DNA of 64,000 bases, from the NCBI GenBank assembly GCA_003439945.1, contig QVRM01002145.1:457001-521000 (forward strand). The letters are read 5' to 3'. The translations under genes were made by a program, and so were the position numbers. Below, piece by piece: positions 1-64,000 of the stretch (positions are counted from its first letter, which is position 1; every line of letters begins with the position of its first letter). Below the pieces are notes generated by a model. That model saw only the letters and a program-made list of their open reading frames with translations, searched no databases and had not been told where the DNA came from. This DNA is from Dermanyssus gallinae (taxonomy: Eukaryota; Arthropoda; Arachnida; Mesostigmata; Dermanyssidae).

Positions 1-375
1 CAAGCAGCCTGCCTCGTCCGGCATGACGACCAGTTCAGCCTAGCCTCGCTGTAGATAATAGAATAGTGATCATCATCATCATCATGCTCGTGCAATGGTA
101 ATGGCCCGGATCACAATCATCATCATCGTCGTCATCGCCTTCATCAGTAGCGATGGTGGGTGGCCACCATTAACCCGAACGCACCCGACAACTTTGCCAC
201 GGAGCCGAATTGTGAAACAGTTCAGCTGCAGTTCAGCTGACTGCCTACCACTCGTTGAGCTGCTATCACTGGCTAATGAGTCGTCGAACTCCTATGATGA
301 TGATGCCTCGCTCACTCGGAGAATAGACCAGGCTGGGCCAACCACCGGGGCAGGCTTTAGCAACCACTTATGAAT
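1..375. other. Unassigned start of window with CAT triplet runs
   Basis: This stretch has short ATC/CAT runs near 70-130. It holds a 92-codon plus-strand frame at 95-373 with a hydrophobic Ile/Val-rich N-terminus derived partly from those triplets. I recognise no domain in it. It may be chance, or the end of an exon that begins outside the window. Confidence 0.3.
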
Positions 376-401
376 ACATATATATATATATATATATATA
401 T
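376..401. repeat. (TA)n microsatellite
   Basis: A pure TA dinucleotide run. It is the first of more than fifteen such arrays in the window. Confidence 0.9.
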
Positions 402-1455
402 GCTAGTACTACAGCACGCCTGCTAAGTTTAGGCGCTAGCACAATAAAAGTACATCTAGCACAAAACTTCTCGAAAAATTGATAACTATACTACTGTTTC
501 GCGTACCCCCCTCTAAAACTCACAGTTGCAAAAACATATAGTTTCGGGATGGTTGGATGAGATTGGAACAAAAAAATTCTATTATGTGTAGCGACAAGTC
601 GAATTCTGAACTACTACTAACTACTACTACTACTACTAATAGATACGTTCATGTGGAGTAACCCAACTCCATGGAAGTGTCATATTAACAAACTGAATTT
701 CATCATATGCATTTTTTCCTTCTTATAAGTAAACGCGACGTAGTCCATTCTGATTAATTAACTTCAACATACGGCAGATAACAGCATTGACTAGGAGCTG
801 CTCTGTGGGCGCAACAGATTTGGTAGTCGCCGAACGGCGATTCCCTCAGCTGTTCGATCTGCGTGGCAAGCGATATTAGCCCGCTATATCCGAGCAAACG
901 CGCCACTTTTTAAATTTTATTTATTTCGCAAACTAGTTGCATTTTTTAAGATATAGTATATGAAAATCATGACGCCTTTGCAACTCTATTCGATCCACTG
1001 TTCGATTCACGTTGAGAGGTAGTGCAGGGATCGCTAAGGCGTCTGGCAGTTCATTGTGTGATGTTGTTGCAAACCGGCATCCCTCTAGCTAAGGCCAAGG
1101 TTTGCTGCCGAACGATGTGTCTACACTTAATGCTCATAGTGGAGTTAACTGGGACCACTGCTTTTCTTCTTTAGAAGGCCACGCAGGATTTTTGCAACGC
1201 CTACCTTTTCGACAAGAGAATGTAAAAGATGCTGATCCTGGGTGAGTAAATATTCAACTGTTTATTTATACGTGGGTGCAATAGGGCCAAATATGAATAG
1301 TAAAGCAATTGCTGACTTATTAGCTCCTAGATAATACTGCGCGTGTTTCTCTTCTGCCGACCTATACTGTTGGTATAAGGTTCCACTTGCATCCACGAAG
1401 TCAAGCCTCCTCTTCATCATTAAGCCGGCGCTTGTTCTCTGCCGGCAGCTGCTTG
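402..1455. other. No recognisable gene apart from one exon-like block
   Basis: AT-rich sequence with a short CTA/ACT run near 607-640. I see no coding similarity here except the exon-like block listed separately at 1175-1241. Confidence 0.4.
1175..1241 (+). other. Exon-like block between splice-site-like signals
   Basis: A pyrimidine tract ending in TTCTTCTTTAG lies just before 1175, and GTGAGT follows at 1242. One of the three frames is open across the 67 nt (reading GHAGFLQRLPFRQENVKD). This is a signal-level observation only. I see no neighbouring exon or protein family, and chance is a real possibility. Confidence 0.15.
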
Positions 1456-1517
1456 TATTCGCCTCTGGTATTGTTCATAGTGCTGTCCAGCTCTATGAAC
1501 AACACTAAAGGCGAATA
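1456..1517. repeat. Short imperfect inverted repeat (25-bp arms, 12-nt loop)
   Basis: The left arm at 1456-1480 pairs with 1493-1517 at 22 of 25 positions, and one of the three differences would be a G-U wobble in RNA. The size and loop resemble a short pre-miRNA stem. A transposon remnant is equally possible. Confidence 0.6.
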
Positions 1518-3443
1518 TTATTACTATTTTTTAATACTTGAGTTACAGGGATTTGTGATTAACTAACAGTCTACGTTGCGCAATTATCTGGGACTCAAGA
1601 TGAGGGGCCTTCTCTAACCACAGAAGCTCCAGAATTTCGCGGTGTTTCAGGTAGCAGGCCCGCCTGAACCACAGACTCGCCCGCTTTTGTCAAGACTTTC
1701 TTTTTTGACTACCACTGTCTTTACGGCAGCTCCTAAAGTGTAATTTCTCTGACCTACTTTAATTGGCTGCATGGACTCGCGCTTAAATGAACAAAAAGTT
1801 GAGCTTTCTTGAGGGATACTCGCTCGAAACATGATGCGTAGCGTGCATGTGGCCCGGGCATGCGCAGAAAGACTATTAAGTGCTTTCGCGCAAAAAGCTC
1901 AATGATCTCTTATCCCTGAAACTATATCGGATACTCGGTATTATGGAATACAGGGTTGATTGTACTTCGTTCGCTGTGAGAAACGTACGTGAATTGATCA
2001 CGGCAATTTGCGCAGCGGAGGTATCTGTATTGCGGACGCTCTATCAGTTTCTCTGCCTTTACGTCGTTACCGCTAAAGTCAATACGACCGTTGACTGGTC
2101 TACTGCAGCGCCGTTAGTTGTCGCATTATGAGCTTGAGATTCTTATAGTGTATGTAACAATCTTAAAATGTATAACGACAATCTTATAATGTGTAACGCC
2201 AACTGTATGTCGGGTAAAATAGTGGAGGTCCATAGGCTTGGTTGTCATGTTTGAGCACGACACATTTTTAGTGAAGATTTATATTTGAATACTCACATAC
2301 CAGATTGTGAAGCCACCAACAGTCCGCTGCACCTTTACAAAGCGAGGTAGGACCCACGGAGAAGTAAATCTCTAATAAATATATCTAATAGATAAATATG
2401 AAACAATAACGGCTACACTTGTAGGCAACTTGTGTGCACAAACAAGTTTTCGCTAAGGTAATCGTCGACCTCTATTAGATTTGCTGTTCAGATAAGAACG
2501 ACTTTATTCGATATGACTATGAAGCCTTTTCTTCGTTATTTTGTATGAGAAGTTAAAAGTTAAATTGTTTATTTTTAGATTTTAATTTATTTTGTTAAAA
2601 ACAATGTATACTTAGGCATATATGACCCTTGAATAAAGGTGCTTTTGACTTAACTTGAGATAAGCCTGTAGTTATTTAACCGAAAGCGAATTCTGGCCAA
2701 AGTATGCAAAGAGTAATTTATCGGAGAAATCCCATCTAGGCAAAACTGCACTTGGATTTGAGGCTAGAAAGTATCTTATAAATTGATTCTTTAGAAAAGG
2801 ACAGCAGCTAGCCTCGGATTTTGGCAGTGAAGCTAGTCGCGGAGCCGTTGTAAGTCCATAGCGCAATTTAGTTGCCCTGGGCAGAATTGGTAAAATTATC
2901 AAATGAGGGACGATAAAGTGAGGGCGGCGAGAAGACTCGCTTTGTTTTGTATGCTGGTGGCCTCGTCGAAGCCAATCTGATGGAACCATAACCTGCTGCG
3001 AGTGTCACGTGCGGTGTAAGAGTGCGATGGCTTGGCTTTTGAGGTAGCACTGAAACGATGGTTACATAATAGTCTAATCCAATCATCAAATGTCCTGTCG
3101 AGAGCCCCCATATAGAGGGTCAAATTCTCAATTTTCAGTTGGCAACGTAGTTTATAGACGAAACTGCATTACATAATGGCTAAACTATTGTCATATAGGA
3201 TAAAGATGAGTCGAGAAGATACATTGGATAAGTCAGATGAAATAAGGAGTGCCAAACTGAAAACCGCCGACATAATAGAGCATATCAGCTCAAGTCCTGC
3301 TGCGTAGCCACCTCGAATTAGATGGCTCCTCGACGGTCATACTCGATTGGGGTCAATGGTATGGTAATTTCGCCGGGACGGGCCGGGATGAGAAATTTTG
3401 CAGGCTAGCGTAGCTACTGTTAGAAGACATAGCTTAGTAACTG
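1518..3443. other. No recognisable gene; one small tandem repeat
   Basis: Three copies of a 20-21-bp unit (consensus near TCTTATAATGTGTAAC) lie at 2141-2202. Overlapping minus-strand frames at 2672-3123 (70-105 codons) have no recognisable motif. Nothing else in this AT-rich stretch is assignable. Confidence 0.4.
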
Positions 3444-3459
3444 TATAATCATAAGTAAC

Positions 3460-3725
3460 GCGGTGTAATAGATCGACATCTAACGACGGCCTTTGCAGCT
3501 CACGGATTTCATCACGTTCTGTGCAACGTAGAGGGTTTTCATGAACCATAGGATGAATGTCAATGCAAACAATGCTGGAGCAAATGTGATCGATACCACG
3601 CCGCGGTATGCCCGGCGGTTAGGTCTATAGCAGAACTAGCAAAACGCTAGATTGTTGGCGTCTCGAAACATTTTGATGTAACATAAACACATTTACCCAG
3701 TTTGGGTGTTAATAAAACAAATATA
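3460..3725 (+). mobile_element. 5'-truncated LINE 3' end (family B) with 16-bp TSD
   Basis: The insert is bounded by a perfect 16-bp direct repeat, TATAATCATAAGTAAC, at 3444-3459 and 3726-3741. It encodes the last part of a LINE ORF: RHLTTAFAAHGFHHVLC, then a cysteine/histidine block and CDRYHAAVCPAV before the stop. The same block ends the longer family-B copy at 26928-28720. There is one in-frame stop after GFHEP. The 3' end carries a short palindrome (ACCCAGTTTGGGT) and AATAAA. It is 5'-truncated, as target-primed reverse transcription commonly produces. Confidence 0.8.
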
Positions 3726-3741
3726 TATAATCATAAGTAAC

Positions 3742-4160
3742 AAACAAGTTACTGATAGACTCGTATAGCCAGCCGGAGAAGAATAACGAGTAATCTTGTA
3801 TGGCCTTAATTCTATGGAAATCAGGTCGTAACGCAGCAATGACAGAACAACATTTAGGCTCTAAATACTCTTAATAAGGACGCCATTACAGATTCTCCTG
3901 AATAATGTTTGGGAGCGGTCCATCTAAACCCAAGCTGAAAAATAATGATTTTCGAACTGCGACGGGCATAAATAGCAGTCTCCTGTCGAGCCGAAACAGT
4001 AACGTCAAGTGATCTATAGTAATATTGATGTCAGATGGGTCAACTAAAAATACAAACGTTGTGCGATCAGCAAAATACCTATCGATCAGTCGAAGTTGTC
4101 ACGTCTAACCTTCCGAAGTATAAAGGGCGGTATAAGGGGATTTAGGGACCCGGAATGATT
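3742..4160. other. No recognisable feature
   Basis: AT-rich sequence without a long reading frame or a repeat that I can relate to the rest of the window. Confidence 0.4.
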
Positions 4161-4293
4161 AAAAAAAAAATATAGATATATATATGTTGATATATAGATA
4201 TATATATATATATATAGAGATATGATACACATAGAGATATAGATAATATATATGATATATATATATATATATAATATATATATATATATACAC

Positions 4294-4386
<93 letters not shown>

Positions 4387-4388
4387 TT
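4161..4388. repeat. Long compound (TA)n array
   Basis: About 225 bp of TA-rich dinucleotide repeat with occasional GATA and CATA variants. Open frames of alternating Tyr and Ile across it on both strands are a by-product of the repeat. It ends within a few bases of the R2-like LINE fragment that follows. Confidence 0.95.
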
Positions 4389-5223
4389 GTTCTTTGCGAG
4401 CGCTTGGGAACCTCCGTTGAGACCGCTACACAAGAGACCGATTACTGGTCTCAACAACTACTCAACACGTTCGATGGGGCACATTTTAAAAAAGCACACA
4501 TAACGCCCTTTGTACATTACTGGATTAAGGATATGCCCTGCCTATCTGGTAAGGAGTATTTAAACCTACTAAAGCTCAGGATCAACGCACAACCAACGCG
4601 TGCCAGATTGGCCAGGGGACGCCCGGGCTACATCAAACGTTGTATACAACACAGAAACAAACTATAAAGAGACATGACGACGCCTGTGATCGCGTGGCGC
4701 GTCTTCTCCGCGAGAGGGGTCATGAGGTGGTTCGTGAGCGAGTATTCCGTCGACCGGGCGCACCGGGTCTAAAGCCCGACCTCGTAATAACAACACCTAC
4801 CGAGGTCTGGGTTTTAGATGCCGAAGTTTGCGGCCCAAACCGGGACCTGGCAAAAGCGCGGCAGGACAAGATCACCAAATATGACGTCGAGTTCCTAAGA
4901 GCGGCGCTCCCCGACCCGCAAAAATCTCGCAGATTCGTATCCATCACTATCTCTATGAGTGGTGTATGGGACTCCGAATCTGCGAGAACGCTCTTGGGGC
5001 TCGGCGTCACGAAGAGGAATCTTATGGATCTTACCGTTTTAACGTTGCAAGGAACCTTGAGGATATACCGCTCGCACCGGGTCCATAAGAGCGGGGGCTA
5101 CCATCAAGCAAGGACACGGACAGCTGATTCTTAACCTCACGTGACACCTTTTTACCACAATTTTTATTGAGGCGAGCACTGCCGAGTGTGCAAACGTATT
5201 GTAAATGATTAATAAATCATCAC

Positions 5224-5226
<3 letters not shown>
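4389..5226 (+). mobile_element. 5'-truncated R2-like LINE 3' copy inside (TA)n
   Basis: It begins at the end of the (TA)n array and ends at a second (TA)n array at 5225-5258. The interior encodes the C-terminus of an R2-type protein (see the coding entry). A 3' UTR of about 90 bp with AATAAA follows. The 5' truncation point and the 3' end both meet TA dinucleotide DNA, which suggests insertion within one TA array. Confidence 0.75.
4395..5134 (+). pseudogene. R2-like ORF C-terminus with REL endonuclease
   Basis: An upstream frame (4404-4667) ends with KLRINAQPTRARLARGRPG, the conserved segment before the zinc knuckle of R2-clade proteins. The downstream frame (to 5134) contains IKRHDDACDRVARLLRERGH, then KPDLV followed about 11 residues later by VLDAEV. 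That KPD...D arrangement is the catalytic core of the REL endonuclease that nicks the target DNA. Between the two frames the usual CCHC knuckle is missing or reduced, and the frame shifts near 4660. The copy is therefore broken although the nuclease core is well preserved. R2 clade is the best fit; another REL clade is possible. Confidence 0.75.

Positions 5227-5258
<32 letters not shown>
5225..5258. repeat. (TA)n microsatellite at LINE 3' end
   Basis: A TA run directly after the 3' UTR of the R2-like copy. Confidence 0.9.
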
Positions 5259-5260
<2 letters not shown>

Positions 5261-5944
5261 CATTTAAATCGGGCTGCGATAAATTATATATTACCAAAAA
5301 AAGTTCAGTAGAATAAAAAAAAACACAACGGGGCCTACAATGCATCCTTATTCATAATAATCACCATAATTCATAATGGAGCCCCCATATTCATACTATG
5401 CGAAGCTCATTTGATAGGGCGAATCCTGACATTGTTGAGGAACAGATACATTTATATTTATTCACTCAAGTCGAGTAGCTATTAAACCACAAATAAAACA
5501 CTTTAACACTAATAAGGACAGTGAACCAAGACTATCAGCGGGTAACCTGCATATGTATCGATATATATATATATACATTCCCTGGTATAAAATATAAAAA
5601 CTACAAGGCTCTATACTGATGTGCTAATTAATTTAACGATTGCACAAAATTGAATTCTGCAGCATGGTATCTTCGACAGAATTCACCGCGGCGGCGGCAT
5701 ACACAAGTCTTACATGGTTCATGAAACTCAGCGTTGACATAGAATGTTATGAAAGCCGTACACTACAAATCGTGGTATCACGTGTCTAAGGATGTCTTAA
5801 GGATCCAATACTCTCTCATTGCCGATTCAGCACCAGTGTTTTAAAAATGTTTGAGACGTAATCGCCCAGAAAAAAAGGGCGATAGCTAATTGAGGAAAAT
5901 CTGTCGCCCTTTGTTCTTGTATAACCTTAAGCGACTTTAAAGCT
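5259..5944. other. No recognisable gene
   Basis: AT-rich DNA with a short TA run near 5560-5575. Nothing is assignable before the minisatellite begins. Confidence 0.4.
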
Positions 5945-8900
5945 GGTCGGTTCTAATAACCAGTGAAAAGGACGCGGTTCTAAGAACAAGCCTATTCCAA
6001 GAACCAGCGAGGTGCACGCGGTCCTAAGAACGAGCCAGTTCTAAGAACCAGCGAAGTGCACGCGGTTGTAAGAACGAGCCGGTTCTATCAACCAGTGAAA
6101 AAGATGCGGTTTTAAGAACCAGTCGGTTCTAAAAACCAGCGAGGAGTACGCGGTTTTAAGAACCAGTCGGTTCTAAAATCGAGCGAGGAGTACGCGGTTC
6201 TAAGAACGAGCCTATTCTAAGAACCAGCGAGGTGCACGCGGTTCTAAGAACGAGCCGGTTCTAAGAACCAGCGAGGTGCACGCGGTTGTAGGAACGAGCC
6301 GGTGCTAAGAACCAGTGAAAAAGATGCGGTTTTAGGAACCAGTCGGTTCTAAGAACCAGCGAGGTGCACGCGGTTTTAAAAACAAGCCGGTTTTAAGAAC
6401 CAGTGAAAAGGACGCGGTTCTATGAACGAGCTGGTTTTAAGTATAAGTGAAAAGGACGCGCTTCTAAGAACAATCCAGTTCTAAGAACCAGTGAAACGAA
6501 TGTGGTTGTAAGAACGAACCGGTTCTTAGAACCAGCGAGGTACTCGCGGTGTTCTAAGAACGAGCCGATTCTGAGAACCAGCGAGGTGCGCGCGGTTCTA
6601 AGAACGAGCCGGTTCTATGAACCAATGAAAAGGACGCGGTTCTAAGAATGAGCCGGTTCTAAGAACCACTGAAAAAGACGCGGTTGTAAGAACGAGCCGG
6701 TTCTAAGAACCAGTAAAAAAGAGGCGGTTTTAAGAACGAGTCGGTTCTAAAAACCAGTGAAAAGGATGCGGTTGTAAGAACCAGTGAAAAGGACGCGGTT
6801 ATAAGAACGAGCCGGTTCTAAGAACCAGCCAGATGCACGCGGTTCTAAGAACAAGCGGGTTCTAAGAACCAGCAAGGTGCACGCGGTTCTAAGAACGTGG
6901 CGGTTCTAAGAACAAACGAGGTACACGCGGGGTAAGAACGAGCCGGTTTTAAGAACCAGTGAAAAGGACGCGGTTTTATGAACGAGCCGGTTCTAAGAAT
7001 CAGTGAAACGGATGCGGTTCAAAGACCGAGCCGGTTCTAAGAACCAGCGAGGTGCACGCGGTTTTAAGAACGAGGCGCTTCTAAGGACCAGTGAAAAATA
7101 CGCGGTTCTAAGAACGAGCCGGTTCTAAAAACCAGTGAAAAAGACGCGGTTTTAAGAACGAGCCGGTTCTAACAACCAGCGAGGTGCACGCGGTTCTAGG
7201 AACAAGCCGGTGTAAGAACCAGTGAAAAGACGCGGTTCTAAGAACTAGCCGGTTCTAAAAATAACAGTGAAAAAAAAACACGGTTCTAAGAACGAACTGG
7301 TTCTAAGAAGCAGTGAAAATGACTCGGTTCTAGGAACGAGTCGGTTCTAGGAACCAGCGAGGTGCTCGCGGTTCTAAGAACGAGCCGGTTGTAAAACCAG
7401 CGAGGTGCACTCGGTTCTAAATACGAGCGGGTGTAAGAACCAGTGAAAAGACGCGGTTCTAAGAACGAGGCGGTTTTAAGAACCAGTGAAAAAACGCAGT
7501 TCTAAAAACGAGCTGGTTCTAAGAACCAGTGAGAAAGACGCGGTTCTAAGATCGAGCCGGTTCCAAGAACCAGCGAGGTGCACGCGGTTCTAAAAACGAG
7601 CCGGTTCTTAGAACCAGCGAGATGCACGCGGTTTTAAGAACAAGCCGGTTTTAAGAACCGGCGAGGTGCACGCGGTTCTAAACACGAGCCGGTTCTAAGA
7701 ACCAGCCCGGTGCACGCGTTCTAAGAACGAGCCGGTTGTAAGAACCAGTGAAAAGCACGCGGTTCTAAGAACGAACCAATTCTAAGAACCAGCGAGTTGC
7801 ACACGGTTTTAAGAACGAGTCGGTTCTAAAAACCAGCGAGGTGTACGCGGTTCTAAGAACGAGCCGGTTTTAAGAACCAGCGAGTTGCATGTGGTTCGAA
7901 GAACGAGCCGGTTTTAAGAACCAGTGAAAGAGACGCGGTTTTAAGAACGAGCTGGTTCTAAGAACGAGCCGATTTTAAGAACCAGTGAAAGAGACGCAGT
8001 TCTAAGAACGAGCTGGTTCTAAGATCCAGTGAAAAAGACGCGGTGTTAAGAACGAGCCGGTTCTAAAAGCCAGCGAGGTGCCCGCGGTTCTAAGAACGAG
8101 TCAGTGGTAAGAACCAGTGAAAAAACGCGGTTTTAAGAACGAGCTGGTTCTAAGAATCAGTGAAAAAACGCGGTTCTTAGAACGAACTGGTTCTAAGAAC
8201 CAGTGAAAATGACGCGGTTCTAGGAACGAGTCGGTTCTAAGTACCAGCGAGGTGCACGCGGTTCTAAAAACGAGCCGGTTGTAAGAACCAGCGAAGTGCA
8301 CGCGGTTCTAAGAACGAGCCGGTTCTAAGAACCAGTGAAAAGACGCGGTTCCAAGAACGAGCCGGTTCTAAGAACCAGTGAAAAAACGCAGTTCTAAAAA
8401 CGGGGTGTAAGAACCAGCGAGGTGTACGCGGTTCTAGGAACGAGTCGGTTCTAAGTACCAGCGAGGTGCACGCGGTTCTAAAAACGAGCCGGTTCTAAGA
8501 ACCAGCAAAGTGCACGCGGTTCTAAGAACGAGCCGGTTCTAAGAACCAGTGAAAAGACGCGGTTCTAAGAACGAGCCGGTTCTTAGAACCAGTGAAAAAA
8601 ACGCAGTTCTAAAAACGGGGTGTAAGAACCAGCGAGGTGTACGCGGTTTTAAGAACGAGCCGGTTCTAAGAACCTGCGAGGTGCGCGCGGGTCTAAGAAC
8701 GAGTCGGTTTTAAGAACCAGTGAAAAGGACGCGGTTCTATGAACGAGCCGGTTCTTAGAACCAGCGAGGTGCTCGCGGTGTTCTAAGAACGAGCCGATTC
8801 TGAGAACCAGCGAGGTGTGCGCGGTTCTAAGAACGAGCCGGTTCTATGAACCAATGAAAAGGACGCGGTTCTAAGAATGAGCCGGTTCTAAGAACCAGTG

Positions 8901-10350
8901 AAAAAGACGCGGTTGCAAGAACGAGCCGGTTCTAAGAACCAGTGAAAAACGCGGTTCTAAGAACGAACTGGTTCTAAGAACCAGCGGGGTGCACGCAGGG
9001 TTAAGAACGAGCCGGTTCTAAAAACCAGCAAGGTGCACGCGGTTCTAAGAACGAGCCGGTTCTAAGAACCAGTGAAAAAACGCAGTTCAAAAAACGAGCT
9101 GGTTCTAAGAACCAGTGAGAAAACGCGGTGTAAGAACGAGCTTGTTCTAAGAACCAGCGAGGTGCACGCGGTTCTAAGAACGAGCCGGTTCTAAGAACCA
9201 GCAAGGTGCACGCGGTTCTAAGAACCGGCGAGGTGCACGCGGTTCTAAGAACGAACCGGTTCTAAGAACCAGCGAGGTGCACGCGGTTGTAAGAACGAGC
9301 CGGTTCTCAGAACCAGCGAGGTGCACGCGGTTGTAAGAACGAGCCGGTTCTCAGAACCAGCGAGGTGCACGCGGTTCTAAGAACGAGCCGGTTCTCAGAA
9401 CCAGCGAGGTGCGCGCGGTTCTAAGAACGAGCCTATCCTGAGAACCAGCGAGGTGCACGCTCGCTGCACTCACTAAGAACGAGCCGGTTCTATGAACCAA
9501 TGAAAAGGACGCGGTTCTAAGAACGAGCCGGTTCTAAAAAACAGTAAAAAGACGCGGTTCTAAGAACGAGCCGGTTCTAAGAAACAGTGAAAAAGACGCG
9601 GTTCTTAGAACGAACCGGTTCTAAGAACCAGCGAGGTGCATGCGGTTCTAAGAACCAGCGAGGTGCATGCGGTTCTAAGAACGAGTCGGTTCTAAGAACC
9701 AGTGAAAAGGATGCGGTTATAGGAACGAGCCGGTTCTAAGAACCAGTGAAAAGACGCGGTTCTTAGAACCAGTGAAAAAAACGCGGTTCTAAGAATGAAC
9801 TGGTTCTAAGAACCAGAGAAAATGACGTGGTTCTAGGAACGAGTCGGTTCTTAGAACCAGCGAGGTGCACGCGGTTCTAAGAACGAGCCGGTTCTAAGAA
9901 CCAGCGAGATGCACGCGGTTCTAAGAGCGAGCCGGTTTTAAGAACCAGTAAAAAGGACGCGGTTCTATAAACGAGCCGGTTCTAAGAATCGGTTCTAAGT
10001 ACAAGCCAGTTCTAAAAAAACAGTGAAAAAGACGCGGTTGTAAGAACGAGCCGGTTTTAATAACCAGTGAAAAAGATGCGGTTCTAAGAACGAGTCGGTT
10101 CTAAGAACCGGCGAGGTGCACGCGGTTCTAACAACGAGCCGGTTCTAAGAACCAGTGAAAGAGACGCGGTTTTAAGAACGAGCTGGTTCTAAGAACGAGC
10201 CGGTTCTAAAAACCAGTGAAAAAGACACGGTTCTAAGAACGAGCTTGTTCTAAGAACCAGCGAGGTGCACGCGGTTCTAAAAACGATCCGGTTCTAAAAA
10301 CCAATAAAAAGAACGCGGTTTTAGAACGAGCCGGTTCTAAGAACGAGTTG
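5945..10350. repeat. 4.4-kb minisatellite, about 44-bp unit
   Basis: The array is built from GGTTCTAAGAACGAGCC (17 bp) followed by a 27-bp half that begins GGTTCTAAGAACCAG. The 27-bp half ends in either a GTGAAAA-GACGC or a GCGAGGTGCACGC tail. Dividing the array length by 44 gives roughly 100 units. Both halves share GGTTCTAAGAAC, a near-palindrome, so the unit probably arose by duplication of a shorter monomer. The two tail variants alternate irregularly, with many point changes and some deletions. The period is not a multiple of three and the minus-strand frames across it (60-78 codons) are by-products. Spacers are not unique, so it is not a CRISPR array. Confidence 0.95.
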
Positions 10351-10631
10351 CTAAAGTAAGCACTAATAACCGCAGACAGAGTACTTGGAATGAAGGGTAA
10401 TGCCAGCCTCAGCAACTTTGCCGAGAGCCCTATATGGCCACAGACCCAACCAGCCCGCAGATCCTTCATAGAGTTAGCAACGTGTTTATCATTCTTGGGC
10501 CATGACCTATTGAAAATACGTTAAATATCAACGAACAAATAAAACGGCTCGGCCAAGAATAACAAATTGTTAATTTAGTTCATTTACGTCGAGCTTAAGG
10601 TCTGTCAGCAAATAACCAGGGTCCATATATA

Positions 10632-11784
10632 CAGGGTGTTCCTATTTGTGTGTCCAAAACGCTAGGGTATGGTCAAACTCGGTGAGAAAATAATTTTTGC
10701 CAATGGGTGGAAGCCGGGAAAACGTTTTGTTTAGGAGTGAGGATGAAATTTTTAAAAGCAGTTATTCTGTCTTTTTTCTCCTACATAGTTATGCAAAATC
10801 TACGTTTGCGGGTATAACCAGTCAACGCTCAAAGGAACCGATCATACCGGCGTGTTTGGCGGAAAATTCTGCACAATAAAGTATACATTACTAGCTTGCG
10901 TAGCAAAAAGCGAATAGCCAGATTAAGGAAAGTCATAAAAAGTTAAAATGTTACGTTAACGCTTTTTTGTGCAACATCGTAATTTTTTCTATTACGACCA
11001 AAAATTCACGCCCAAAAGACTACTCTCAGGCAATAGCAGATTTAATGCCCACTACATTCGTACTAAAGTGATGGTGCTGCGTTACGTAGTTGCCAAGTAA
11101 CTAAGCTTTTTCGACAGTCATATCGAAAGCGAAGGCATGCATACTTGCATAGGGTGTATGAGAAAGTTAGGTACATATTTTGAGGTTTGGTAGAACTCAG
11201 CAAGAGAATAATTTTTTCTAATGGAAAGAGGGGGCGGAAACGTCTTGGCAAAATGCTACGGTTCTGAACGTGAAAACTTCAACGTGAAACATAATAACTA
11301 TGACTGTCGAAAAAGCTTAGTCACTTGGCAACTACGTAACGCAGCACCATCACTTTGGTACGAATGTAGTGGGCATTAAATCTGCTATTGCCTGAGAGTA
11401 GTCTTTTGGACGTGCATTTTTGATCGTAATGGAAAAAATTACGATGTTGCACAAAAAAGCGTTAACGTAACATTTTGACTTTTTATGACTTTCCTTAATC
11501 TGGCTATTCGCTTTCTGCTACGCAAGCTAGTAATGTATACTTTATTGTGCAGAATTTTCCGAACACGCCGGTATGATCGGTTCCTTTGTGCGTTGACTGG
11601 TTCTCCTGCAAACGCAGATTTTGCACAACTATGTAGGAGAAAAAAGACAGAATAACTGCTTTATAAATTTCATCCCCACTCCTAAACAAAACGTTTTCCC
11701 GGCTTCCACCCATTGGAAACAATTATTTTCTCACCGAGTTTGACCATACCCTAGCGTTTTGGACACACAAATAGGAACACCCTG
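10632..11784. mobile_element. Fold-back element with mariner-like ends and TA flanks
   Basis: Arms of about 490 bp (10632-11122 and 11300-11784) are inverted copies of each other around a 177-bp centre. The outer ends read CAGGGTGTTCCTATT inward from each side and are flanked by TA, the target duplication typical of Tc1/mariner elements. No transposase is encoded; the small frames in the arms mirror each other. The central part contains a further diverged copy of the arm start (near 11190-11250, GGCGGAAACGTCTTG). It is non-autonomous, and a mariner-type transposase would have to act in trans. Confidence 0.85.
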
Positions 11785-12339
11785 TATATATACACCAGGC
11801 CTAGACCTAGGGCTGATGTAGTTGGTCGTCACGTTCGCTGCGGGACAATTGTTTGCACCTGTTTGGACCTTCTATAGAACGCCTCTCTAGCTGCATGAAT
11901 AACTTTCAAATAACGTTTTCGAGAAGACGTATACGCCGTCGTGCTCTCCGTGTGTCTGCGAGCTGATTCTGACAAATTTCAGCCGAGAGTTTACATCCAC
12001 GGACCACTAAACTACGGGAAGCTACTCTAAAAACGCATAAATAACCATATTATAATTCTCGATACACACTAGTCCTGGTCTTATATATATATATATATAT
12101 ATATATAATCTCCTTAGGGGGCCGGGATGTGCCGGACGCGGTCATGATGGCAGGACCCGCAATCGTGTCGTCATTAACCCCGGCGGCAGTCAGAGTTAAG
12201 GCATTATTAGATTGTGATGGGTGGGATGCTTATAACGTTGAACTTCTGCTGTTAAAAGCTGACCGACGGATTTTCGTCGCTCTTTGATTATCCTCCTGAT
12301 GATACGGCTAACAAAACCCCCTACAAGAAAGAAGACTAG
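11785..12339. other. No recognisable gene; one (TA)n array
   Basis: A TA run lies at 12081-12107. The segment from about 12240 may be the decayed upstream part of the REL-LINE fragment that follows, but I cannot align it with confidence. Confidence 0.35.
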
Positions 12340-13061
12340 CAAGCCTGATTAGGAGAGCACCTTCCGTTGCTGATAAAGCCAGGCTTTGAGCGGTTAGTGG
12401 TCAAGAGACTGGAGCTTGGTTACACGCCCTACGGTGTCTGTAAATGGGACTCTTTTGGGCGAAGAGACAACGCGCATAAGCGCAGGGCTGCGGCTTGGTG
12501 TTGACCTAGTCGTGCCCCACCGATGTCGCTGTGGTGATTTCATGAGCGCGTTAGCCTCATCGTGGCCTGTCATGCGCCTTGAGTGCAGGCCGACGAGCAC
12601 GTCACTCCGCTATAAATGGCATCTTTAGTCACGCACTGAGATCTGCCGACTTTCCGTGAAAACTCTGGAACTCCCAGGTCAATCGACAAGTGATGAAAAA
12701 GATCTGACGGTCTGACTCTGACACTCTTTGAGCGTGGCCGCATGCTTGTTTGGGACGCAACTGTAACCGACTTATTAGCCCCTTCGATGAATGGTGCAGA
12801 TGCGGACCGAACAGATTATCCTTCCAGATTAGTTTCTAGTTTACAATACAATACTCTAGAGTTGATTATTCGCACAAATTGTGTCCGTTCGAAACTATGG
12901 GAGCTACGTGCCTCCTTCAACTCAAGCTGATTCAGCGGGCAGGTAGAAGCCTCAACCTTTCGACGGGAGACTAAATAGCATCCGAATTCTTGCGTCAGAG
13001 ACTGTCGCTTGACATTCAACGGGGAAATGCAGCGTCTGTTCGGAGCACATTGTTGAACTGA
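12340..13061 (+). pseudogene. REL-LINE C-terminal fragment (family D)
   Basis: Broken frames give, in the order expected for this family: DKARL-AVSG...GAWLHALP, then ISAGLRLGVDLVVPHRCRCG (start of the zinc region), SAGRRARHSAIN, ERGRMLVWDATVTDLLAPS, and finally FLRQRLSLDIQRGNAASV before a stop. WDATV holds the second catalytic aspartate of the REL endonuclease. The PD motif upstream is eroded. At least one stop and several frameshifts separate the pieces. The same blocks recur at 46640-47440 and 52320-53045, with a partial copy at 54526-54845. Confidence 0.75.
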
Positions 13062-13229
13062 CCATGCATTCGCGTAGAGACAAATGTCCACTCGAAAGTG
13101 CTAACGTAGCGATGTTATATAAATAAATTACAACAATATATATATTGATTGATTGTTCCTTGACATGTATGTGTGTCTTCTCTCCATCCGCCACTCCGTC
13201 GTGCCCTTCCGTCGTTAATGGCCGTCAGG

Positions 13230-14095
13230 TTATGTTCGGCCATTCAATCCTTAGCGTAGGGCTCTCTTGGTCGTTGTTCGGCTACTCCAAAGTGTCTCGG
13301 CGGCGTTAAACTCCCCCGCGATGACCACCCTCATCCCGGTGTGGGCACCCACGCTCTGGGCAGGCTTCTTAAGGAAGTCCTCGATCGCCCGCTGCTCCCT
13401 GTTAGGGCAGAAGTAACAGCTGTAAAGATCCGCCGCCGCACTTGATATTCAGTATGCCTTTCGCTTGGTAATCGCGACATTTGGCCTGACAGCAGGCGCA
13501 GGCCAATGCCTAGCCTTTGAGCCGTCTTCTCGAGTACGTCGTGCACTCCCCGGTACAGCGGTTTAGGTTTACCTGGAGTATAGTCAGCACATTGGTCTAC
13601 TGAAGTCGGTACATTTCAGTGCCATATCCGTCGTTGCCGGCAATGGTCGTGTAGCTCGTGTCCTTCTTTGTGTCCTTATCTTTTGGCTGTTTCTTGTGCT
13701 CTGCTAGTTTGGTGATCTTCTCTCCCCGCCTCCTGTCCGCGATTAACCACCGGGACTTCGACTGCGGCAGGGCGGAACGGCGGGCCGCTCAGCGGGGACC
13801 CGTAGATGAGCCCGAAATGTCGGACTAAGGCACAATGACAGCCAGCATCCGTTGTAACTTCACTCCTCTGCTTTGAAGAGTGATGTATAGCGGTGCCGGG
13901 GTGGTGTTCGTTCCCAGGCGCAAGAGGCCCTGCTCCTGGCAGCCATGGCCTGGCAGCAGGATGCCAATCGCTCTTTGTTGTGCGTTGGCCACTCTCTTTG
14001 CCGGTGGGACCAAAGAGGCTCTCCCGTGCCTACCGGGCATGTAGTACTGCCGCCGTATTGGGCGCCTGCTTCAGCAGGGTGTATCGTCGAAACTA
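13230..14095 (-). pseudogene. R1-type LINE remnant: endonuclease start and possible ORF1 end
   Basis: On the minus strand, ILQVNLNRCTGECTTY near 13590 matches the start of R1-clade apurinic-like endonucleases. DLYSCYFCPNREQ...AIEDFLK near 13430 is followed by VVIAGEFNAAETLW near 13300, the conserved ViaGDFNA motif. The catalytic Asp of GDFNA is Glu here. Upstream (13620-14095) the frame is Lys/Arg-rich with scattered Cys and could be the end of a gag-like ORF1, but I see no intact CCHC knuckle. Frameshifts and stops make it a pseudogene. The endonuclease part is the more secure half. Confidence 0.6.
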
Positions 14096-14256
14096 GTACG
14101 CTTTTTAATTCGAATCCTCGTCATATCAGGCATGCACCCAACTGATGAGTAACAGCCGAAAGCCCATGTTTAGTAGAACACGAATACGTGTTAACCATGG
14201 CAGAAGATGATGCTTTATCTTTGGAATTTGAGCCAAAAGCAGTTATTGTTCGTAAC

Positions 14257-14299
14257 TCTGGGTCTGCACCGGACGGATCTCATCCGGTGCAGACCCAGA
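14257..14299. repeat. Perfect 17-bp stem, 9-nt loop hairpin
   Basis: 14257-14273 and 14283-14299 are exact reverse complements (TCTGGGTCTGCACCGGA in the left arm). It lies one base before the longer palindrome at 14301. Confidence 0.95.
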
Positions 14300-14300
14300 T

Positions 14301-14340
14301 TGCAACCGTGTAATGGGCTGCAGCCCATTACACGGTTGCA
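14301..14340. repeat. Perfect 40-bp palindrome without spacer
   Basis: The 20-bp left arm at 14301-14320 (TGCAACCGTGTAATGGGCTG) is followed at once by its exact reverse complement at 14321-14340. No related palindrome was seen elsewhere in the window. Confidence 0.95.
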
Positions 14341-14689
14341 GATAAAAAAACATGACCAGATTCTTTCACAGTAAAGAGGAAGATTTACGGCAGGGTGCGC
14401 ACAGCAAGAGCTCTGGAAGAGATCGACACAGTCCAACTACGCATTCTGAGAATCCTTCGATGTCGATTATAAATATTACGCTTGCATTGAACATGGCCAT
14501 AATGACCATTTATGTGCAAGCTTGTTCATGAACACCTTAGGTACAATTCATGTAACATGCAAATCAGAGAAATACTCTCTGGGGCAGCGGAAGCAATGCA
14601 CTTGCTCTATGCTCTATACTTGCTGCCCTCTTCTCTCAACCACGAAGCAGTAGGCCATTTTCGTTTAATCTCCGGCTCACAAAAGAAGT

Positions 14690-14976
14690 TTACTTAGGTG
14701 TTCTACAAACTGTTCTAAAACCGCGGATGCATAAAGTGTCTAATGGAGTGCTATACGTCCTTCAGAAAGATGGTGCTTCCGTTCACACCAGCCATTTAGT
14801 ATACGAGTGGCTATCTGAGCATGTTTTTTTGGGGCAAGGACGTATGTCCGCCGAACAGCCTTCATTTCTACCCGTTTGACTTGTATGTAAAGTCTTGGGC
14901 GTCTATCAAGTCTCAACGTGCTAACGTACGCTCGCTCACTGCCGCTTTTAAGAAAGCGATAAACAATTTAGAGTAA
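14690..14976 (+). pseudogene. Mariner-like transposase C-terminus (DD35-37D type)
   Basis: The first frame reads VLYVLQKDGASVHTSHLVYE, containing the second catalytic Asp (QKDGASVHT) and EWLSEH. A one-base expansion of a T run near 14823-14829 shifts the frame. The next frame gives CPPNSLHFYPFDLYVKSW, whose PFD holds the third catalytic Asp, and then AAFKKAINNLE and a stop at 14974-14976. With the shift repaired in the mind's eye, the spacing between the Asp residues is about 35, close to DD37D mariner relatives. No confident N-terminus was seen. Confidence 0.75.
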
Positions 14977-15240
14977 CACACATTGACACCTGGCCTGTAT
15001 GGGCTCTAGACCCCGAATTGAAAATGTGATCAGCGTCAGCGGGGGTCAAAATGAATTAAAATGTCAAGAGTTCCTATGTCATATAAATTAATTAAAACGT
15101 CAGGAGTTCATATGTCAGGTTACGTAAAAAAACGTCATCCATGTTTTCATTCAGGTACGAGCTCAAAAGTGGACGATAAAGTACGCGTCAATTTAGGCGG
15201 TACACCCGGTATATGCATATGTATATAAGTATGCATATAT

Positions 15241-15246
15241 GTGCTC

Positions 15247-15307
<61 letters not shown>

Positions 15308-15309
15308 TA
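15241..15309. repeat. (TA)n(GA)n microsatellite
   Basis: A TA run passes directly into a GA run. The 100-170-codon frames crossing it on both strands are repeat by-products joined to unassigned sequence. Confidence 0.95.
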
Positions 15310-15914
15310 GGCATATATGCATATGCTTATATTAAAGGTTACGGCCCCGAGCAAAACCTTGATATGTTTATAGGTAGATACGAATACATATCTCATTACC
15401 GAATCTCTGGGGCAGAATCCCGGTTCTTCGGCCATACTCATCTCACCTGCTGCTACTGCTGCTTCTCCTGCTTCTTCTATTACCGCTGGTGGCCTGTTGT
15501 AACCACTGGCAGATTGCCAGCCGCCCGAAGTCGCCTGGTAACACCATAGCGCTATAATAACGTATGACGCTGTCGTGATCTGACTACAGGGCGATAAACC
15601 ATACCGCATGCTGCACCCCCGTCGTACGCGGCTATGACAACGCTGTTGTGGATAGGACGAGGACGTCCCATGAACGGTATGTCGTGGTAGCAAATCGACA
15701 GTTCGGTCTCACTGTCATACTCTTGCTCTCTGTCTCCCTCTCCCTCTTTCCATCTATATATCTCCGCTTAGAAGAGTTTCATTGCTGCAATCCAATTACC
15801 TACGACGCACTGCCATAAAGAACACACGCCACCATCCGTCAGGCTGGGTCAAGCAAGTTGGATTTGTAGATGCATCTTTAACTATATAAGATTTAACCAT
15901 TGCCATACAACAAG
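15310..15914. other. No recognisable gene
   Basis: A minus-strand frame of 166 codons (15193-15693) crosses the microsatellite; its non-repeat part has no motif I know. A pyrimidine-rich block lies at 15715-15760. Confidence 0.35.
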
Positions 15915-15933
15915 ATGGCTTTGCCGCTCACAG
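15915..15933 (+). other. Candidate first coding exon: ATG followed by strong splice donor
   Basis: ACAAG precedes the ATG, a fair initiation context. ATGGCTTTGCCGCTCACAG then meets GTAAGTA, a near-perfect 5' splice site. A TATATAAG lies at about 15883-15890, too near the ATG to be a convincing promoter. I cannot identify a following exon. Treat as a possible short first exon (MALPLT...) or as chance. Confidence 0.2.
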
Positions 15934-16164
15934 GTAAGTAAAATGTGTTGTTGTTGTTATTGTTGCTGTTGCTGATTTTTTTTAATTTTCGCTAACCGTT
16001 TTGGGTTTAGGCGTCACATACTCTCATATATTCACTTGAGTTATTTGTCATAAGCTTAATGCAAATCCTCATACATTAGGAAAGATCGCTTTGAAAACGT
16101 GTATGTCGCAACGTGATCAACTCGCAATTCTAAATGTCAAACCTTGTCACGTCGATTATATTTA

Positions 16165-16795
16165 GACATGGCGTCCCTAAATGAGTACATTCATTTTAAG
16201 GTGTGGTAGAATTTGTTCAAACACTTATATTTTATGGAGTGGGGGGCGGAAACGTCTTGTTTAAGAGTGAGAGTAAAACTACTATAATCTGTTGTACTAA
16301 TATGGATGGCCGGATATCACGTCATAAAAGGCACTATTGCGGATCAGAGAGTTATTCGGTGGAGAAGCCAGCCATGCCATCGTGTTCGGCAGTAAATCCT
16401 GTTTCGTCTGAAGGATACTCACGCCGGCTTCAAGCGGCTTTAAGCAAATAGTCACACTGAGAACAGTGTGCTTAAATAAGGATATTCGGATACCCAATTG
16501 TCTAACTTTCACGTTCAATAACTTGAAAACGTAACGCTACGGTCAGCGTCCATAAAATAACCACAATAATGTACACATTACCGAGACCACTTCGGTATCA
16601 TATCGATGGCGATTTGAACCGACGCTACTGCGGCCTTTTGTGAAATGATGTCCAATCATCAATCATCAGTAGACAAGATAATAAGCAATTTCACTCTTAC
16701 TCCTAAATAGGACATCTCCCCTTTTCATTCAGACTGCTGCAAAACATTTTTTAGGCAACATCATATATGAATAAGGGTGACACATTTATGATAGA
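16165..16795. mobile_element. Degenerate fold-back element related to the one at 10632
   Basis: The left half contains GGGCGGAAACGTCTTGTTTA followed by AGAGTGAGAG, and later GCCATCGTGTTCGGCAGTAA. These match arm segments of the 10632-11784 element (AACGTTTTGTTTAGGAGTGA; CCGGCGTGTTTGGCGGAAAA). The right half (16590-16760) is a diverged reverse complement of the left. End points are approximate. No coding capacity is seen. Confidence 0.6.
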
Positions 16796-16819
16796 GCGAC
16801 CAACAAATGGGTCTTCTAC

Positions 16820-16875
16820 GGGAATGTAAGCTGGAGGCTGTTCAGGTCCAAGGACAGCCTCCAGCTTACATTCCC
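16820..16875. repeat. Perfect 22-bp stem, 12-nt loop hairpin
   Basis: 16820-16841 and 16854-16875 are exact reverse complements (core AATGTAAGCTGGAGGCTG). It sits between the degenerate fold-back and unassigned sequence. Confidence 0.95.
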
Positions 16876-17459
16876 AGGCAGTCCCCAGACTCAACCCAAG
16901 CGAGCCATCCACTCAAAAAGGTTATGTTGTGTTGTTGGTGGGATATCAGAGGCATCGTTTACTTTGAGGTTCTGAGAAGGAACTAGAAGATCAAGACGGG
17001 TCTCTACTGCCAGTAACTTCAACAGGTTCAAAGAACGCGTCTATAACTCGTTAACAGTAAGCGAGTAAGTTAAGTAAGTAAGTAAAAATATGTTTGTCTT
17101 TCTTTCTTTTAACATTACGAGCCGTATAAAAATATACGACCTGGGCAGGGGACTTGATGACAAACCGGGTCTTGAGTCTTCAGATTATCACTTAATCTTG
17201 TCTTTCCAAGACTTTTTGACTAGAAAAATATTAAGTCCTTCGGGGACCTCCTGAATAAAAACTAGAAAACAACACTTCTTTATCTCCAAAAACAAGACTT
17301 TCACGAAAAACTAGTGGATTCAAAGTAGGTGAGCGCATTATTAACGGGCGAACCAGTACACAAAAGAAATAGAAGACAAGGAGGCGCGGTCAGAATAATA
17401 GCACAGTTTCTGAGTGCGACACTCCACACATTCGGCTATCAGCAAAGTTCTTTCAATAG
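16876..17459. other. No recognisable gene
   Basis: Contains a short AAGT run near 17057-17082 and no assignable frame. It may include decayed R1-type sequence upstream of the RT fragment that follows. Confidence 0.35.
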
Positions 17460-18112
17460 TTGAAGCAAAATATGCCAAGAGCAATGCGATTGAATTGTCT
17501 CACTGTCCTCTTAGATGCCAAAAACGCGTTTACGCCGTTCGTGGACGCCATAAACGGAGCACTTGTAAAACAAGTAATGTCCCCTACTTATGACGCATCT
17601 AGGCGTCGTACCCAGATCGAGCATATTTTGGGTACAAAGGCGTGAACTTTGCAGTCACAGCTGGGATCGTCTAATCGTTTGTATTGGGAACAATGGAATA
17701 TAACCCCCGATGAAATACTTAGTTTATTTCGTCGCCTACGCAGACGATCTGGCACTGATCGTTACCGCCCGTGACAAAAACAGTGCTCGAATGGACAGTC
17801 AACGAAGACCTGGTGCATATCCGACCATACCCCCATGCGCTATGTCTCGAACATGGCTTTACAAAGACGGAAGCGGAATTTTTTTAAACGAACTGAAGCT
17901 CCTTCTACAAAATCTAAACTTACGCCTGGAAGGGCACCCAGTAACACACCACGCCAACGATTAAAGCGTACCTGGGCGTGATCCTGGATAGGGCTCTCAG
18001 AGGAACACCTCATGTGCGCTGCGCAGCAATTAAAAAAACTGCCAATTCTCCTGCAGACTAAAGGAGCAACCGATTCTCGGCGCCGTCTCTTAGCAAAAGT
18101 GGTAGATAGCTA
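17460..18112 (+). pseudogene. R1-type reverse transcriptase fragment
   Basis: LTVLLDAKNAF (palm block A, first catalytic Asp) near 17500 is followed by a broken block with VTAG...VLGT, then VAYADDLALIVTARDK near 17730, which contains the YADD catalytic pair. After two shifts come KAYLGVILDRALRGTPHVR and SRRRLLAKVV, the thumb-side motifs of R1-clade RTs. The order and spacing match the near-intact R1-type ORF at 36237-38555, which has YADDLALLVTA and KYLGVILDKEL. Several frameshifts, stops and a deletion between blocks make it a pseudogene. Confidence 0.75.
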
Positions 18113-19201
18113 GTCGGCTAGAACATGCCTCGTCAACAACAAAAAGACGAGCAGCCTTGATGGCAAGTTGAAGCCGCCTCGAGAATATAGTACCGTGGTC
18201 ACTCTTAACAAAGGCGATTTTAGTGGGTTTTTGTGTCCCATAATAGCGTGGCTTTAATAAAGATGCCCGCTGTGCTTCATCCACTTTACCAAACCCATTT
18301 ATGCATTCATACATCTGGTTGTAAATACTTAGATATTAGTCTGCTATCTTGTAGCGATAGCATGACTAGTAATAGTTCTAACACCGACGGCAGCAATCGA
18401 CGGCTGCGGCGGAGTCCAAAAGCTGTAGCAACAGTGGAGCTGTAGCCAACATTAGCCAGCCACTGGCAGCGATCATGGCAGAGCATTCTAGGGACGCAAC
18501 TTGGACATCTGCCAATCGTATTGGATCGTTGCCACTGTGCAGTTAGAGCCGTTAGCAAGACGAGCCAACGAAGGAAGTAACGCAACCAAGCAGGCAGGCA
18601 GAGACAAGAAAGAGAAAACTATCTTTTCACTGAAATGAAGGCTCAATTTGAGCCTTCGGTTTCCCTAGCCCTCTCTTTCTAGTCTGCCCCCTTTCTCTCT
18701 CCCCTTCTTTCTTAGGCACTTCTGCGCAGTACAGACTCTTTGTAGTACGTATACCCTATCTGCTTGGCGGCGTCTCTGCTGGGCCGCCCGACGCCACCTC
18801 TACGTCGCGCAGGCGAGACTTGCTGACCTCGTTTAAGCTATGCTTGTATGAGCCTATCTATATACGCACACATCTGCTGCTGCTGTGCGAGAGACCCTAG
18901 AACTACTATTGTAACCTATTGAGCAACAGCATTACGACAGTTTTCGTTACATGGCATTTACAAGTGTAAAAGTCCGTTTTCAGCTTGTCGAATGGTAAGT
19001 GTTTTTTTTTCGGCGTTGTTGGAGGAGTCATGGGACTTCACTTGCCGAATGGCGACGGCATCGTAAGGAGAAGGGGAATAATTGAGGACGTCCGATGACG
19101 TCATTGTGAGGCAGACTTGCCGAATACTACTTTTACGGTTATTTCGTCTATTGGCCCGTTGTCGCACATAACATTACGCTTTGGTGACGCCTGTTCAATG
19201 C

Positions 19202-19234
<33 letters not shown>

Positions 19235-19289
19235 GAAAGGTGTTCAAATTAAAATGTACGAAACAACACAGTGGATATAATTGAATTTT
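18113..19289. other. No recognisable gene; R1-type 3' UTR motif and small palindrome
   Basis: TAGTGGGTTTTTGTGTCCCA at 18221-18240 resembles the 3' UTR stem-loop of the R1-type LINE and fits the tail of the preceding RT fragment. A 21-bp palindrome (GAAGGCTCAA/TTGAGCCTTC) is at 18637-18657. A pyrimidine tract ending in TTCTTTCTTAG near 18703-18714 looks like a splice acceptor, without other support. A (TA)n run is at 19201-19224. Confidence 0.4.
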
Positions 19290-19870
19290 TTATTTAAAAC
19301 TCATCATTAGATGTTTGAGCACAAATCCCACTGTTTCACGAGCGGAAGGAGTCCCATAATTATTGCGTCTGTGACAAGAAATAATCGTCCACTGTGTCTT
19401 TGAGTATGTCGCCCCGAGTTCAATACGTGCGGAACTTTGGACGTCGACCACCACCTTGTCTGCTAAGGACACAGCTTGCAATTTTTTTGGAGGGAGGTGA
19501 AGACGCATGCTTTAGTTGCATGCCATTTCGTTTTGTCTCTGGCTTGAAATGATGGGACCAACACTCGTCACCGGTGACAATTCGCCCCGGAAAAAGCGAG
19601 GTCTTAATAATACCGGAACAGGTATTGCAGTGCCAGCCCCACACGTAGTTCATTCTGCGGTTCGCTGAGCTTCTTTGGTGTCCACTGCGCACACACCTTC
19701 CGGTAACCCAACCTCTCGTGCACAATTGTGCTTCAACGCTGACCTGAGTCCACCATCATTGCCAACATCTGCATTGTGACACGCCAATCACTTCTCACTA
19801 GGTCGTTTACGTTGTCGATGAGTTCGGCCGCCATTACCGTGTTTGCCTGACCTGGTCTTGAGTCATCACT
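19290..19870 (-). pseudogene. Mariner-like transposase fragment, N-terminal half
   Basis: The minus strand reads, in order, RPGQANTVMAAELIDNVNDL, RSDWRVTMQMLA, then LGYRKVCAQWTPKKLSE, and FPGRIVTGDECWSHHFKPE followed by KRNGMQLKHASSPPSKK. IVTGDE with its Asp is the first catalytic residue, and ETKR...KHASSPPSKK is typical of one arthropod mariner-like branch. At least two frameshifts occur, between 19610 and 19740. The C-terminal catalytic region is not recognisable before the (TA)n at 19201. Confidence 0.75.
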
Positions 19871-20561
19871 CAAGCATTCCCTGTGAGAAATCTGATAACG
19901 CTTCGCGACTCCTCAACCACCGAGTTCTGCAATGAAAATGCTATTTTCCGGGTCCCATTTCGCGCATCTTTATTCCTATCAAGGTGCCAAGATACAAATG
20001 CATAGACTAACCAGTAAATAATCAACTGAGAAGAATTCTCGATTAAACACAGTACGCCTGCTCACGCAGGAAGCGACATAAACCAACTACAGCGGAGGCC
20101 ATGGCACAGCTCCTCTGTGACAGCCTGGTGCGTCGTGGGCTGAAGGAGTATTTCTGTTTTAGAGAGCTATCCGTGCTAAATACAGTCAAAAACCCATTAG
20201 CCATCGACTAGAAGCAGAACTTTCGTCTAGTGACATACAACGAACATTTGACATAAAATATACTATATGAATTCGGTGCTATTTCGATTGTATCAACTTC
20301 GTTCAGCTGATAATTGTGCCGGTCGCACCGTGCTGAGCATGGACAAAAAGCGGGTTTTATTTCTGAATGCTCATTGTTGGCAACGGAACCGTAGAATGAA
20401 GACAGTCGAAATGCGCGGGTTCACCGACACTGATTCTTATTTATTATGTCTCACGATACGCAAGAGAGCAATACGGCAGCGCCGCTTTCTCGTATTATAT
20501 AATTACCTGGCTAACTCTCACTTTACGCTATGTCCCGGCGGTTAGCACGAAGCTGTTCTCC
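19871..20561. other. No recognisable gene
   Basis: A 92-codon plus-strand frame at 20267-20545 has no motif I recognise. The part next to 19870 may be the decayed N-terminal end of the mariner-like copy. Confidence 0.35.
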
Positions 20562-20600
20562 GCCGGAACTCACACTCATCACACACTCAATAACACTGCG

Positions 20601-20639
<39 letters not shown>

Positions 20640-20679
20640 GCGCAGTGTTATTGAGTGTGTGAAGAGTGTGAGTTCCGGC
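20562..20679. repeat. Inverted repeat with (TA)n core
   Basis: Arms of about 39 bp (20562-20600 and 20641-20679) are reverse complements with one mismatch, starting GCCGGAACTCACACTC. The centre is pure TA. A further TA run lies at 20700-20730. Confidence 0.9.
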
Positions 20680-20697
20680 ATATGTTACATGTTACAC

Positions 20698-20734
<37 letters not shown>

Positions 20735-20984
20735 GAATGAAATGGCGCCCATCCGCTTTATTCAGCTGACGACCGGTATCCTGACTGTTCGCGGCGGCGG
20801 GCGGTGTGCCAACAGGCAAAGCTCATCATCATCATCATCATCATCATGGCATGCAAGATACAAATTTCTACCCGCGGCCTTCCAATATGCAACACTCATA
20901 TTGACACCAGTCGACGCTGTTTACTTCTACCGTGCTGCAACGTTCTTTTTGTGTATATGGATTAATAATACGGTTCTCATTCCG

Positions 20985-21741
20985 CCTAGTGTCGGTTCTC
21001 AGAATCGGCGGGCTGATTTGCAAGGCCTGTGGAAAACCAGTGGAGAAGGATGGCCTACACCCACTGAGCTGCATCGAAAGTCAAGGCCGAGCTCCTAGGC
21101 ACATCGAAATAAACACAGTAATTCAAAGAGCTCTCCGGAGGGCGGGAATATCTAGCATGCTGGAACCCCGACTGGGACTCCATGGCGATAAAAGGCCCGA
21201 CGTTGTCACCATTTCGCCGTGGACAAAAGGCAAACGCCTGGTTTGGAATGGTACAGCACAGCCGCACCGTCTTATTTGTGCCACAGCGCCACCGAGGCGG
21301 GGTGGGTTGCCGAACACGCAGAAAATGAAAAGTGGCGTAAGTACACAGAGTTAGAGCCGAGACATGATTGCAATGGAGACAATAAGCCCGGTCAGCAGAA
21401 GTACAGGGACATTTATAAAAGACTTAAGTGATCGATCAAGCAAACACCAGGGATACACGCGAACGCGAGTTTCTGACGCAGCTGCTTTCATTGGCATTTT
21501 TTTACAAAGGCCAGGAACAAAAATGCATAAGGTGCACTCTTTGATCTGGGGAGTGTGGGACTCTCAAACCCACTAAAAACCTGGTGATGCCCTAACCTAC
21601 ATAGCCGGGATATCTGTCATTGGCAGTTTGCAGAGGAAATGTCGCGTCGATATTAGGTGCGATGGGCTAAGAATATCCAAAGGGGAAGCACGAAATAACG
21701 AGGATACACATTCACACCTCACAGTTGTATTGTTCTAACAC
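20985..21741 (+). pseudogene. REL-LINE C-terminal fragment (family C, copy 1)
   Basis: One open frame gives CKACGKPVEKDGLHPLSC (zinc knuckle, C-x2-C...H-x4-C), RHIEINTVIQRALRRAG, then DKRPDVVTISPW and LVWNGTA. RPD holds the first catalytic residue. The second, Asp in WDATV of sister copies, is Asn here (codon AAT), which would inactivate the endonuclease. A frameshift near 21290 precedes GWVAEHAENEKWRKYTELE. The copy is followed directly by (TAA)n. Confidence 0.75.
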
Positions 21742-21868
<127 letters not shown>

Positions 21869-21869
21869 G

Positions 21870-22462
21870 ATGTCAGCACTTAGAATCGGCGCTAGCGTCT
21901 GCGAGCCGTTTCAGTGCAAACTGTGCGGGGAGATGGTGGATTCCAGTGGCCTACACCCACTGAGTTGCCCGAAGAGCGCCGGTAGATCGTCCAGACATGC
22001 TGAACTAAACGGTGTGATCATAAGGTCCCTTAGGAAAGCCGGTATACCATCTACACTTGAACCGAGAGGTTTAGTGTCCGCTGGCGAAGAAAGACCTGAT
22101 GGGGTGACCATTGCATGATGGTCACATGGAAAGTCCCTAGCTTGGGATGCAACGGTTTCGTGCACGACCGCGGCTTCCTATTTACACCACAGCTCTGTTG
22201 AGCCGGGGTGGGTAGCAAAGCACGCAGACGCCAGAAAACGGTTTAAATATGCTGGACTGGAAACAAGATATATTTTTGTGCCTATCGCCATGGGGACACT
22301 AGGACCAATCAGCAAGGGAACCGAAGAATTTCTCAAGGCAAGCGTTGTTCTTGGCCGTTTGCAGAGGAAACGCGGCATCTATTTTAGGCGCCATGGAGTG
22401 AACTAATTATTTAAAAAACTTTGCAATAATACGTTCAGACCTCTCAACTGTAACATCGTATA

Positions 22463-22463
<1 letters not shown>
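21870..22463 (+). pseudogene. REL-LINE C-terminal fragment (family C, copy 2) within (TAA)n
   Basis: The frame opens directly at the end of the TAA array: CKLCGEMVDSSGLHPLSC (zinc knuckle), RHAELNGVIIRSLRKAGIPS, EERPDGVTIA, a TGA stop, then GKSLAWDATVSCTTAASYLH. RPD and WD supply both expected catalytic positions. It continues with EPGWVAKHADARKRFKYAGL and, after a shift, LAVCRGNAASILGAM before the end. The 3' tail enters another (TAA)n at 22464, so TAA repeat lies on both sides on the sense strand. Confidence 0.8.

Positions 22464-22540
<77 letters not shown>
22464..22540. repeat. (TAA)n array
   Basis: It separates the tail of REL-LINE copy 2 from the 5' break point of the long REL-LINE copy. 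Confidence 0.95.
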
Positions 22541-24884
22541 GCTATAAGGATAAAGCTCGCGCTCAGATCGCTGCTCACAAGCTTTCCATGGATTTTAATG
22601 TGCGGAGCGCCATTAGGATCTTGTCTTCCGATGACACGATTGCGCCCGTAACGGAGGAATCGATTAATGAGATGGTGGCAAAACATCCTCCTGCTCCTGC
22701 AGGGGACGTGGTGCCACCGTCCCCTTTCGGCTTGCCAGCGGTCGGGTCGTGCTCAGGCGAGGATGTTGCCAAGGCACTTCGCACCTTTCCATCTGGTGCG
22801 GCGGGAGGCCTCGACGGCCTCACGCCTGACCATCTAAAATGCCTTCTCCCTGCTAACGGAGACCACAACGATGTACTGCAAACACTCGCCAAAGTATGCG
22901 ACATCATACGTAACGGGCAAGTTCCGGAGGCTGTAAGAAACGTGATATATGGAGGGTGGCTTATCGCTCTGAAAAGAAAACCGGAGGATACCGACCCATA
23001 GCCGTCGGCTGCACTCTGCGAAGATTGGCCACAAAGACCCTGCTTCCCCAGGTCAATGTGAAAAGCTACCTGCAGCCACGGCAGATGGGGTACGCCACTC
23101 AAAATGGTGCAGAAATAATTGCTCACACAGCTCGCACCTTCCACGAACACGACGAAAAATGCAGCCTCCTAAAATTAGATTTTAAAAATGCGTTTAACTT
23201 AAACAAATGAGGACACCTCTTGACAGAGGTTTCCAAGCACGCCCCGGCCCTCTATCCAATGATGCACCAGGCATATAGCAAACCAACTCCCCTAATGTTT
23301 GGTGAGGTTGAAATTAGATCATCAGCCGGTTGTCAGCAGGGAGACGTAGCAGCTCCTCTTGCATTTAGCCTGCTTCTGCATCAGTACATCAAGCAGGTGA
23401 CATCCAAGGTCCCTTTGTTTTACCTCGACGATGGGACCCTTCTGGACAACCATCCTTCGGTGTTACTCAGGGACATCGAGGATCTCAGAGCGTTCGAGCA
23501 GTGGAGCGGACTGCAGCTTAACCCATCTAAATGCGAGCTATTTCTACAGGGGTTTGAGGACGGAGAGAGACAGCAGGTGATCGCTGAATTTAACAGCAAC
23601 CTCCCGGGCATCCTTGTAAAGGATCGATGTGATTTGGACCTGCTGGGTACGGCGGTGTTTCCCGACATGATCGGTCCGGTTCTAGCCGAGAAGGAAGAAC
23701 AACTTTCCCGGCTTTACCAGAGGCTGGGCCATCTCGGTAGACATCAAGCCTACTTCCTGCTCCGGCACGCAATAGGAGTGCAAAAGGTCCTGTATGTACT
23801 ACGGACCTCACCTGTCTTCCTTCTACCGTCAGAAACTCTGAACCTCGACGACCAGGTGAGGAGAGCCTTGGAAAACATCCTTGACCTAACGCTTGATGAT
23901 AAGGCATGGACGCAGGCAAGCTTACCGGTCCGGCTGGGTGGAATGGGCATTCGTTCGGCCAAGGGATGCGCGTCAGTCTGGTCGTCCATCTGAGGAACAG
24001 GTCACTAGGCAGAAGGGGTGGGACCAACTCGCCACTCAGGCTACCCACTTAATTCTTCTGTCGGCCTCCGAGTTAGATGTAGACGGCATTAGACTGAAAG
24101 CGGTTTCATCCGACGCCGCTGGAGCGTGGCTCGACGTGTTTCCGTCCGATCTAGTCGGCAGTAAGCTGACCGATGACCAGTTTCGTGCCGCCAGTGGCCA
24201 CAGGCTTGGCATTGCCACGTTTGAGAGGGAGGAATGTCCGTGTGGTGGAACGGTGGATGAACGCGGCTTGCACTGGCTCAGTTGCACTAAGCTGGCCGGG
24301 CTCACGCAGGGCCGCCACGATGCCATCAATGACATCCTCGGGCGCGCTTTCAGGCAAGCCGGCTACCGCGTCACGCTTGAAACTGGTGGACTGCAAAGGG
24401 ACAACAAGCGTCGACCGGATGGCCTTACCAGCCGGGACTGGGACCATAATCGGCCGCTGGCGTGGGACGTGACTGTTTCACACACGTACGCCCTCGGCTA
24501 CCGTGCACTAGCCAACGCGGGCGTCGGCCACATTATCCACCAACGGGAGATGCACAAACGGCGCCTATACGCGCATCTTCTTGAAGATCACGTTGTAATG
24601 GCGTTCGGCCTCGAGTCATCTGGCGTTTGGGGCAAGGATGCACTCAGACTGGCAAAAGAGCTTGGAAAGAAGCTATTTGAGGCCACAGCGGAGCCAAGAT
24701 CGACCGCGTTCCTCCGACAGAGAGTGTCATTAGAATTACAGAGAGGCAACGCCAAGATGATGCTGAGTGGTCAACGACACTCAAGCAATAAGAATACTAT
24801 ATGCAATATTGTAGATGTTATTTAAGTGATATGTAAGTAATTGTGATACATGTACATATTAATAAAATAAACCCTTGTTAAAAA
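22541..24884 (+). mobile_element. Longest REL-LINE copy (family-B1 RT plus endonuclease), 5'-truncated
   Basis: The copy starts directly after (TAA)n and ends in AATAAAATAAACCC..., an A run, and (TTA)n. It includes the RT domain, zinc knuckle, REL endonuclease and a short 3' UTR. The N-terminal part of the ORF is absent. No clear TSD can be read because both flanks are microsatellite. Confidence 0.8.
22543..24825 (+). pseudogene. Reverse transcriptase with C-terminal REL endonuclease
   Basis: In order: FPSGAAGGLDGLTPDHLK (about 22790), KKTGGYRPIAVGCTLRRLA (about 22975), LLKLDFKNAF (palm A, catalytic Asp), SSAGCQQGDVAAPLAFSLLL (about 23320), and FYLDDGTLL (YLDD catalytic pair, about 23420). 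The second half has ECPCGGTVDERGLHWLSC (zinc knuckle, about 24235), RHDAINDILGRAFRQAG, RRPDGLTSRDW and LAWDVTV (REL core), ending near SLELQRGNAKMM. I see a frameshift near 22960, a TGA in place of an expected CGA near 23208, and a deletion or shift near 23980. It made target-nicking and cDNA activities when intact. R4/Dong-like or a related REL clade fits best. Confidence 0.8.
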
Positions 24885-25325
<441 letters not shown>

Positions 25326-25329
25326 GACC

Positions 25330-25365
25330 TAATAATAATAATAATAATAATAATTATTATTATTA

Positions 25366-25443
<78 letters not shown>

Positions 25444-25455
25444 TATTTTTAATTT
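25330..25455. repeat. (TAA)n switching to (TTA)n
   Basis: A short TAA run at 25330-25352 meets a long TTA run to 25455, so the strand polarity of the triplet flips inside the array. Confidence 0.9.
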
Positions 25456-25574
25456 TATCTTTATTACATGTTAAACGATGTTACAGTTGAGAGGTCTGAA
25501 CGTATTATTGCAAAGTTTTTTAAATAATTAGTTCACTCCATGGCGCCTAAAATAGATGCCGCGTTTCCTCTGCA

Positions 25575-25575
<1 letters not shown>
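25456..25575 (-). mobile_element. Very short REL-LINE 3' tail (family C)
   Basis: 25475-25575 is an exact inverted copy of 22359-22459 (101 bp by my reading), covering the last codons and 3' UTR. The tail then continues on the minus strand to AATAAAG. Triplet repeat lies on both sides. It is an extreme 5' truncation inserted in (TTA)n. Confidence 0.85.
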
Positions 25576-25613
<38 letters not shown>

Positions 25614-25807
25614 TTTTTTTTTTTTTTAACAGCATGGCCCTCCGACGTTAGACGGCCGCCATGCTATCGCGGCGGCGACCTCATAACAAATTATTATTAT
25701 TATTATTATTATTATTTAGGAATTTAATATATACAAGGCTCACTCCTCATCTATCACTCGTGTCCGAGTGGGAGTCTTGCCCGACCCCTGACGCGAAGAC
25801 GCGGGTC

Positions 25808-25845
<38 letters not shown>
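25576..25845. repeat. Three further (TTA)n runs and unassigned spacers
   Basis: TTA runs lie at 25577-25612 (then poly-T), 25690-25718 and 25806-25844. The spacer at 25633-25675 has an inverted AGCATGGC...GCCATGCT pair. Confidence 0.85.
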
Positions 25846-25886
25846 AATGGTGCGGTTGTACCTGCAAAAATAAGAATTAAATCTAA

Positions 25887-26340
25887 ATGACACCTGACGC
25901 TCTACGACGTACCCCAAAATTATCTAGGCAGACGTCTCCGCTTATGGTTGAACCTTTAGTTCATATTAGCTTACAATCTTATATTGATAGAAATGTTCTG
26001 TCCGTCTTCCGTAAGTCTTTTCTGACAAACATGTTGAAGTCAAAGATTCGTGAGCGTATTGAAAATTATAAACCCTTCCGGCAACTTCGCATTACACGTA
26101 TAATATTTGAAAAAACGATAGTTGATAACTTAGAGCTTTCTCTTTCTGAATATGGCAGGTATGCTCGACTCTCACATACATGTAGCCGTGCGTCTTCGAA
26201 GGGATGGGCATGACTTCACCCAAGAACGATCTCCTGATAGTCGCAACGACTGGGTCTCGTTTTAAACCAGAAACGCGAGATTCAACGTGTCTATTTCGAT
26301 TTTTCAAATATGTTTCTTTGAACGCGCTGTGTTTAAACTT
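25887..26340 (+). pseudogene. CR1/Jockey-like RT fragment
   Basis: A 108-codon frame (25887-26213) contains ENYKPFRQLRITRIIFEKTI, resembling the NYRPI...KIFE block of CR1/Jockey RTs. After stops and a shift, VYFDFSNMF near 26290 resembles palm block A (YFDFSKAFD). No YADD is visible. Similarity is modest and the clade is uncertain. Confidence 0.45.
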
Positions 26341-26487
26341 GTAGCGCTACCAATATGGGCCTTTCCAAAGCCCTTCTTTGGGCCGATCCGGTTTAAAACA
26401 TTTGTTTTGGACATATCGTTGATTACTCCAGCGACGCGTAGCAAAAACTGCTTGCAGATAACCTAACAGTATGCGCACATATTAATG

Positions 26488-26491
26488 GGGC

Positions 26492-26533
<42 letters not shown>

Positions 26534-26605
26534 CATGTTAAACAATGTTACAGTTGTGAGGTCTAAACGTACTATTGCAATTCTTTTAAAAAATCTTTTC
26601 TTCAT
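26488..26605. other. (TA)n followed by a diverged REL-LINE 3' tail (minus strand)
   Basis: TA run at 26491-26531. Then 26533-26600, read on the minus strand, matches the family-C 3' UTR (GCAATAGTACGTTTAGACCT, CTGTAACATTG) with several differences. It is an older copy of the tail seen at 25456-25575. Confidence 0.65.
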
Positions 26606-26912
26606 GGGAGTTTTTTACATTTGCTCTCAACAACGTTCCTGAGTGGTGCGCCAAAAATGGCATGGCTCTCTCGTTTTCTCCCCCTCTCTGTCAAAAAGTG
26701 CCGTCGTCGCCTTAGACAACTCGTATCGTAGGTACATTCTCAATGATCAGTACCTTGCGAATGCTACTATGTCATGCATGCAGAGTTGTAGTATTGTCAT
26801 TCGGTGCTCTATTGCTAAACTATCCGACTTTTCTTTACAGCTTGTTAGATGCCTTATAATTCTTAAGCTCATCTTTTGCAGCTCTATTTGACGATCATGG
26901 TTAGACAAGAAC
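26606..26912. other. No recognisable gene
   Basis: A plus-strand frame of 82 codons (26643-26891) has no motif I recognise. Confidence 0.35.
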
Positions 26913-26927
26913 ATTGAGTTACTTAAA

Positions 26928-28624
26928 TCGGTGTAGAGCAGCGAAAGATGCCAACAGACTAACTAGAGGATATGTGAAGATGTTTCCTGTATTAAGGCCG
27001 TTCGCAAGTATGGTAAAGAAAATGACACAAAAGGCATACAAGGAAGAGAAACAAAAATATTGGAAAAGTCAGGAGTGGGCGCTGTTGCAAGAAGCAGAGA
27101 AACAAACACACAAGTGGCTAAAACAAAAAGAAAACGGCAGTGCCCAGTGGAGACTGGGCGATTAATTAAGCACTTTGCTAGTGTGCTGCAGGGAGCCGAT
27201 ACTACCCCAAAGAAAATAACATTATTCAACGGGCCTTGGGACGAGGAAACAGAACGTGCACGGGAATGGGTAATTCGACCAGTCACAATCGAAGACGTTG
27301 TCAGAGCAATTGAAAGGGCGCCTAGAGGCAAAGCTGCCGGGAACGATATGTTACGAAACGAGCATTTAAAGCAAACGCTGGCACTCGCACCATGCTGGAA
27401 AGCTTTATTTGACGAGTGCCTAAAATCCGGGGAAGTACCAAAAGCGTGGAGGGAAGATACCTTGATTGTCATACCAAAAGGAAAAGGCATAGAAACTGAG
27501 CCGGAATCTTGGAGGGGCATAACACTTAAGAGTTGCCTCTATAAAATTTTTTCGGGAATAATATCAGATAGACTAGAGCATTACCTCGAAATCAGAAACG
27601 CAATACCAGAAGAACAACATGGGTTCAGAAGGTCGAAGTCGACCCATACGGCCCTGCGCCAGTTGCTGGCAGAAATTTGGGAAACTCTAGCAGAACCTAA
27701 AAGACCGTTATACGCAATATTTATAGATCTTAAAGCTGCCTTTGACTTAGCGCCACGAAGTAGGATTATAGAAAAGTTAGCCTTGGAGGGAGTTCCGTAT
27801 CGCTTACTAAAACTTTTAAGTACCATTCTTGGGGAGACTACAGTACACATCGACAACGGTATAGGGATTGTGGGAAGAGTAAAGCAAACTACAGGAGTGG
27901 CCCAAGGAGACGGACTTAGCCCGTTGCTTTTTTCGGTACTATTGGGAGGGCTACCTAATCGGGTGAGGCAGGGGTGGACCCGAGAGTGGGCAAATACATT
28001 AATGTATGCAGATGACATTGCGATCTATGGCAGGAGTTTATTTAGGGTTGAGCAGGGACTAGAACGGCTAATCGATTATATGGACGAAATGGGACTTAGT
28101 ATTAACTGGCAGAAGACAGTAGCAGTTAAATTTCGAAGAGGAGGTTGATTGGCGAAAGACGATGTTCTTCGAGCCAGGGGTAATACAGTGAATTTTGTAA
28201 ATAAATTTACTTATTTAGGGGTCACTATTACGTCAAATGGTAGCTCTCTTGTAGGAATAGAATAGTTCATATATTAGAAGGGGGGGCTCTAATGACACAG
28301 GAATTACAAGTAAAACGGGGTTTACCTAAGACGACGGCCTTCGTGGCCTACACTACGAAGTGGGGGGGAAAATTAAAGGAGATAGACATAGGAATATACA
28401 CGACGATAGCGATGAGGAGTACAACCTGGCGAGCAGCCGGACATCAGAATAGGCACCTAACTACGGCATTTGCAGCCCACGGGTTCCATCACGTGTTATG
28501 CAGCACACAAGAATTCCACAATCCTCAGGAGTGTTGTAAGTGCGCGAGATGCTTAGGCCATTGTGATAGATACCACGCCGCAGTATGTCCAGCAGTGCAA
28601 TCAATAGCTGAACTCGCAAGATGA
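26928..28624 (+). pseudogene. Family-B LINE reverse transcriptase and C-terminal zinc region
   Basis: The first frame to 27165 (KAYKEEKQKYWKSQEW) is the linker before the RT. After a shift, 27060-28148 gives 362 codons. APRGKAAGNDMLRNEHLK precedes LIVIPKGKG, followed by EEQHGFRRSKSTHTALRQLL, AIFIDLKAAFD (palm A), TTGVAQGDGLSPLLFSVLLG and NTLMYADDIAIYG (YADD pair). A TGA at about 28146 interrupts, then VNKFTYLGVTITSNGSS. The last frame (28292-28624) has RHLTTAFAAHGFHHVLC, CCKCARCLGHCDRYHAAVC. The RT core is intact. The clade among APE-type LINEs is not settled by eye. Confidence 0.85.
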
Positions 28625-28720
28625 GGGAAGATCCGGTGACGCAGAAAAAAAACACTGATTCAGACTGATGTACTTACTTAAAATTTACCCAACCTGGGTG
28701 TTAATAAACCATAATAATAA
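26928..28720 (+). mobile_element. 5'-truncated LINE (family B) with 15-bp TSD
   Basis: It is flanked by ATTGAGTTACTTAAA at 26913-26927 and 28721-28735, a perfect direct repeat. The 3' end has ACCCAACCTGGGTGTTAATAAA, the same palindrome plus polyadenylation signal as the 3460-3725 copy. The endonuclease domain expected upstream of the RT is missing, so the copy is 5'-truncated. A third, older copy is at 53655-54520. Confidence 0.85.
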
Positions 28721-28735
28721 ATTGAGTTACTTAAA

Positions 28736-30730
28736 ATGCTATTTTGCACAAAAAAATGCAAAATACTATTTTGAACAGAGTAGCTCGACGATATAAGATA
28801 AACTGTAGTCGCGAGATCGCTCTTTGCTTGATTTTGTTAGCAACCATCTTGCAGGTGAACAAGACTCAAATCCACGCCGGTGCGGCGGAACTGCCTTCTT
28901 GCCCACACTAGACTGGCTCAGGAGAACACCCTCAGCGTTCGGTTCCGTTGAAGGATCTCCAATCGCATTTCCGTGGTGATCTTGTATGCCGAAGATTTTG
29001 TAGTTTAAGGTAACGGCCGCTCTCAGGTTCAGTAGGAGTTTGTCAGAGTACACCCGGCCTCACCATAAACCTAGCGAAGCGGTTGCGATGAAGGAAAGTC
29101 GTCTCCATGGCCAGCTATGAAATCAAACTTATCAGAATATAGCTTGTTTCAGCGTGCTTCGAGATTGAATTGACTCGGATAAAAGCCTCGTTCTTAAACC
29201 GTACACTCGAGCTCTACCGCACGGCCAACTTCCTAGCTGGTACACTTCTCCTAGTCGAAGAGTTGAATTTACCTCTCTGCAACTAGTTTCTTCAGCGATT
29301 ATCTCGATAACTGGGGCAAAAACATGACGTCGATTTCTCTGCCACAGGAGCAATGCAAAACCACACATGGAGGAGACCAATCTATACATACCTCGCCAAA
29401 ACCGGTGTGGCTTCACAGACGCATATATGTAGGACGCTAGTGCATAGCATATGCACCAGAAGACCGTTCTAGTAGAACAAAGGTTTTTATTCATTTTTCT
29501 CTGGCCAAATTTTGCTATATTTTAATTACATTTTGTGACCGATCAATGTCTTAGGACGTGGGTGAGACAAAGATCGCAACTAACATTGCGGGTATAGCTA
29601 ATTGGGCGATCTGTACACGTAGCATGCATTCTTTAAAACATATACGCCGTTGAGAGATTTATATTTCATCCAAAGTACTTAACAAAGGCCTAACGATCTA
29701 AGCAACGACATGCTATATAGGAGGAACTAGCATACGGTCTAGGTGGTCACCACGAGGGGGCGAAACATTTATTATACGACATAATCACCTCACAAGCTAA
29801 GCAAAGCCAGACTAAACGGAAGGAGGCATCGTCTTACAGCCTAATTGGCGATCACAGAGAGTTTCGTACGCGCACCCACATCTGCATATTAATCGGCGGT
29901 TGGTTTGTGAGGCTTCCTTCTGCTCGTTTAGGCGGAAGGTACCTCTTGTTGTGTAATTATTTACCGCAAATGTGTACTCCATTTCTCTTCTGTGTAGGTT
30001 TGGTATTTTTGTTACGGTGTACGGGTACGGTGTCTGTTTGTCAAGTATCATATCTTCTCAGATTAAAATTCGCTCTTTACATAGGTTTTGCTGAGGTTGT
30101 CAACCTACTACTCTGTCACATGAGAGTCATAGGCAAAACATTTCAGCCTACTCCAAGGTGTGCAAAGAAAAACCCTTTTTGAGAAGACTCCATCGGAGAT
30201 GCTCTATAAGACGATCAATGTACATGTTGCGTTCCATTCATTTATTGCGTCGAAATATTGGCGCAGGTTCAACAAGCTAACGTTTTTTCGTTTTTTCGTA
30301 TCCGATTGAACGGTCTAATTTTTTCGTTTTTTTTCATATCTGACTGAACGGTGCATGGACAAATGATCCTCCGCCTGTACTGCATGTATCCAAGATGGTT
30401 CTTAGCGCAACGCCCGCTCCACCCTCTACCGACGCGGGTAAGAGAGCGATTTCAAAGAAAAGACGTTGAGAGACGGAACATTCTAGTAGCATCTACAAGC
30501 TTCCATGAGTAGGCCACGGAACCTTCTGGAAGGCAGCCATCTACCGTCGGCTGGCTGAACCTAGCTCCGTCAACTACCAGAGTCACGTAGATCGAGAATC
30601 TCATGAAATTATTGTTAAACATAAGAACAGACGGTGTGCATACTATTGATTATGCATGTTGAGAATAACTACAATGTAAGTGGTATGCAGTTAGGTAACT
30701 GTTGCGATAAAATGTATTAATGGATTAAAA
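28736..30730. other. About 2 kb without recognisable features
   Basis: Minus-strand frames at 28766-29053 (95 codons) and 29132-29494 (120 codons), and a plus frame at 29907-30182 (91 codons), show no motif I know. A roughly 35-bp tandem pair with TTTTTTCG and TGAACGGT lies at 30281-30355. Confidence 0.4.
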
Positions 30731-31020
30731 ATGTGACAACCCGGCTTGCGGCAGCGAGAGCGCGTGTCTGCAGGCATCTTCAACTCGGCACCTATATAAA
30801 GGGGCGGCGCGAGGACAGACTTTAGAAGAAGAGTTAGAGCGATCGAGCCACAGCTCTTCTCCGAACTGCCGGCAGTTCCGCGCGCTCACGCCGAGATCCC
30901 GAAGCTACGAGGTTAACCGGCGTGTAGAGTACGGTACGCGACATTTTGTTGTCAAAGGTAGGCCGACACGTTGTTCAGTAAGTTCTCATTCAGCCCATTA
31001 ATTGCAATAAAGGTGTGATT
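30731..31020 (+). promoter_or_regulatory. LTR-like or promoter-like block with TATA box and poly(A) signal
   Basis: It begins TGTGACAACCCGGC, contains CTATATAAAGGGGCGGCG at about 30791-30808, then a GC-rich leader of about 200 bp, and AATAAA at about 31008. A TATA box with a poly(A) signal some 200 bp downstream, in GC-rich DNA within AT-rich surroundings, is the layout of an LTR. No second copy, primer-binding site or gag-pol follows. It may be a solo LTR with uncertain borders, or a promoter of an unrecognised gene. Confidence 0.4.
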
Positions 31021-31539
31021 TACCAATTTACTAATAAATATCCACGCAATGGAAACGCTGCAATTAAATGTAACAGAAGAGTATGATATTTTTCAAGGAG
31101 CGTTTTATTCCTGGGCAATTATCTCTTCTCGCCTCCCCCTCTCCCTAAAGCCTTGCAGTGGTTAACTGTAGCCTGTCGTTATTGATCTCGGTCAATATTG
31201 ATTCAATATATTTTTACAGGGGAGTATCAAGTAATAGAGATACTGCAAGGGTAGGGTGGATGTTACGGGCAATATTTGTGTTGTTAAGGATATGCACATA
31301 TGCATGCCGTATACATGCTGTGTGTAATACATGCGGCCTTGTATTTTGGCTCTAGACTCTGTTGCAAAAAAGGCCTGGGTCTGTAGAACCCTACGTCATG
31401 TATAAAGGCGAGCATATGTAGTAGCGTTTCTTGATGCTCAGCGTATGTACGCCGGTTTACCTAACGCAGCGTCGGCAGGCTGGTTCGCATCAAGTATAGT
31501 GCGGTATGCGCATTCAGGGATTCCAACCTGGAATACCAG
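31021..31539. other. No recognisable gene
   Basis: A 65-codon plus-strand frame is the longest. Nothing is assignable. Confidence 0.35.
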
Positions 31540-32650
31540 AGGGCTTTAAACTGGCACTTCCTGCTCAGGGCGAGCTTTGCGTAGGGGAGTGTAAGGGGAG
31601 TTCCATAAAGCTCGACGTTTTCGTGGATGCATAAGCAGGCTCTGCGTCTGGAGCAAGCATTCGTCATAAAAGGCGGAGCCGTATGACAAAATATACAGCG
31701 CACACTTTGAAGCATTGAGTTGCAATCCCGACGTGACACCGAAATTAAAGTCTGAGTCCAGAACAGAAAGTAGCTGACAGAAAAGGACCGGGCCGTAAGG
31801 GTCTCCTTGCTGTACCCCGCATTTGGAGAGTACGATTACTTCCCCCAAACGCGATTGGATGGGCACTGGGTAGACTGGGGAAACTTTGATTTGGCAGCAT
31901 CAAAAATCACATTCCTTCTCGGGGAATTACAGAATTTTTTAAAGTCATAATTTACCGAATTAAAGGTATTTTTAAAATCATAATTTACTGATAGTTAGTT
32001 CTCACAAAGCCACTTGCAGCGTGCATCGCAGGCTCGCATCCTCCCTGTACTCCACAACCTAATTGAACGGAAGCAATTTTGTCGATAATCGGCGTCATAT
32101 ATTTGCGGATTAGCACCTTGCGCTCTAGCCGCCGCATGCTATTTCCGCCTATTATGGGACATAGACCGCCGTCTTTTCTTACAGCTATAAGGTTGGCTCC
32201 ATTAAAATTACCGCAGGCGAACACTGGTAGACAGCCGTTTACAACAAGATTGCAGAAGTCCATCGGAGCAAGAAGGAGACAGCAGATCTGATCACCCATC
32301 CTAATAAGATCTTTGAGGTTCCGGGGCTCGAGGTAACAGGGCCGCCACTCGAGCTATTTGGAAAAGTCCAAATTGCTGCTCAGACTTCACTTGTGGTAAT
32401 GTTGATTTTCTCGGCTGAGGGAACATCTCGAGGCGGCGACGGATATGACGAAGTTTTTGGCATATCTGGATGTTTTTCGCTAAGTTTGCTATGTGTGTTG
32501 GAGTGTTGCGGAGCCGTCAAGCGGGTTGGTGCAGAAATGTCCCTTTTAGGCAGCTTGCCTGTGCCATCCAAGCTCTTGATTATCATCGTTTCTGTTAGCG
32601 TTCGGCGCCGCGCAATGCTTGCCATTGATGGCGGCGTCGAGTGAAGCACA
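31540..32650 (-). pseudogene. RT fragment of the REL-LINE type
   Basis: Minus strand, N- to C-terminal: AAIWTFPNSSSGGP (about 32370), LVVNGCLPVFACGNFNGANL, VRKDGGLCPIIGGNSMRRLE (about 32160), VQLGCGVQGGCEPAMHAASG, then SKCGVQQGDPYGPVLFCQLL (about 31810) and SGLQLNASKCALYIL. The palm-A block and the YxDD block are missing: a deletion joins ...LLSVLDSDF to the TSGLQLNASKC segment. Several shifts are present. It resembles the RT of the 22543-24825 copy but is a different family. Confidence 0.7.
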
Positions 32651-32819
32651 ACTCCTGAATCGACTGAGGTTGTCCCGACCTGTTTTTACGATGACTCAAC
32701 CTTTCTGACTTTTTTCACTTGTCCCCTCGATTAGGCAAAGCACATCAGTGTACATACATTACACCAGACAATATCAACTTACGTATAAGTCACCAACTAC
32801 ATCAGGAATAATGCGACGT
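32651..32819. other. No recognisable feature
   Basis: AT-rich spacer between the RT remnant and a mariner-like remnant. Confidence 0.3.
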
Positions 32820-32849
32820 CTACAAAAGGTCATTTAAGAACAATATACA

Positions 32850-33100
32850 GTAGAAGTGACTTTTGGCGTCTATATTGCTTCTACTCTGTGCGCAAGTATG
32901 AGACCACGAGTATAGCAGTCGCAAGATCTTAAAGAGCAGCGAATATTCCGTTACGCGAGTTAACCGTAACTTCATCTTCATAAGCTCAGTTATCTCGCCG
33001 ACTGTGTGGCTTGTGGCACCATCTTGTCGAAACCAGAGTTCCTTTGCATTAATTCCGTCCAAATTTGGCTAAAGACAATTAAAGACATCACTATACGACA
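32850..33100 (-). pseudogene. Mariner-like transposase C-terminal fragment
   Basis: The minus strand reads PNLDGINAKELWFRQDGATS, then HTVGEITELMKMKL. FRQDGATSHT contains the second catalytic Asp in the form usual for one arthropod mariner-like branch. After a shift, ISRNG and scattered DLT and SYLR correspond to the following region, but the third catalytic Asp cannot be placed. The upstream half of the protein is not recognisable. Confidence 0.65.
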
Positions 33101-33324
33101 TGTCGAGTTTGAATAAACGGAACGAACAATAGCTAACAAACGCCTATTAGAACTGCTGTTTGCGCGTGTAACAACGGATATTTTTCGCTTGAGACCAATT
33201 GGAACGGCGTTGTGGTGTTTTTTTAGGCTGGCAGTCTTCTCGCTCTCGATTTCGTTTTTGATTGAATTGGTATCAGCCTCGTTATACGTGGTGTGCCATT
33301 CGTTCGCCAAACAATGACCCGATG

Positions 33325-33405
33325 TACAGGGTCTACAAAAAAGTTTTTTCATTTTCTTTAATGATTCTCTACGGACAAAACCGAAAAAACTTTTTGTCGC
33401 CCTAT
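33325..33405. mobile_element. Tiny MITE-like inverted repeat with CAGGGT-type ends
   Basis: TACAGGGTCTACAAAAAAG at the left and CTTTTTGTCGCCCTATA at the right are diverged inverted ends of an 80-bp stretch whose interior also folds (AAAAGTTTTTTC / GAAAAAACTTTT). TA flanks both ends. It may be a minimal mariner MITE. Confidence 0.5.
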
Positions 33406-34248
33406 ATACATATAAGCTTTGCACACATAGCCGCTCCTTGCAGCGTCTCCTCGCTGTAAGAGGAGCCATCGTTGTTTCCGATGAGCTGATCATAGGTGGT
33501 GCTTGACTACCCACGACTCATATACTGACAGTTACTTCAATAGTAGATGCTCGTGCGCAATCTCAAATTACTATTATAACAGACATAGTTGCAAGATACC
33601 TTGTGCAAGGAAAGAACATAAAAGTCAGTCAATATTGATTCATTCTTATGAAGAAAATATACACTGTTTAATATATCTCCGTCTTTCGAAAAGATTGATA
33701 AGATCGCTAGTACAGCGGTCGAAAAGCCTGTGGCGTGTTTTTTTTTGACAGCAATGTAGCTGTCCTCGCCCGTGAGATGAAAAGAGCCACTTATGGGGTG
33801 CTGGGAAAAAGGACGAGCTCGAAGAGAACACGAGGTAATCTTAGATATCAAGCAGGCAAAAAACTATTAACTAGAGGATGGACTTAGCGGAGGTGATCGT
33901 TGTGTTAAATTAAAAACTCCAAATGACGTACTCTAAATGAACTAATTTGGAGTTGCTACTATGGGAATTATTGTGAATAATCTAATTGGACATCTCAGGC
34001 ATAAGGCGACGCCATCACGTATGTTGATGATACATAGCGGAATAACTTATATCATGAAAAGTCAAGAGCTCGCCGTTCTGTCTACAAAATTGACGAAAAG
34101 AAAATATTAATCACTTAATGATCTAGCTAGTTTCAACGATATAAATGACCACCGGCTGCTCTATTCAAGTGGCCGTGGAATTATGAGACTGAGTATAATC
34201 CAGTCCATGATCGTATGGCAGCCAACAATGAGCTGGCCAATTTTAGAT
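33406..34248. other. No recognisable gene
   Basis: Overlapping frames of 60-104 codons at 33503-33851 on both strands have no motif I recognise. Confidence 0.35.
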
Positions 34249-34333
34249 ATCTTAGTTACATACAAAATGTTATCTTAGTTACATACAAAATGTTATCGTA
34301 GTTACATACAAAATTATATCTTAGTTACATAAA
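34249..34333. repeat. Tandem repeat, about 23-bp unit, nearly four copies
   Basis: The unit is ATCTTAGTTACATACAAAAT plus a few bases, repeated with small changes. Confidence 0.9.
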
Positions 34334-34679
34334 AAAACAACGTATGCACGTCAGCGGCATACACTTTGGCATTCATGGTCGTCGCTTGATTGCCCGGCCA
34401 ATTGTCCGCCAGGCCGCTAATTATCCGAGTATCAACAACCAGCTATGTTGTTGAGTAATATGTGTTTACAACCGTTGTATAATAAATGGCCCAGGGTGTC
34501 GAAGCCGGTGTCTTTTTTAATGAGAAGGAAATTGCGGCACTGAGGGACGGCGCAAAAGTCCCCTAACGGGGTTCCCGTTCACCGTGCTACCCCCCTGTCA
34601 ACAGTTAACACAACTCTTCCCTTGCCTTACCCTCCCACTTAACCCATTAGTTCTACCCACCACTAGATGAAGGATGCAT
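34334..34679. other. No recognisable gene
   Basis: No frame or repeat in this stretch can be assigned. Confidence 0.3.
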
Positions 34680-34869
34680 CTGGTGGATATTGTGGTATTG
34701 AGAGTTTTAATGTGACCTCTGGCTCTCGTGAAGGTGATGGTGTATGCATATTGATTAAGAATAATCTAAAATGCTGTGAAATTTTACTAGGTAGTTACAT
34801 CAGAGCTGCAATGTAGGGACGTCATTTATATCATATGTGATTTATTTGACCACATATGTAAACACATAC

Positions 34870-34905
<36 letters not shown>

Positions 34906-35985
34906 TGCTTTTCTAATGGGCTGCACCATGTGGTAGACTCAATAATTCGTCGCTCGTTCCAGTGTCGAAGCAATATCCATACAAATGCCAATAGTTATAT
35001 TTTAAATATTTCGCTTTACCTTGGTAATGCGTATGGAGACACAATTAGTCAAACCGTTATGAAAAGTTCAAGTAATATAATTATTAGTCTTAGTCATCTG
35101 CCTGAACGAAGGTTATAACATAGGCAGTCGAGATAATGAAGAAACGGGTACACTTATCAATTTAGTGCTTACTTGCGTGTATTTTTTGAAGGGAGAAATT
35201 CTTAAACTGTGATACTCCTGACAATTGTATGAATTTCTAAGATACAATTGCTTGGCAAATGATGATACAGTTATTTCAGAAGTTGACATTTTAAAGAAAA
35301 TAAATCAACTTTTCTCTAAATGTAGCCTCCTCACCCCCGTTCCTACCCCTCCAATATTATATAAAAAGGATAAACGTGTCTTAATAGAACACTTATTTCC
35401 AATATACTGTAGATCATACTAGGACGGTATTGCTCCCTATTTTTAGACAGTCGGTAGTGACCTGATAGTAGTTTGTACATAACAAAGGTACTAAGTCAAA
35501 TGTAGATCATTATAGACCTGTCGCACAATCTATTGCTTATATTATATTAAACAAACTATTAGACCTATATTTAGTTTCCTCTTACAAAAGGTTTTACAAA
35601 AGAAAAATTTACGGTAACTCGGTTGTATGACATGGTGCAACACCGGGTCATCAACATCAATAACGAGAAAGAGTTGGAATGTTTTTAGTTTAACTTCTCG
35701 AAGTTATTTACCAGCGTAACCCACTCAAGGTTTATGGATAAACTTAGTTTGTTAAACTGAGATTGAATTTAATTGAACGAATTCGGAGTTATTTAGATAA
35801 TAAAGGTTCTTGTTTCAGAGCAAATAATAGCTCTAATAAGTGTGGATATTTACGTTCTAGGGCCTTCTTTATTTTGTATATTCATACTAGACATTAAAGA
35901 CGTCATACCACAAAGCATAGCTCGCACTGCCTATAATTTATTGTAAATTTACAGTCCAAGTCGTTTCGAATGATAATTACATTCG
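34680..35985 (+). pseudogene. CR1/Jockey-like LINE: endonuclease and RT remnants
   Basis: ESFNVTSGSREGDGVCILIK near 34700 and DVIYIICDLFDHI near 34825 resemble the middle of an APE-type endonuclease. A (TA)n run interrupts at 34876-34903. From 35490 the frame gives KSNVDHYRPVAQSIAYIILN (block NYRPI), FNFSKLFTSVTHSRFMDKL near 35690 (palm A, with the usual AFD altered), and LGPSLFCIFILDIKDVIPQS near 35860 (the GPLLF...NDL block). Many stops and shifts are present. Confidence 0.6.
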
Positions 35986-36010
35986 GGAATCGAATAATAC
36001 ATTAACGTAT

Positions 36011-36026
36011 TCTAGTACGCGTACCA
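36011..36026. repeat. Target-site copy 1: TCTAGTACGCGTACCA
   Basis: A 16-bp sequence that directly precedes the poly(T) of the minus-strand LINE. Its core GTACGCGTAC is a perfect palindrome. Identical copies are at 38556-38571 and 38878-38893. Confidence 0.95.
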
Positions 36027-38555
36027 TTTTTTTTTATATGCTGAAACCTCTCAGCATTAATATGGGGGATTACGGGAATCGTGATGTACATGCGCCACCA
36101 CAGCCAGTGACTAGTGTGGGACTCACAAACCCACTAACACCCGCCTCCCCCCCACCCCCAGGGAACGGTAACTGCTAGGCATCGCTTCGTATCCATGGGA
36201 GTGGACAGTTTGCCTCTCCTCCCTACTCTAGCCTTCTTACAGTCGCCCTAGCCCGCTTTGGTGCGGGGCGGCGATTTCAAGAAGGCCGTTGATACCTTCC
36301 GCAGCCCGCCCGCCTGTGGGTGCGTCGAGAGTCATCATCTGGGGAATCCTTTGCTGTATTTGCCGAGCCTGGTCCTCCTGCCTATCACCCACCCGCCTCC
36401 CGTCTACAGATTCCGCCTCTCGACCAGAGCCTGAGTGGACGCTAAGACGAGCTCTCCTGGCAGTCTCTTTGACCACCTTCGTGGACATGATCGCATCAAA
36501 GTGGGCAATACCTTCTTTCCAGGCCGCCGCTGAAGTCATCATATGGGTGACGACCTCGTTGACTGGTCGGCCTCGCACAGCGGCCGCCCCCGCGTCCCGC
36601 GCTTCCCGGAGGGCCCCACAATGCAGAACAGTGTGCTCTACATCGTCCGGTTTCCCCGAGTCGCATAGTACGCAGGAGTCGACTTGAACTTTGTTAATCT
36701 TAACCATATACGTCTGGAACTGACCGTGGCCGGTCAGCACCTGGGACACATAATAAGATAGCTCGCCGTGTCTGCAGTCGTGCCATTGCCGTAGGTCCGG
36801 GATCAGACTTTTGGTCCAGCGACCCTTGGTGACCCCCCCAGGAGCTGCTGCCCTCAACCATTCTTTCTGCCAAGAGTCCAAAGTAGCTAATCTAGCCCGT
36901 GTGGGGTCTAGATCACCGTCCAGCGCTCGTTCTGCTCGCTCCCCGGCCAGCAAATCCCATGGCAGCATCTTGGACACGACAAGTAGTGCCTCAGTCGACA
37001 CGGTACGGAATGCGCGGCAGACCCTTATGGCTCTCAGCTTTCTCCTGTTGCATGCCGTCTTAAGTGCCCTGTCTGCCCATGCCGGTGCTCCGTAAAGGGC
37101 GACGGATTCTGCAGCAGTTGCCAAAAGGCGGCGCTTTTCTTCTCCAACTCCTCCGACTCTTGGCATCAGGCGCGCCAGATTGCTGGCCACCTTTCGGGCC
37201 TTTGCTGACACGTGCTGTATGTGCGCTGCGCCAGTCAGTTCCTTGTCGAGTATCACCCCGAGGTACTTTGCCTTTTTTCCCAAAACAATTGGGTGACCTG
37301 CTACTTCGACCTGTATGTTTTTGGTCATTTTTCTGCCTGTTAGGTACAGCGCCTCAGTCTTGTGCGGTGCCAGTTTTAATGAATGGTTTTCCATCCAGTC
37401 TGTCACCATCAGCAAGGCCTCATTGGCGGCTGACTCTAGTGCTCCCGTACTACAAGCCGTGACCAGAAGGGCCAAGTCGTCGGCATAACCGACCATCTCG
37501 ACACCCCTAGGCAGACCCTGCAGCTCGAGAACCCCGTCATAGGCGAGGTTCTACAGGACCGGTCCCAGAACCGATCCTTGCGTGACCTCTGCAGTAACTG
37601 CGTAGCTCTGATCGCCGGCCAGCAGGCCTCTCTCCGACAGGTACAATGCTATGATTCGACGAAGGTAGGGCGAGATGCCCTTGCGCTCCATCGCTTGCAT
37701 TGCCACTTTCCAGCTCATCGAGTTAAAGGCGTTCTTGACGTCTAGGAGAATAAGCAGCACAAAGTCCCGTGTTTTGGGGGTCTTCGTTAGCTGCTCACCT
37801 GCCCGTCTCAGTACTCTTGCCAGTGCGTCGAACGTGGACCGTCCCTTCCGAAAGCCATACTGTGCTTCTGATAAAGCCCCGTTGGCTTCGATCTCGGCGT
37901 TGAGCCTGTCAACCAGTACGTTCTCCAAGATCTTACCCATAGTGTCGAGAAGACATATGGGACGGTAGGCAGGCTCTCCTGCAGGGGCATTCCCTCCCCC
38001 TTTCGGGATCAGGACCAGGTTAGCCTTCTTCCACAGCCTCGGAAAACGCCCCTCTCTGAGAAGTCTGTTGGCCAGGGTCTGAAAGACTTTTGGCCAGCGC
38101 TTCACTAGCAGCCTCGCCGCTCCAGGAGGAACTCCGTCCAGGCCGGGTGCCTTTCCGGGTGTCAACCTTTTCCTTGTTCGCTCGACCTCATCTAACGTTA
38201 CCTCCGGAATGTCTTCCGGGGCAACCAGAAACTCCTCCTCTCCTCTCCACGGATGGTCCGGAAAGAGATGGCGAACCGTCTTCTCCAGCACATCCGGTGG
38301 TAGTCTAGGAGGTGGTTTCCGGAGCTTGACCGAGTCGATCCGGTAGGGCCGACCCCAAACGTCCCTTGCCACCTCTTCTATCAAAAGCTTCCAAGATTTC
38401 GCCTTACTCTTCTCAATAAGCTTCTGCAATATGCGTCTGGCAGCTCCGTAAGACGCTAGGAGGTCGGCCGATCGTTCGTCCACCGTCTACTCTTGCTCCC
38501 CTCGGGCGACTCTTTCACTCAGCCATGAGCGCTGTCTAGTGTAAGCCCTATTTAG
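36027..38555 (-). mobile_element. 5'-truncated R1-type LINE flanked by 16-bp TSDs
   Basis: Read on the minus strand, the element runs from 38555 to a 9-A tail at 36035-36027. It contains most of the RT, the C-terminal domain with a zinc knuckle, and a 3' UTR with two stem-loops: TAGTGGGTTTGTGAGTCCCA near 36133-36114, and GCTGAGAGGTTTCAGC at 36055-36040 next to the tail. The perfect TSD and well-kept ORF suggest a fairly recent insertion. The endonuclease and ORF1 are missing through 5' truncation. Confidence 0.9.
36237..38555 (-). pseudogene. R1-type RT ORF, near intact, interrupted by two TAG stops
   Basis: The frame is continuous from the 5' break point to a stop at 36237, apart from TAG at 38487-38489 (after ARGEQE) and TAG at 37551-37553. 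The second lies in GSVLGPVL*NLAYDGVLEL, where relatives have Trp, so one TGG to TAG change explains it. RT blocks: LTPGKAPGLDGVPPGAAR, YRPICLLDTMGKILENVLVD, AQYGFRKGRSTFDALARVL, ILLDVKNAFNSMSW (palm A), TQGSVLGPVL and MVGYADDLALLVTA (YADD). C-terminal domain: KYLGVILDKEL, LYGAPAWADRAL, LTGHGQFQTYM and CVLCDSGKPDDVEHTVLHC, the C-x2-C-x9-H-x4-C knuckle. About 770 codons. R1 clade is well supported by motif pattern. Confidence 0.9.
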
Positions 38556-38571
38556 TCTAGTACGCGTACCA
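38556..38571. repeat. Target-site copy 2, between LINE and SINE
   Basis: Identical 16-bp TCTAGTACGCGTACCA, shared by the 5' ends of the LINE (to its left) and the SINE (to its right). Confidence 0.95.
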
Positions 38572-38877
38572 CCTGGCGGCGTGGTCTAGGGGACTATTGC
38601 ACTAGTCATGGTTGTCATCTACCGGGGTGTCGCAGGTTCGGTCCCTGCTGTTGATCGAATTTTCTTTGAGCGATGCTCATTGAGAATAGATGATCAACCA
38701 TACCGCTGAGAGTCAGCGGCCATGCTGCCACAATGACTGTTGAGGAAACCCTAGATAATTTAACATCTCCGGTCCTCGGTGTATTAAAGATATATCTCAG
38801 GTTAAGTTCCAAGCCCATATAAAACGCATATTAGTCTAGAATTAAAAACAACCTTCTTAAAAAAAATAATTTTTATT
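38572..38877 (+). mobile_element. tRNA-derived SINE (family 1, copy 1)
   Basis: A Pol III A box TGGTCTAGGGG at 38582-38592 and B box GGTTCGGTCCC at 38635-38645 are spaced as in a tRNA. The body follows: TTTTCTTTGAGCGATGCTC, GAGAATAGATGATCAAC, a short hairpin CCGCTGAGAGTCAGCGG, and GGTCCTCGGTGTATTAAAG. It ends in an A-rich tail, CTTAAAAAAAATAATTTTT. Both sides carry the 16-bp TSD. Copy 2 at 55650-55900 shares head and body. No protein is encoded; a LINE must have mobilised it. Confidence 0.85.
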
Positions 38878-38893
38878 TCTAGTACGCGTACCA
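38878..38893. repeat. Target-site copy 3, after the SINE tail
   Basis: Third identical copy of TCTAGTACGCGTACCA. Confidence 0.95.
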
Positions 38894-38999
38894 TTGGCTC
38901 TTTTGCCATTTGCTAGGTTGCTTTGTTGTAGGTAATATTGTTTAAAACCATATGCAACAGTTGGTTACTGTGTAGCGTTCGCCCTTTGATTTAAACTTT

Positions 39000-39490
39000 T
39001 TCAAAAAACGGTAAATCTATGCACATGTTTACCCGTCGCTAAAAACATACCCACATCGTGTTTGACGACGCAAACAATATTATTCGTTACGAGAGCCTCA
39101 TGTATGGAGTTTTTATATCTTAAATTCAAAGCTTTGCTTATGTTAAGCAACGTGTTGAAAGCAAGTTTCGTATTCAATTCAAATGCAACTTTATTCTGAC
39201 AAAGGGGGGCATATTTACCTAAATTCATACGAAATACAATTTGTTTGTGTGACGACATTTGCGCCGTTAGCATTTTGAGGTTTCAGTGCCCTTGCCATCC
39301 GCCACGAAAACAAGTTATTTACACGGTCTGTCTTGGCAATTCGTATTGACGAGAGGGTATTACCGCTTCTACGATTGTTTAAACAAATGCTAAAATATTT
39401 TGAACTATTTGATGATTTTATAATACGATTGTACATACGATAGTCCGCGCTAGACTGCAGTTCCCAAATAGGACTTATCACAATAGAACC
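39000..39490 (-). pseudogene. C-terminal end of a LINE protein (CR1/Jockey-like)
   Basis: On the minus strand, MISPIWELQSSADYRMYNRI and TDRVNNLFSWRMARALKP match 60471-60650 (INPIWDLRFRADCRKYNRML; PDRVNNMFSWRMIRTM). In the latter copy the segment follows a VQRKFLRRV motif typical of LINE C-termini. After a shift, a minus frame continues to 39001. It is the 3' part of a LINE ORF without its RT. Confidence 0.6.
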
Positions 39491-40404
39491 TCACAACAAT
39501 AGGTAAACTTTGGAACAACTTAACTATTATAAAGGTTCATGTAAAAATATTTATAAAATTGCGAAATATTATATCTGATATGAAACTAATTTGTCGAATA
39601 ACTTGTGTGATATCAGTGCTAAAATCTAGTTTCGGTGTCACCGTAACCACGAAGTCCCTAATGCTATTTAAAATAGGGACATGCCTCTCCATGCAGCATG
39701 TAGTAATGGGCTCTATTTAAACATACTTCGGCACTGATAGAAGCATTTCGTTACACACCACTTAGAGACTGCCTCTATCGCACTCGGTAATATTTGCCAT
39801 CAATCATTTAAGTTATCGATTCGGGAATAACGTTTTAAGAACTAAAAAAAATGCAAAACAAAAGTTGGTCGAGGCTTGATCTCTGAGAAACGTCAGAGGG
39901 GCATGCTCCGAACTCACTAAAGATAAATGTTTAATTAAACGGTTCCAACATGCAACAGTTCTACCAAGTGTTGCAAGCTAGTTAATGCCATGATATCTAC
40001 GATTTTGATTTGCGCCAATTGGAGCCGGGTAGATGGCCTAGCCCAGAATGCGGGTTATTTTAACATCAATAAATTGTACCATCTTTGTATTTCTATATTC
40101 ACTATTTAGTCTGCCCTTGCGTAAACAAACACAGCGTTGAATCGATATGCGCCGCCATCGGGATTCTCTCGAGATGGCGTGTCGTCTGTTCTTCAATTCA
40201 AAACAGAAACTGTTATACTCTAGAGTAAAGTGTTTATTGTTAGCATATGCCCTTGCTTGTAGTATATGTATTTGGCTTGATTTTGCGCGAAAGGGAAGCG
40301 TTATTATTAGCACTTATCTAACATTAATATATTTTTCAATAGATACAATCTGTCTGCTACACAATTTGTACAATGTCTGCTAGGTTTTCATAGTTCCCAA
40401 AGAC

Positions 40405-40406
<2 letters not shown>
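39491..40406. other. No recognisable gene
   Basis: Frames of 78-91 codons at 40038-40383 on both strands overlap and have no clear motif. Confidence 0.35.
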
Positions 40407-40500
<94 letters not shown>

Positions 40501-40502
40501 TT
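40407..40502. repeat. (TTA)n array
   Basis: About 95 bp of TTA triplets without a recognisable LINE next to it. Confidence 0.95.
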
Positions 40503-41143
40503 ATTCAACAATTTTCTCGTATCTCGTCATTTAATAGTCCCAACAGGATTTGCATACACGCATTATGCAGAGCCCCACCAGAGAGCTCCTCCAGTTGATT
40601 TGCCGCTGGCAATCCCTGGACACAAGCGATCATTGTGTGTGGCTACGTAGATCCGTGCCCACGTCACTGAGCGGCTGGACTTCGCCCACCAGTGACGCCT
40701 ACTTGCAAAGCTCAATCGTACACAGGCTAACAATACATTTGCGTGGCCTTTGAAGAACCTCACTGCATATTTGCCGCGGCAACGTCCAGCTGCCAGGCCT
40801 ATACAAATGAATGCCTGCAGTTTGGTCCCCAACTCAGAGTCTTCGTTTCGCTGGGGTCCGCTGCGGCCCTCTCTGCTCAAGATGGGCAGGCTGAAACATT
40901 GTTTAGTGTTCCAAAACCTCCCCAAACCGAGTGTGGCAGAGCAGCTAACCGCCTACAGTCAATTAGAGCTCGCCGCGTGTCCGCAACTGTTACAATTGAA
41001 AGAAAGATATGTCAGCGTTACCAATCTGGCTAGTTCGCGTGAATATTTTTATCACTGCAGTTGCGTTGTGTGCTGCTGTGCGGACAGATCCATCCAAAGG
41101 TCACCAGAATGTTTACATGCATGCTGCGAGCAGCTAATAAAAG

Positions 41144-41174
<31 letters not shown>

Positions 41175-41974
41175 TTTTATTTATCGAAGATTAAACATTG
41201 TATCGGACGTTTTTAAGGGATCCATATATGATAGCTGGCAATTACAAAATGTCTACTTCTTAGACAAGGCGAACTAATTTGTTTTATAATTCTGCTAAAC
41301 CTGTTGCGTTTTTTTTAGCATAGTAAATATTGAAGGCCCTGTACGTAAGTTCATAAGTAGTAGTAGTAGTAAATAGTAAATATTAAAGGCCCTATATGTA
41401 AGTTCGTAAGTTTGTCGCCTCGTACACTTCTTAGTAAAGTATCGTTATATCCTTAGTGCAACCTTAAGAAGCACCTATTGCATGTAAACAATTTTGTGAT
41501 ACGGTAAGTTGTTACTTAAACGAAAAATACGGTTAACGTCTACAAATCCTCTCAATCCTGCCTTTTGTTTAGAATTACGCTACCCGCGTCCGCAATAGAC
41601 TATATTCTCCACTGATACGGCTCTCTTTAAAGTGATTCAACAAAACACACCTGTGCTCGAGACCCTAAAACTTTAACATCGTACCAACATCACCCGTTCA
41701 ACACAAAGTAAATCCAATGAATACCGCCGAACAAAGACACAAGGTTCCCATTTGCGGCAAGCGGCAGGTTTAACTCTGTGATAAAGTTAAGTAACGTTCG
41801 AACATCCAACCTTCCCCAAAAGCAGAACGATAAAACATATTAGTAGCGTAAAATAATATAACTGAATACAAGTTATAACCTAAAACGTTTTCGGGCTGAC
41901 TTTCAACCAATATTTACCGTCCGTAGGTTTGCTTTCGCATTGCTTTGTATAGAAACAGACCCCATAATTACAAA
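40503..41974. other. Unassigned; one 175-codon frame and one tandem pair
   Basis: A plus-strand frame at 40750-41277 (175 codons, crossing a (TA)n at 41145-41170) and an overlapping minus frame of 120 codons have no motif I recognise. The segment AGTAAATATTGAAGGCCCT... is repeated at about 41322-41355 and 41374-41411, with a short AGT run between. Confidence 0.35.
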
Positions 41975-42054
41975 TGCGCGGTGGGGCTCAAACCCGTGCA
42001 CCCATGTGTCTCCTCCAGGCGCGAGGCGCACGCGAATGCACTACGCCACCGGAC
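41975..42054 (-). mobile_element. tRNA-derived SINE head (family 2, copy 1)
   Basis: The minus strand gives GGTGGCGTAGTGCATTCGCG (A-box region), a stem around CTCGCGCCTGGAG, and GGGTTTGAGCCCC (B-box region), in tRNA spacing. The cloverleaf is imperfect, and the same head recurs at 58752-58822, so a SINE is more likely than a functional tRNA. The 3' body runs toward lower coordinates with no clear end. Confidence 0.6.
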
Positions 42055-43271
42055 TTATCACACGAGTTCTAATATTTTTTTGTGAGGTTTGAGGAAAATG
42101 CTTTATGCACACCCAACGCGAATGTGGAGGAGCGCGTGTGTAGTGTGGGACTCCCCGATTGTATGGGGTTACCAACTAAAAACCCCTAATCCTCACTTTT
42201 ACCCCCTCCCCCAGGGTTCGGCACTGTTTGCCAGTTCTTCGAGGACGAATTTTAACCTGTACACTATACAACAACCAAGTTCTCCCTGGAAGACTGTCAA
42301 GTGCACACCACAGGTGCGCACAACACGTCATAGCCTGTTAAAGGTTTGAGAGAAAAAAGGGAAATTTTTTGAAGTTGGAGCGCAGATCCCCAAAGATACA
42401 ATTACTGAATTTATTTATGCGCTCAGCTTTGCGCGCCAAGAACAAAGAGCGTTAATTAATTCTAAAGCGTTCCGGTTAACCTGAAATGCACACAGGTTTC
42501 TGGCTCCGTTGTGCAATAAGTATTAATTAAGTATAGGTATTACTTATTACTACTAGAGTAGATTTCCTTCTATTAACTACGCTCTAGAATATGCATCGTA
42601 TAATCGAATGCATCCGGTCACTGAAAATGTGCAAAAAAGTGCAGGCTACTGCTGTTGCTGCTTTCTGTGTAAAAATAGTTACTTTTAGCGGTAATGAAGC
42701 AAGTGACAACAAATTTCAACAAACTAAACTTCTACTCCGAAAGCAGACTAATTCCGCTGCTACTTTTGGAAATACAGTATGTATTGACAAGGCTAGGCAC
42801 ATTCGCCTAGTAAGCGCCTACATAACTGCAAAATAATTATTTTTAAAATAGAAAAATGCATTTACACACACCTGATGCATTAAAGTAGCTGTTAACGTCA
42901 TTGCCGTCCCACCTTTTCTGAGGTTGTAATTTCGATATGTTTGCACCGTTTAACGTTTCCTAGGAGCTTTCTCACGGCATTTTGTAAGAATTTGCGTATG
43001 CTGGGCTTCGTCATATTTTCCCTGATTCATTAGGCTGGCGATAAGCATTAATCATTTAATGATACAGGCATCAGCTGGCACAGTCAGTAATATTAACAAT
43101 TTTAACGAGATCCTGGCAAGTAGCGATACCGCGAAATCGTTTTATGTGTGCAGTCTAGGAGATTACTATGCAAATAGCGTTTTAATTTATTTTTAGGGTT
43201 TTTAAGTGACGTCGGACAAAGTTCGTCGCGGTCACCCGATGTCAATACTATATATATATATACCGTTCATC
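42055..43271. other. No recognisable gene
   Basis: The GTGTGGGACTC motif (antisense of the R1-type 3' stem-loop) is at 42143-42153, followed by a C-rich stretch; this may be a LINE 3' end on the minus strand. A plus frame of 81 codons at 42591-42836 has no motif I know. Confidence 0.35.
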
Positions 43272-43315
43272 ACCGTTTTTGTTAGTAAACTAGTGGTGCA
43301 ATATATACATTTTGC

Positions 43316-43348
<33 letters not shown>

Positions 43349-43441
43349 CAAATATGCCTATTCTATTTTTTTTAAATATTCCTTTTGTAAGCCTCTAGGA
43401 CAATGTATATATTGCACCACTAGTTTTCCAACAAAAACCGT
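43272..43441. repeat. Inverted repeat with (TA)n near the centre
   Basis: Arms 43272-43310 and 43403-43441 match with three or four differences (shared AACTAGTGGTGCAATATATA). The loop contains a TA run at 43318-43346. Confidence 0.85.
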
Positions 43442-44639
43442 AATAAACAATACATATGTGGCAATATGTCGACTTGCTCAGATGAACTATTATCTTAAAG
43501 CAGAGCAATGGAGCAGCGAAGTTAAAAAATGCTTGTAGATACCAACTGTGGGCTATTGAAAGCCTGTGCGGTACATCAGACTTCACTTTCGGCTAACTTT
43601 CGTTCAACTAAGCTCACACTTGACTATTCTGGAAAGGAAGTACAAGAAGCTGCCCTATGCCAATGGCTGCTTTGTGTACTTCCCTTCGGGGTAGGTTGGT
43701 ATAGGGGTTAGGTAGAGTCATAAGCCCATTGAAATTAAAACTACTGAAATCACCTAAGGCCCTAGCATATGCTGCAGCGCAGGTTTCTTTTATTTCTTGC
43801 AACCCGAGATTCTGGCGATCGTGCGATAGGGTCTTAACAAGGTGCTCCTGATCGGCAGAAGCATGGAGATCAGGAGATATACCTGAAATTGTAGGACGAG
43901 CGCCTGCTGCCACCCAGGAGAGTGTAGTCGGTTTGTATGGGCCCTACTTGCCCAGGCATCTCGATCGGTACCCTTCGGTTGACCAAACCCAGGACATTGA
44001 CTGATCGGTCCGGGCTCGGTGCGCAGACACCGTCCCCGTACCTTAATAGCCTTGAAAGTTCTGAAAGAATTTGTTTTAATATATTCTATATCGTATGCCT
44101 TGCCTCCCAGGGCCCACGGGCCTATGGAACGTTACTGTGAAGCTAACTTTCTATTTTCGCTGAAGGTACCCAACTTTGGGGGGAATCTTGGCCAATGATC
44201 TTCACTCGTTGAGAACTCTTTGGGTTATTTAGACTAGGGTTTGGTCTAGACTCGGCCACACATTTGACGACAGGATCCGACTGTAGCCATGTTGACGGTC
44301 TAATAGCCTTGTATTTCTTTAGCAGACCTGTCATAAGTTGTAGACCTGAAGAGGTCTTCCTGTGTATCTTTTCAAGAACATTTGCTTGTTTCTCTCGGAA
44401 TCTGCTTTGCTTTATCATGACAAAATATTAACATACAAAATTTGCTTTGTTTTATCATGGCAAAATATTAGCATCAAATGTCTAGAACCCCGCTGCCGAG
44501 CCGGTCGTGCCACTTCGGCGTAGGACTTCTGGGGTTTTATCTGCGCTCGAGTTAACGTTTGATTCTCCTTGACTCAGTGTCAAAAGTCGTCTTTAATCAC
44601 TGCACCGAGAAGACATGTAGATATTTCTTTTGTATAGCC
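43442..44639. other. Unassigned; minus-strand frames in LINE-like context
   Basis: Minus frames at 43614-43913 (99 codons) and 44143-44418 (91 codons) lie downstream of the ORF1-like remnant on the same strand. They could be decayed ORF2 sequence, but I cannot match a motif with confidence. A 35-bp tandem pair (TTTATCATGACAAAATATTA) lies at 44402-44470. Confidence 0.3.
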
Positions 44640-45583
44640 TTATCATTTAAGCTTCTGCAGAGCCTCTTTGCGCAGTGCAGTTACCGTCGTTGGAAGCCTG
44701 ACCGCCACCACAGTTAGTACGGTGGACCTTTTCGCGACAGTCCTGATGCCTTATATGTCCATACGTATGGAATCGTAGGCATTGAGGTGACGCGTCACTT
44801 AAAATGCATCAGCAATGCGGACTTTAAAGACCGGCGTCTGAGACGTACCCCGGAAAAGTGCTCCCAACCGCTTGGTGTGGCATCTTCGGTACTACACGTC
44901 GCAATTACATATTTTTCCCGTTTTGCCTAATCAATGCTTTGATATTTTAGGCAATCGAGTCGATCCTCCTCAATTGGAGGTTAACAACGATAAGTGCCTC
45001 CAAAATGCCGATGTGTTGACTCCGCAGACTGTCTGCAGCGTTTGAGCTGTAGCAATTGAATCCCGATTTCGGATTTACTACCGGCAGACACGTTCGGATC
45101 TCTTCATTTATTTTCAATACACTAAGAGGACTCAGAACATCTGGGCATTCTGGGCATTGGACAATCAACTCCAATGGTGACGTCAGAGGAGCAGCTACTC
45201 GTGAACGCTGTACAGCTGTGTAGACTTTCATTTTGGTTAACTGTTTGAAGCACTTGAGTCTGTCGTATTTGCCTTAACGTCTGCTGGACCTGTGGTAAAA
45301 CAGCGGCAACGAGAATCAAACAAGATCGCGGCGAAAAGTCTGATTTGCAATGCCTGGTAGGTAGCTGGTTTGTAGCTGACTTGCAGGCATACGGTGGTTC
45401 CGGGTAACAGCTGCTTACCAGGGAGCAGACGACTGGGGACTTTATACACAATGGCTTATCAGCAGAGCAGGAAGCCCACTCTGCTACCAAATAAGAGAGA
45501 TACTTAAACTCCGGCCGCCAACGGAGGCTACGCGTTGGCATATGGCAGGAGTGCCGCCGGACACGACGATCAAACGCGATCAT
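44640..45583 (-). pseudogene. Possible LINE ORF1 (gag-like) remnant
   Basis: A minus frame of 153 codons (45122-45583) is followed, after a shift, by 44947-45231 with APLTSPLELIVQCPECPDVL. Near 44760-44700 comes PQCLRFHTYGHIRHQDC then TNCGGGQASNDGNC, which resembles two successive CCHC knuckles (C-x-R-F...GH...C). R1- and Jockey-type ORF1 proteins carry such knuckles. Stops intervene. The evidence is the knuckle-like pattern only. Confidence 0.4.
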
Positions 45584-46639
45584 CTCGCGATTCCGCGTTA
45601 GAGCTTGAGTCCTCTCGAATTCCGGACATAGCTTTAGTTTCCGAAAGCGTATGCACGATGGCTTATATCAAATTATGCACCACTAGGGCATCACTGACTT
45701 TTTCTTTAATTCACACGACTCATTGTGATCACTAAATTCACCCCAAACCCAAACATTTGGTGGGCATTTAATTGTTATTCAATTCATTATTTGTTTACAT
45801 ACAATGTTTTCGTAGTATATACGAGACGACTCTGTTTGCAATTGACCGACTGATTTAAGCAATGTGACAGAGAACGTAAGCATCATCTAAAACAGAAATA
45901 CGTATGTAAGACACGTCCCTATCTATTGTTAGATAAAAGCCTTCAAGAGTTTTTGACAGCTATTACGTAAACGATGGCTAAATTTAGTTATGTGATCATT
46001 AACCCTGGCTCTGGCGGCCATACGATCTAGTCAATGTGGAACTATATCTGCCTGTGTGAATATGTGATGGCCTTAAGTTCGCCGAGCGAAAGAGATGCCA
46101 TCCATGCTGACTTTTCTCTAACGGGCAATGTCGCCTGTGTCGATGCTTCTCACAGCAATCACTAGGAAATCGGCGGGAAGAAGGAGCGGCCTTCAACATT
46201 AAGGCTAACTTGCGCTTTGGTATGTGACTTTCGGGTTCGTATACGTTAAATGCTATAACTTACGGGTAATAGCTTTTGCCTCCTGCTAAATACTCGATTT
46301 AAAGCACGAGTACGTCTTAGAAGAAATCGTCAATCCCTTAAAGAAAACGTGTCTCAAAAGCCTTCCGGGCCAGCAGGGAAGAACGCCTCTTGAAATGAAC
46401 TATTAGTCAAGCGTTTCTACATTTCTGTTGCAGCTTAGTCTGTCTTTCTCATGTACCTCATTTACACTAGCGAAATAGCAAATTGAATTATCTCCGGTTG
46501 GTTACGAAGATGGGGAGAGGCAAGATTGAGGTTTTTAGTGGAAAGTCCCTTTCTAGGTGGTGTTGGTGGCCAGCGTTAGCGTTTCCAAAACTCCCATAAA
46601 AAGGCGGTTATCGTCCGAAAGAACCGAGCTTGATTTTAG
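45584..46639. other. No recognisable gene
   Basis: Only short frames occur. Nothing assignable until the REL-LINE fragment begins. Confidence 0.35.
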
Positions 46640-47440
46640 GAACGTTTTCAACAGTCTCCGGAAAACCTCATTTCGGGATGCGCCACGGATGATAAGGCCA
46701 GACTGCGTGCCGTCTCCTCCAGAGGTGCGTGGCTCCAGGCTCCACCTTGTGCCCGGATCGGAACTTGTTGGATGAAAAATCGGTGAGGATCGCAGTCGGA
46801 CTTCGTTTCGGGCAGACCTAGTGTACGCTTAAGTGCGTCTGTCTGGCCGGACGGACGCTACGGGCTATCCTGTATCGTCAGCGCACGCAGGCGAGCAAGA
46901 TACCAGGGTTTGAATGACACCTTCAGCGGAGCTTTACGATCCAGTGGCATACCAAACGCCCCGGAACCCGTTGGACTTAAGACGAGGACGAGAAGATCCC
47001 TGACGGTCTGGTAATAACCCCGTTCGAAAGCGGTTGCATGCTGCTTGGGGACGCGACAGTTTCTGACTTATTAGCCCCTTCAGTGACCAATGCTCGCGCG
47101 GCCCTGGCCGGTCATGATTCAGCTCTTGCCGAGGCAGGCCACGTGAGGAGGTACAAGAACATCGAGTACCTGTACGGGTTTTACCTCCTTGCCTTTGAGA
47201 CCCTTGGCTGGCAGGGCCCGTCTAGTCGCGGTTTGCTGTAGAATGTCGGGAAGCGGCTAATCTTAGCTAGCGGAGATAAGATAGCGAGCGATTTTATCAA
47301 ACAGCGCCTACCGTTGTATGTGCAACGAGGCAGTGCGGCCGAACAACCACCCGTAGATGGCTGGTCTCTGCACTGGACCCCCGTGACGGTGCACACGTTC
47401 AGAGGAACCGAAATGTCATGTCCCCCTTTTGAGGTTATAT
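46640..47440 (+). pseudogene. REL-LINE C-terminal fragment (family D)
   Basis: In several frames: DKARLRAVSSRGAWLQAPP, NLLDEKSVRIAVGLRFGQT, a reduced zinc region, SARRRARYQGLNDTFSGALR, SSGIPNAPEPVGL, then KIPDGLVITPFESG and MLLGDATVSDLLAPS. PD and the Asp of DATV are the REL catalytic positions; the Trp that normally precedes that Asp is Gly here. The end reads FYLLAFETLGWQGPSSRGLL, a TAG, and IKQRLPLYVQRGSAAE. It is the best-preserved family-D copy. Confidence 0.8.
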
Positions 47441-47458
47441 AAAATATGTTTATGTGAA

Positions 47459-47469
47459 AAAATATATAT

Positions 47470-47502
<33 letters not shown>
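47459..47502. repeat. (TA)n microsatellite
   Basis: A TA run shortly after the 3' end of the family-D fragment. Confidence 0.9.
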
Positions 47503-47504
<2 letters not shown>

Positions 47505-47543
47505 CGTGTGTGTGTGTAAAAACGAAATGTGGTCTTAGACTCA

Positions 47544-47844
47544 GAGCGACTGGCGGAATGTTTTGGTAACATTTCCCTATTTACATTAGGCTGTCATTCC
47601 CTGCTGACAAACAACATCAAACCGTCTGACAGAAAGTTTACCTGATACGCGCAATCAGTGTGTTTGCTTTTTATATCTATATATAGAAGAAGCAAACATA
47701 TATTCTTATGTTCTATATATAGATAAAGAAAAGCAAACATGTTGATTGCACGTATCAGGTAGACCTTCTCAAGTTGTCTGTCAGCAGATTTGATGATCAC
47801 TCGCCTATTAAGGAAATGTTGCCAAAACATTCAGCCATTCGCTC
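47544..47844. mobile_element. 300-bp palindromic MITE-like element
   Basis: The two halves are inverted copies with scattered differences. Left GAATGTTTTGGTAACATTTC pairs with right GAAATGTTGCCAAAACATTC, and both inner arms contain CTACCTGATACG-like and TCTATATATAGA segments around a centre near 47694. It encodes no protein. A TSD is not evident. Confidence 0.75.
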
Positions 47845-49729
47845 GTTTTGTGGTTCACGCTTCACATTTCTTTTCCATATATACACATGGCCACGAATAC
47901 ATATATAGGTATATATATTTGTTTGTTATCTACCCATTACTCTTAGTGCTCCGGTGTCTAGGAGCAAAAAAAGATTCGCGCCACACACTGTTATATATAT
48001 ATATATATATGTATATGGTAGGTTCAAGTGAAAGTGTGAGAAATATCGTAGCAACCAAACCGGTTGAAATTTAAATATGCTGCTTTGGTATAACGTAGCT
48101 AGATTTCTAGGGACGCGAATAGAAATTGGACCACGCAATCGTGGTTGCGCGTAGGACGAAGCATAGAAGCAGGCAGTTGTGGGTCCCGTCCAATTGACAC
48201 GACAGTGCGTGTGAGGTCAAAAATGCTTTCCCATGGCAAAATTTGACGAGTGAGTAGCAGCGATGTGTTATCCGATTTCTGGCTGCAAAAGAAGTTTAAC
48301 TGGCAACACAACTCAGTGAGAAAGTGGGGTGTCCGTTGCCGTCAAGGTTGGGAGTGTTCGAGTGATAGCCTGAATCCAGGCCCGGCAAACTGTAATCATG
48401 GCCGAGCTCATGGACAAGGTGATAATGGGGCAGTGACAAACATCTCAATGGTAGGAACTTCAACTCGGCGACGAACTGAAGGACACAGTGGAAGGCTGGC
48501 ATTTGCCACAGCCGCAGGATCTCTGCGACCAGGGAATCCTTCGTCTATTGAAATCCTAGGAGAGTTGTGCTCAGGCCTCTAATGATCATTTTTAAATAAA
48601 TACTTCAATTATGACCACAGTGACGTTCCGTATATTTTTGTTTGAATCCATTTATATATATAGGTTTACGTTTAAGTGCTATTAAGAAAATTTGAGAACG
48701 CCACGAGGGCACACGCTGTGCTTTAAAGCAGTTAGGGAATAACAAGCTTCAGAAGCTGGTATGTATAATAATACCCACACGTTTATTTTAAACACACAAC
48801 CTCCCACACGTTTATCAACTACTGGGTTGCATAAGAAACAAATCCAAGCGAGAATCCATGTGGGGTAGAAGCAAGGCAGTCCATGCGGCTGGAGGTAGCC
48901 AAGCTGGCTCTAGTCGAATAAACGAAGATACGAAGCGAGAATCAGAAGCTGGAATATCGCGACTATCCTGTGCAGCCTTTGAGATGCTCGGCATCACGGA
49001 GAGATCGCACGACGAAGTTCTTAAATTATATATATCAGAAGCTCGTATTTAGACGAAAGCCCAATTTAACAATTGTACCATAATACGGCGACTTGTAGTG
49101 TTAAATAAAAATTAACGACAAACTGTTTACGGTGAAACCCACACACTAGGTGTGGGTGTATTATGCAGTAGACAATAAATGTAACAAAGGTTCTACCGCT
49201 ATGCTGATATGGACTTTGTAAGCTCAGTACAACAGTGGCTACAACGCAAGGGAGCTAGGAAGAAATCTAGAGAGAGAACACACAGATGTGTATCAATTGC
49301 GCGGCACGTTAGAAGACGCAGGTAGCGCATCTATAATTTCTCGGTCTATTTATTTGAGCAAAAGACACGGCGGTTCGAAACATGAGCAAACTTACACCGG
49401 CCTGTGTTTGTCTCGTGTAGGAATGCTCATTATTCAATAGTTTCGGTCGTATCGAATGTTCCAGCGGTCCTGTTTGCTGATTGGTCGGTTCGGCATGGTA
49501 CGACATAGAGGCAATATGGTCGGTGCATTGTCGTGCAGTCTTGCTGGAACCGTATTGCTTAAATGTTGTACGCATTGTCAGCGCCGTACATCGTGGGCTG
49601 TTATTAAAGCTAGCTGAGAGAAATTATCATTTAAAGAAACTGGTTGAGCGAAAATGATTTCATAGGCTGTCCTACTTGTTGACGGACATGTACTTCATTT
49701 ATTTTCGTCATTATATTCAGACTTAGATA
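47845..49729. other. About 1.9 kb without assigned features
   Basis: A (TA)n run lies at 47989-48013. A plus frame of 110 codons at 48250-48582 and others of 60-90 codons have no motif I recognise. Confidence 0.35.
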
Positions 49730-50705
49730 GATAGATAGGTTTTATTATTCTTATGAGTGGCATACATTTGTACATAGGTTCACAGCTCCTCAAAGCCATC
49801 AAAGGCTAGTATGGAGTGTTTATATTGCATATTTTCTTATAATTTTACTTATTGCTATTATGATTATGTTATTATCGTGTTCGGCTTATATTAGAGTAAG
49901 GTACCTAAATAGTATTGCTTAACACTTTTTTTGATTATTGTCAAAGAAGAGGTTGCGCGCACCTCTGGGGGGAGCTTGTTCCAATATGTGGCACCAAGAT
50001 TTTATATTGAGAAACGAGATTGGTTACATGAAGCTGCAGACAAGATGAGAAGTTGTGTGTGTGATCCCCTTGTGTTCATGGTGGATGTCGAATGGGAAAG
50101 ATTAAGCAGGTTGGGATGAAGTCCCATTAAGATTCGTTTGATCTAAGTTACGACACACATCTCTATTTGCAGAGGGTAAGGCAGAATCGACATCTCTACG
50201 TACTTATAACGCATGGATTCCCATGGTGGATATCCCAATATTACGTGCAAGGCTCTATTTTGCAGGCGATGTAACGGACATAAAAAACGCATATAAGTCA
50301 TTCCAAAAATTTCAACTGCGTAGGTCAGATAACTATGAACGTAGGCGTAGTACATGGCGAGTAGACAGTCACGGGGCAGAATATTACGGCTCTTGAACAG
50401 GGCAGCGATGCTCCCTACAATTTTTTACGAGTGTGATCTGTATGAGCTTCAAATGATAATCTGGAATCCAAGACAACGCCTAAGAATTTTGTCTTATTGA
50501 TCATGCTAAGAGTGTGGTTTCCGCATTTAAATGTCTCATGGTTCATACTTAGGACACCTCTAGGCGATAAGAACTGGATAACACCAGTCTTCGACCAATT
50601 CACGGACAAGCCATTGGCTCTAGACCAATCTGAGAGTTGCTTAAGGTCTTCTTTAATCATTTGCTCTACCTCTTGTGGGGAATCGCCCTTAACACCAACA
50701 AGCTA
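49730..50705 (-). pseudogene. CR1/Jockey-like LINE 3' end
   Basis: Minus strand, N- to C-terminal: LVGVKGDSPQEVEQMIKEDL, KQLSDWSRANGLSVNWSKTG, KTKFLGVVLDSRLSFEAHTD (all RT thumb-side motifs), then MYYAYVHSYLTYAVEIFGMT, RLQNRALHVILGYPPWESMR, and near the end YWNKLPPEVRATSSLTIIKK. That series is the normal C-terminus of CR1/Jockey-like ORF2. Breaks separate the frames. The 3' UTR ends in AATAAAACC and a (TATC)n tail at 49730-49741, a common 3' end in this group. Confidence 0.75.
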
Positions 50706-51284
50706 AAATCGATCTAACAGTCGATCCCCTTTTTGGCTCTCTTCCACTTTGCGCCTCTTCACTCTACCCCCATGGTTCTGACACAGTTTTACCGTTTCTC
50801 TGAACAACATGCCTCATGGCACTGTTCTGCTCAGAAACATCGTAGGTTCTTCGATACGGTGCGATATGACCTGCAGATCAGGACTGCCAGTGTTCCGTGG
50901 GCGCTGCGCAGCATCGCTCGTCTCTTCCTCTTTGACTTGCTCCAGAGGACCACATTGGGACCCACAACAGTTTGATGAAATCTGCCGCACTCGCTACTAG
51001 TTTCCACCTCTCTCCCTCTAGCCCCTTTCGTTCTCGGCGTTAATCAGTTAAAGCTTACCTACTAAATCCTGCTTTCTTTTCAGTGCTTTTTTTTAGGTGA
51101 AGGTCAAGATGCCTGCTTTTACTTCCCGTTTAGCAAAAATCCCCCGTTGTTTTTGTGGCTCGCCTTAGGTGAGGCCTGCCCACTCATTCACTTCGCTACA
51201 TTGTCATATTTGCGAACCCTACGGATACCTTCCGAGACATTCGTCACGGAACCGCCGAGGAATCCGTCGTCTAGGTACCATACA
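50706..51284. other. No recognisable gene
   Basis: Overlapping plus frames of 63-80 codons at 50733-51000 have no motif I recognise. Confidence 0.35.
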
Positions 51285-51680
51285 TTAATTAAGTTTAGAG
51301 CATCTTAACGTTGTGACCAGGTCCTTAACCGTTAAGCAGAACAAGAGCGATTCCAACAGATTGTCTTGCCGGAACTCTGACTCTGAGATAATGATTTCAC
51401 CTGACGCCATTCGCAGGGAAGTTTTGTTGCAGGCCTTCACGACGTAGCGGTAAACAGACTTCTGCTTGACGACTTTTAACAAGTGGACCCTCGACGCTGT
51501 GTTGAAGGCGTTCCTGAAGCCCAACTTTAATTTTACTATCGGCTCCTTGCAATCCTAGTAAATGTCTGGGCTGAGCGCAGGGCAACCTCTCACTGATCCA
51601 TCGGTTCTTCTTCTCAGCGCAGAGAACTTTACTCCGAAGACAAGAGGGGTCCATCAGCCCAGAGCGTGGCCATGGCCCAG
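51285..51680 (-). pseudogene. RT fragment of the REL-LINE type
   Basis: The minus strand gives FGVKFSALRRRTDGSVRG near 51640 (the GG.L.AL.KK.GG.RPIA block, degraded), then VKLKLGFRNAFNTASRVHLL near 51520 (palm A, with the catalytic Asp of KLDFRNAF replaced by Gly). ISESEFRQDNLLESLLFCLT near 51370 corresponds to SxxGxQQGDPLxxLLF. The copy stops before YLDD. Confidence 0.65.
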
Positions 51681-52096
51681 GACATGCACGACAGCGGCTA
51701 ATGTATCAGCAACATTTTCACATAAAAGACAAAGTAGACAAGGTACAGTCAAAGATGAAGTTTTACTAGAAAGAACCTCGCATGTCGTTATCCCTGACCA
51801 GGAAGATATCTACCCTGGGTGTTTCAGCATAACTTATAGGTTATTTTTGGAATTTCCCGCCAATGTGTTAGCTCATCGATCGTAATGGTTTACTGGAAAA
51901 CATCTTGCTCTCCAAAAAAAAACAAAGAAAAAGGTTCAGGCGGGTCAGGTTGCATAAACGCAGTGATTAGGAAATCTTTGCTTTCTGTCAGATCACGCTC
52001 TAATCAAACTTTTTTCAATTTGATTTGTCATTATTGTGTTACATGGAATCCTTGTCAACATTTAAGGATTTAATAGTTTCGATTGGAGTTGAAGAT
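51681..52096. other. No recognisable gene
   Basis: Probably includes decayed RT sequence upstream of 51680 on the minus strand. The rest is unassigned. Confidence 0.3.
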
Positions 52097-52308
52097 TTTT
52101 TTTTTTCTTCTTCTTTTTTTTTGGATTTTCCGTAAGGTTATTGCCCGTGTACGGTTTTTTCATGTCATGGCAAATTTTAATCCACTCCGGCATTTACCTT
52201 GTCTAAATTGGAAACCATGCAAACCAATTTAAGAGTGGCCGGTCTAGGTCTCGAACCCGGTCCCCCCGAATGCAAGGCAACGGCTTTGCCACTAAGCTAT
52301 CTTGCTCG
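52097..52308 (-). mobile_element. tRNA-derived SINE (family 3) with A-rich tail
   Basis: On the minus strand, the A box TAGCTTAGTGG (near 52298-52288) and B box GGTTCGAGACC (near 52259-52249) stand in tRNA spacing. A body of about 120 bp follows and ends in TACGGAAAATCC and an A-rich tail broken by GAAGAAG. It has one copy in the window. It is inserted beside the REL-LINE fragment that starts near 52320. Confidence 0.75.
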
Positions 52309-52319
52309 GTGCAAGATAC

Positions 52320-53090
52320 CCCAGTGCAGCTGGCCAGGGCCTCCAACGAGGCTCTGGAGGGTTTCGAGTTTGCTGAGGAGAACCTCACGGGTAAAGAACT
52401 CAGGGAGCGTTGGGCCACTTGATGGTAAAAAGAGGCTAGACGCGCTTCTAGCACAAACCCTAGACTTTAAAAAAATCGTCTCGGGTCCAAAGTTACCGCT
52501 ACAGCGGAACATGCGCTGCCCTGCCGGTTCAGTGCCGGTCGTCATCCAAGACATTTCGCCATCAACGATGTCGTACACCGTGCTCTGCAGGGCGCCTAGA
52601 TTCCTTCAGTGAAAGAGCCACTCGGCATTTGCGCCAACAGCCTTTTACGTCCGGATGGAAAAACCTTAGAACCATGGGAACGGGGTCGTCTGCTAGTATG
52701 AGACGCGACGGTCTCATGTACAGTCGCCAGCAGTTACATTGCGCGCACAAGTCGGGAAGCTGGCGCAAGCGCACGTCTTACTGAAAGTCGCAAATTGTCG
52801 AAGTACAAGGAGCTCTCGCCGCAATACATAATTCAGCCGATCGCCGTTGAACCATTAAAGCCAATGGGTGAGACGACCGTCAAATTCCTCAAGGACCTTG
52901 GAAAGAGGGTAACTGCTGTGACAAAAGATGCGAGAGCCGGGGAGTACCTGGTACAACGTATCTCCAGAGAAGTTCAACGTGGTAATGCAGAGACGGTAGT
53001 GGGGTCGCTTCCATCGACGGGGGAAGGACTGCCAGAAATACCGTAGCAGTAACAACTCTTATTTGACTATTGACACATGAAATATTAAAT
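52320..53090 (+). pseudogene. REL-LINE C-terminal fragment (family D-like)
   Basis: The frame RHPRHFAINDVVHRALQGA, a TAG, IPSVKEPLGI, LLRPDGKTLEPWERGRLLV, a TGA where WDATV relatives have Trp, then DATVSCTVASSYIARTS is uninterrupted otherwise. RPD and DATV give both REL catalytic positions. It ends with TTVKFLKDLGKRVTAVTKD, YLVQRISREVQRGNAE and a stop near 53046. The upstream zinc region is deleted. AATATTAAATAAAC follows. Confidence 0.8.
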
Positions 53091-53140
53091 AAACTTATCG
53101 TTCTCTCGTTCTGAGTGCAATCCCTTTTATATTACAACTC

Positions 53141-53385
53141 ATGGATCATTACGACAAAGCATCGGCGCACACATCGTTAGTGATTTCGGATTATTTGATG
53201 AACAACCCGTTTGCTATATTTCCGAAACTTTTCTTTTTAGCAGATTTGGCTCCGTGGGACTTTTTTCTGTTCCCACGGATAAAAAAATTTGAGAGACAAC
53301 GTTTCAAGACTATATGAAGGTTCAAAAATGTTGTGAAGAGGGTAGCATACGTGCACTACAGCGGCGGGAGTTATTTAGAATGTAA
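53141..53385 (+). pseudogene. Mariner transposase C-terminal fragment (DD34D)
   Basis: HYDKASAHTSLVISDYLMNN is followed by FPKLFFLADLAPWDFFLFPR. Counting from the Asp in YDKA to the Asp in APWD gives 34 intervening residues, the hallmark of mariner DD34D. IKKFERQRFKTI and, after a stop, FKNVVKRVAYVHYSGG match the C-terminal continuation. The rest of the protein is absent. Confidence 0.8.
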
Positions 53386-53402
53386 CAACTGAGTCGATCG
53401 GT

Positions 53403-53525
53403 CCTCATATATATATATATAACTACGTTCGGTTACTTTTTTGTTTTGATATCAGTTTCATATCGGCATAACAAAAATAAGTAATTTTGCTCTCACTCCT
53501 TATTAAGGCCTCTAAAAAGGCGTTA

Positions 53526-53570
<45 letters not shown>
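53403..53570. repeat. (TA)n runs around a fold-back arm fragment
   Basis: TA runs at 53406-53420 and 53529-53570. Between them, 53440-53528 read on the minus strand (AAGGAGTGAGAGCAAAAT, TTATGCCGATATGA) resembles the arm of the 10632 and 16165 fold-backs. Confidence 0.7.
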
Positions 53571-53579
<9 letters not shown>

Positions 53580-53654
53580 GTCATCTTTGATTGCAGCCTT
53601 TTCAGGGTGAAGCCAACAACACCATCCATCCATTGATCCACTAGTTACATCAAT

Positions 53655-54520
53655 GGATGAGAAGGGTTTGGGGGGTCAAGAAAGCGGAAATAAAATTTCT
53701 ACCAAATTTACATACCTAGGGATCACCTTGTCAGTAAGCGGCAGCAGCTTTCGAATGCACATCCAGGAGAGGGTCAAGCAGGCCACCGTCACAGCTGCAA
53801 CACACAAATAATTTCGGTTTATGCAGCAGTCTCTCTCTGTGGGACACAGGTAGCTACATCTTTTTCTGATTCATTCTTAAATTACTGTCCCCCCTCGATC
53901 GTTTGAAGTTAGGCTTATGCAGTTCCCGATCGATTGCGGGGATTCGGACATGACTGGTTTTTAGTGGGTTGGAGCCCCACAATACCGGCCCACACATGCA
54001 GACGAGTTTCCTGCAGTGGTGTCAGCGTGTGCGTACCGCATTTTCCAGTTAGTCCTTTTAAAACAGCTTTTAATGATGTGGGATAAGCTGGGAGTGGACG
54101 AGTTGCGTTTAATTGACGGGGTGTGGTTTGGTGAGGTTTTTCTAAAGAGGGTTTTCGCGCTATCGGTTACTTACGTTGTCCGCATGCTGGGAAGTGGCCC
54201 GCTGCTGACAGAGGTCTGCAAAGAGCTGTTGCAGAGATCTGATCAAAAACGATGGAATCTGAAAAACCTTTGACGTTTATATGCTAAACTGGCGAACGAA
54301 AATAGGTAAGGTAGACATAGGGATATATGGAACAGCGGTAATGAACAGCACTAAATGGCGGGCCAGCAAGGTGAGAGATCCACAGCTAACTAAAGTATTT
54401 GCAGCCCACGGATGTCCTCACATTCTGTGCAACGTGGAGGGCTTTCATAAGACACAGTATAGATGTCGATGCGGACAGTACTGGTACCAAGTGTGATCGA
54501 TACCACGGCGCGGTATGTAC
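53655..54520 (+). pseudogene. Family-B LINE, older degenerate copy
   Basis: STKFTYLGITLSVSGSSFRM near 53697 matches VNKFTYLGVTITSNGSS of the 26928-28720 copy. A frame at 54016-54273 (85 codons) is followed, after a shift, by 54281-54496: KIGKVDIGIYGTAVMNSTKW, LTKVFAAHGCPHILCNVEGF, then CDRYHGAVC near 54500. These align with the last 110 codons of the main family-B copy. The TAGTGGGTTGGAGCCCCACA stem-loop at 53962-53981 interrupts. It runs directly into a REL-LINE fragment at about 54520. Confidence 0.7.
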
Positions 54521-54525
54521 TCGAA

Positions 54526-54845
54526 TTGCGACTCCTTTGGACGGTGAGACTACGCGCATCGGCACATGCATCGGCGCGCAATGTTGACCTAGTCTTGCTC
54601 CACACGAATCATGCAGCATGAGTGTAGACCGACGAGCACGTCACTGCCCTTTAGTACTTTACTTAATTTTAAATATTATTCGGACACCAACATCTGCCGG
54701 CTTTCCCTGACCAACACATTAGGCCTTTCGATGTTTGGCGTAAGTGTGGATCGAGCAAGTCATACTTCCAGGTAGGCAGATCATTGCAGGAAATACTCTT
54801 GCGTTTGTTACCCGCACCAATTTTGTCCGTTGGCGTTCGAGACAA
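54526..54845 (+). pseudogene. REL-LINE fragment (family D), strongly decayed
   Basis: LDGETTRIGTCIGAQC and SLAPHES near 54540-54610 correspond to LGEETTRISAGLRLGVDLVVPH of the copy at 12340, at both DNA and protein level. The last part (NTLAFVTRTNFVRWRSRQW) aligns with 12850-12900. The endonuclease core is not recognisable. Confidence 0.55.
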
Positions 54846-54853
54846 TGGTAGTC

Positions 54854-54884
<31 letters not shown>

Positions 54885-55649
54885 TTGCTTTTTACTTAGT
54901 AGACCAAGGCATCATCATTCATGATATGTGGGTTTGCGACGCTTTCACCATATTTGACTCATATTTAATAGTTGATAAATCCTAGCCGCAGTCGATGAAT
55001 GTCAAAGACGCATACGTCAGGCTCATACAGCAGTTTCTAAGAACACCTACGCCACTTACGGACCTGAACGTATGAAACTGAACAACGATGGTGCCTACTA
55101 AACGAAATCGAGAAGAAGTAATGAAATTACAAGACATATCATTGATATATTGGGTCATGCCAATTCAAAATTACATCCCTGAATACGGTGTTTCACTTTA
55201 CTCAATGATATGCATAACAAAACCAAAAATCACCTTTAATATCAAGTAACGGTGTATGCACAATAGATCATAATGTTTGATAAACCTTGTATGATGGTAC
55301 TTGACTATTTTATGGAAGCACACGCTCAACACCTAAAAGGAATTTTGGCATTTTGGGTGTGTACGTTACAAAACTCCCAAAGAGCTGCTGTGTTGATATG
55401 CTACCACCGCACATACATCTCCCCGTGGAAGGGGAGATGAAGGCATCTTATATAACGGTGTCCTTCTTTTTAAGAATGAAACAATGTTTTGTGGCTAAAT
55501 GATGAAGACACTTGCATTTAGTAACAGCAGCACTACTTGGGTCATCGTAAGTTCGTTTGTCCACGCTTATAGATGAAGAGCCCTGAAGCGGTAAACAGCG
55601 TCCAAGCCGTTTGGACATACATGCGTACAAACTGGAGCATCACTCATCT
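54846..55649. other. No recognisable gene; one (TA)n run
   Basis: TA run at 54855-54880 and a small hairpin CATCTCCCC...GGGGAGATG at 55419-55442. Confidence 0.35.
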
Positions 55650-55900
55650 AAAATTTAAAAGAAAAACGTTTCTTAAATGTTTTCTTCAATGCACCGAAGA
55701 CCGGGCATGTTAACATATCTGAAGTTTCTCTAACAGTCCTAGCGGCAGTTCCGCCGCTGACTCACGGCAGTTTATCATCTATTCTCGATAGGCATCGCTC
55801 AAAGAAAATGCAATTAACATCAGGAATTGAACCTGCGACCCGGTAGATGACAACCATGACTAGCGCACTAGCTCCCCAGACGAGGCGGCCACTACAGTGC
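55650..55900 (-). mobile_element. tRNA-derived SINE (family 1, copy 2)
   Basis: Read on the minus strand it has the same head as 38572: GCTAGTGCGCTAGTCATGGT, GTTGTCATCTACC, B box GGTTCAATTCC, a full match to the consensus, at 55833-55823. The same body follows (TTTTCTTTGAGCGATGCC, GAGAATAGATGATAAAC, GGTCTTCGGTGCATTGAAGA). The A box is altered. CACTCATCT at 55641-55649 and 55901-55909 may be a 9-bp TSD. Confidence 0.8.
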
Positions 55901-57029
55901 CACTCATCTGTTGGCCAACAATGGTGAACTAATAATGGGATCACATAGAAGTCTTTTTGACAAGAATGATAACAGAGTCTCCTTTGGGATTCTCTACTCG
56001 TACGGCTTCATCATTGTCGCCTGTTGCAATTATGACCATCATTGCAAGTAAATGTCATGCGTGGGTGTTCTGGAAGAACGGAATGCAAGCTAGTTGGCCT
56101 ACGATGACTTCAAAGCAGCAACAGTAAATAATAGGTGTTTCAGAAAATGTTTTGTCGGTTAGTAGGCTTCACGCTATTCAGCGAATCCTGACGAGGTCGA
56201 ACGTACGTTGTCAACAACGATCGTCTGCTACAGTTTTGGTCGGTTCGTTAGAAAACCGGTTCCTATTGCGCGTATCGCGCGAGTCGCTACAGCGTATTTC
56301 TTTTAATAAAATAACATGACACTTAGTACACGCATTTTCCTTGAACTCCTACTTTTTTTGCTACCACGAAAGACTGAATGCGACTGCGTCGGCTGGCTGC
56401 GAACATTTGTGCTGTCTTCGGGCCTGAAACTTTGTGATTTCTATGGTACGGCATTATGATACGTTCAATCACGCCCGTGGTTGAGATTGCGATGTAAAGG
56501 ATTAGGCACGGATAGGTCCGCATACCTAGATGAATACGGATGAACGTAATTGCTCTCGTAGGTCGTAATAGGCGCTTGACAAGATCGCACCTACAATAAA
56601 CGCATCACGTTGAGCAGTTCATTCGCGCCTAACTAGCCGAGTGTATGTAAAACGTGAAGATACGCTGATGACGCACAGGCCTATCGAAAACGACAGGACG
56701 AACCACATAAACATCTAAGGCTTGTTGTATCTGATGTCAGGCAAGACCTCTCGGAGACAACGCTATACGGGTTGTTGATGTCCGCCTAAAGCGTTTAAGC
56801 TGGATGGTTGCCACACCATCGCACCATCGCAGCACTCGGGTGTATGAAGTCTTTTTGTCGCTCAACGAACAACGTGATATTGAAGAAGCAAATCTTCCTC
56901 TTAAAAAGGAAAAAGGGCGTCGCATTCCGAGAATTACTGGGGATGGGATTGTAGAGTATATTTCAATCCGGTTTTGTCAAACAAACCTATCGTACCTAAC
57001 ATTTTAGTTTAACAATAGTTGGAGCCAAA

Positions 57030-57065
<36 letters not shown>

Positions 57066-57636
57066 GGCAAAGTGTTCCACTCTCTGAACAGAACAACATT
57101 CGTCCAACTGCGCATTGCACTGTCTACGCATTTCGTGGCGCGGTTTAAACCAATCCTAACCGACCACGTCCAACGACTGCACTGCAGCTGCCGCAGCCTT
57201 CGGCGCCAAAACACTCTGGCGTCCTCTCTCAACCGTTCAAACGATCCCCAGCTGATAACGTCGACATGTCTCGACAAACCAACCAGAGAGAGAGAGAGGG
57301 GGCGGGGAGAGAGGGCGAGAGAGGGCCGACTCGAAGCACTCCATCCAAGTCAAACCCCCCAACTAACCAGTATTCCTCTACGGAACAAACACAAGCCAAC
57401 TATTGTGAACAACAGACAAACACTGTAAATTACGTCCAGTTTCGAAGCGGGGTCTAATATCTTTGGGGATGGGATGCCAGCGTGCCGACGTGTTGTGAAC
57501 CACTAAATAGAAAGGATGGACACAAAGCATCTTCTTCTCGGCCGTGCTAAGTACCAGACGAACGTCCGTGCAATCTCGTTTATCTGACTATCGCTAGATT
57601 TATTAACTATATATATATTAAGGATAACTCTATATA
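55901..57636. other. About 1.7 kb without assigned features
   Basis: (TA)n at 57033-57062 and a GA-rich block at 57283-57322. Frames up to 118 codons cross the GA block and have no motif I recognise. Confidence 0.35.
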
Positions 57637-57697
57637 AACTAAGGATGTAGAACTCAATACTACGCATCGCGTCGTATTGAGTTCTACATCCTTAGTT
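57637..57697. repeat. Perfect 24-bp stem, 13-nt loop hairpin
   Basis: 57637-57660 and 57674-57697 are exact reverse complements (core GGATGTAGAACTCAATAC). Confidence 0.95.
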
Positions 57698-57867
57698 AAC
57701 TTATCGTAACATCATCACAGTACATATAGCAAAATGCCCCAATTTATTAAATCTTAACTTTTTACCTTGTTAATAAGTAAAATTTCCTAAAGCTTCTTCT
57801 GTTGAACAAGGGTAAAGTCTTACGAAGTGACCCACATTGGTCTCCTGAATTATATTGCTAAGATGTT

Positions 57868-58080
57868 TGAAAATTTTGTTAAACAGTATAAACATGTTTC
57901 TAAACATGTTCACAACTTATGTTTAACAGTATATTTCTAAACATGTTTAAAACTTGTGTTAAACAGTATATATATATATATATATCTAGAAGTGTATCTT
58001 GTCTATATATACTCAAGAATACATATATATTATTACATACTTTGTTAAACAGTATATTTCTAAACATGTTTAAAAATGTT
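57868..58080. repeat. Dispersed direct repeats of an AAACAGTATA / AAACATGTTT unit
   Basis: GTTAAACAGTATA followed by TTTCTAAACATGTT occurs three to four times, with a (TA)n run inside at 57967-57984. TCTAAACATGTTTA is itself near-palindromic. Confidence 0.8.
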
Positions 58081-58399
58081 TTATGGCATGCTCGCAGATA
58101 CGCACTATGGCTTCAGTGCCGCGCGCTCAACTGAATTAGCGTTTAACAATACGGCTGAATATATACGTCATGGTACTGCTGTGTGATTGAGCTGTCATTG
58201 TGGCGATGTGGCTCTGGGAGTGATTCTTGATGTGCATTTGATTCTCCTTGACTTGATATCCTTTTTGGGAGGATTCTGGCGGTCGACTGGTCATTTCACC
58301 GGAGAAAAGTCCTAAGTAAATATTTCAGGACCGATGGCTCACTGTGCGCAATAATCAAATGCGCTAATCTATATAGGCGTATTAACGACTAACTGCGCT

Positions 58400-58437
<38 letters not shown>

Positions 58438-58706
58438 TGAAGAAAATTCAATTACATTGAGGTAATAAAATATAATTAAAATATTTTTCTTTAGTAAACA
58501 TTAATAGTCCACAACCTATTGTTTTATCGGTTTAGCAAGTCATTTAACCAACAAAATGCTACTTAACTTACAGCTAGACATCTTTTCGTTTGACTTTATG
58601 CTTCATCCACAAGCAACCTATCGCATAGCTAGCATCTAGCACATTTAATGAAACAATCATCAAACTATTTTCTAATTTACCCGATTCCACCTATATTTTA
58701 TTATTC

Positions 58707-58737
<31 letters not shown>

Positions 58738-58751
58738 AAATAGCATCTATA
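58081..58751. other. No recognisable gene; (TA)n and (TTA)n runs
   Basis: TA run at 58401-58432, TTA run at 58705-58734. Nothing coding is assignable. Confidence 0.4.
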
Positions 58752-58822
58752 ACAACTCAACCCAGGATGGCAATTTTTCTCTTCCTCGCGAGGCGCACGC
58801 GAATGCACCACGCCACCGGGCT
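58752..58822 (-). mobile_element. tRNA-derived SINE head (family 2, copy 2)
   Basis: The minus strand GGTGGCGTGGTGCATTCGCG continues GTGCGCCTCGCG, matching the head at 41975-42054 over about 33 bp with one difference. The B-box region (CTGGGTTGAGTTG) is degraded, so a functional tRNA is unlikely. Confidence 0.6.
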
Positions 58823-58956
58823 CGACAATGGTGTCATTCTGTTGTTGTAGAGTCTTGCAGCGGTTTCCAGCCCAAAAACACTTAAGTTTTGCCGGGCAGC
58901 ATAGGTCAAATGAGTGGTGAACCTGTCTACATTTGGGCCCAAAAACCAAGATTTGC

Positions 58957-59904
58957 GCAGCGCCTTTATTTTCTGTTTTCCCTAAAAAAAATGCGATAGA
59001 AGCGCATGAAACGCTGAAGGAACGCAGACCATGCTCTTGGCTGTACCCAGTGTTTTGGGTGCCTCGAAAATTGTGATTTTGAAACTCAGAACGAACCACG
59101 CGGAAAACTCCCAAGATATTTCGAAGATTGCGAACTGACGTCTTGATGAATGAGAATGCCAGCCAGACGCGGCAAGCGGATCAACTCAGCGCCTCCCAAA
59201 AAAACATTTACGTGCGCTTATGAGCTGAGCGGACGAAAGCAAGAGAACTGGAAAACCAACCACATGTGAGATTCTGCTCGTTAGGATATTTCTCGGATCT
59301 GCTCGTTAAGTAATTTCTCGGATCTTGACCGGTGATTAAAAGTGAATCTATTTCGAGAGTCCTAGAAGGAAAAATTGAGCGAAACATGGCACTCCAGTTT
59401 CATCGAGAGTACGGTCAAATAATTTCGGAGAAAAAACAACTCTGTGTTTGATGGGACCAGAAAGGCGTGAGCTACTATGAGCGGCTGGAATTCAGGCAAA
59501 CCGTTACTGCGGAATACAGATAGCAAATAGCAAATTCTCGATTAGAGCCGAAACCTGCTCGAAAAGCGACCAGAATAGCAACAAAGACAGCACAAGACAT
59601 TTCTGCTCCATGACAATTCCTCCTCTTATTTATCGAGAGCGGTAAAAGAAACCATAGGCAGGCCTGTATGGGAAACACTCTCTCACGCGCCGTACTCACC
59701 AAACTTGGCTCCATCTGATTACCATCTCTTGGCATCGTGGGAGGCGCTCTGGCTAAGCAGAGCTTCTCTTCTCACAAAGATGTCGGAATGTGACCCGATA
59801 ATTAGTTCGCCACAAAAGATGAACATTTCTTCAGGCGAATAATGCATTCATTACCCAACAGATGGGAGGCATGTATAGCTAGCGATGAGCAATACTATAA
59901 ATGA
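58957..59904 (+). pseudogene. Mariner transposase, near full length, DD34D
   Basis: N-terminal helix-turn-helix remnants: LKKNAIEAHETLKE, DHALGCTQCFGCLENCDFET, NEPRGKL. Middle: ELSGRKQENWKTNHM and ILTGD*K*IYFESPRRKN, with the first catalytic Asp in TGD; the two stops stand where relatives have Glu and Trp. C-terminal: LLHDNSSSYLSRAVKET (second Asp, codon 59612-59614), YSPNLAPSDYHLL (third Asp, codon 59717-59719). The distance of 35 codons means 34 intervening residues. It ends FFRRIMHSLPNRWEACIASD and a stop at 59902-59904. At least three frameshifts. A 27-bp tandem pair (ATCTGCTCGTTA) sits at 59273-59326. Confidence 0.85.
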
Positions 59905-60024
59905 AACAGTTTCTACGGTTTTTGTGTAGAAAAACATAATTTGGTGGAAAGAAATCCGGTTTCATATTCGTACACCTAGTACCTCGACAATCTTTTTAAT
60001 ATTTTTCAATCGAAATCTTGTTGG
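59905..60024. other. Mariner 3' flank
   Basis: No clear terminal inverted repeat could be matched with the 5' side. Confidence 0.3.
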
Positions 60025-60660
60025 ATGAGAGCCAACACGACTTTACTAAAAGCAGATCCACGGCAACTCAATTCTTGCTACTGATACAAGATTGGCTCAT
60101 TATGGTAAACAATTGGCTGGTCTTTAATTTCGTCTATTTTGATTTCTCAAAAACATTTGAGAGAGTAAACCGTACGAAGCTCGTGTCTTAACTACACACT
60201 ACATGAGGAGGCTATACCCATTTAAAATTGGATAAGGAACCCCGAAATTAGTGTGACATCAAAAATGAAGATTTGCACTCACATCACACAAGTTATTCAA
60301 TCAATTAATCTACTATTTAACAACATAATTCGTTGTTTTTATAATCAATTATTACAATTTTTACATACGACTTTTGGTGGCCTTACCTATACATTAAAGC
60401 AATTGGGCGTGTACAGAGGAAGTTCCTTCGTCGTGTCTTATTAAAGTGTAACATTGCCCGTAATTCTATTTTGATAAACCCTATATGGGACCTGCGATTC
60501 AGAGCGGATTGTCGTAAGTACAATCGAATGTTAAACTCATCAAGTATATTCGCCCAGACGATCTTAGAAGCTCTAGCAATTTTGTCAAAGCAAATTGCCA
60601 AGCCAGATCGTGTAAATAACATGTTTTCGTGGCGGATGATCAGGACAATGTAAACTGGAA
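60025..60660 (+). pseudogene. CR1/Jockey-like LINE with internal deletion
   Basis: QHDFTKSRSTATQFLLLIQD and FVYFDFSKTFERVNRTKLVS near 60040-60190 are the QHGFRxxRST and palm-A (YFDFSKAFDRV) blocks of an RT. The YADD region is missing. From about 60385, IGRVQRKFLRRVLLKCNIAR, then INPIWDLRFRADCRKYNRML and PDRVNNMFSWRMIRTM to a stop at 60653 form the C-terminus. The same C-terminus occurs at 39000-39490. Confidence 0.7.
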
Positions 60661-60812
60661 ATGTCTGAATGGGCAATTAAATATTGAAAATATTACTGAT
60701 AAATCGTATAAATGCGAAGTGATGTGATGAACTATGAAACGTGGTGTACGACATGTAGATATTATAAATAATGTCTTTTTACCAAGAACTAGGTGCATTT
60801 AAATTAAATTAA

Positions 60813-60814
<2 letters not shown>

Positions 60815-60906
<92 letters not shown>
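60815..60906. repeat. (TA)n array
   Basis: About 90 bp of pure TA directly before the R1-type fragment. Confidence 0.95.
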
Positions 60907-60908
<2 letters not shown>

Positions 60909-61180
60909 AAGAATCCTACTAGGGTGAAAGAGTTGGAGAGAATAGAAACTCTCAGGATGTGGCAGTCTGAATGGGACTCTCTCGAGACTTGATTCTTAAT
61001 ATTCAGGAGTGGGTTAAAAGACGGGGAGAAGAACTACATTTCTATATGACCAAGGGACTTACAGGACACGGTGACCTCCAAAATTACTTTCACAAAATAA
61101 AGATGGCTTTACATTCGCTGTGCATTGTGCTATGCAGTCGAGGATACAGTACTGCACTGTGGATTTTGGAGAATGTTTAG
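60907..61180 (+). pseudogene. R1-type LINE C-terminal fragment
   Basis: RVKELERIETLRMWQSEWDS, then after a shift LNIQEWVKRRGEELHFYMTK and GLTGHGDLQNYFHKIK, then VEDTVLHCGFWR in another frame. These match WQKEWLRA..., LTGHGQFQTYM and VEHTVLHC of the R1-type ORF at 36237. The start coincides with the end of the (TA)n array. Confidence 0.75.
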
Positions 61181-61249
61181 AGGCAGCTTACCACCGACCT
61201 TAGAGGCAGCTTACCACCGACCTTACTGGCAGCTTACCAACGACCTTGG
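61179..61249. repeat. Three tandem copies of a 23-bp unit
   Basis: Unit GAGGCAGCTTACCACCGACC plus TTA; the third copy has minor changes. It sits at the 3' end of the R1-type fragment. Confidence 0.9.
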
Positions 61250-63361
61250 AAACGCTGAATGCACTTAATAGGTCAAAGGCGGATGACAGCCGGGTTAAAA
61301 TCTCAGCAAATTTTGAAGGACTCCCCATGGTTAGGATGACAACATGAATTGAGTAAATTCGATCTGACGTAGTATTGCAAAAGAATAGGTCCCGCTCGTG
61401 AGGGTAACATTCCGCCGCCCTTTTGAAGTACTGCAATTGAGTTGTAAGGTTTAGTAAGTAGGCCAGAAGTTCGTCTGTTCTGCAGTGTCACACCGCTCGG
61501 CTAGCAATGGTTGGGTGTTCATGGGAGAACTGTAAAGAACTCTGTCATCAGTAACAAAAACTACGCACATATATATATATATATCTGCTTTGTGAAATTC
61601 TGTGTAAAACTAAAGTCGCAGAATCTTCAAGGTAGCGAAGAAGGAGTGGTACGGTACGTTCGTTCCTGTTAAACGAGGCCAGAGAACTTGTGCGCCTTGC
61701 CTTCTTCGCTGCGACGCCTCGGACTGTTCTTCCGGTGGTCAATTTGGTGTAGCGGCTGCAGCAGCAGCAGCAGCAGAAAGGGCAGCTTCGCCGCTAGTTA
61801 TCGCTGCGTAACTAGTTGGCGAATTTGGCACCTAATCAAACTACGTTACGAGTTGCGATGCGTTAGTTAGCTGGTGTTTCGCCGCATCCCAGCTCCAGAC
61901 CAGTGGCAGATGGAGCGAGCGCAGAGTGCCAGTGGCGCGGCATCTCGCGGCGGTAGCGCACTACGATCGAGCATGAGTGTCTCACTCATGAGTGAGATTG
62001 ATCGATTGACTGAGAAGACATTAGTTAATGTTCAGGTTACGATAGAAACGTACGTTAGAAATGACGGGAGATCCGATACTGACTGTCGTTAGAATGAGCC
62101 GGACAGACACAAAATAAGAAGCTTTCCTAATCTCTAGTCTATACGACAACTTAAAGTAACTTGACTTGTTGTGTGTGTGTGCCAAGGTGTACGGTGGTGC
62201 AGATCTCGTGTCAACAACACAGCGACTTGACCTCAGACAGAGCTATATATTGAGAGATAAAAACCTACTAAGGAATGCCTCTACTCTGTGCGCTCTGTGA
62301 TGATGACGCCGATGATGATGCTGATGGCAATGATGAGATATGAATCATGATGATGTTGATGGTTATGATCATTCAATTATCATGATCTATCTAGGGCCTA
62401 TGACATTCGCTTGCGACGCTGCACCTGCATATGCATCGAGCGGCGGAGGCAGCCGCGACGAATGGCAAACAATGAGGTGATGAAGACATACGTGTAACCT
62501 GTTGTTCCTACCACCCCCCGCCCCCTCCCTCTGTGTATCATTGCCATCACGTCACCCCTGTGAATCTCATCACGTCACCCCCCCCCTCCCCCGCCGCCTC
62601 CCGTCCCCCTATGATGGTGTGCCCGGCCAACGAAGCTTCTGGATCAGATGATTCGTTAGCCAATGTTACTACTTACGACTAATGGTAATTTATTATGGCG
62701 GCTTCCTGTCGTCCTAGTATTTGTTGTTGGTGTTGTTGTATCTGTTGTTGCTGCCCTATTTTATTCCAAGTTGGGGTATCTGTAGGGGGGGTGGGACATG
62801 ACGACGGGGCAAAGGGTGACATCTTGACGCTGGGCACACGCAGCTCCAGCTGCAGCGGCAGCAGCAGCAGGCCGAGGAACTGGTGTTTCGGTGACTAACG
62901 CTTTCGTTTGTCGTCGTCGACGTCGTCGTTGTCGCCGTCATCGTTTAAAAGCGAATCTAGCGCGGTCCCGTTCGACGAAAGTGAACGCAAACTACATGAC
63001 GTCATCATCATCAGCTGCAGCAGTGGCAGAATCCCTCGCAATGAACAGTCGACCCCTTCGTCAGAGCAGTACAGTAGCAACAACAACGACAGCAACAGTT
63101 AGTTCACACGGTCAGTAGTCATGTCATGACTGTCGTCATATCAAAGTTGAATCTCGCATCATCAGTTTGCACTGACTGACTGACGGATTGACTGACTGAC
63201 TGACTGAGATCATCAGAAGCAGTAGCAGCAGCAGCAATAGCAGCTGCAGCCGCCGCCGCCTTACCCCCTCCGGTTGCGAATGACGACAACTCGACAATTG
63301 AGAGCAGAGCAGCAGCAACAACAACAATATCAACAACACGCAGGCAGGCTGACAACTAGGA
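61250..63361. other. Unassigned, GC- and triplet-rich; CRE-like sites
   Basis: CAG run at 61760-61776, CAT/GAT runs near 62300-62370, C-rich blocks at 62508-62606, GTT and CAG runs near 62715-62870. TCACGTCACC occurs twice at 62549-62582, and a perfect CRE, TGACGTCA, lies at 62998-63005. A plus frame at 61874-62092 (72 codons) and frames of 60-80 codons at 62695-63355 have no domain I know. The composition differs from the AT-rich rest and may mark the flank or leader of a gene to the right. Confidence 0.35.
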
Positions 63362-63825
63362 TATGCATTGTTGTTGTTGCTGCTGCTGTGTTGTTGTTGT
63401 TATTGTTGCTGCTGTTGTGTTGTTGTTGTTGCTGCTGTGTTATTGTTGTTGTTGTTGTTGTTGCTGCTGTTGTGTTGTTGTTGTTTTTATTGTTGTTGTG
63501 TTGTTGTTGTTGTTGTTATTGTTGTTGTTGTTGCTGCTGTTGTGTTGTTGTTGTTATTGTTGTTGTTGCTGCTGCTGCTGTGTTGTTATTGTTGTTGTTG
63601 TTGTTGCTGCTGTGTTGTTGTTTTTGTTGCTGCTGTTGTGTTGTTGTTGTTGTTATTGTTGTTGTTGCTGCTGCGTTGTTGTTGTGTTGTTGTTGTTGCT
63701 GCTCCTGTGTTGTTGTTGTTGCTGTGCTGTTGTTGTTGTGTTGTTGTTGCCGTTGCTGTTGTTGTGTTTTTGTTGTTGCTGTTGCTGTTATTATTGTTGT
63801 TGTTGTTGTTGTTGCCGCCGCTCTG
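63362..63825. repeat. Interrupted (GTT/GCT)n triplet array
   Basis: About 460 bp of TTG/GTT mixed with GCT triplets, with one-base phase changes at TGTG blocks. Long Cys/Val/Leu frames on the plus strand are by-products. Confidence 0.95.
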
Positions 63826-64000
63826 GTTTATCGGAACCTATCAAGTTCAATCATACCGCATTCGTTTTACCAGATATAGCAGTTGCAGTTCTAGTAGTAG
63901 CTGCAGCAACAGCAGAAGAAATGGTCGATGTGGAAAAGCGATAGAAACAGTGCCGATCTTCGTTGAGCTAGCATCATATCAAACAGTGAGTCGAACGGAA
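63826..64000. other. End of window, unassigned
   Basis: A CAG-rich stretch continues to about 63920. No splice site or domain can be supported. Confidence 0.3.

Follow-up and report, generated by a model that had tools for sequence, protein, structure and literature searches.

A LINE and a SINE head to head between three identical copies of one 16-bp target in Dermanyssus gallinae

Three target copies and two head-to-head elements

The window, by which we mean the whole 64-kb stretch of DNA analyzed, contains three exact plus-strand copies of the 16-mer TCTAGTACGCGTACCA, starting at positions 36011, 38556, and 38878. Along the plus strand, copy 1 is followed by a LINE on the minus strand, copy 2, a SINE on the plus strand, and finally copy 3, and the two elements lie head to head (Table 1). 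All three 16-mers were recovered exactly and at the positions listed in the initial annotation, and no fourth match to TCTAGTACGCGTACCA was found on either strand of the 64-kb window at up to three mismatches. Three matches at this tolerance were reached in 0 of 100 shuffled sequences (mean 0.25, largest 2), which rules out a chance origin of the three 16-mers. The three-copy structure is real and unusual.

Table 1. Features of the three-copy locus and the second copy of the SINE
Feature	Position	Strand	Remarks
Target copy 1, TCTAGTACGCGTACCA	36011..36026	+	With flanks, 36010-36028 identical to 38877-38895
5'-truncated R1-like LINE	36027..38555	-	C-terminal part of ORF2, from the reverse transcriptase onward
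ORF2 open stretch with RVT_1	37551..38486	-	In-frame TAG at both ends
ORF2 open stretch after internal TAG	36237..37550	-	End of RVT_1 match (below cut-off) and C-terminal region
Target copy 2	38556..38571	+	Common to both elements; 5' junction of each
SINE, tRNA-like head, A/T-rich tail	38572..38877	+	306 bp
Target copy 3	38878..38893	+	
Second copy of the SINE	55674..55891	-	Unrelated target, AGATGAGTG on both sides (by eye)

Each element displays the anatomy of target-primed reverse transcription (TPRT), with the 3' tail at one target copy, the 5' end at the other, and a perfect 16-bp duplication. The LINE is bounded by copies 1 and 2 and the SINE by copies 2 and 3, in agreement with the earlier statement that each insertion taken alone has a perfect target duplication. 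That two TPRT-like products occupy one target with reversed strand order is likewise seen directly in the copies and their orientations.

The three copies differ in their surroundings. With [T] denoting the 16-mer, the context of copy 1 is attaacgtat[T]tttttttttatatg, that of copy 2 is ccctatttag[T]cctggcggcgtggt, and that of copy 3 is aatttttatt[T]ttggctcttttgcc. The outer copies 1 and 3 match over 19 bp (TTCTAGTACGCGTACCATT), whereas copy 2 matches over 16 bp only. The longer outer match has two sources: the genomic base before copy 1 is identical to the base with which the SINE tail ends, and the genomic TT after copy 3 is identical to the start of the T-run of the LINE. As a consequence of these shared 19 bp, the nicks can be placed only to within 2 nt on the top strand for the LINE and to within 1 nt on the bottom strand for the SINE. 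The proposal that both insertions used the same nick positions agrees with the shared target to within this ambiguity.

The same string would also be obtained if the insertions of two alleles had been joined by recombination between target copies, or if the third copy were an assembly error. However, 16 bp of repeated sequence offer little length for recombination, which would still require two hits on one site. The elements between the copies are wholly different, so that simple collapse or expansion in the assembly provides no explanation. We therefore regard an origin by recombination or misassembly as very improbable.

The LINE, the SINE, and their relatives

Nine T residues directly follow copy 1 (36027-36035) and represent the A-tail of the LINE on the minus strand. 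At the other end, the element stops inside ORF2 and abuts copy 2, from which the frame reads LNRAYTRQRSWLSERVARGEQE, then TAG, then TVDERS. The 5' truncation and the two in-frame TAG stops carried by ORF2 are additions to the earlier description. By visual comparison with the family consensus, about six residues (SAQRxL) are also missing from the LINE. The first open stretch from copy 2 contains RVT_1 (Pfam, 1.2e-16), and the match in the stretch behind the internal TAG (1.5e-05, 25.2 bits) falls below the curated cut-off of 29.6 bits.

We searched for relatives with the ORF2 read-through, in which TAG was translated as Q, and obtained 505 at E <=0.001 from 7985 scored candidates. Among the best 120 of these 505, the closest is P0002 (1078 amino acids), which is 60% identical over 91% of the query. 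The full-length relatives at the top of these 120 are 55-60% identical, none of them is labeled R1, and the four that are named by organism are all from insects (Trichogramma, Tenebrio, Callosobruchus, and Diaphorina). P0002 carries PF14529, PF03372, and RVT_1. In the Protein Data Bank, the best match of its endonuclease region, which is absent from the truncated copy in the window, is TRAS1, followed by R1 endonucleases. The reverse transcriptase part of P0002 and that of the first piece of the LINE match L1 and R2 proteins among solved structures, and no R1 reverse transcriptase is among these matches. Assignment of the LINE as R1-like is thus supported indirectly, through the predicted endonuclease of its relative P0002. 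The initial annotation of an R1-type LINE on the minus strand with its A-tail against copy 1 was correct in strand and tail, and its type is suggested by way of that endonuclease.

Self-comparison of the window revealed no second R1-like copy, the sole other match to the LINE being 30 bp at 21552-21581 (90% identical, E 0.001). In genome contigs, the LINE alignment gave 71 pattern matches, 34 of which were confirmed as relatives at 22-31% identity. The contigs of these 34, which belong to prokaryote assemblies, look like eukaryote contamination, and at this identity the relatives are too distant for target-site work. In viral contigs, 1 pattern match was obtained with the LINE protein and 66 with its alignment, and no relative was confirmed among them; the SINE pattern gave 0 matches there.

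The SINE opens with a head whose motifs resemble what we take to be the consensus of the pol III A and B boxes. Within the SINE, no tRNA was detected by ARAGORN or, at the gathering score, by Rfam, and the six loose Rfam matches at 38000-39500 all lie below half their gathering scores. The tail ends with AAAAAAAATAATTTTTATT against copy 3 and is A/T-rich, not a pure A-tail. Of the tRNA-SINE with an A-rich tail described earlier, plus strand and place against copy 3 are retained, whereas the tail is better called A/T-rich and the tRNA head is one by likeness of motifs.

A second copy of the SINE, read from 55891 to 55674 on the minus strand, is 78% identical (169 of 217 aligned columns). The flank match AGATGAGTG on its two sides, as read by eye, consists of 9 exact bases and is imperfect beyond them. 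The opening CC of the first SINE lies outside the alignment to the second copy and may represent extra junction bases. The SINE is hence both repeated and short, with two copies at different targets in the window and a 16-bp duplication at the target described here.

Three further repeat structures were observed in the window. A reverse transcriptase region at 21700-25620 (RVT_1 at 23211-23993) is located between long ATT/AAT microsatellites, with a repeated Cys-His-type piece nearby. We assume that this element might target ATT/AAT-type repeats (compare the R4/Dong elements). At 10860-11561, an inverted repeat with 263-nt arms, 97% complementary and 176 nt apart, forms a foldback-like element, and positions 5900-10000 are occupied by an array of many diverged copies at 44-bp spacing.

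Palindrome and target-site preference

The target had been described as a palindromic 16-bp site. This applies to a perfect palindrome of 10 bp, GTACGCGTAC, but not to the remaining 6 of the 16 bases; these flank it unequally, with 4 on the left and 2 on the right, so that the palindrome is off center. A 10-bp palindrome is held by 2.1% of all 16-mers in the window, and by 0.5% with at least four G+C.

On this palindrome was built the idea that an R1-type endonuclease can read GTACGCGTAC in both directions and acts for the LINE as well as for a SINE mobilized by it. The palindrome is indeed present in the target, and P0002, the closest relative among those listed, has an endonuclease that matches TRAS1 and R1. 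However, a single enzyme approaching the palindrome from both sides would be expected to make its first nicks at equal distances from the center. Counted on the printed copies, the simplest reading places them at 7 bases for the LINE and at 9 bases for the SINE. The distances become equal only with a LINE nick shifted onward by two bases, for which the ambiguity of the TT leaves room. Together with the off-center position of the palindrome within the duplication, this argues against a palindrome-reading endonuclease. A preference common to the LINE and the SINE is likewise opposed by the other SINE copy in the window: in place of a GTACGCGTAC-like target, AGATGAGTG was found there, a sequence that has nothing obvious in common with GTACGCGTAC.

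Three additional results count against such an enzyme. Within the window, GTACGCGTAC is confined to the three target copies. No Rfam family was matched at its gathering score in the window, so that no rRNA, tRNA, or snRNA target is apparent, and a multicopy RNA gene as the target was ruled out on these grounds. Finally, no sequence match between the LINE and the SINE was found at E <=0.01, and mobilization of the SINE by the LINE is therefore unproven. Taken together, we consider it doubtful that one endonuclease served both elements through GTACGCGTAC.

Target-specific LINEs of the R1 clade include TRAS, SART, and R1. The LINE described here resembles such elements, as portrayed in the available part of PMC4640811, in its related endonuclease-reverse transcriptase type. 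It differs from them in that no repeated gene or telomere is seen as the target of its one copy in the window.

The other duplications in the window were inspected for comparison. Among five candidate duplications, a 10-bp palindrome is found in two (this target and a doubtful pair at 31191), and in the other three, palindromes do not exceed 4 bp. The duplication of the second SINE, which is among the five, is imperfect. The doubtful pair is a 15-bp direct repeat, GTCAATATTGATTCA, at 31191-31205 and 33628-33642, 2.4 kb apart, with the 10-bp palindrome TCAATATTGA. Shuffled sequence contained on average 0.5 pairs of at least 15 bp (largest 3 in 40 shuffles), and no clean element ends were found around the pair. 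It possibly reflects chance or another palindromic duplication around a stretch of sequence. Because of this chance level and the lack of clean element ends, we did not count the pair as support, although a true duplication at this position would favor the palindrome idea. The repeat list leaves out pairs starting at 5.9-10.0 kb, i.e. in the 44-bp array. The counts of real repeat pairs leave out 5.9-10.4 kb, whereas the shuffles represent the whole window, as Markov resamples in 2-kb pieces.

Another LINE is represented by two truncated copies (3444-3741 and 26913-28735) that by eye share similar 3' ends, TGGGTGTTAATAAA. RVT_1 was detected in the 26913-28735 copy only, of the two tested. Their duplications measure 16 and 15 bp, at the targets TATAATCATAAGTAAC and ATTGAGTTACTTAAA. 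Judged from their sequences, the local duplications (AGATGAGTG, TATAATCATAAGTAAC, and ATTGAGTTACTTAAA) appear to give no sign of a common preference, the last two belonging to a different LINE.

Origin of the three-copy structure

The locus probably arose by two ordinary TPRT insertions at different times, which used the same nicks in turn. Each time, the two strands would have been nicked at nearly the same pair of positions, with a 16-bp stagger. The first insertion would have duplicated the target, and the second would have gone precisely into one of the two resulting copies. Judging from the T-run after copy 1, the LINE would have been primed from the top strand, with 5' truncation, whereas the SINE would have been primed from the bottom strand, as suggested by its tail before copy 3. 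The number of events, their order, and the cause of the re-use, which may be chance or a mild nick preference, are what we infer from this arrangement. An order with the LINE first is slightly favored, because the target TT could then pair with the A-tail of the LINE, the nick perhaps lying after CCATT. With the SINE first, the agreement at TT would be a coincidence.

Two separate insertions are supported by the fact that each element on its own possesses insertion anatomy and a perfect 16-bp duplication. The ORF2 frame of the LINE, which by eye resembles P0002, reaches copy 2 apart from one TAG, so that no filler is evident at the junction of the LINE with copy 2. The duplications of 15 and 16 bp at the two truncated copies of the other LINE also speak for this reading.

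Re-use of insertion sites has been described before. According to the available part of the NF1 study (PMC3219598), 18 retroelements were inserted at 15 sites, three of which were used twice. At one twice-used site, the insertions are in opposite orientations and their duplications measure 11 and 17 bp; at another, both the orientation and the 15-bp duplication are the same. For toothed whales, the accessible portion of PMC10531181 puts precise parallel insertions at ~0.18-0.29% of insertion cases. The locus presented here has in common with these cases, as far as those accounts extend, the independent insertion at one site, and with one NF1 case also the opposite strands. In contrast to both, where the re-used sites are found on separate alleles or lineages, it combines the two insertions with three target copies on one haplotype, a difference that counts against two insertions. 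Furthermore, both duplications here are 16 bp long, unlike the 11 and 17 bp of the opposite-strand pair in the NF1 excerpt, and belong to an R1-like LINE and a tRNA-like SINE.

Other considerations also weigh against two insertions. With assumed densities, which are guesses, 0.0003-0.77 exact double hits are expected per 64 kb, the top of this range being reached with a 50-fold site preference. Without site preference, the same assumed densities give 0.0003-0.016. A double hit is therefore rare but not absurd among many windows. By our own count, both tails point outward in 2 of 8 arrangements, and two independent events need not produce such an arrangement. Extra matched bases are present at both outer junctions (TT and T), whereas priming predicts them at one, in either order of events.

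These last features would be expected if both elements entered in a single event, a reading that we consider unlikely but attractive. In a two-RNA form of twin priming, the top-strand end of a single staggered break would prime on the LINE RNA and the bottom-strand end on the SINE RNA. On reaching the end of its RNA, each cDNA would go on to copy the 16-nt overhang across the break. The complementary cDNA ends would then, as we suppose, anneal via the target and be filled in, yielding the order target-LINE-target-SINE-target. Such an event predicts one nick pair, opposite orientations, and outward tails without coincidence. It also predicts that all three copies are bounded at the same positions and that each primed junction has extra matched bases, TT in the case of the LINE and T in that of the SINE. 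On the other hand, neither the extra T nor the extra TT is present at the middle copy.

The elements of this mechanism are partly known. For L1, it is established that a single LINE RNA can undergo twin priming and that the two parts then lie within one target duplication (PMC3024322). The resulting 5' inversion, as covered in the accessible part of that work, resembles the locus in its two inverted segments within one target duplication. Whereas twin priming joins two inverted parts of one RNA with no target between them, two different elements and a complete middle target copy are found here. Chimeric SINE-LINE insertions bounded by target duplications have also been catalogued (PMC13174262). 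The available portion of this catalogue lists 452 Alu/LINE-1 chimeras, 88.5% (text) or 83.2% (legend) of which are same-sense. Like the locus presented here, they consist of a SINE and an adjacent truncated LINE enclosed by one target duplication. In contrast, they are mostly same-sense and have one bounding duplication, and no inner target copy is mentioned in that portion. A middle target copy is thus missing from both twin priming and the chimeras, as described in these parts of the two papers, which argues against a single event. A literature search by titles and abstract openings recognized no three-copy case with such a joining step.

A double hit by ordinary mechanisms is most likely, and a concerted event on two RNAs is the most interesting alternative. 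If two hits occurred, the locus would clearly illustrate how, in nature, one pair of nicks can be used again exactly with the strand order reversed. This type of homoplasy is relevant to the use of SINEs as phylogenetic markers. If a single event took place, both ends of a TPRT break would be extendable on different RNAs and could be joined via the target. Three target copies with heads together and tails outward would then constitute a searchable signature, and the structure would provide a link between LINEs and the SINEs that they carry.
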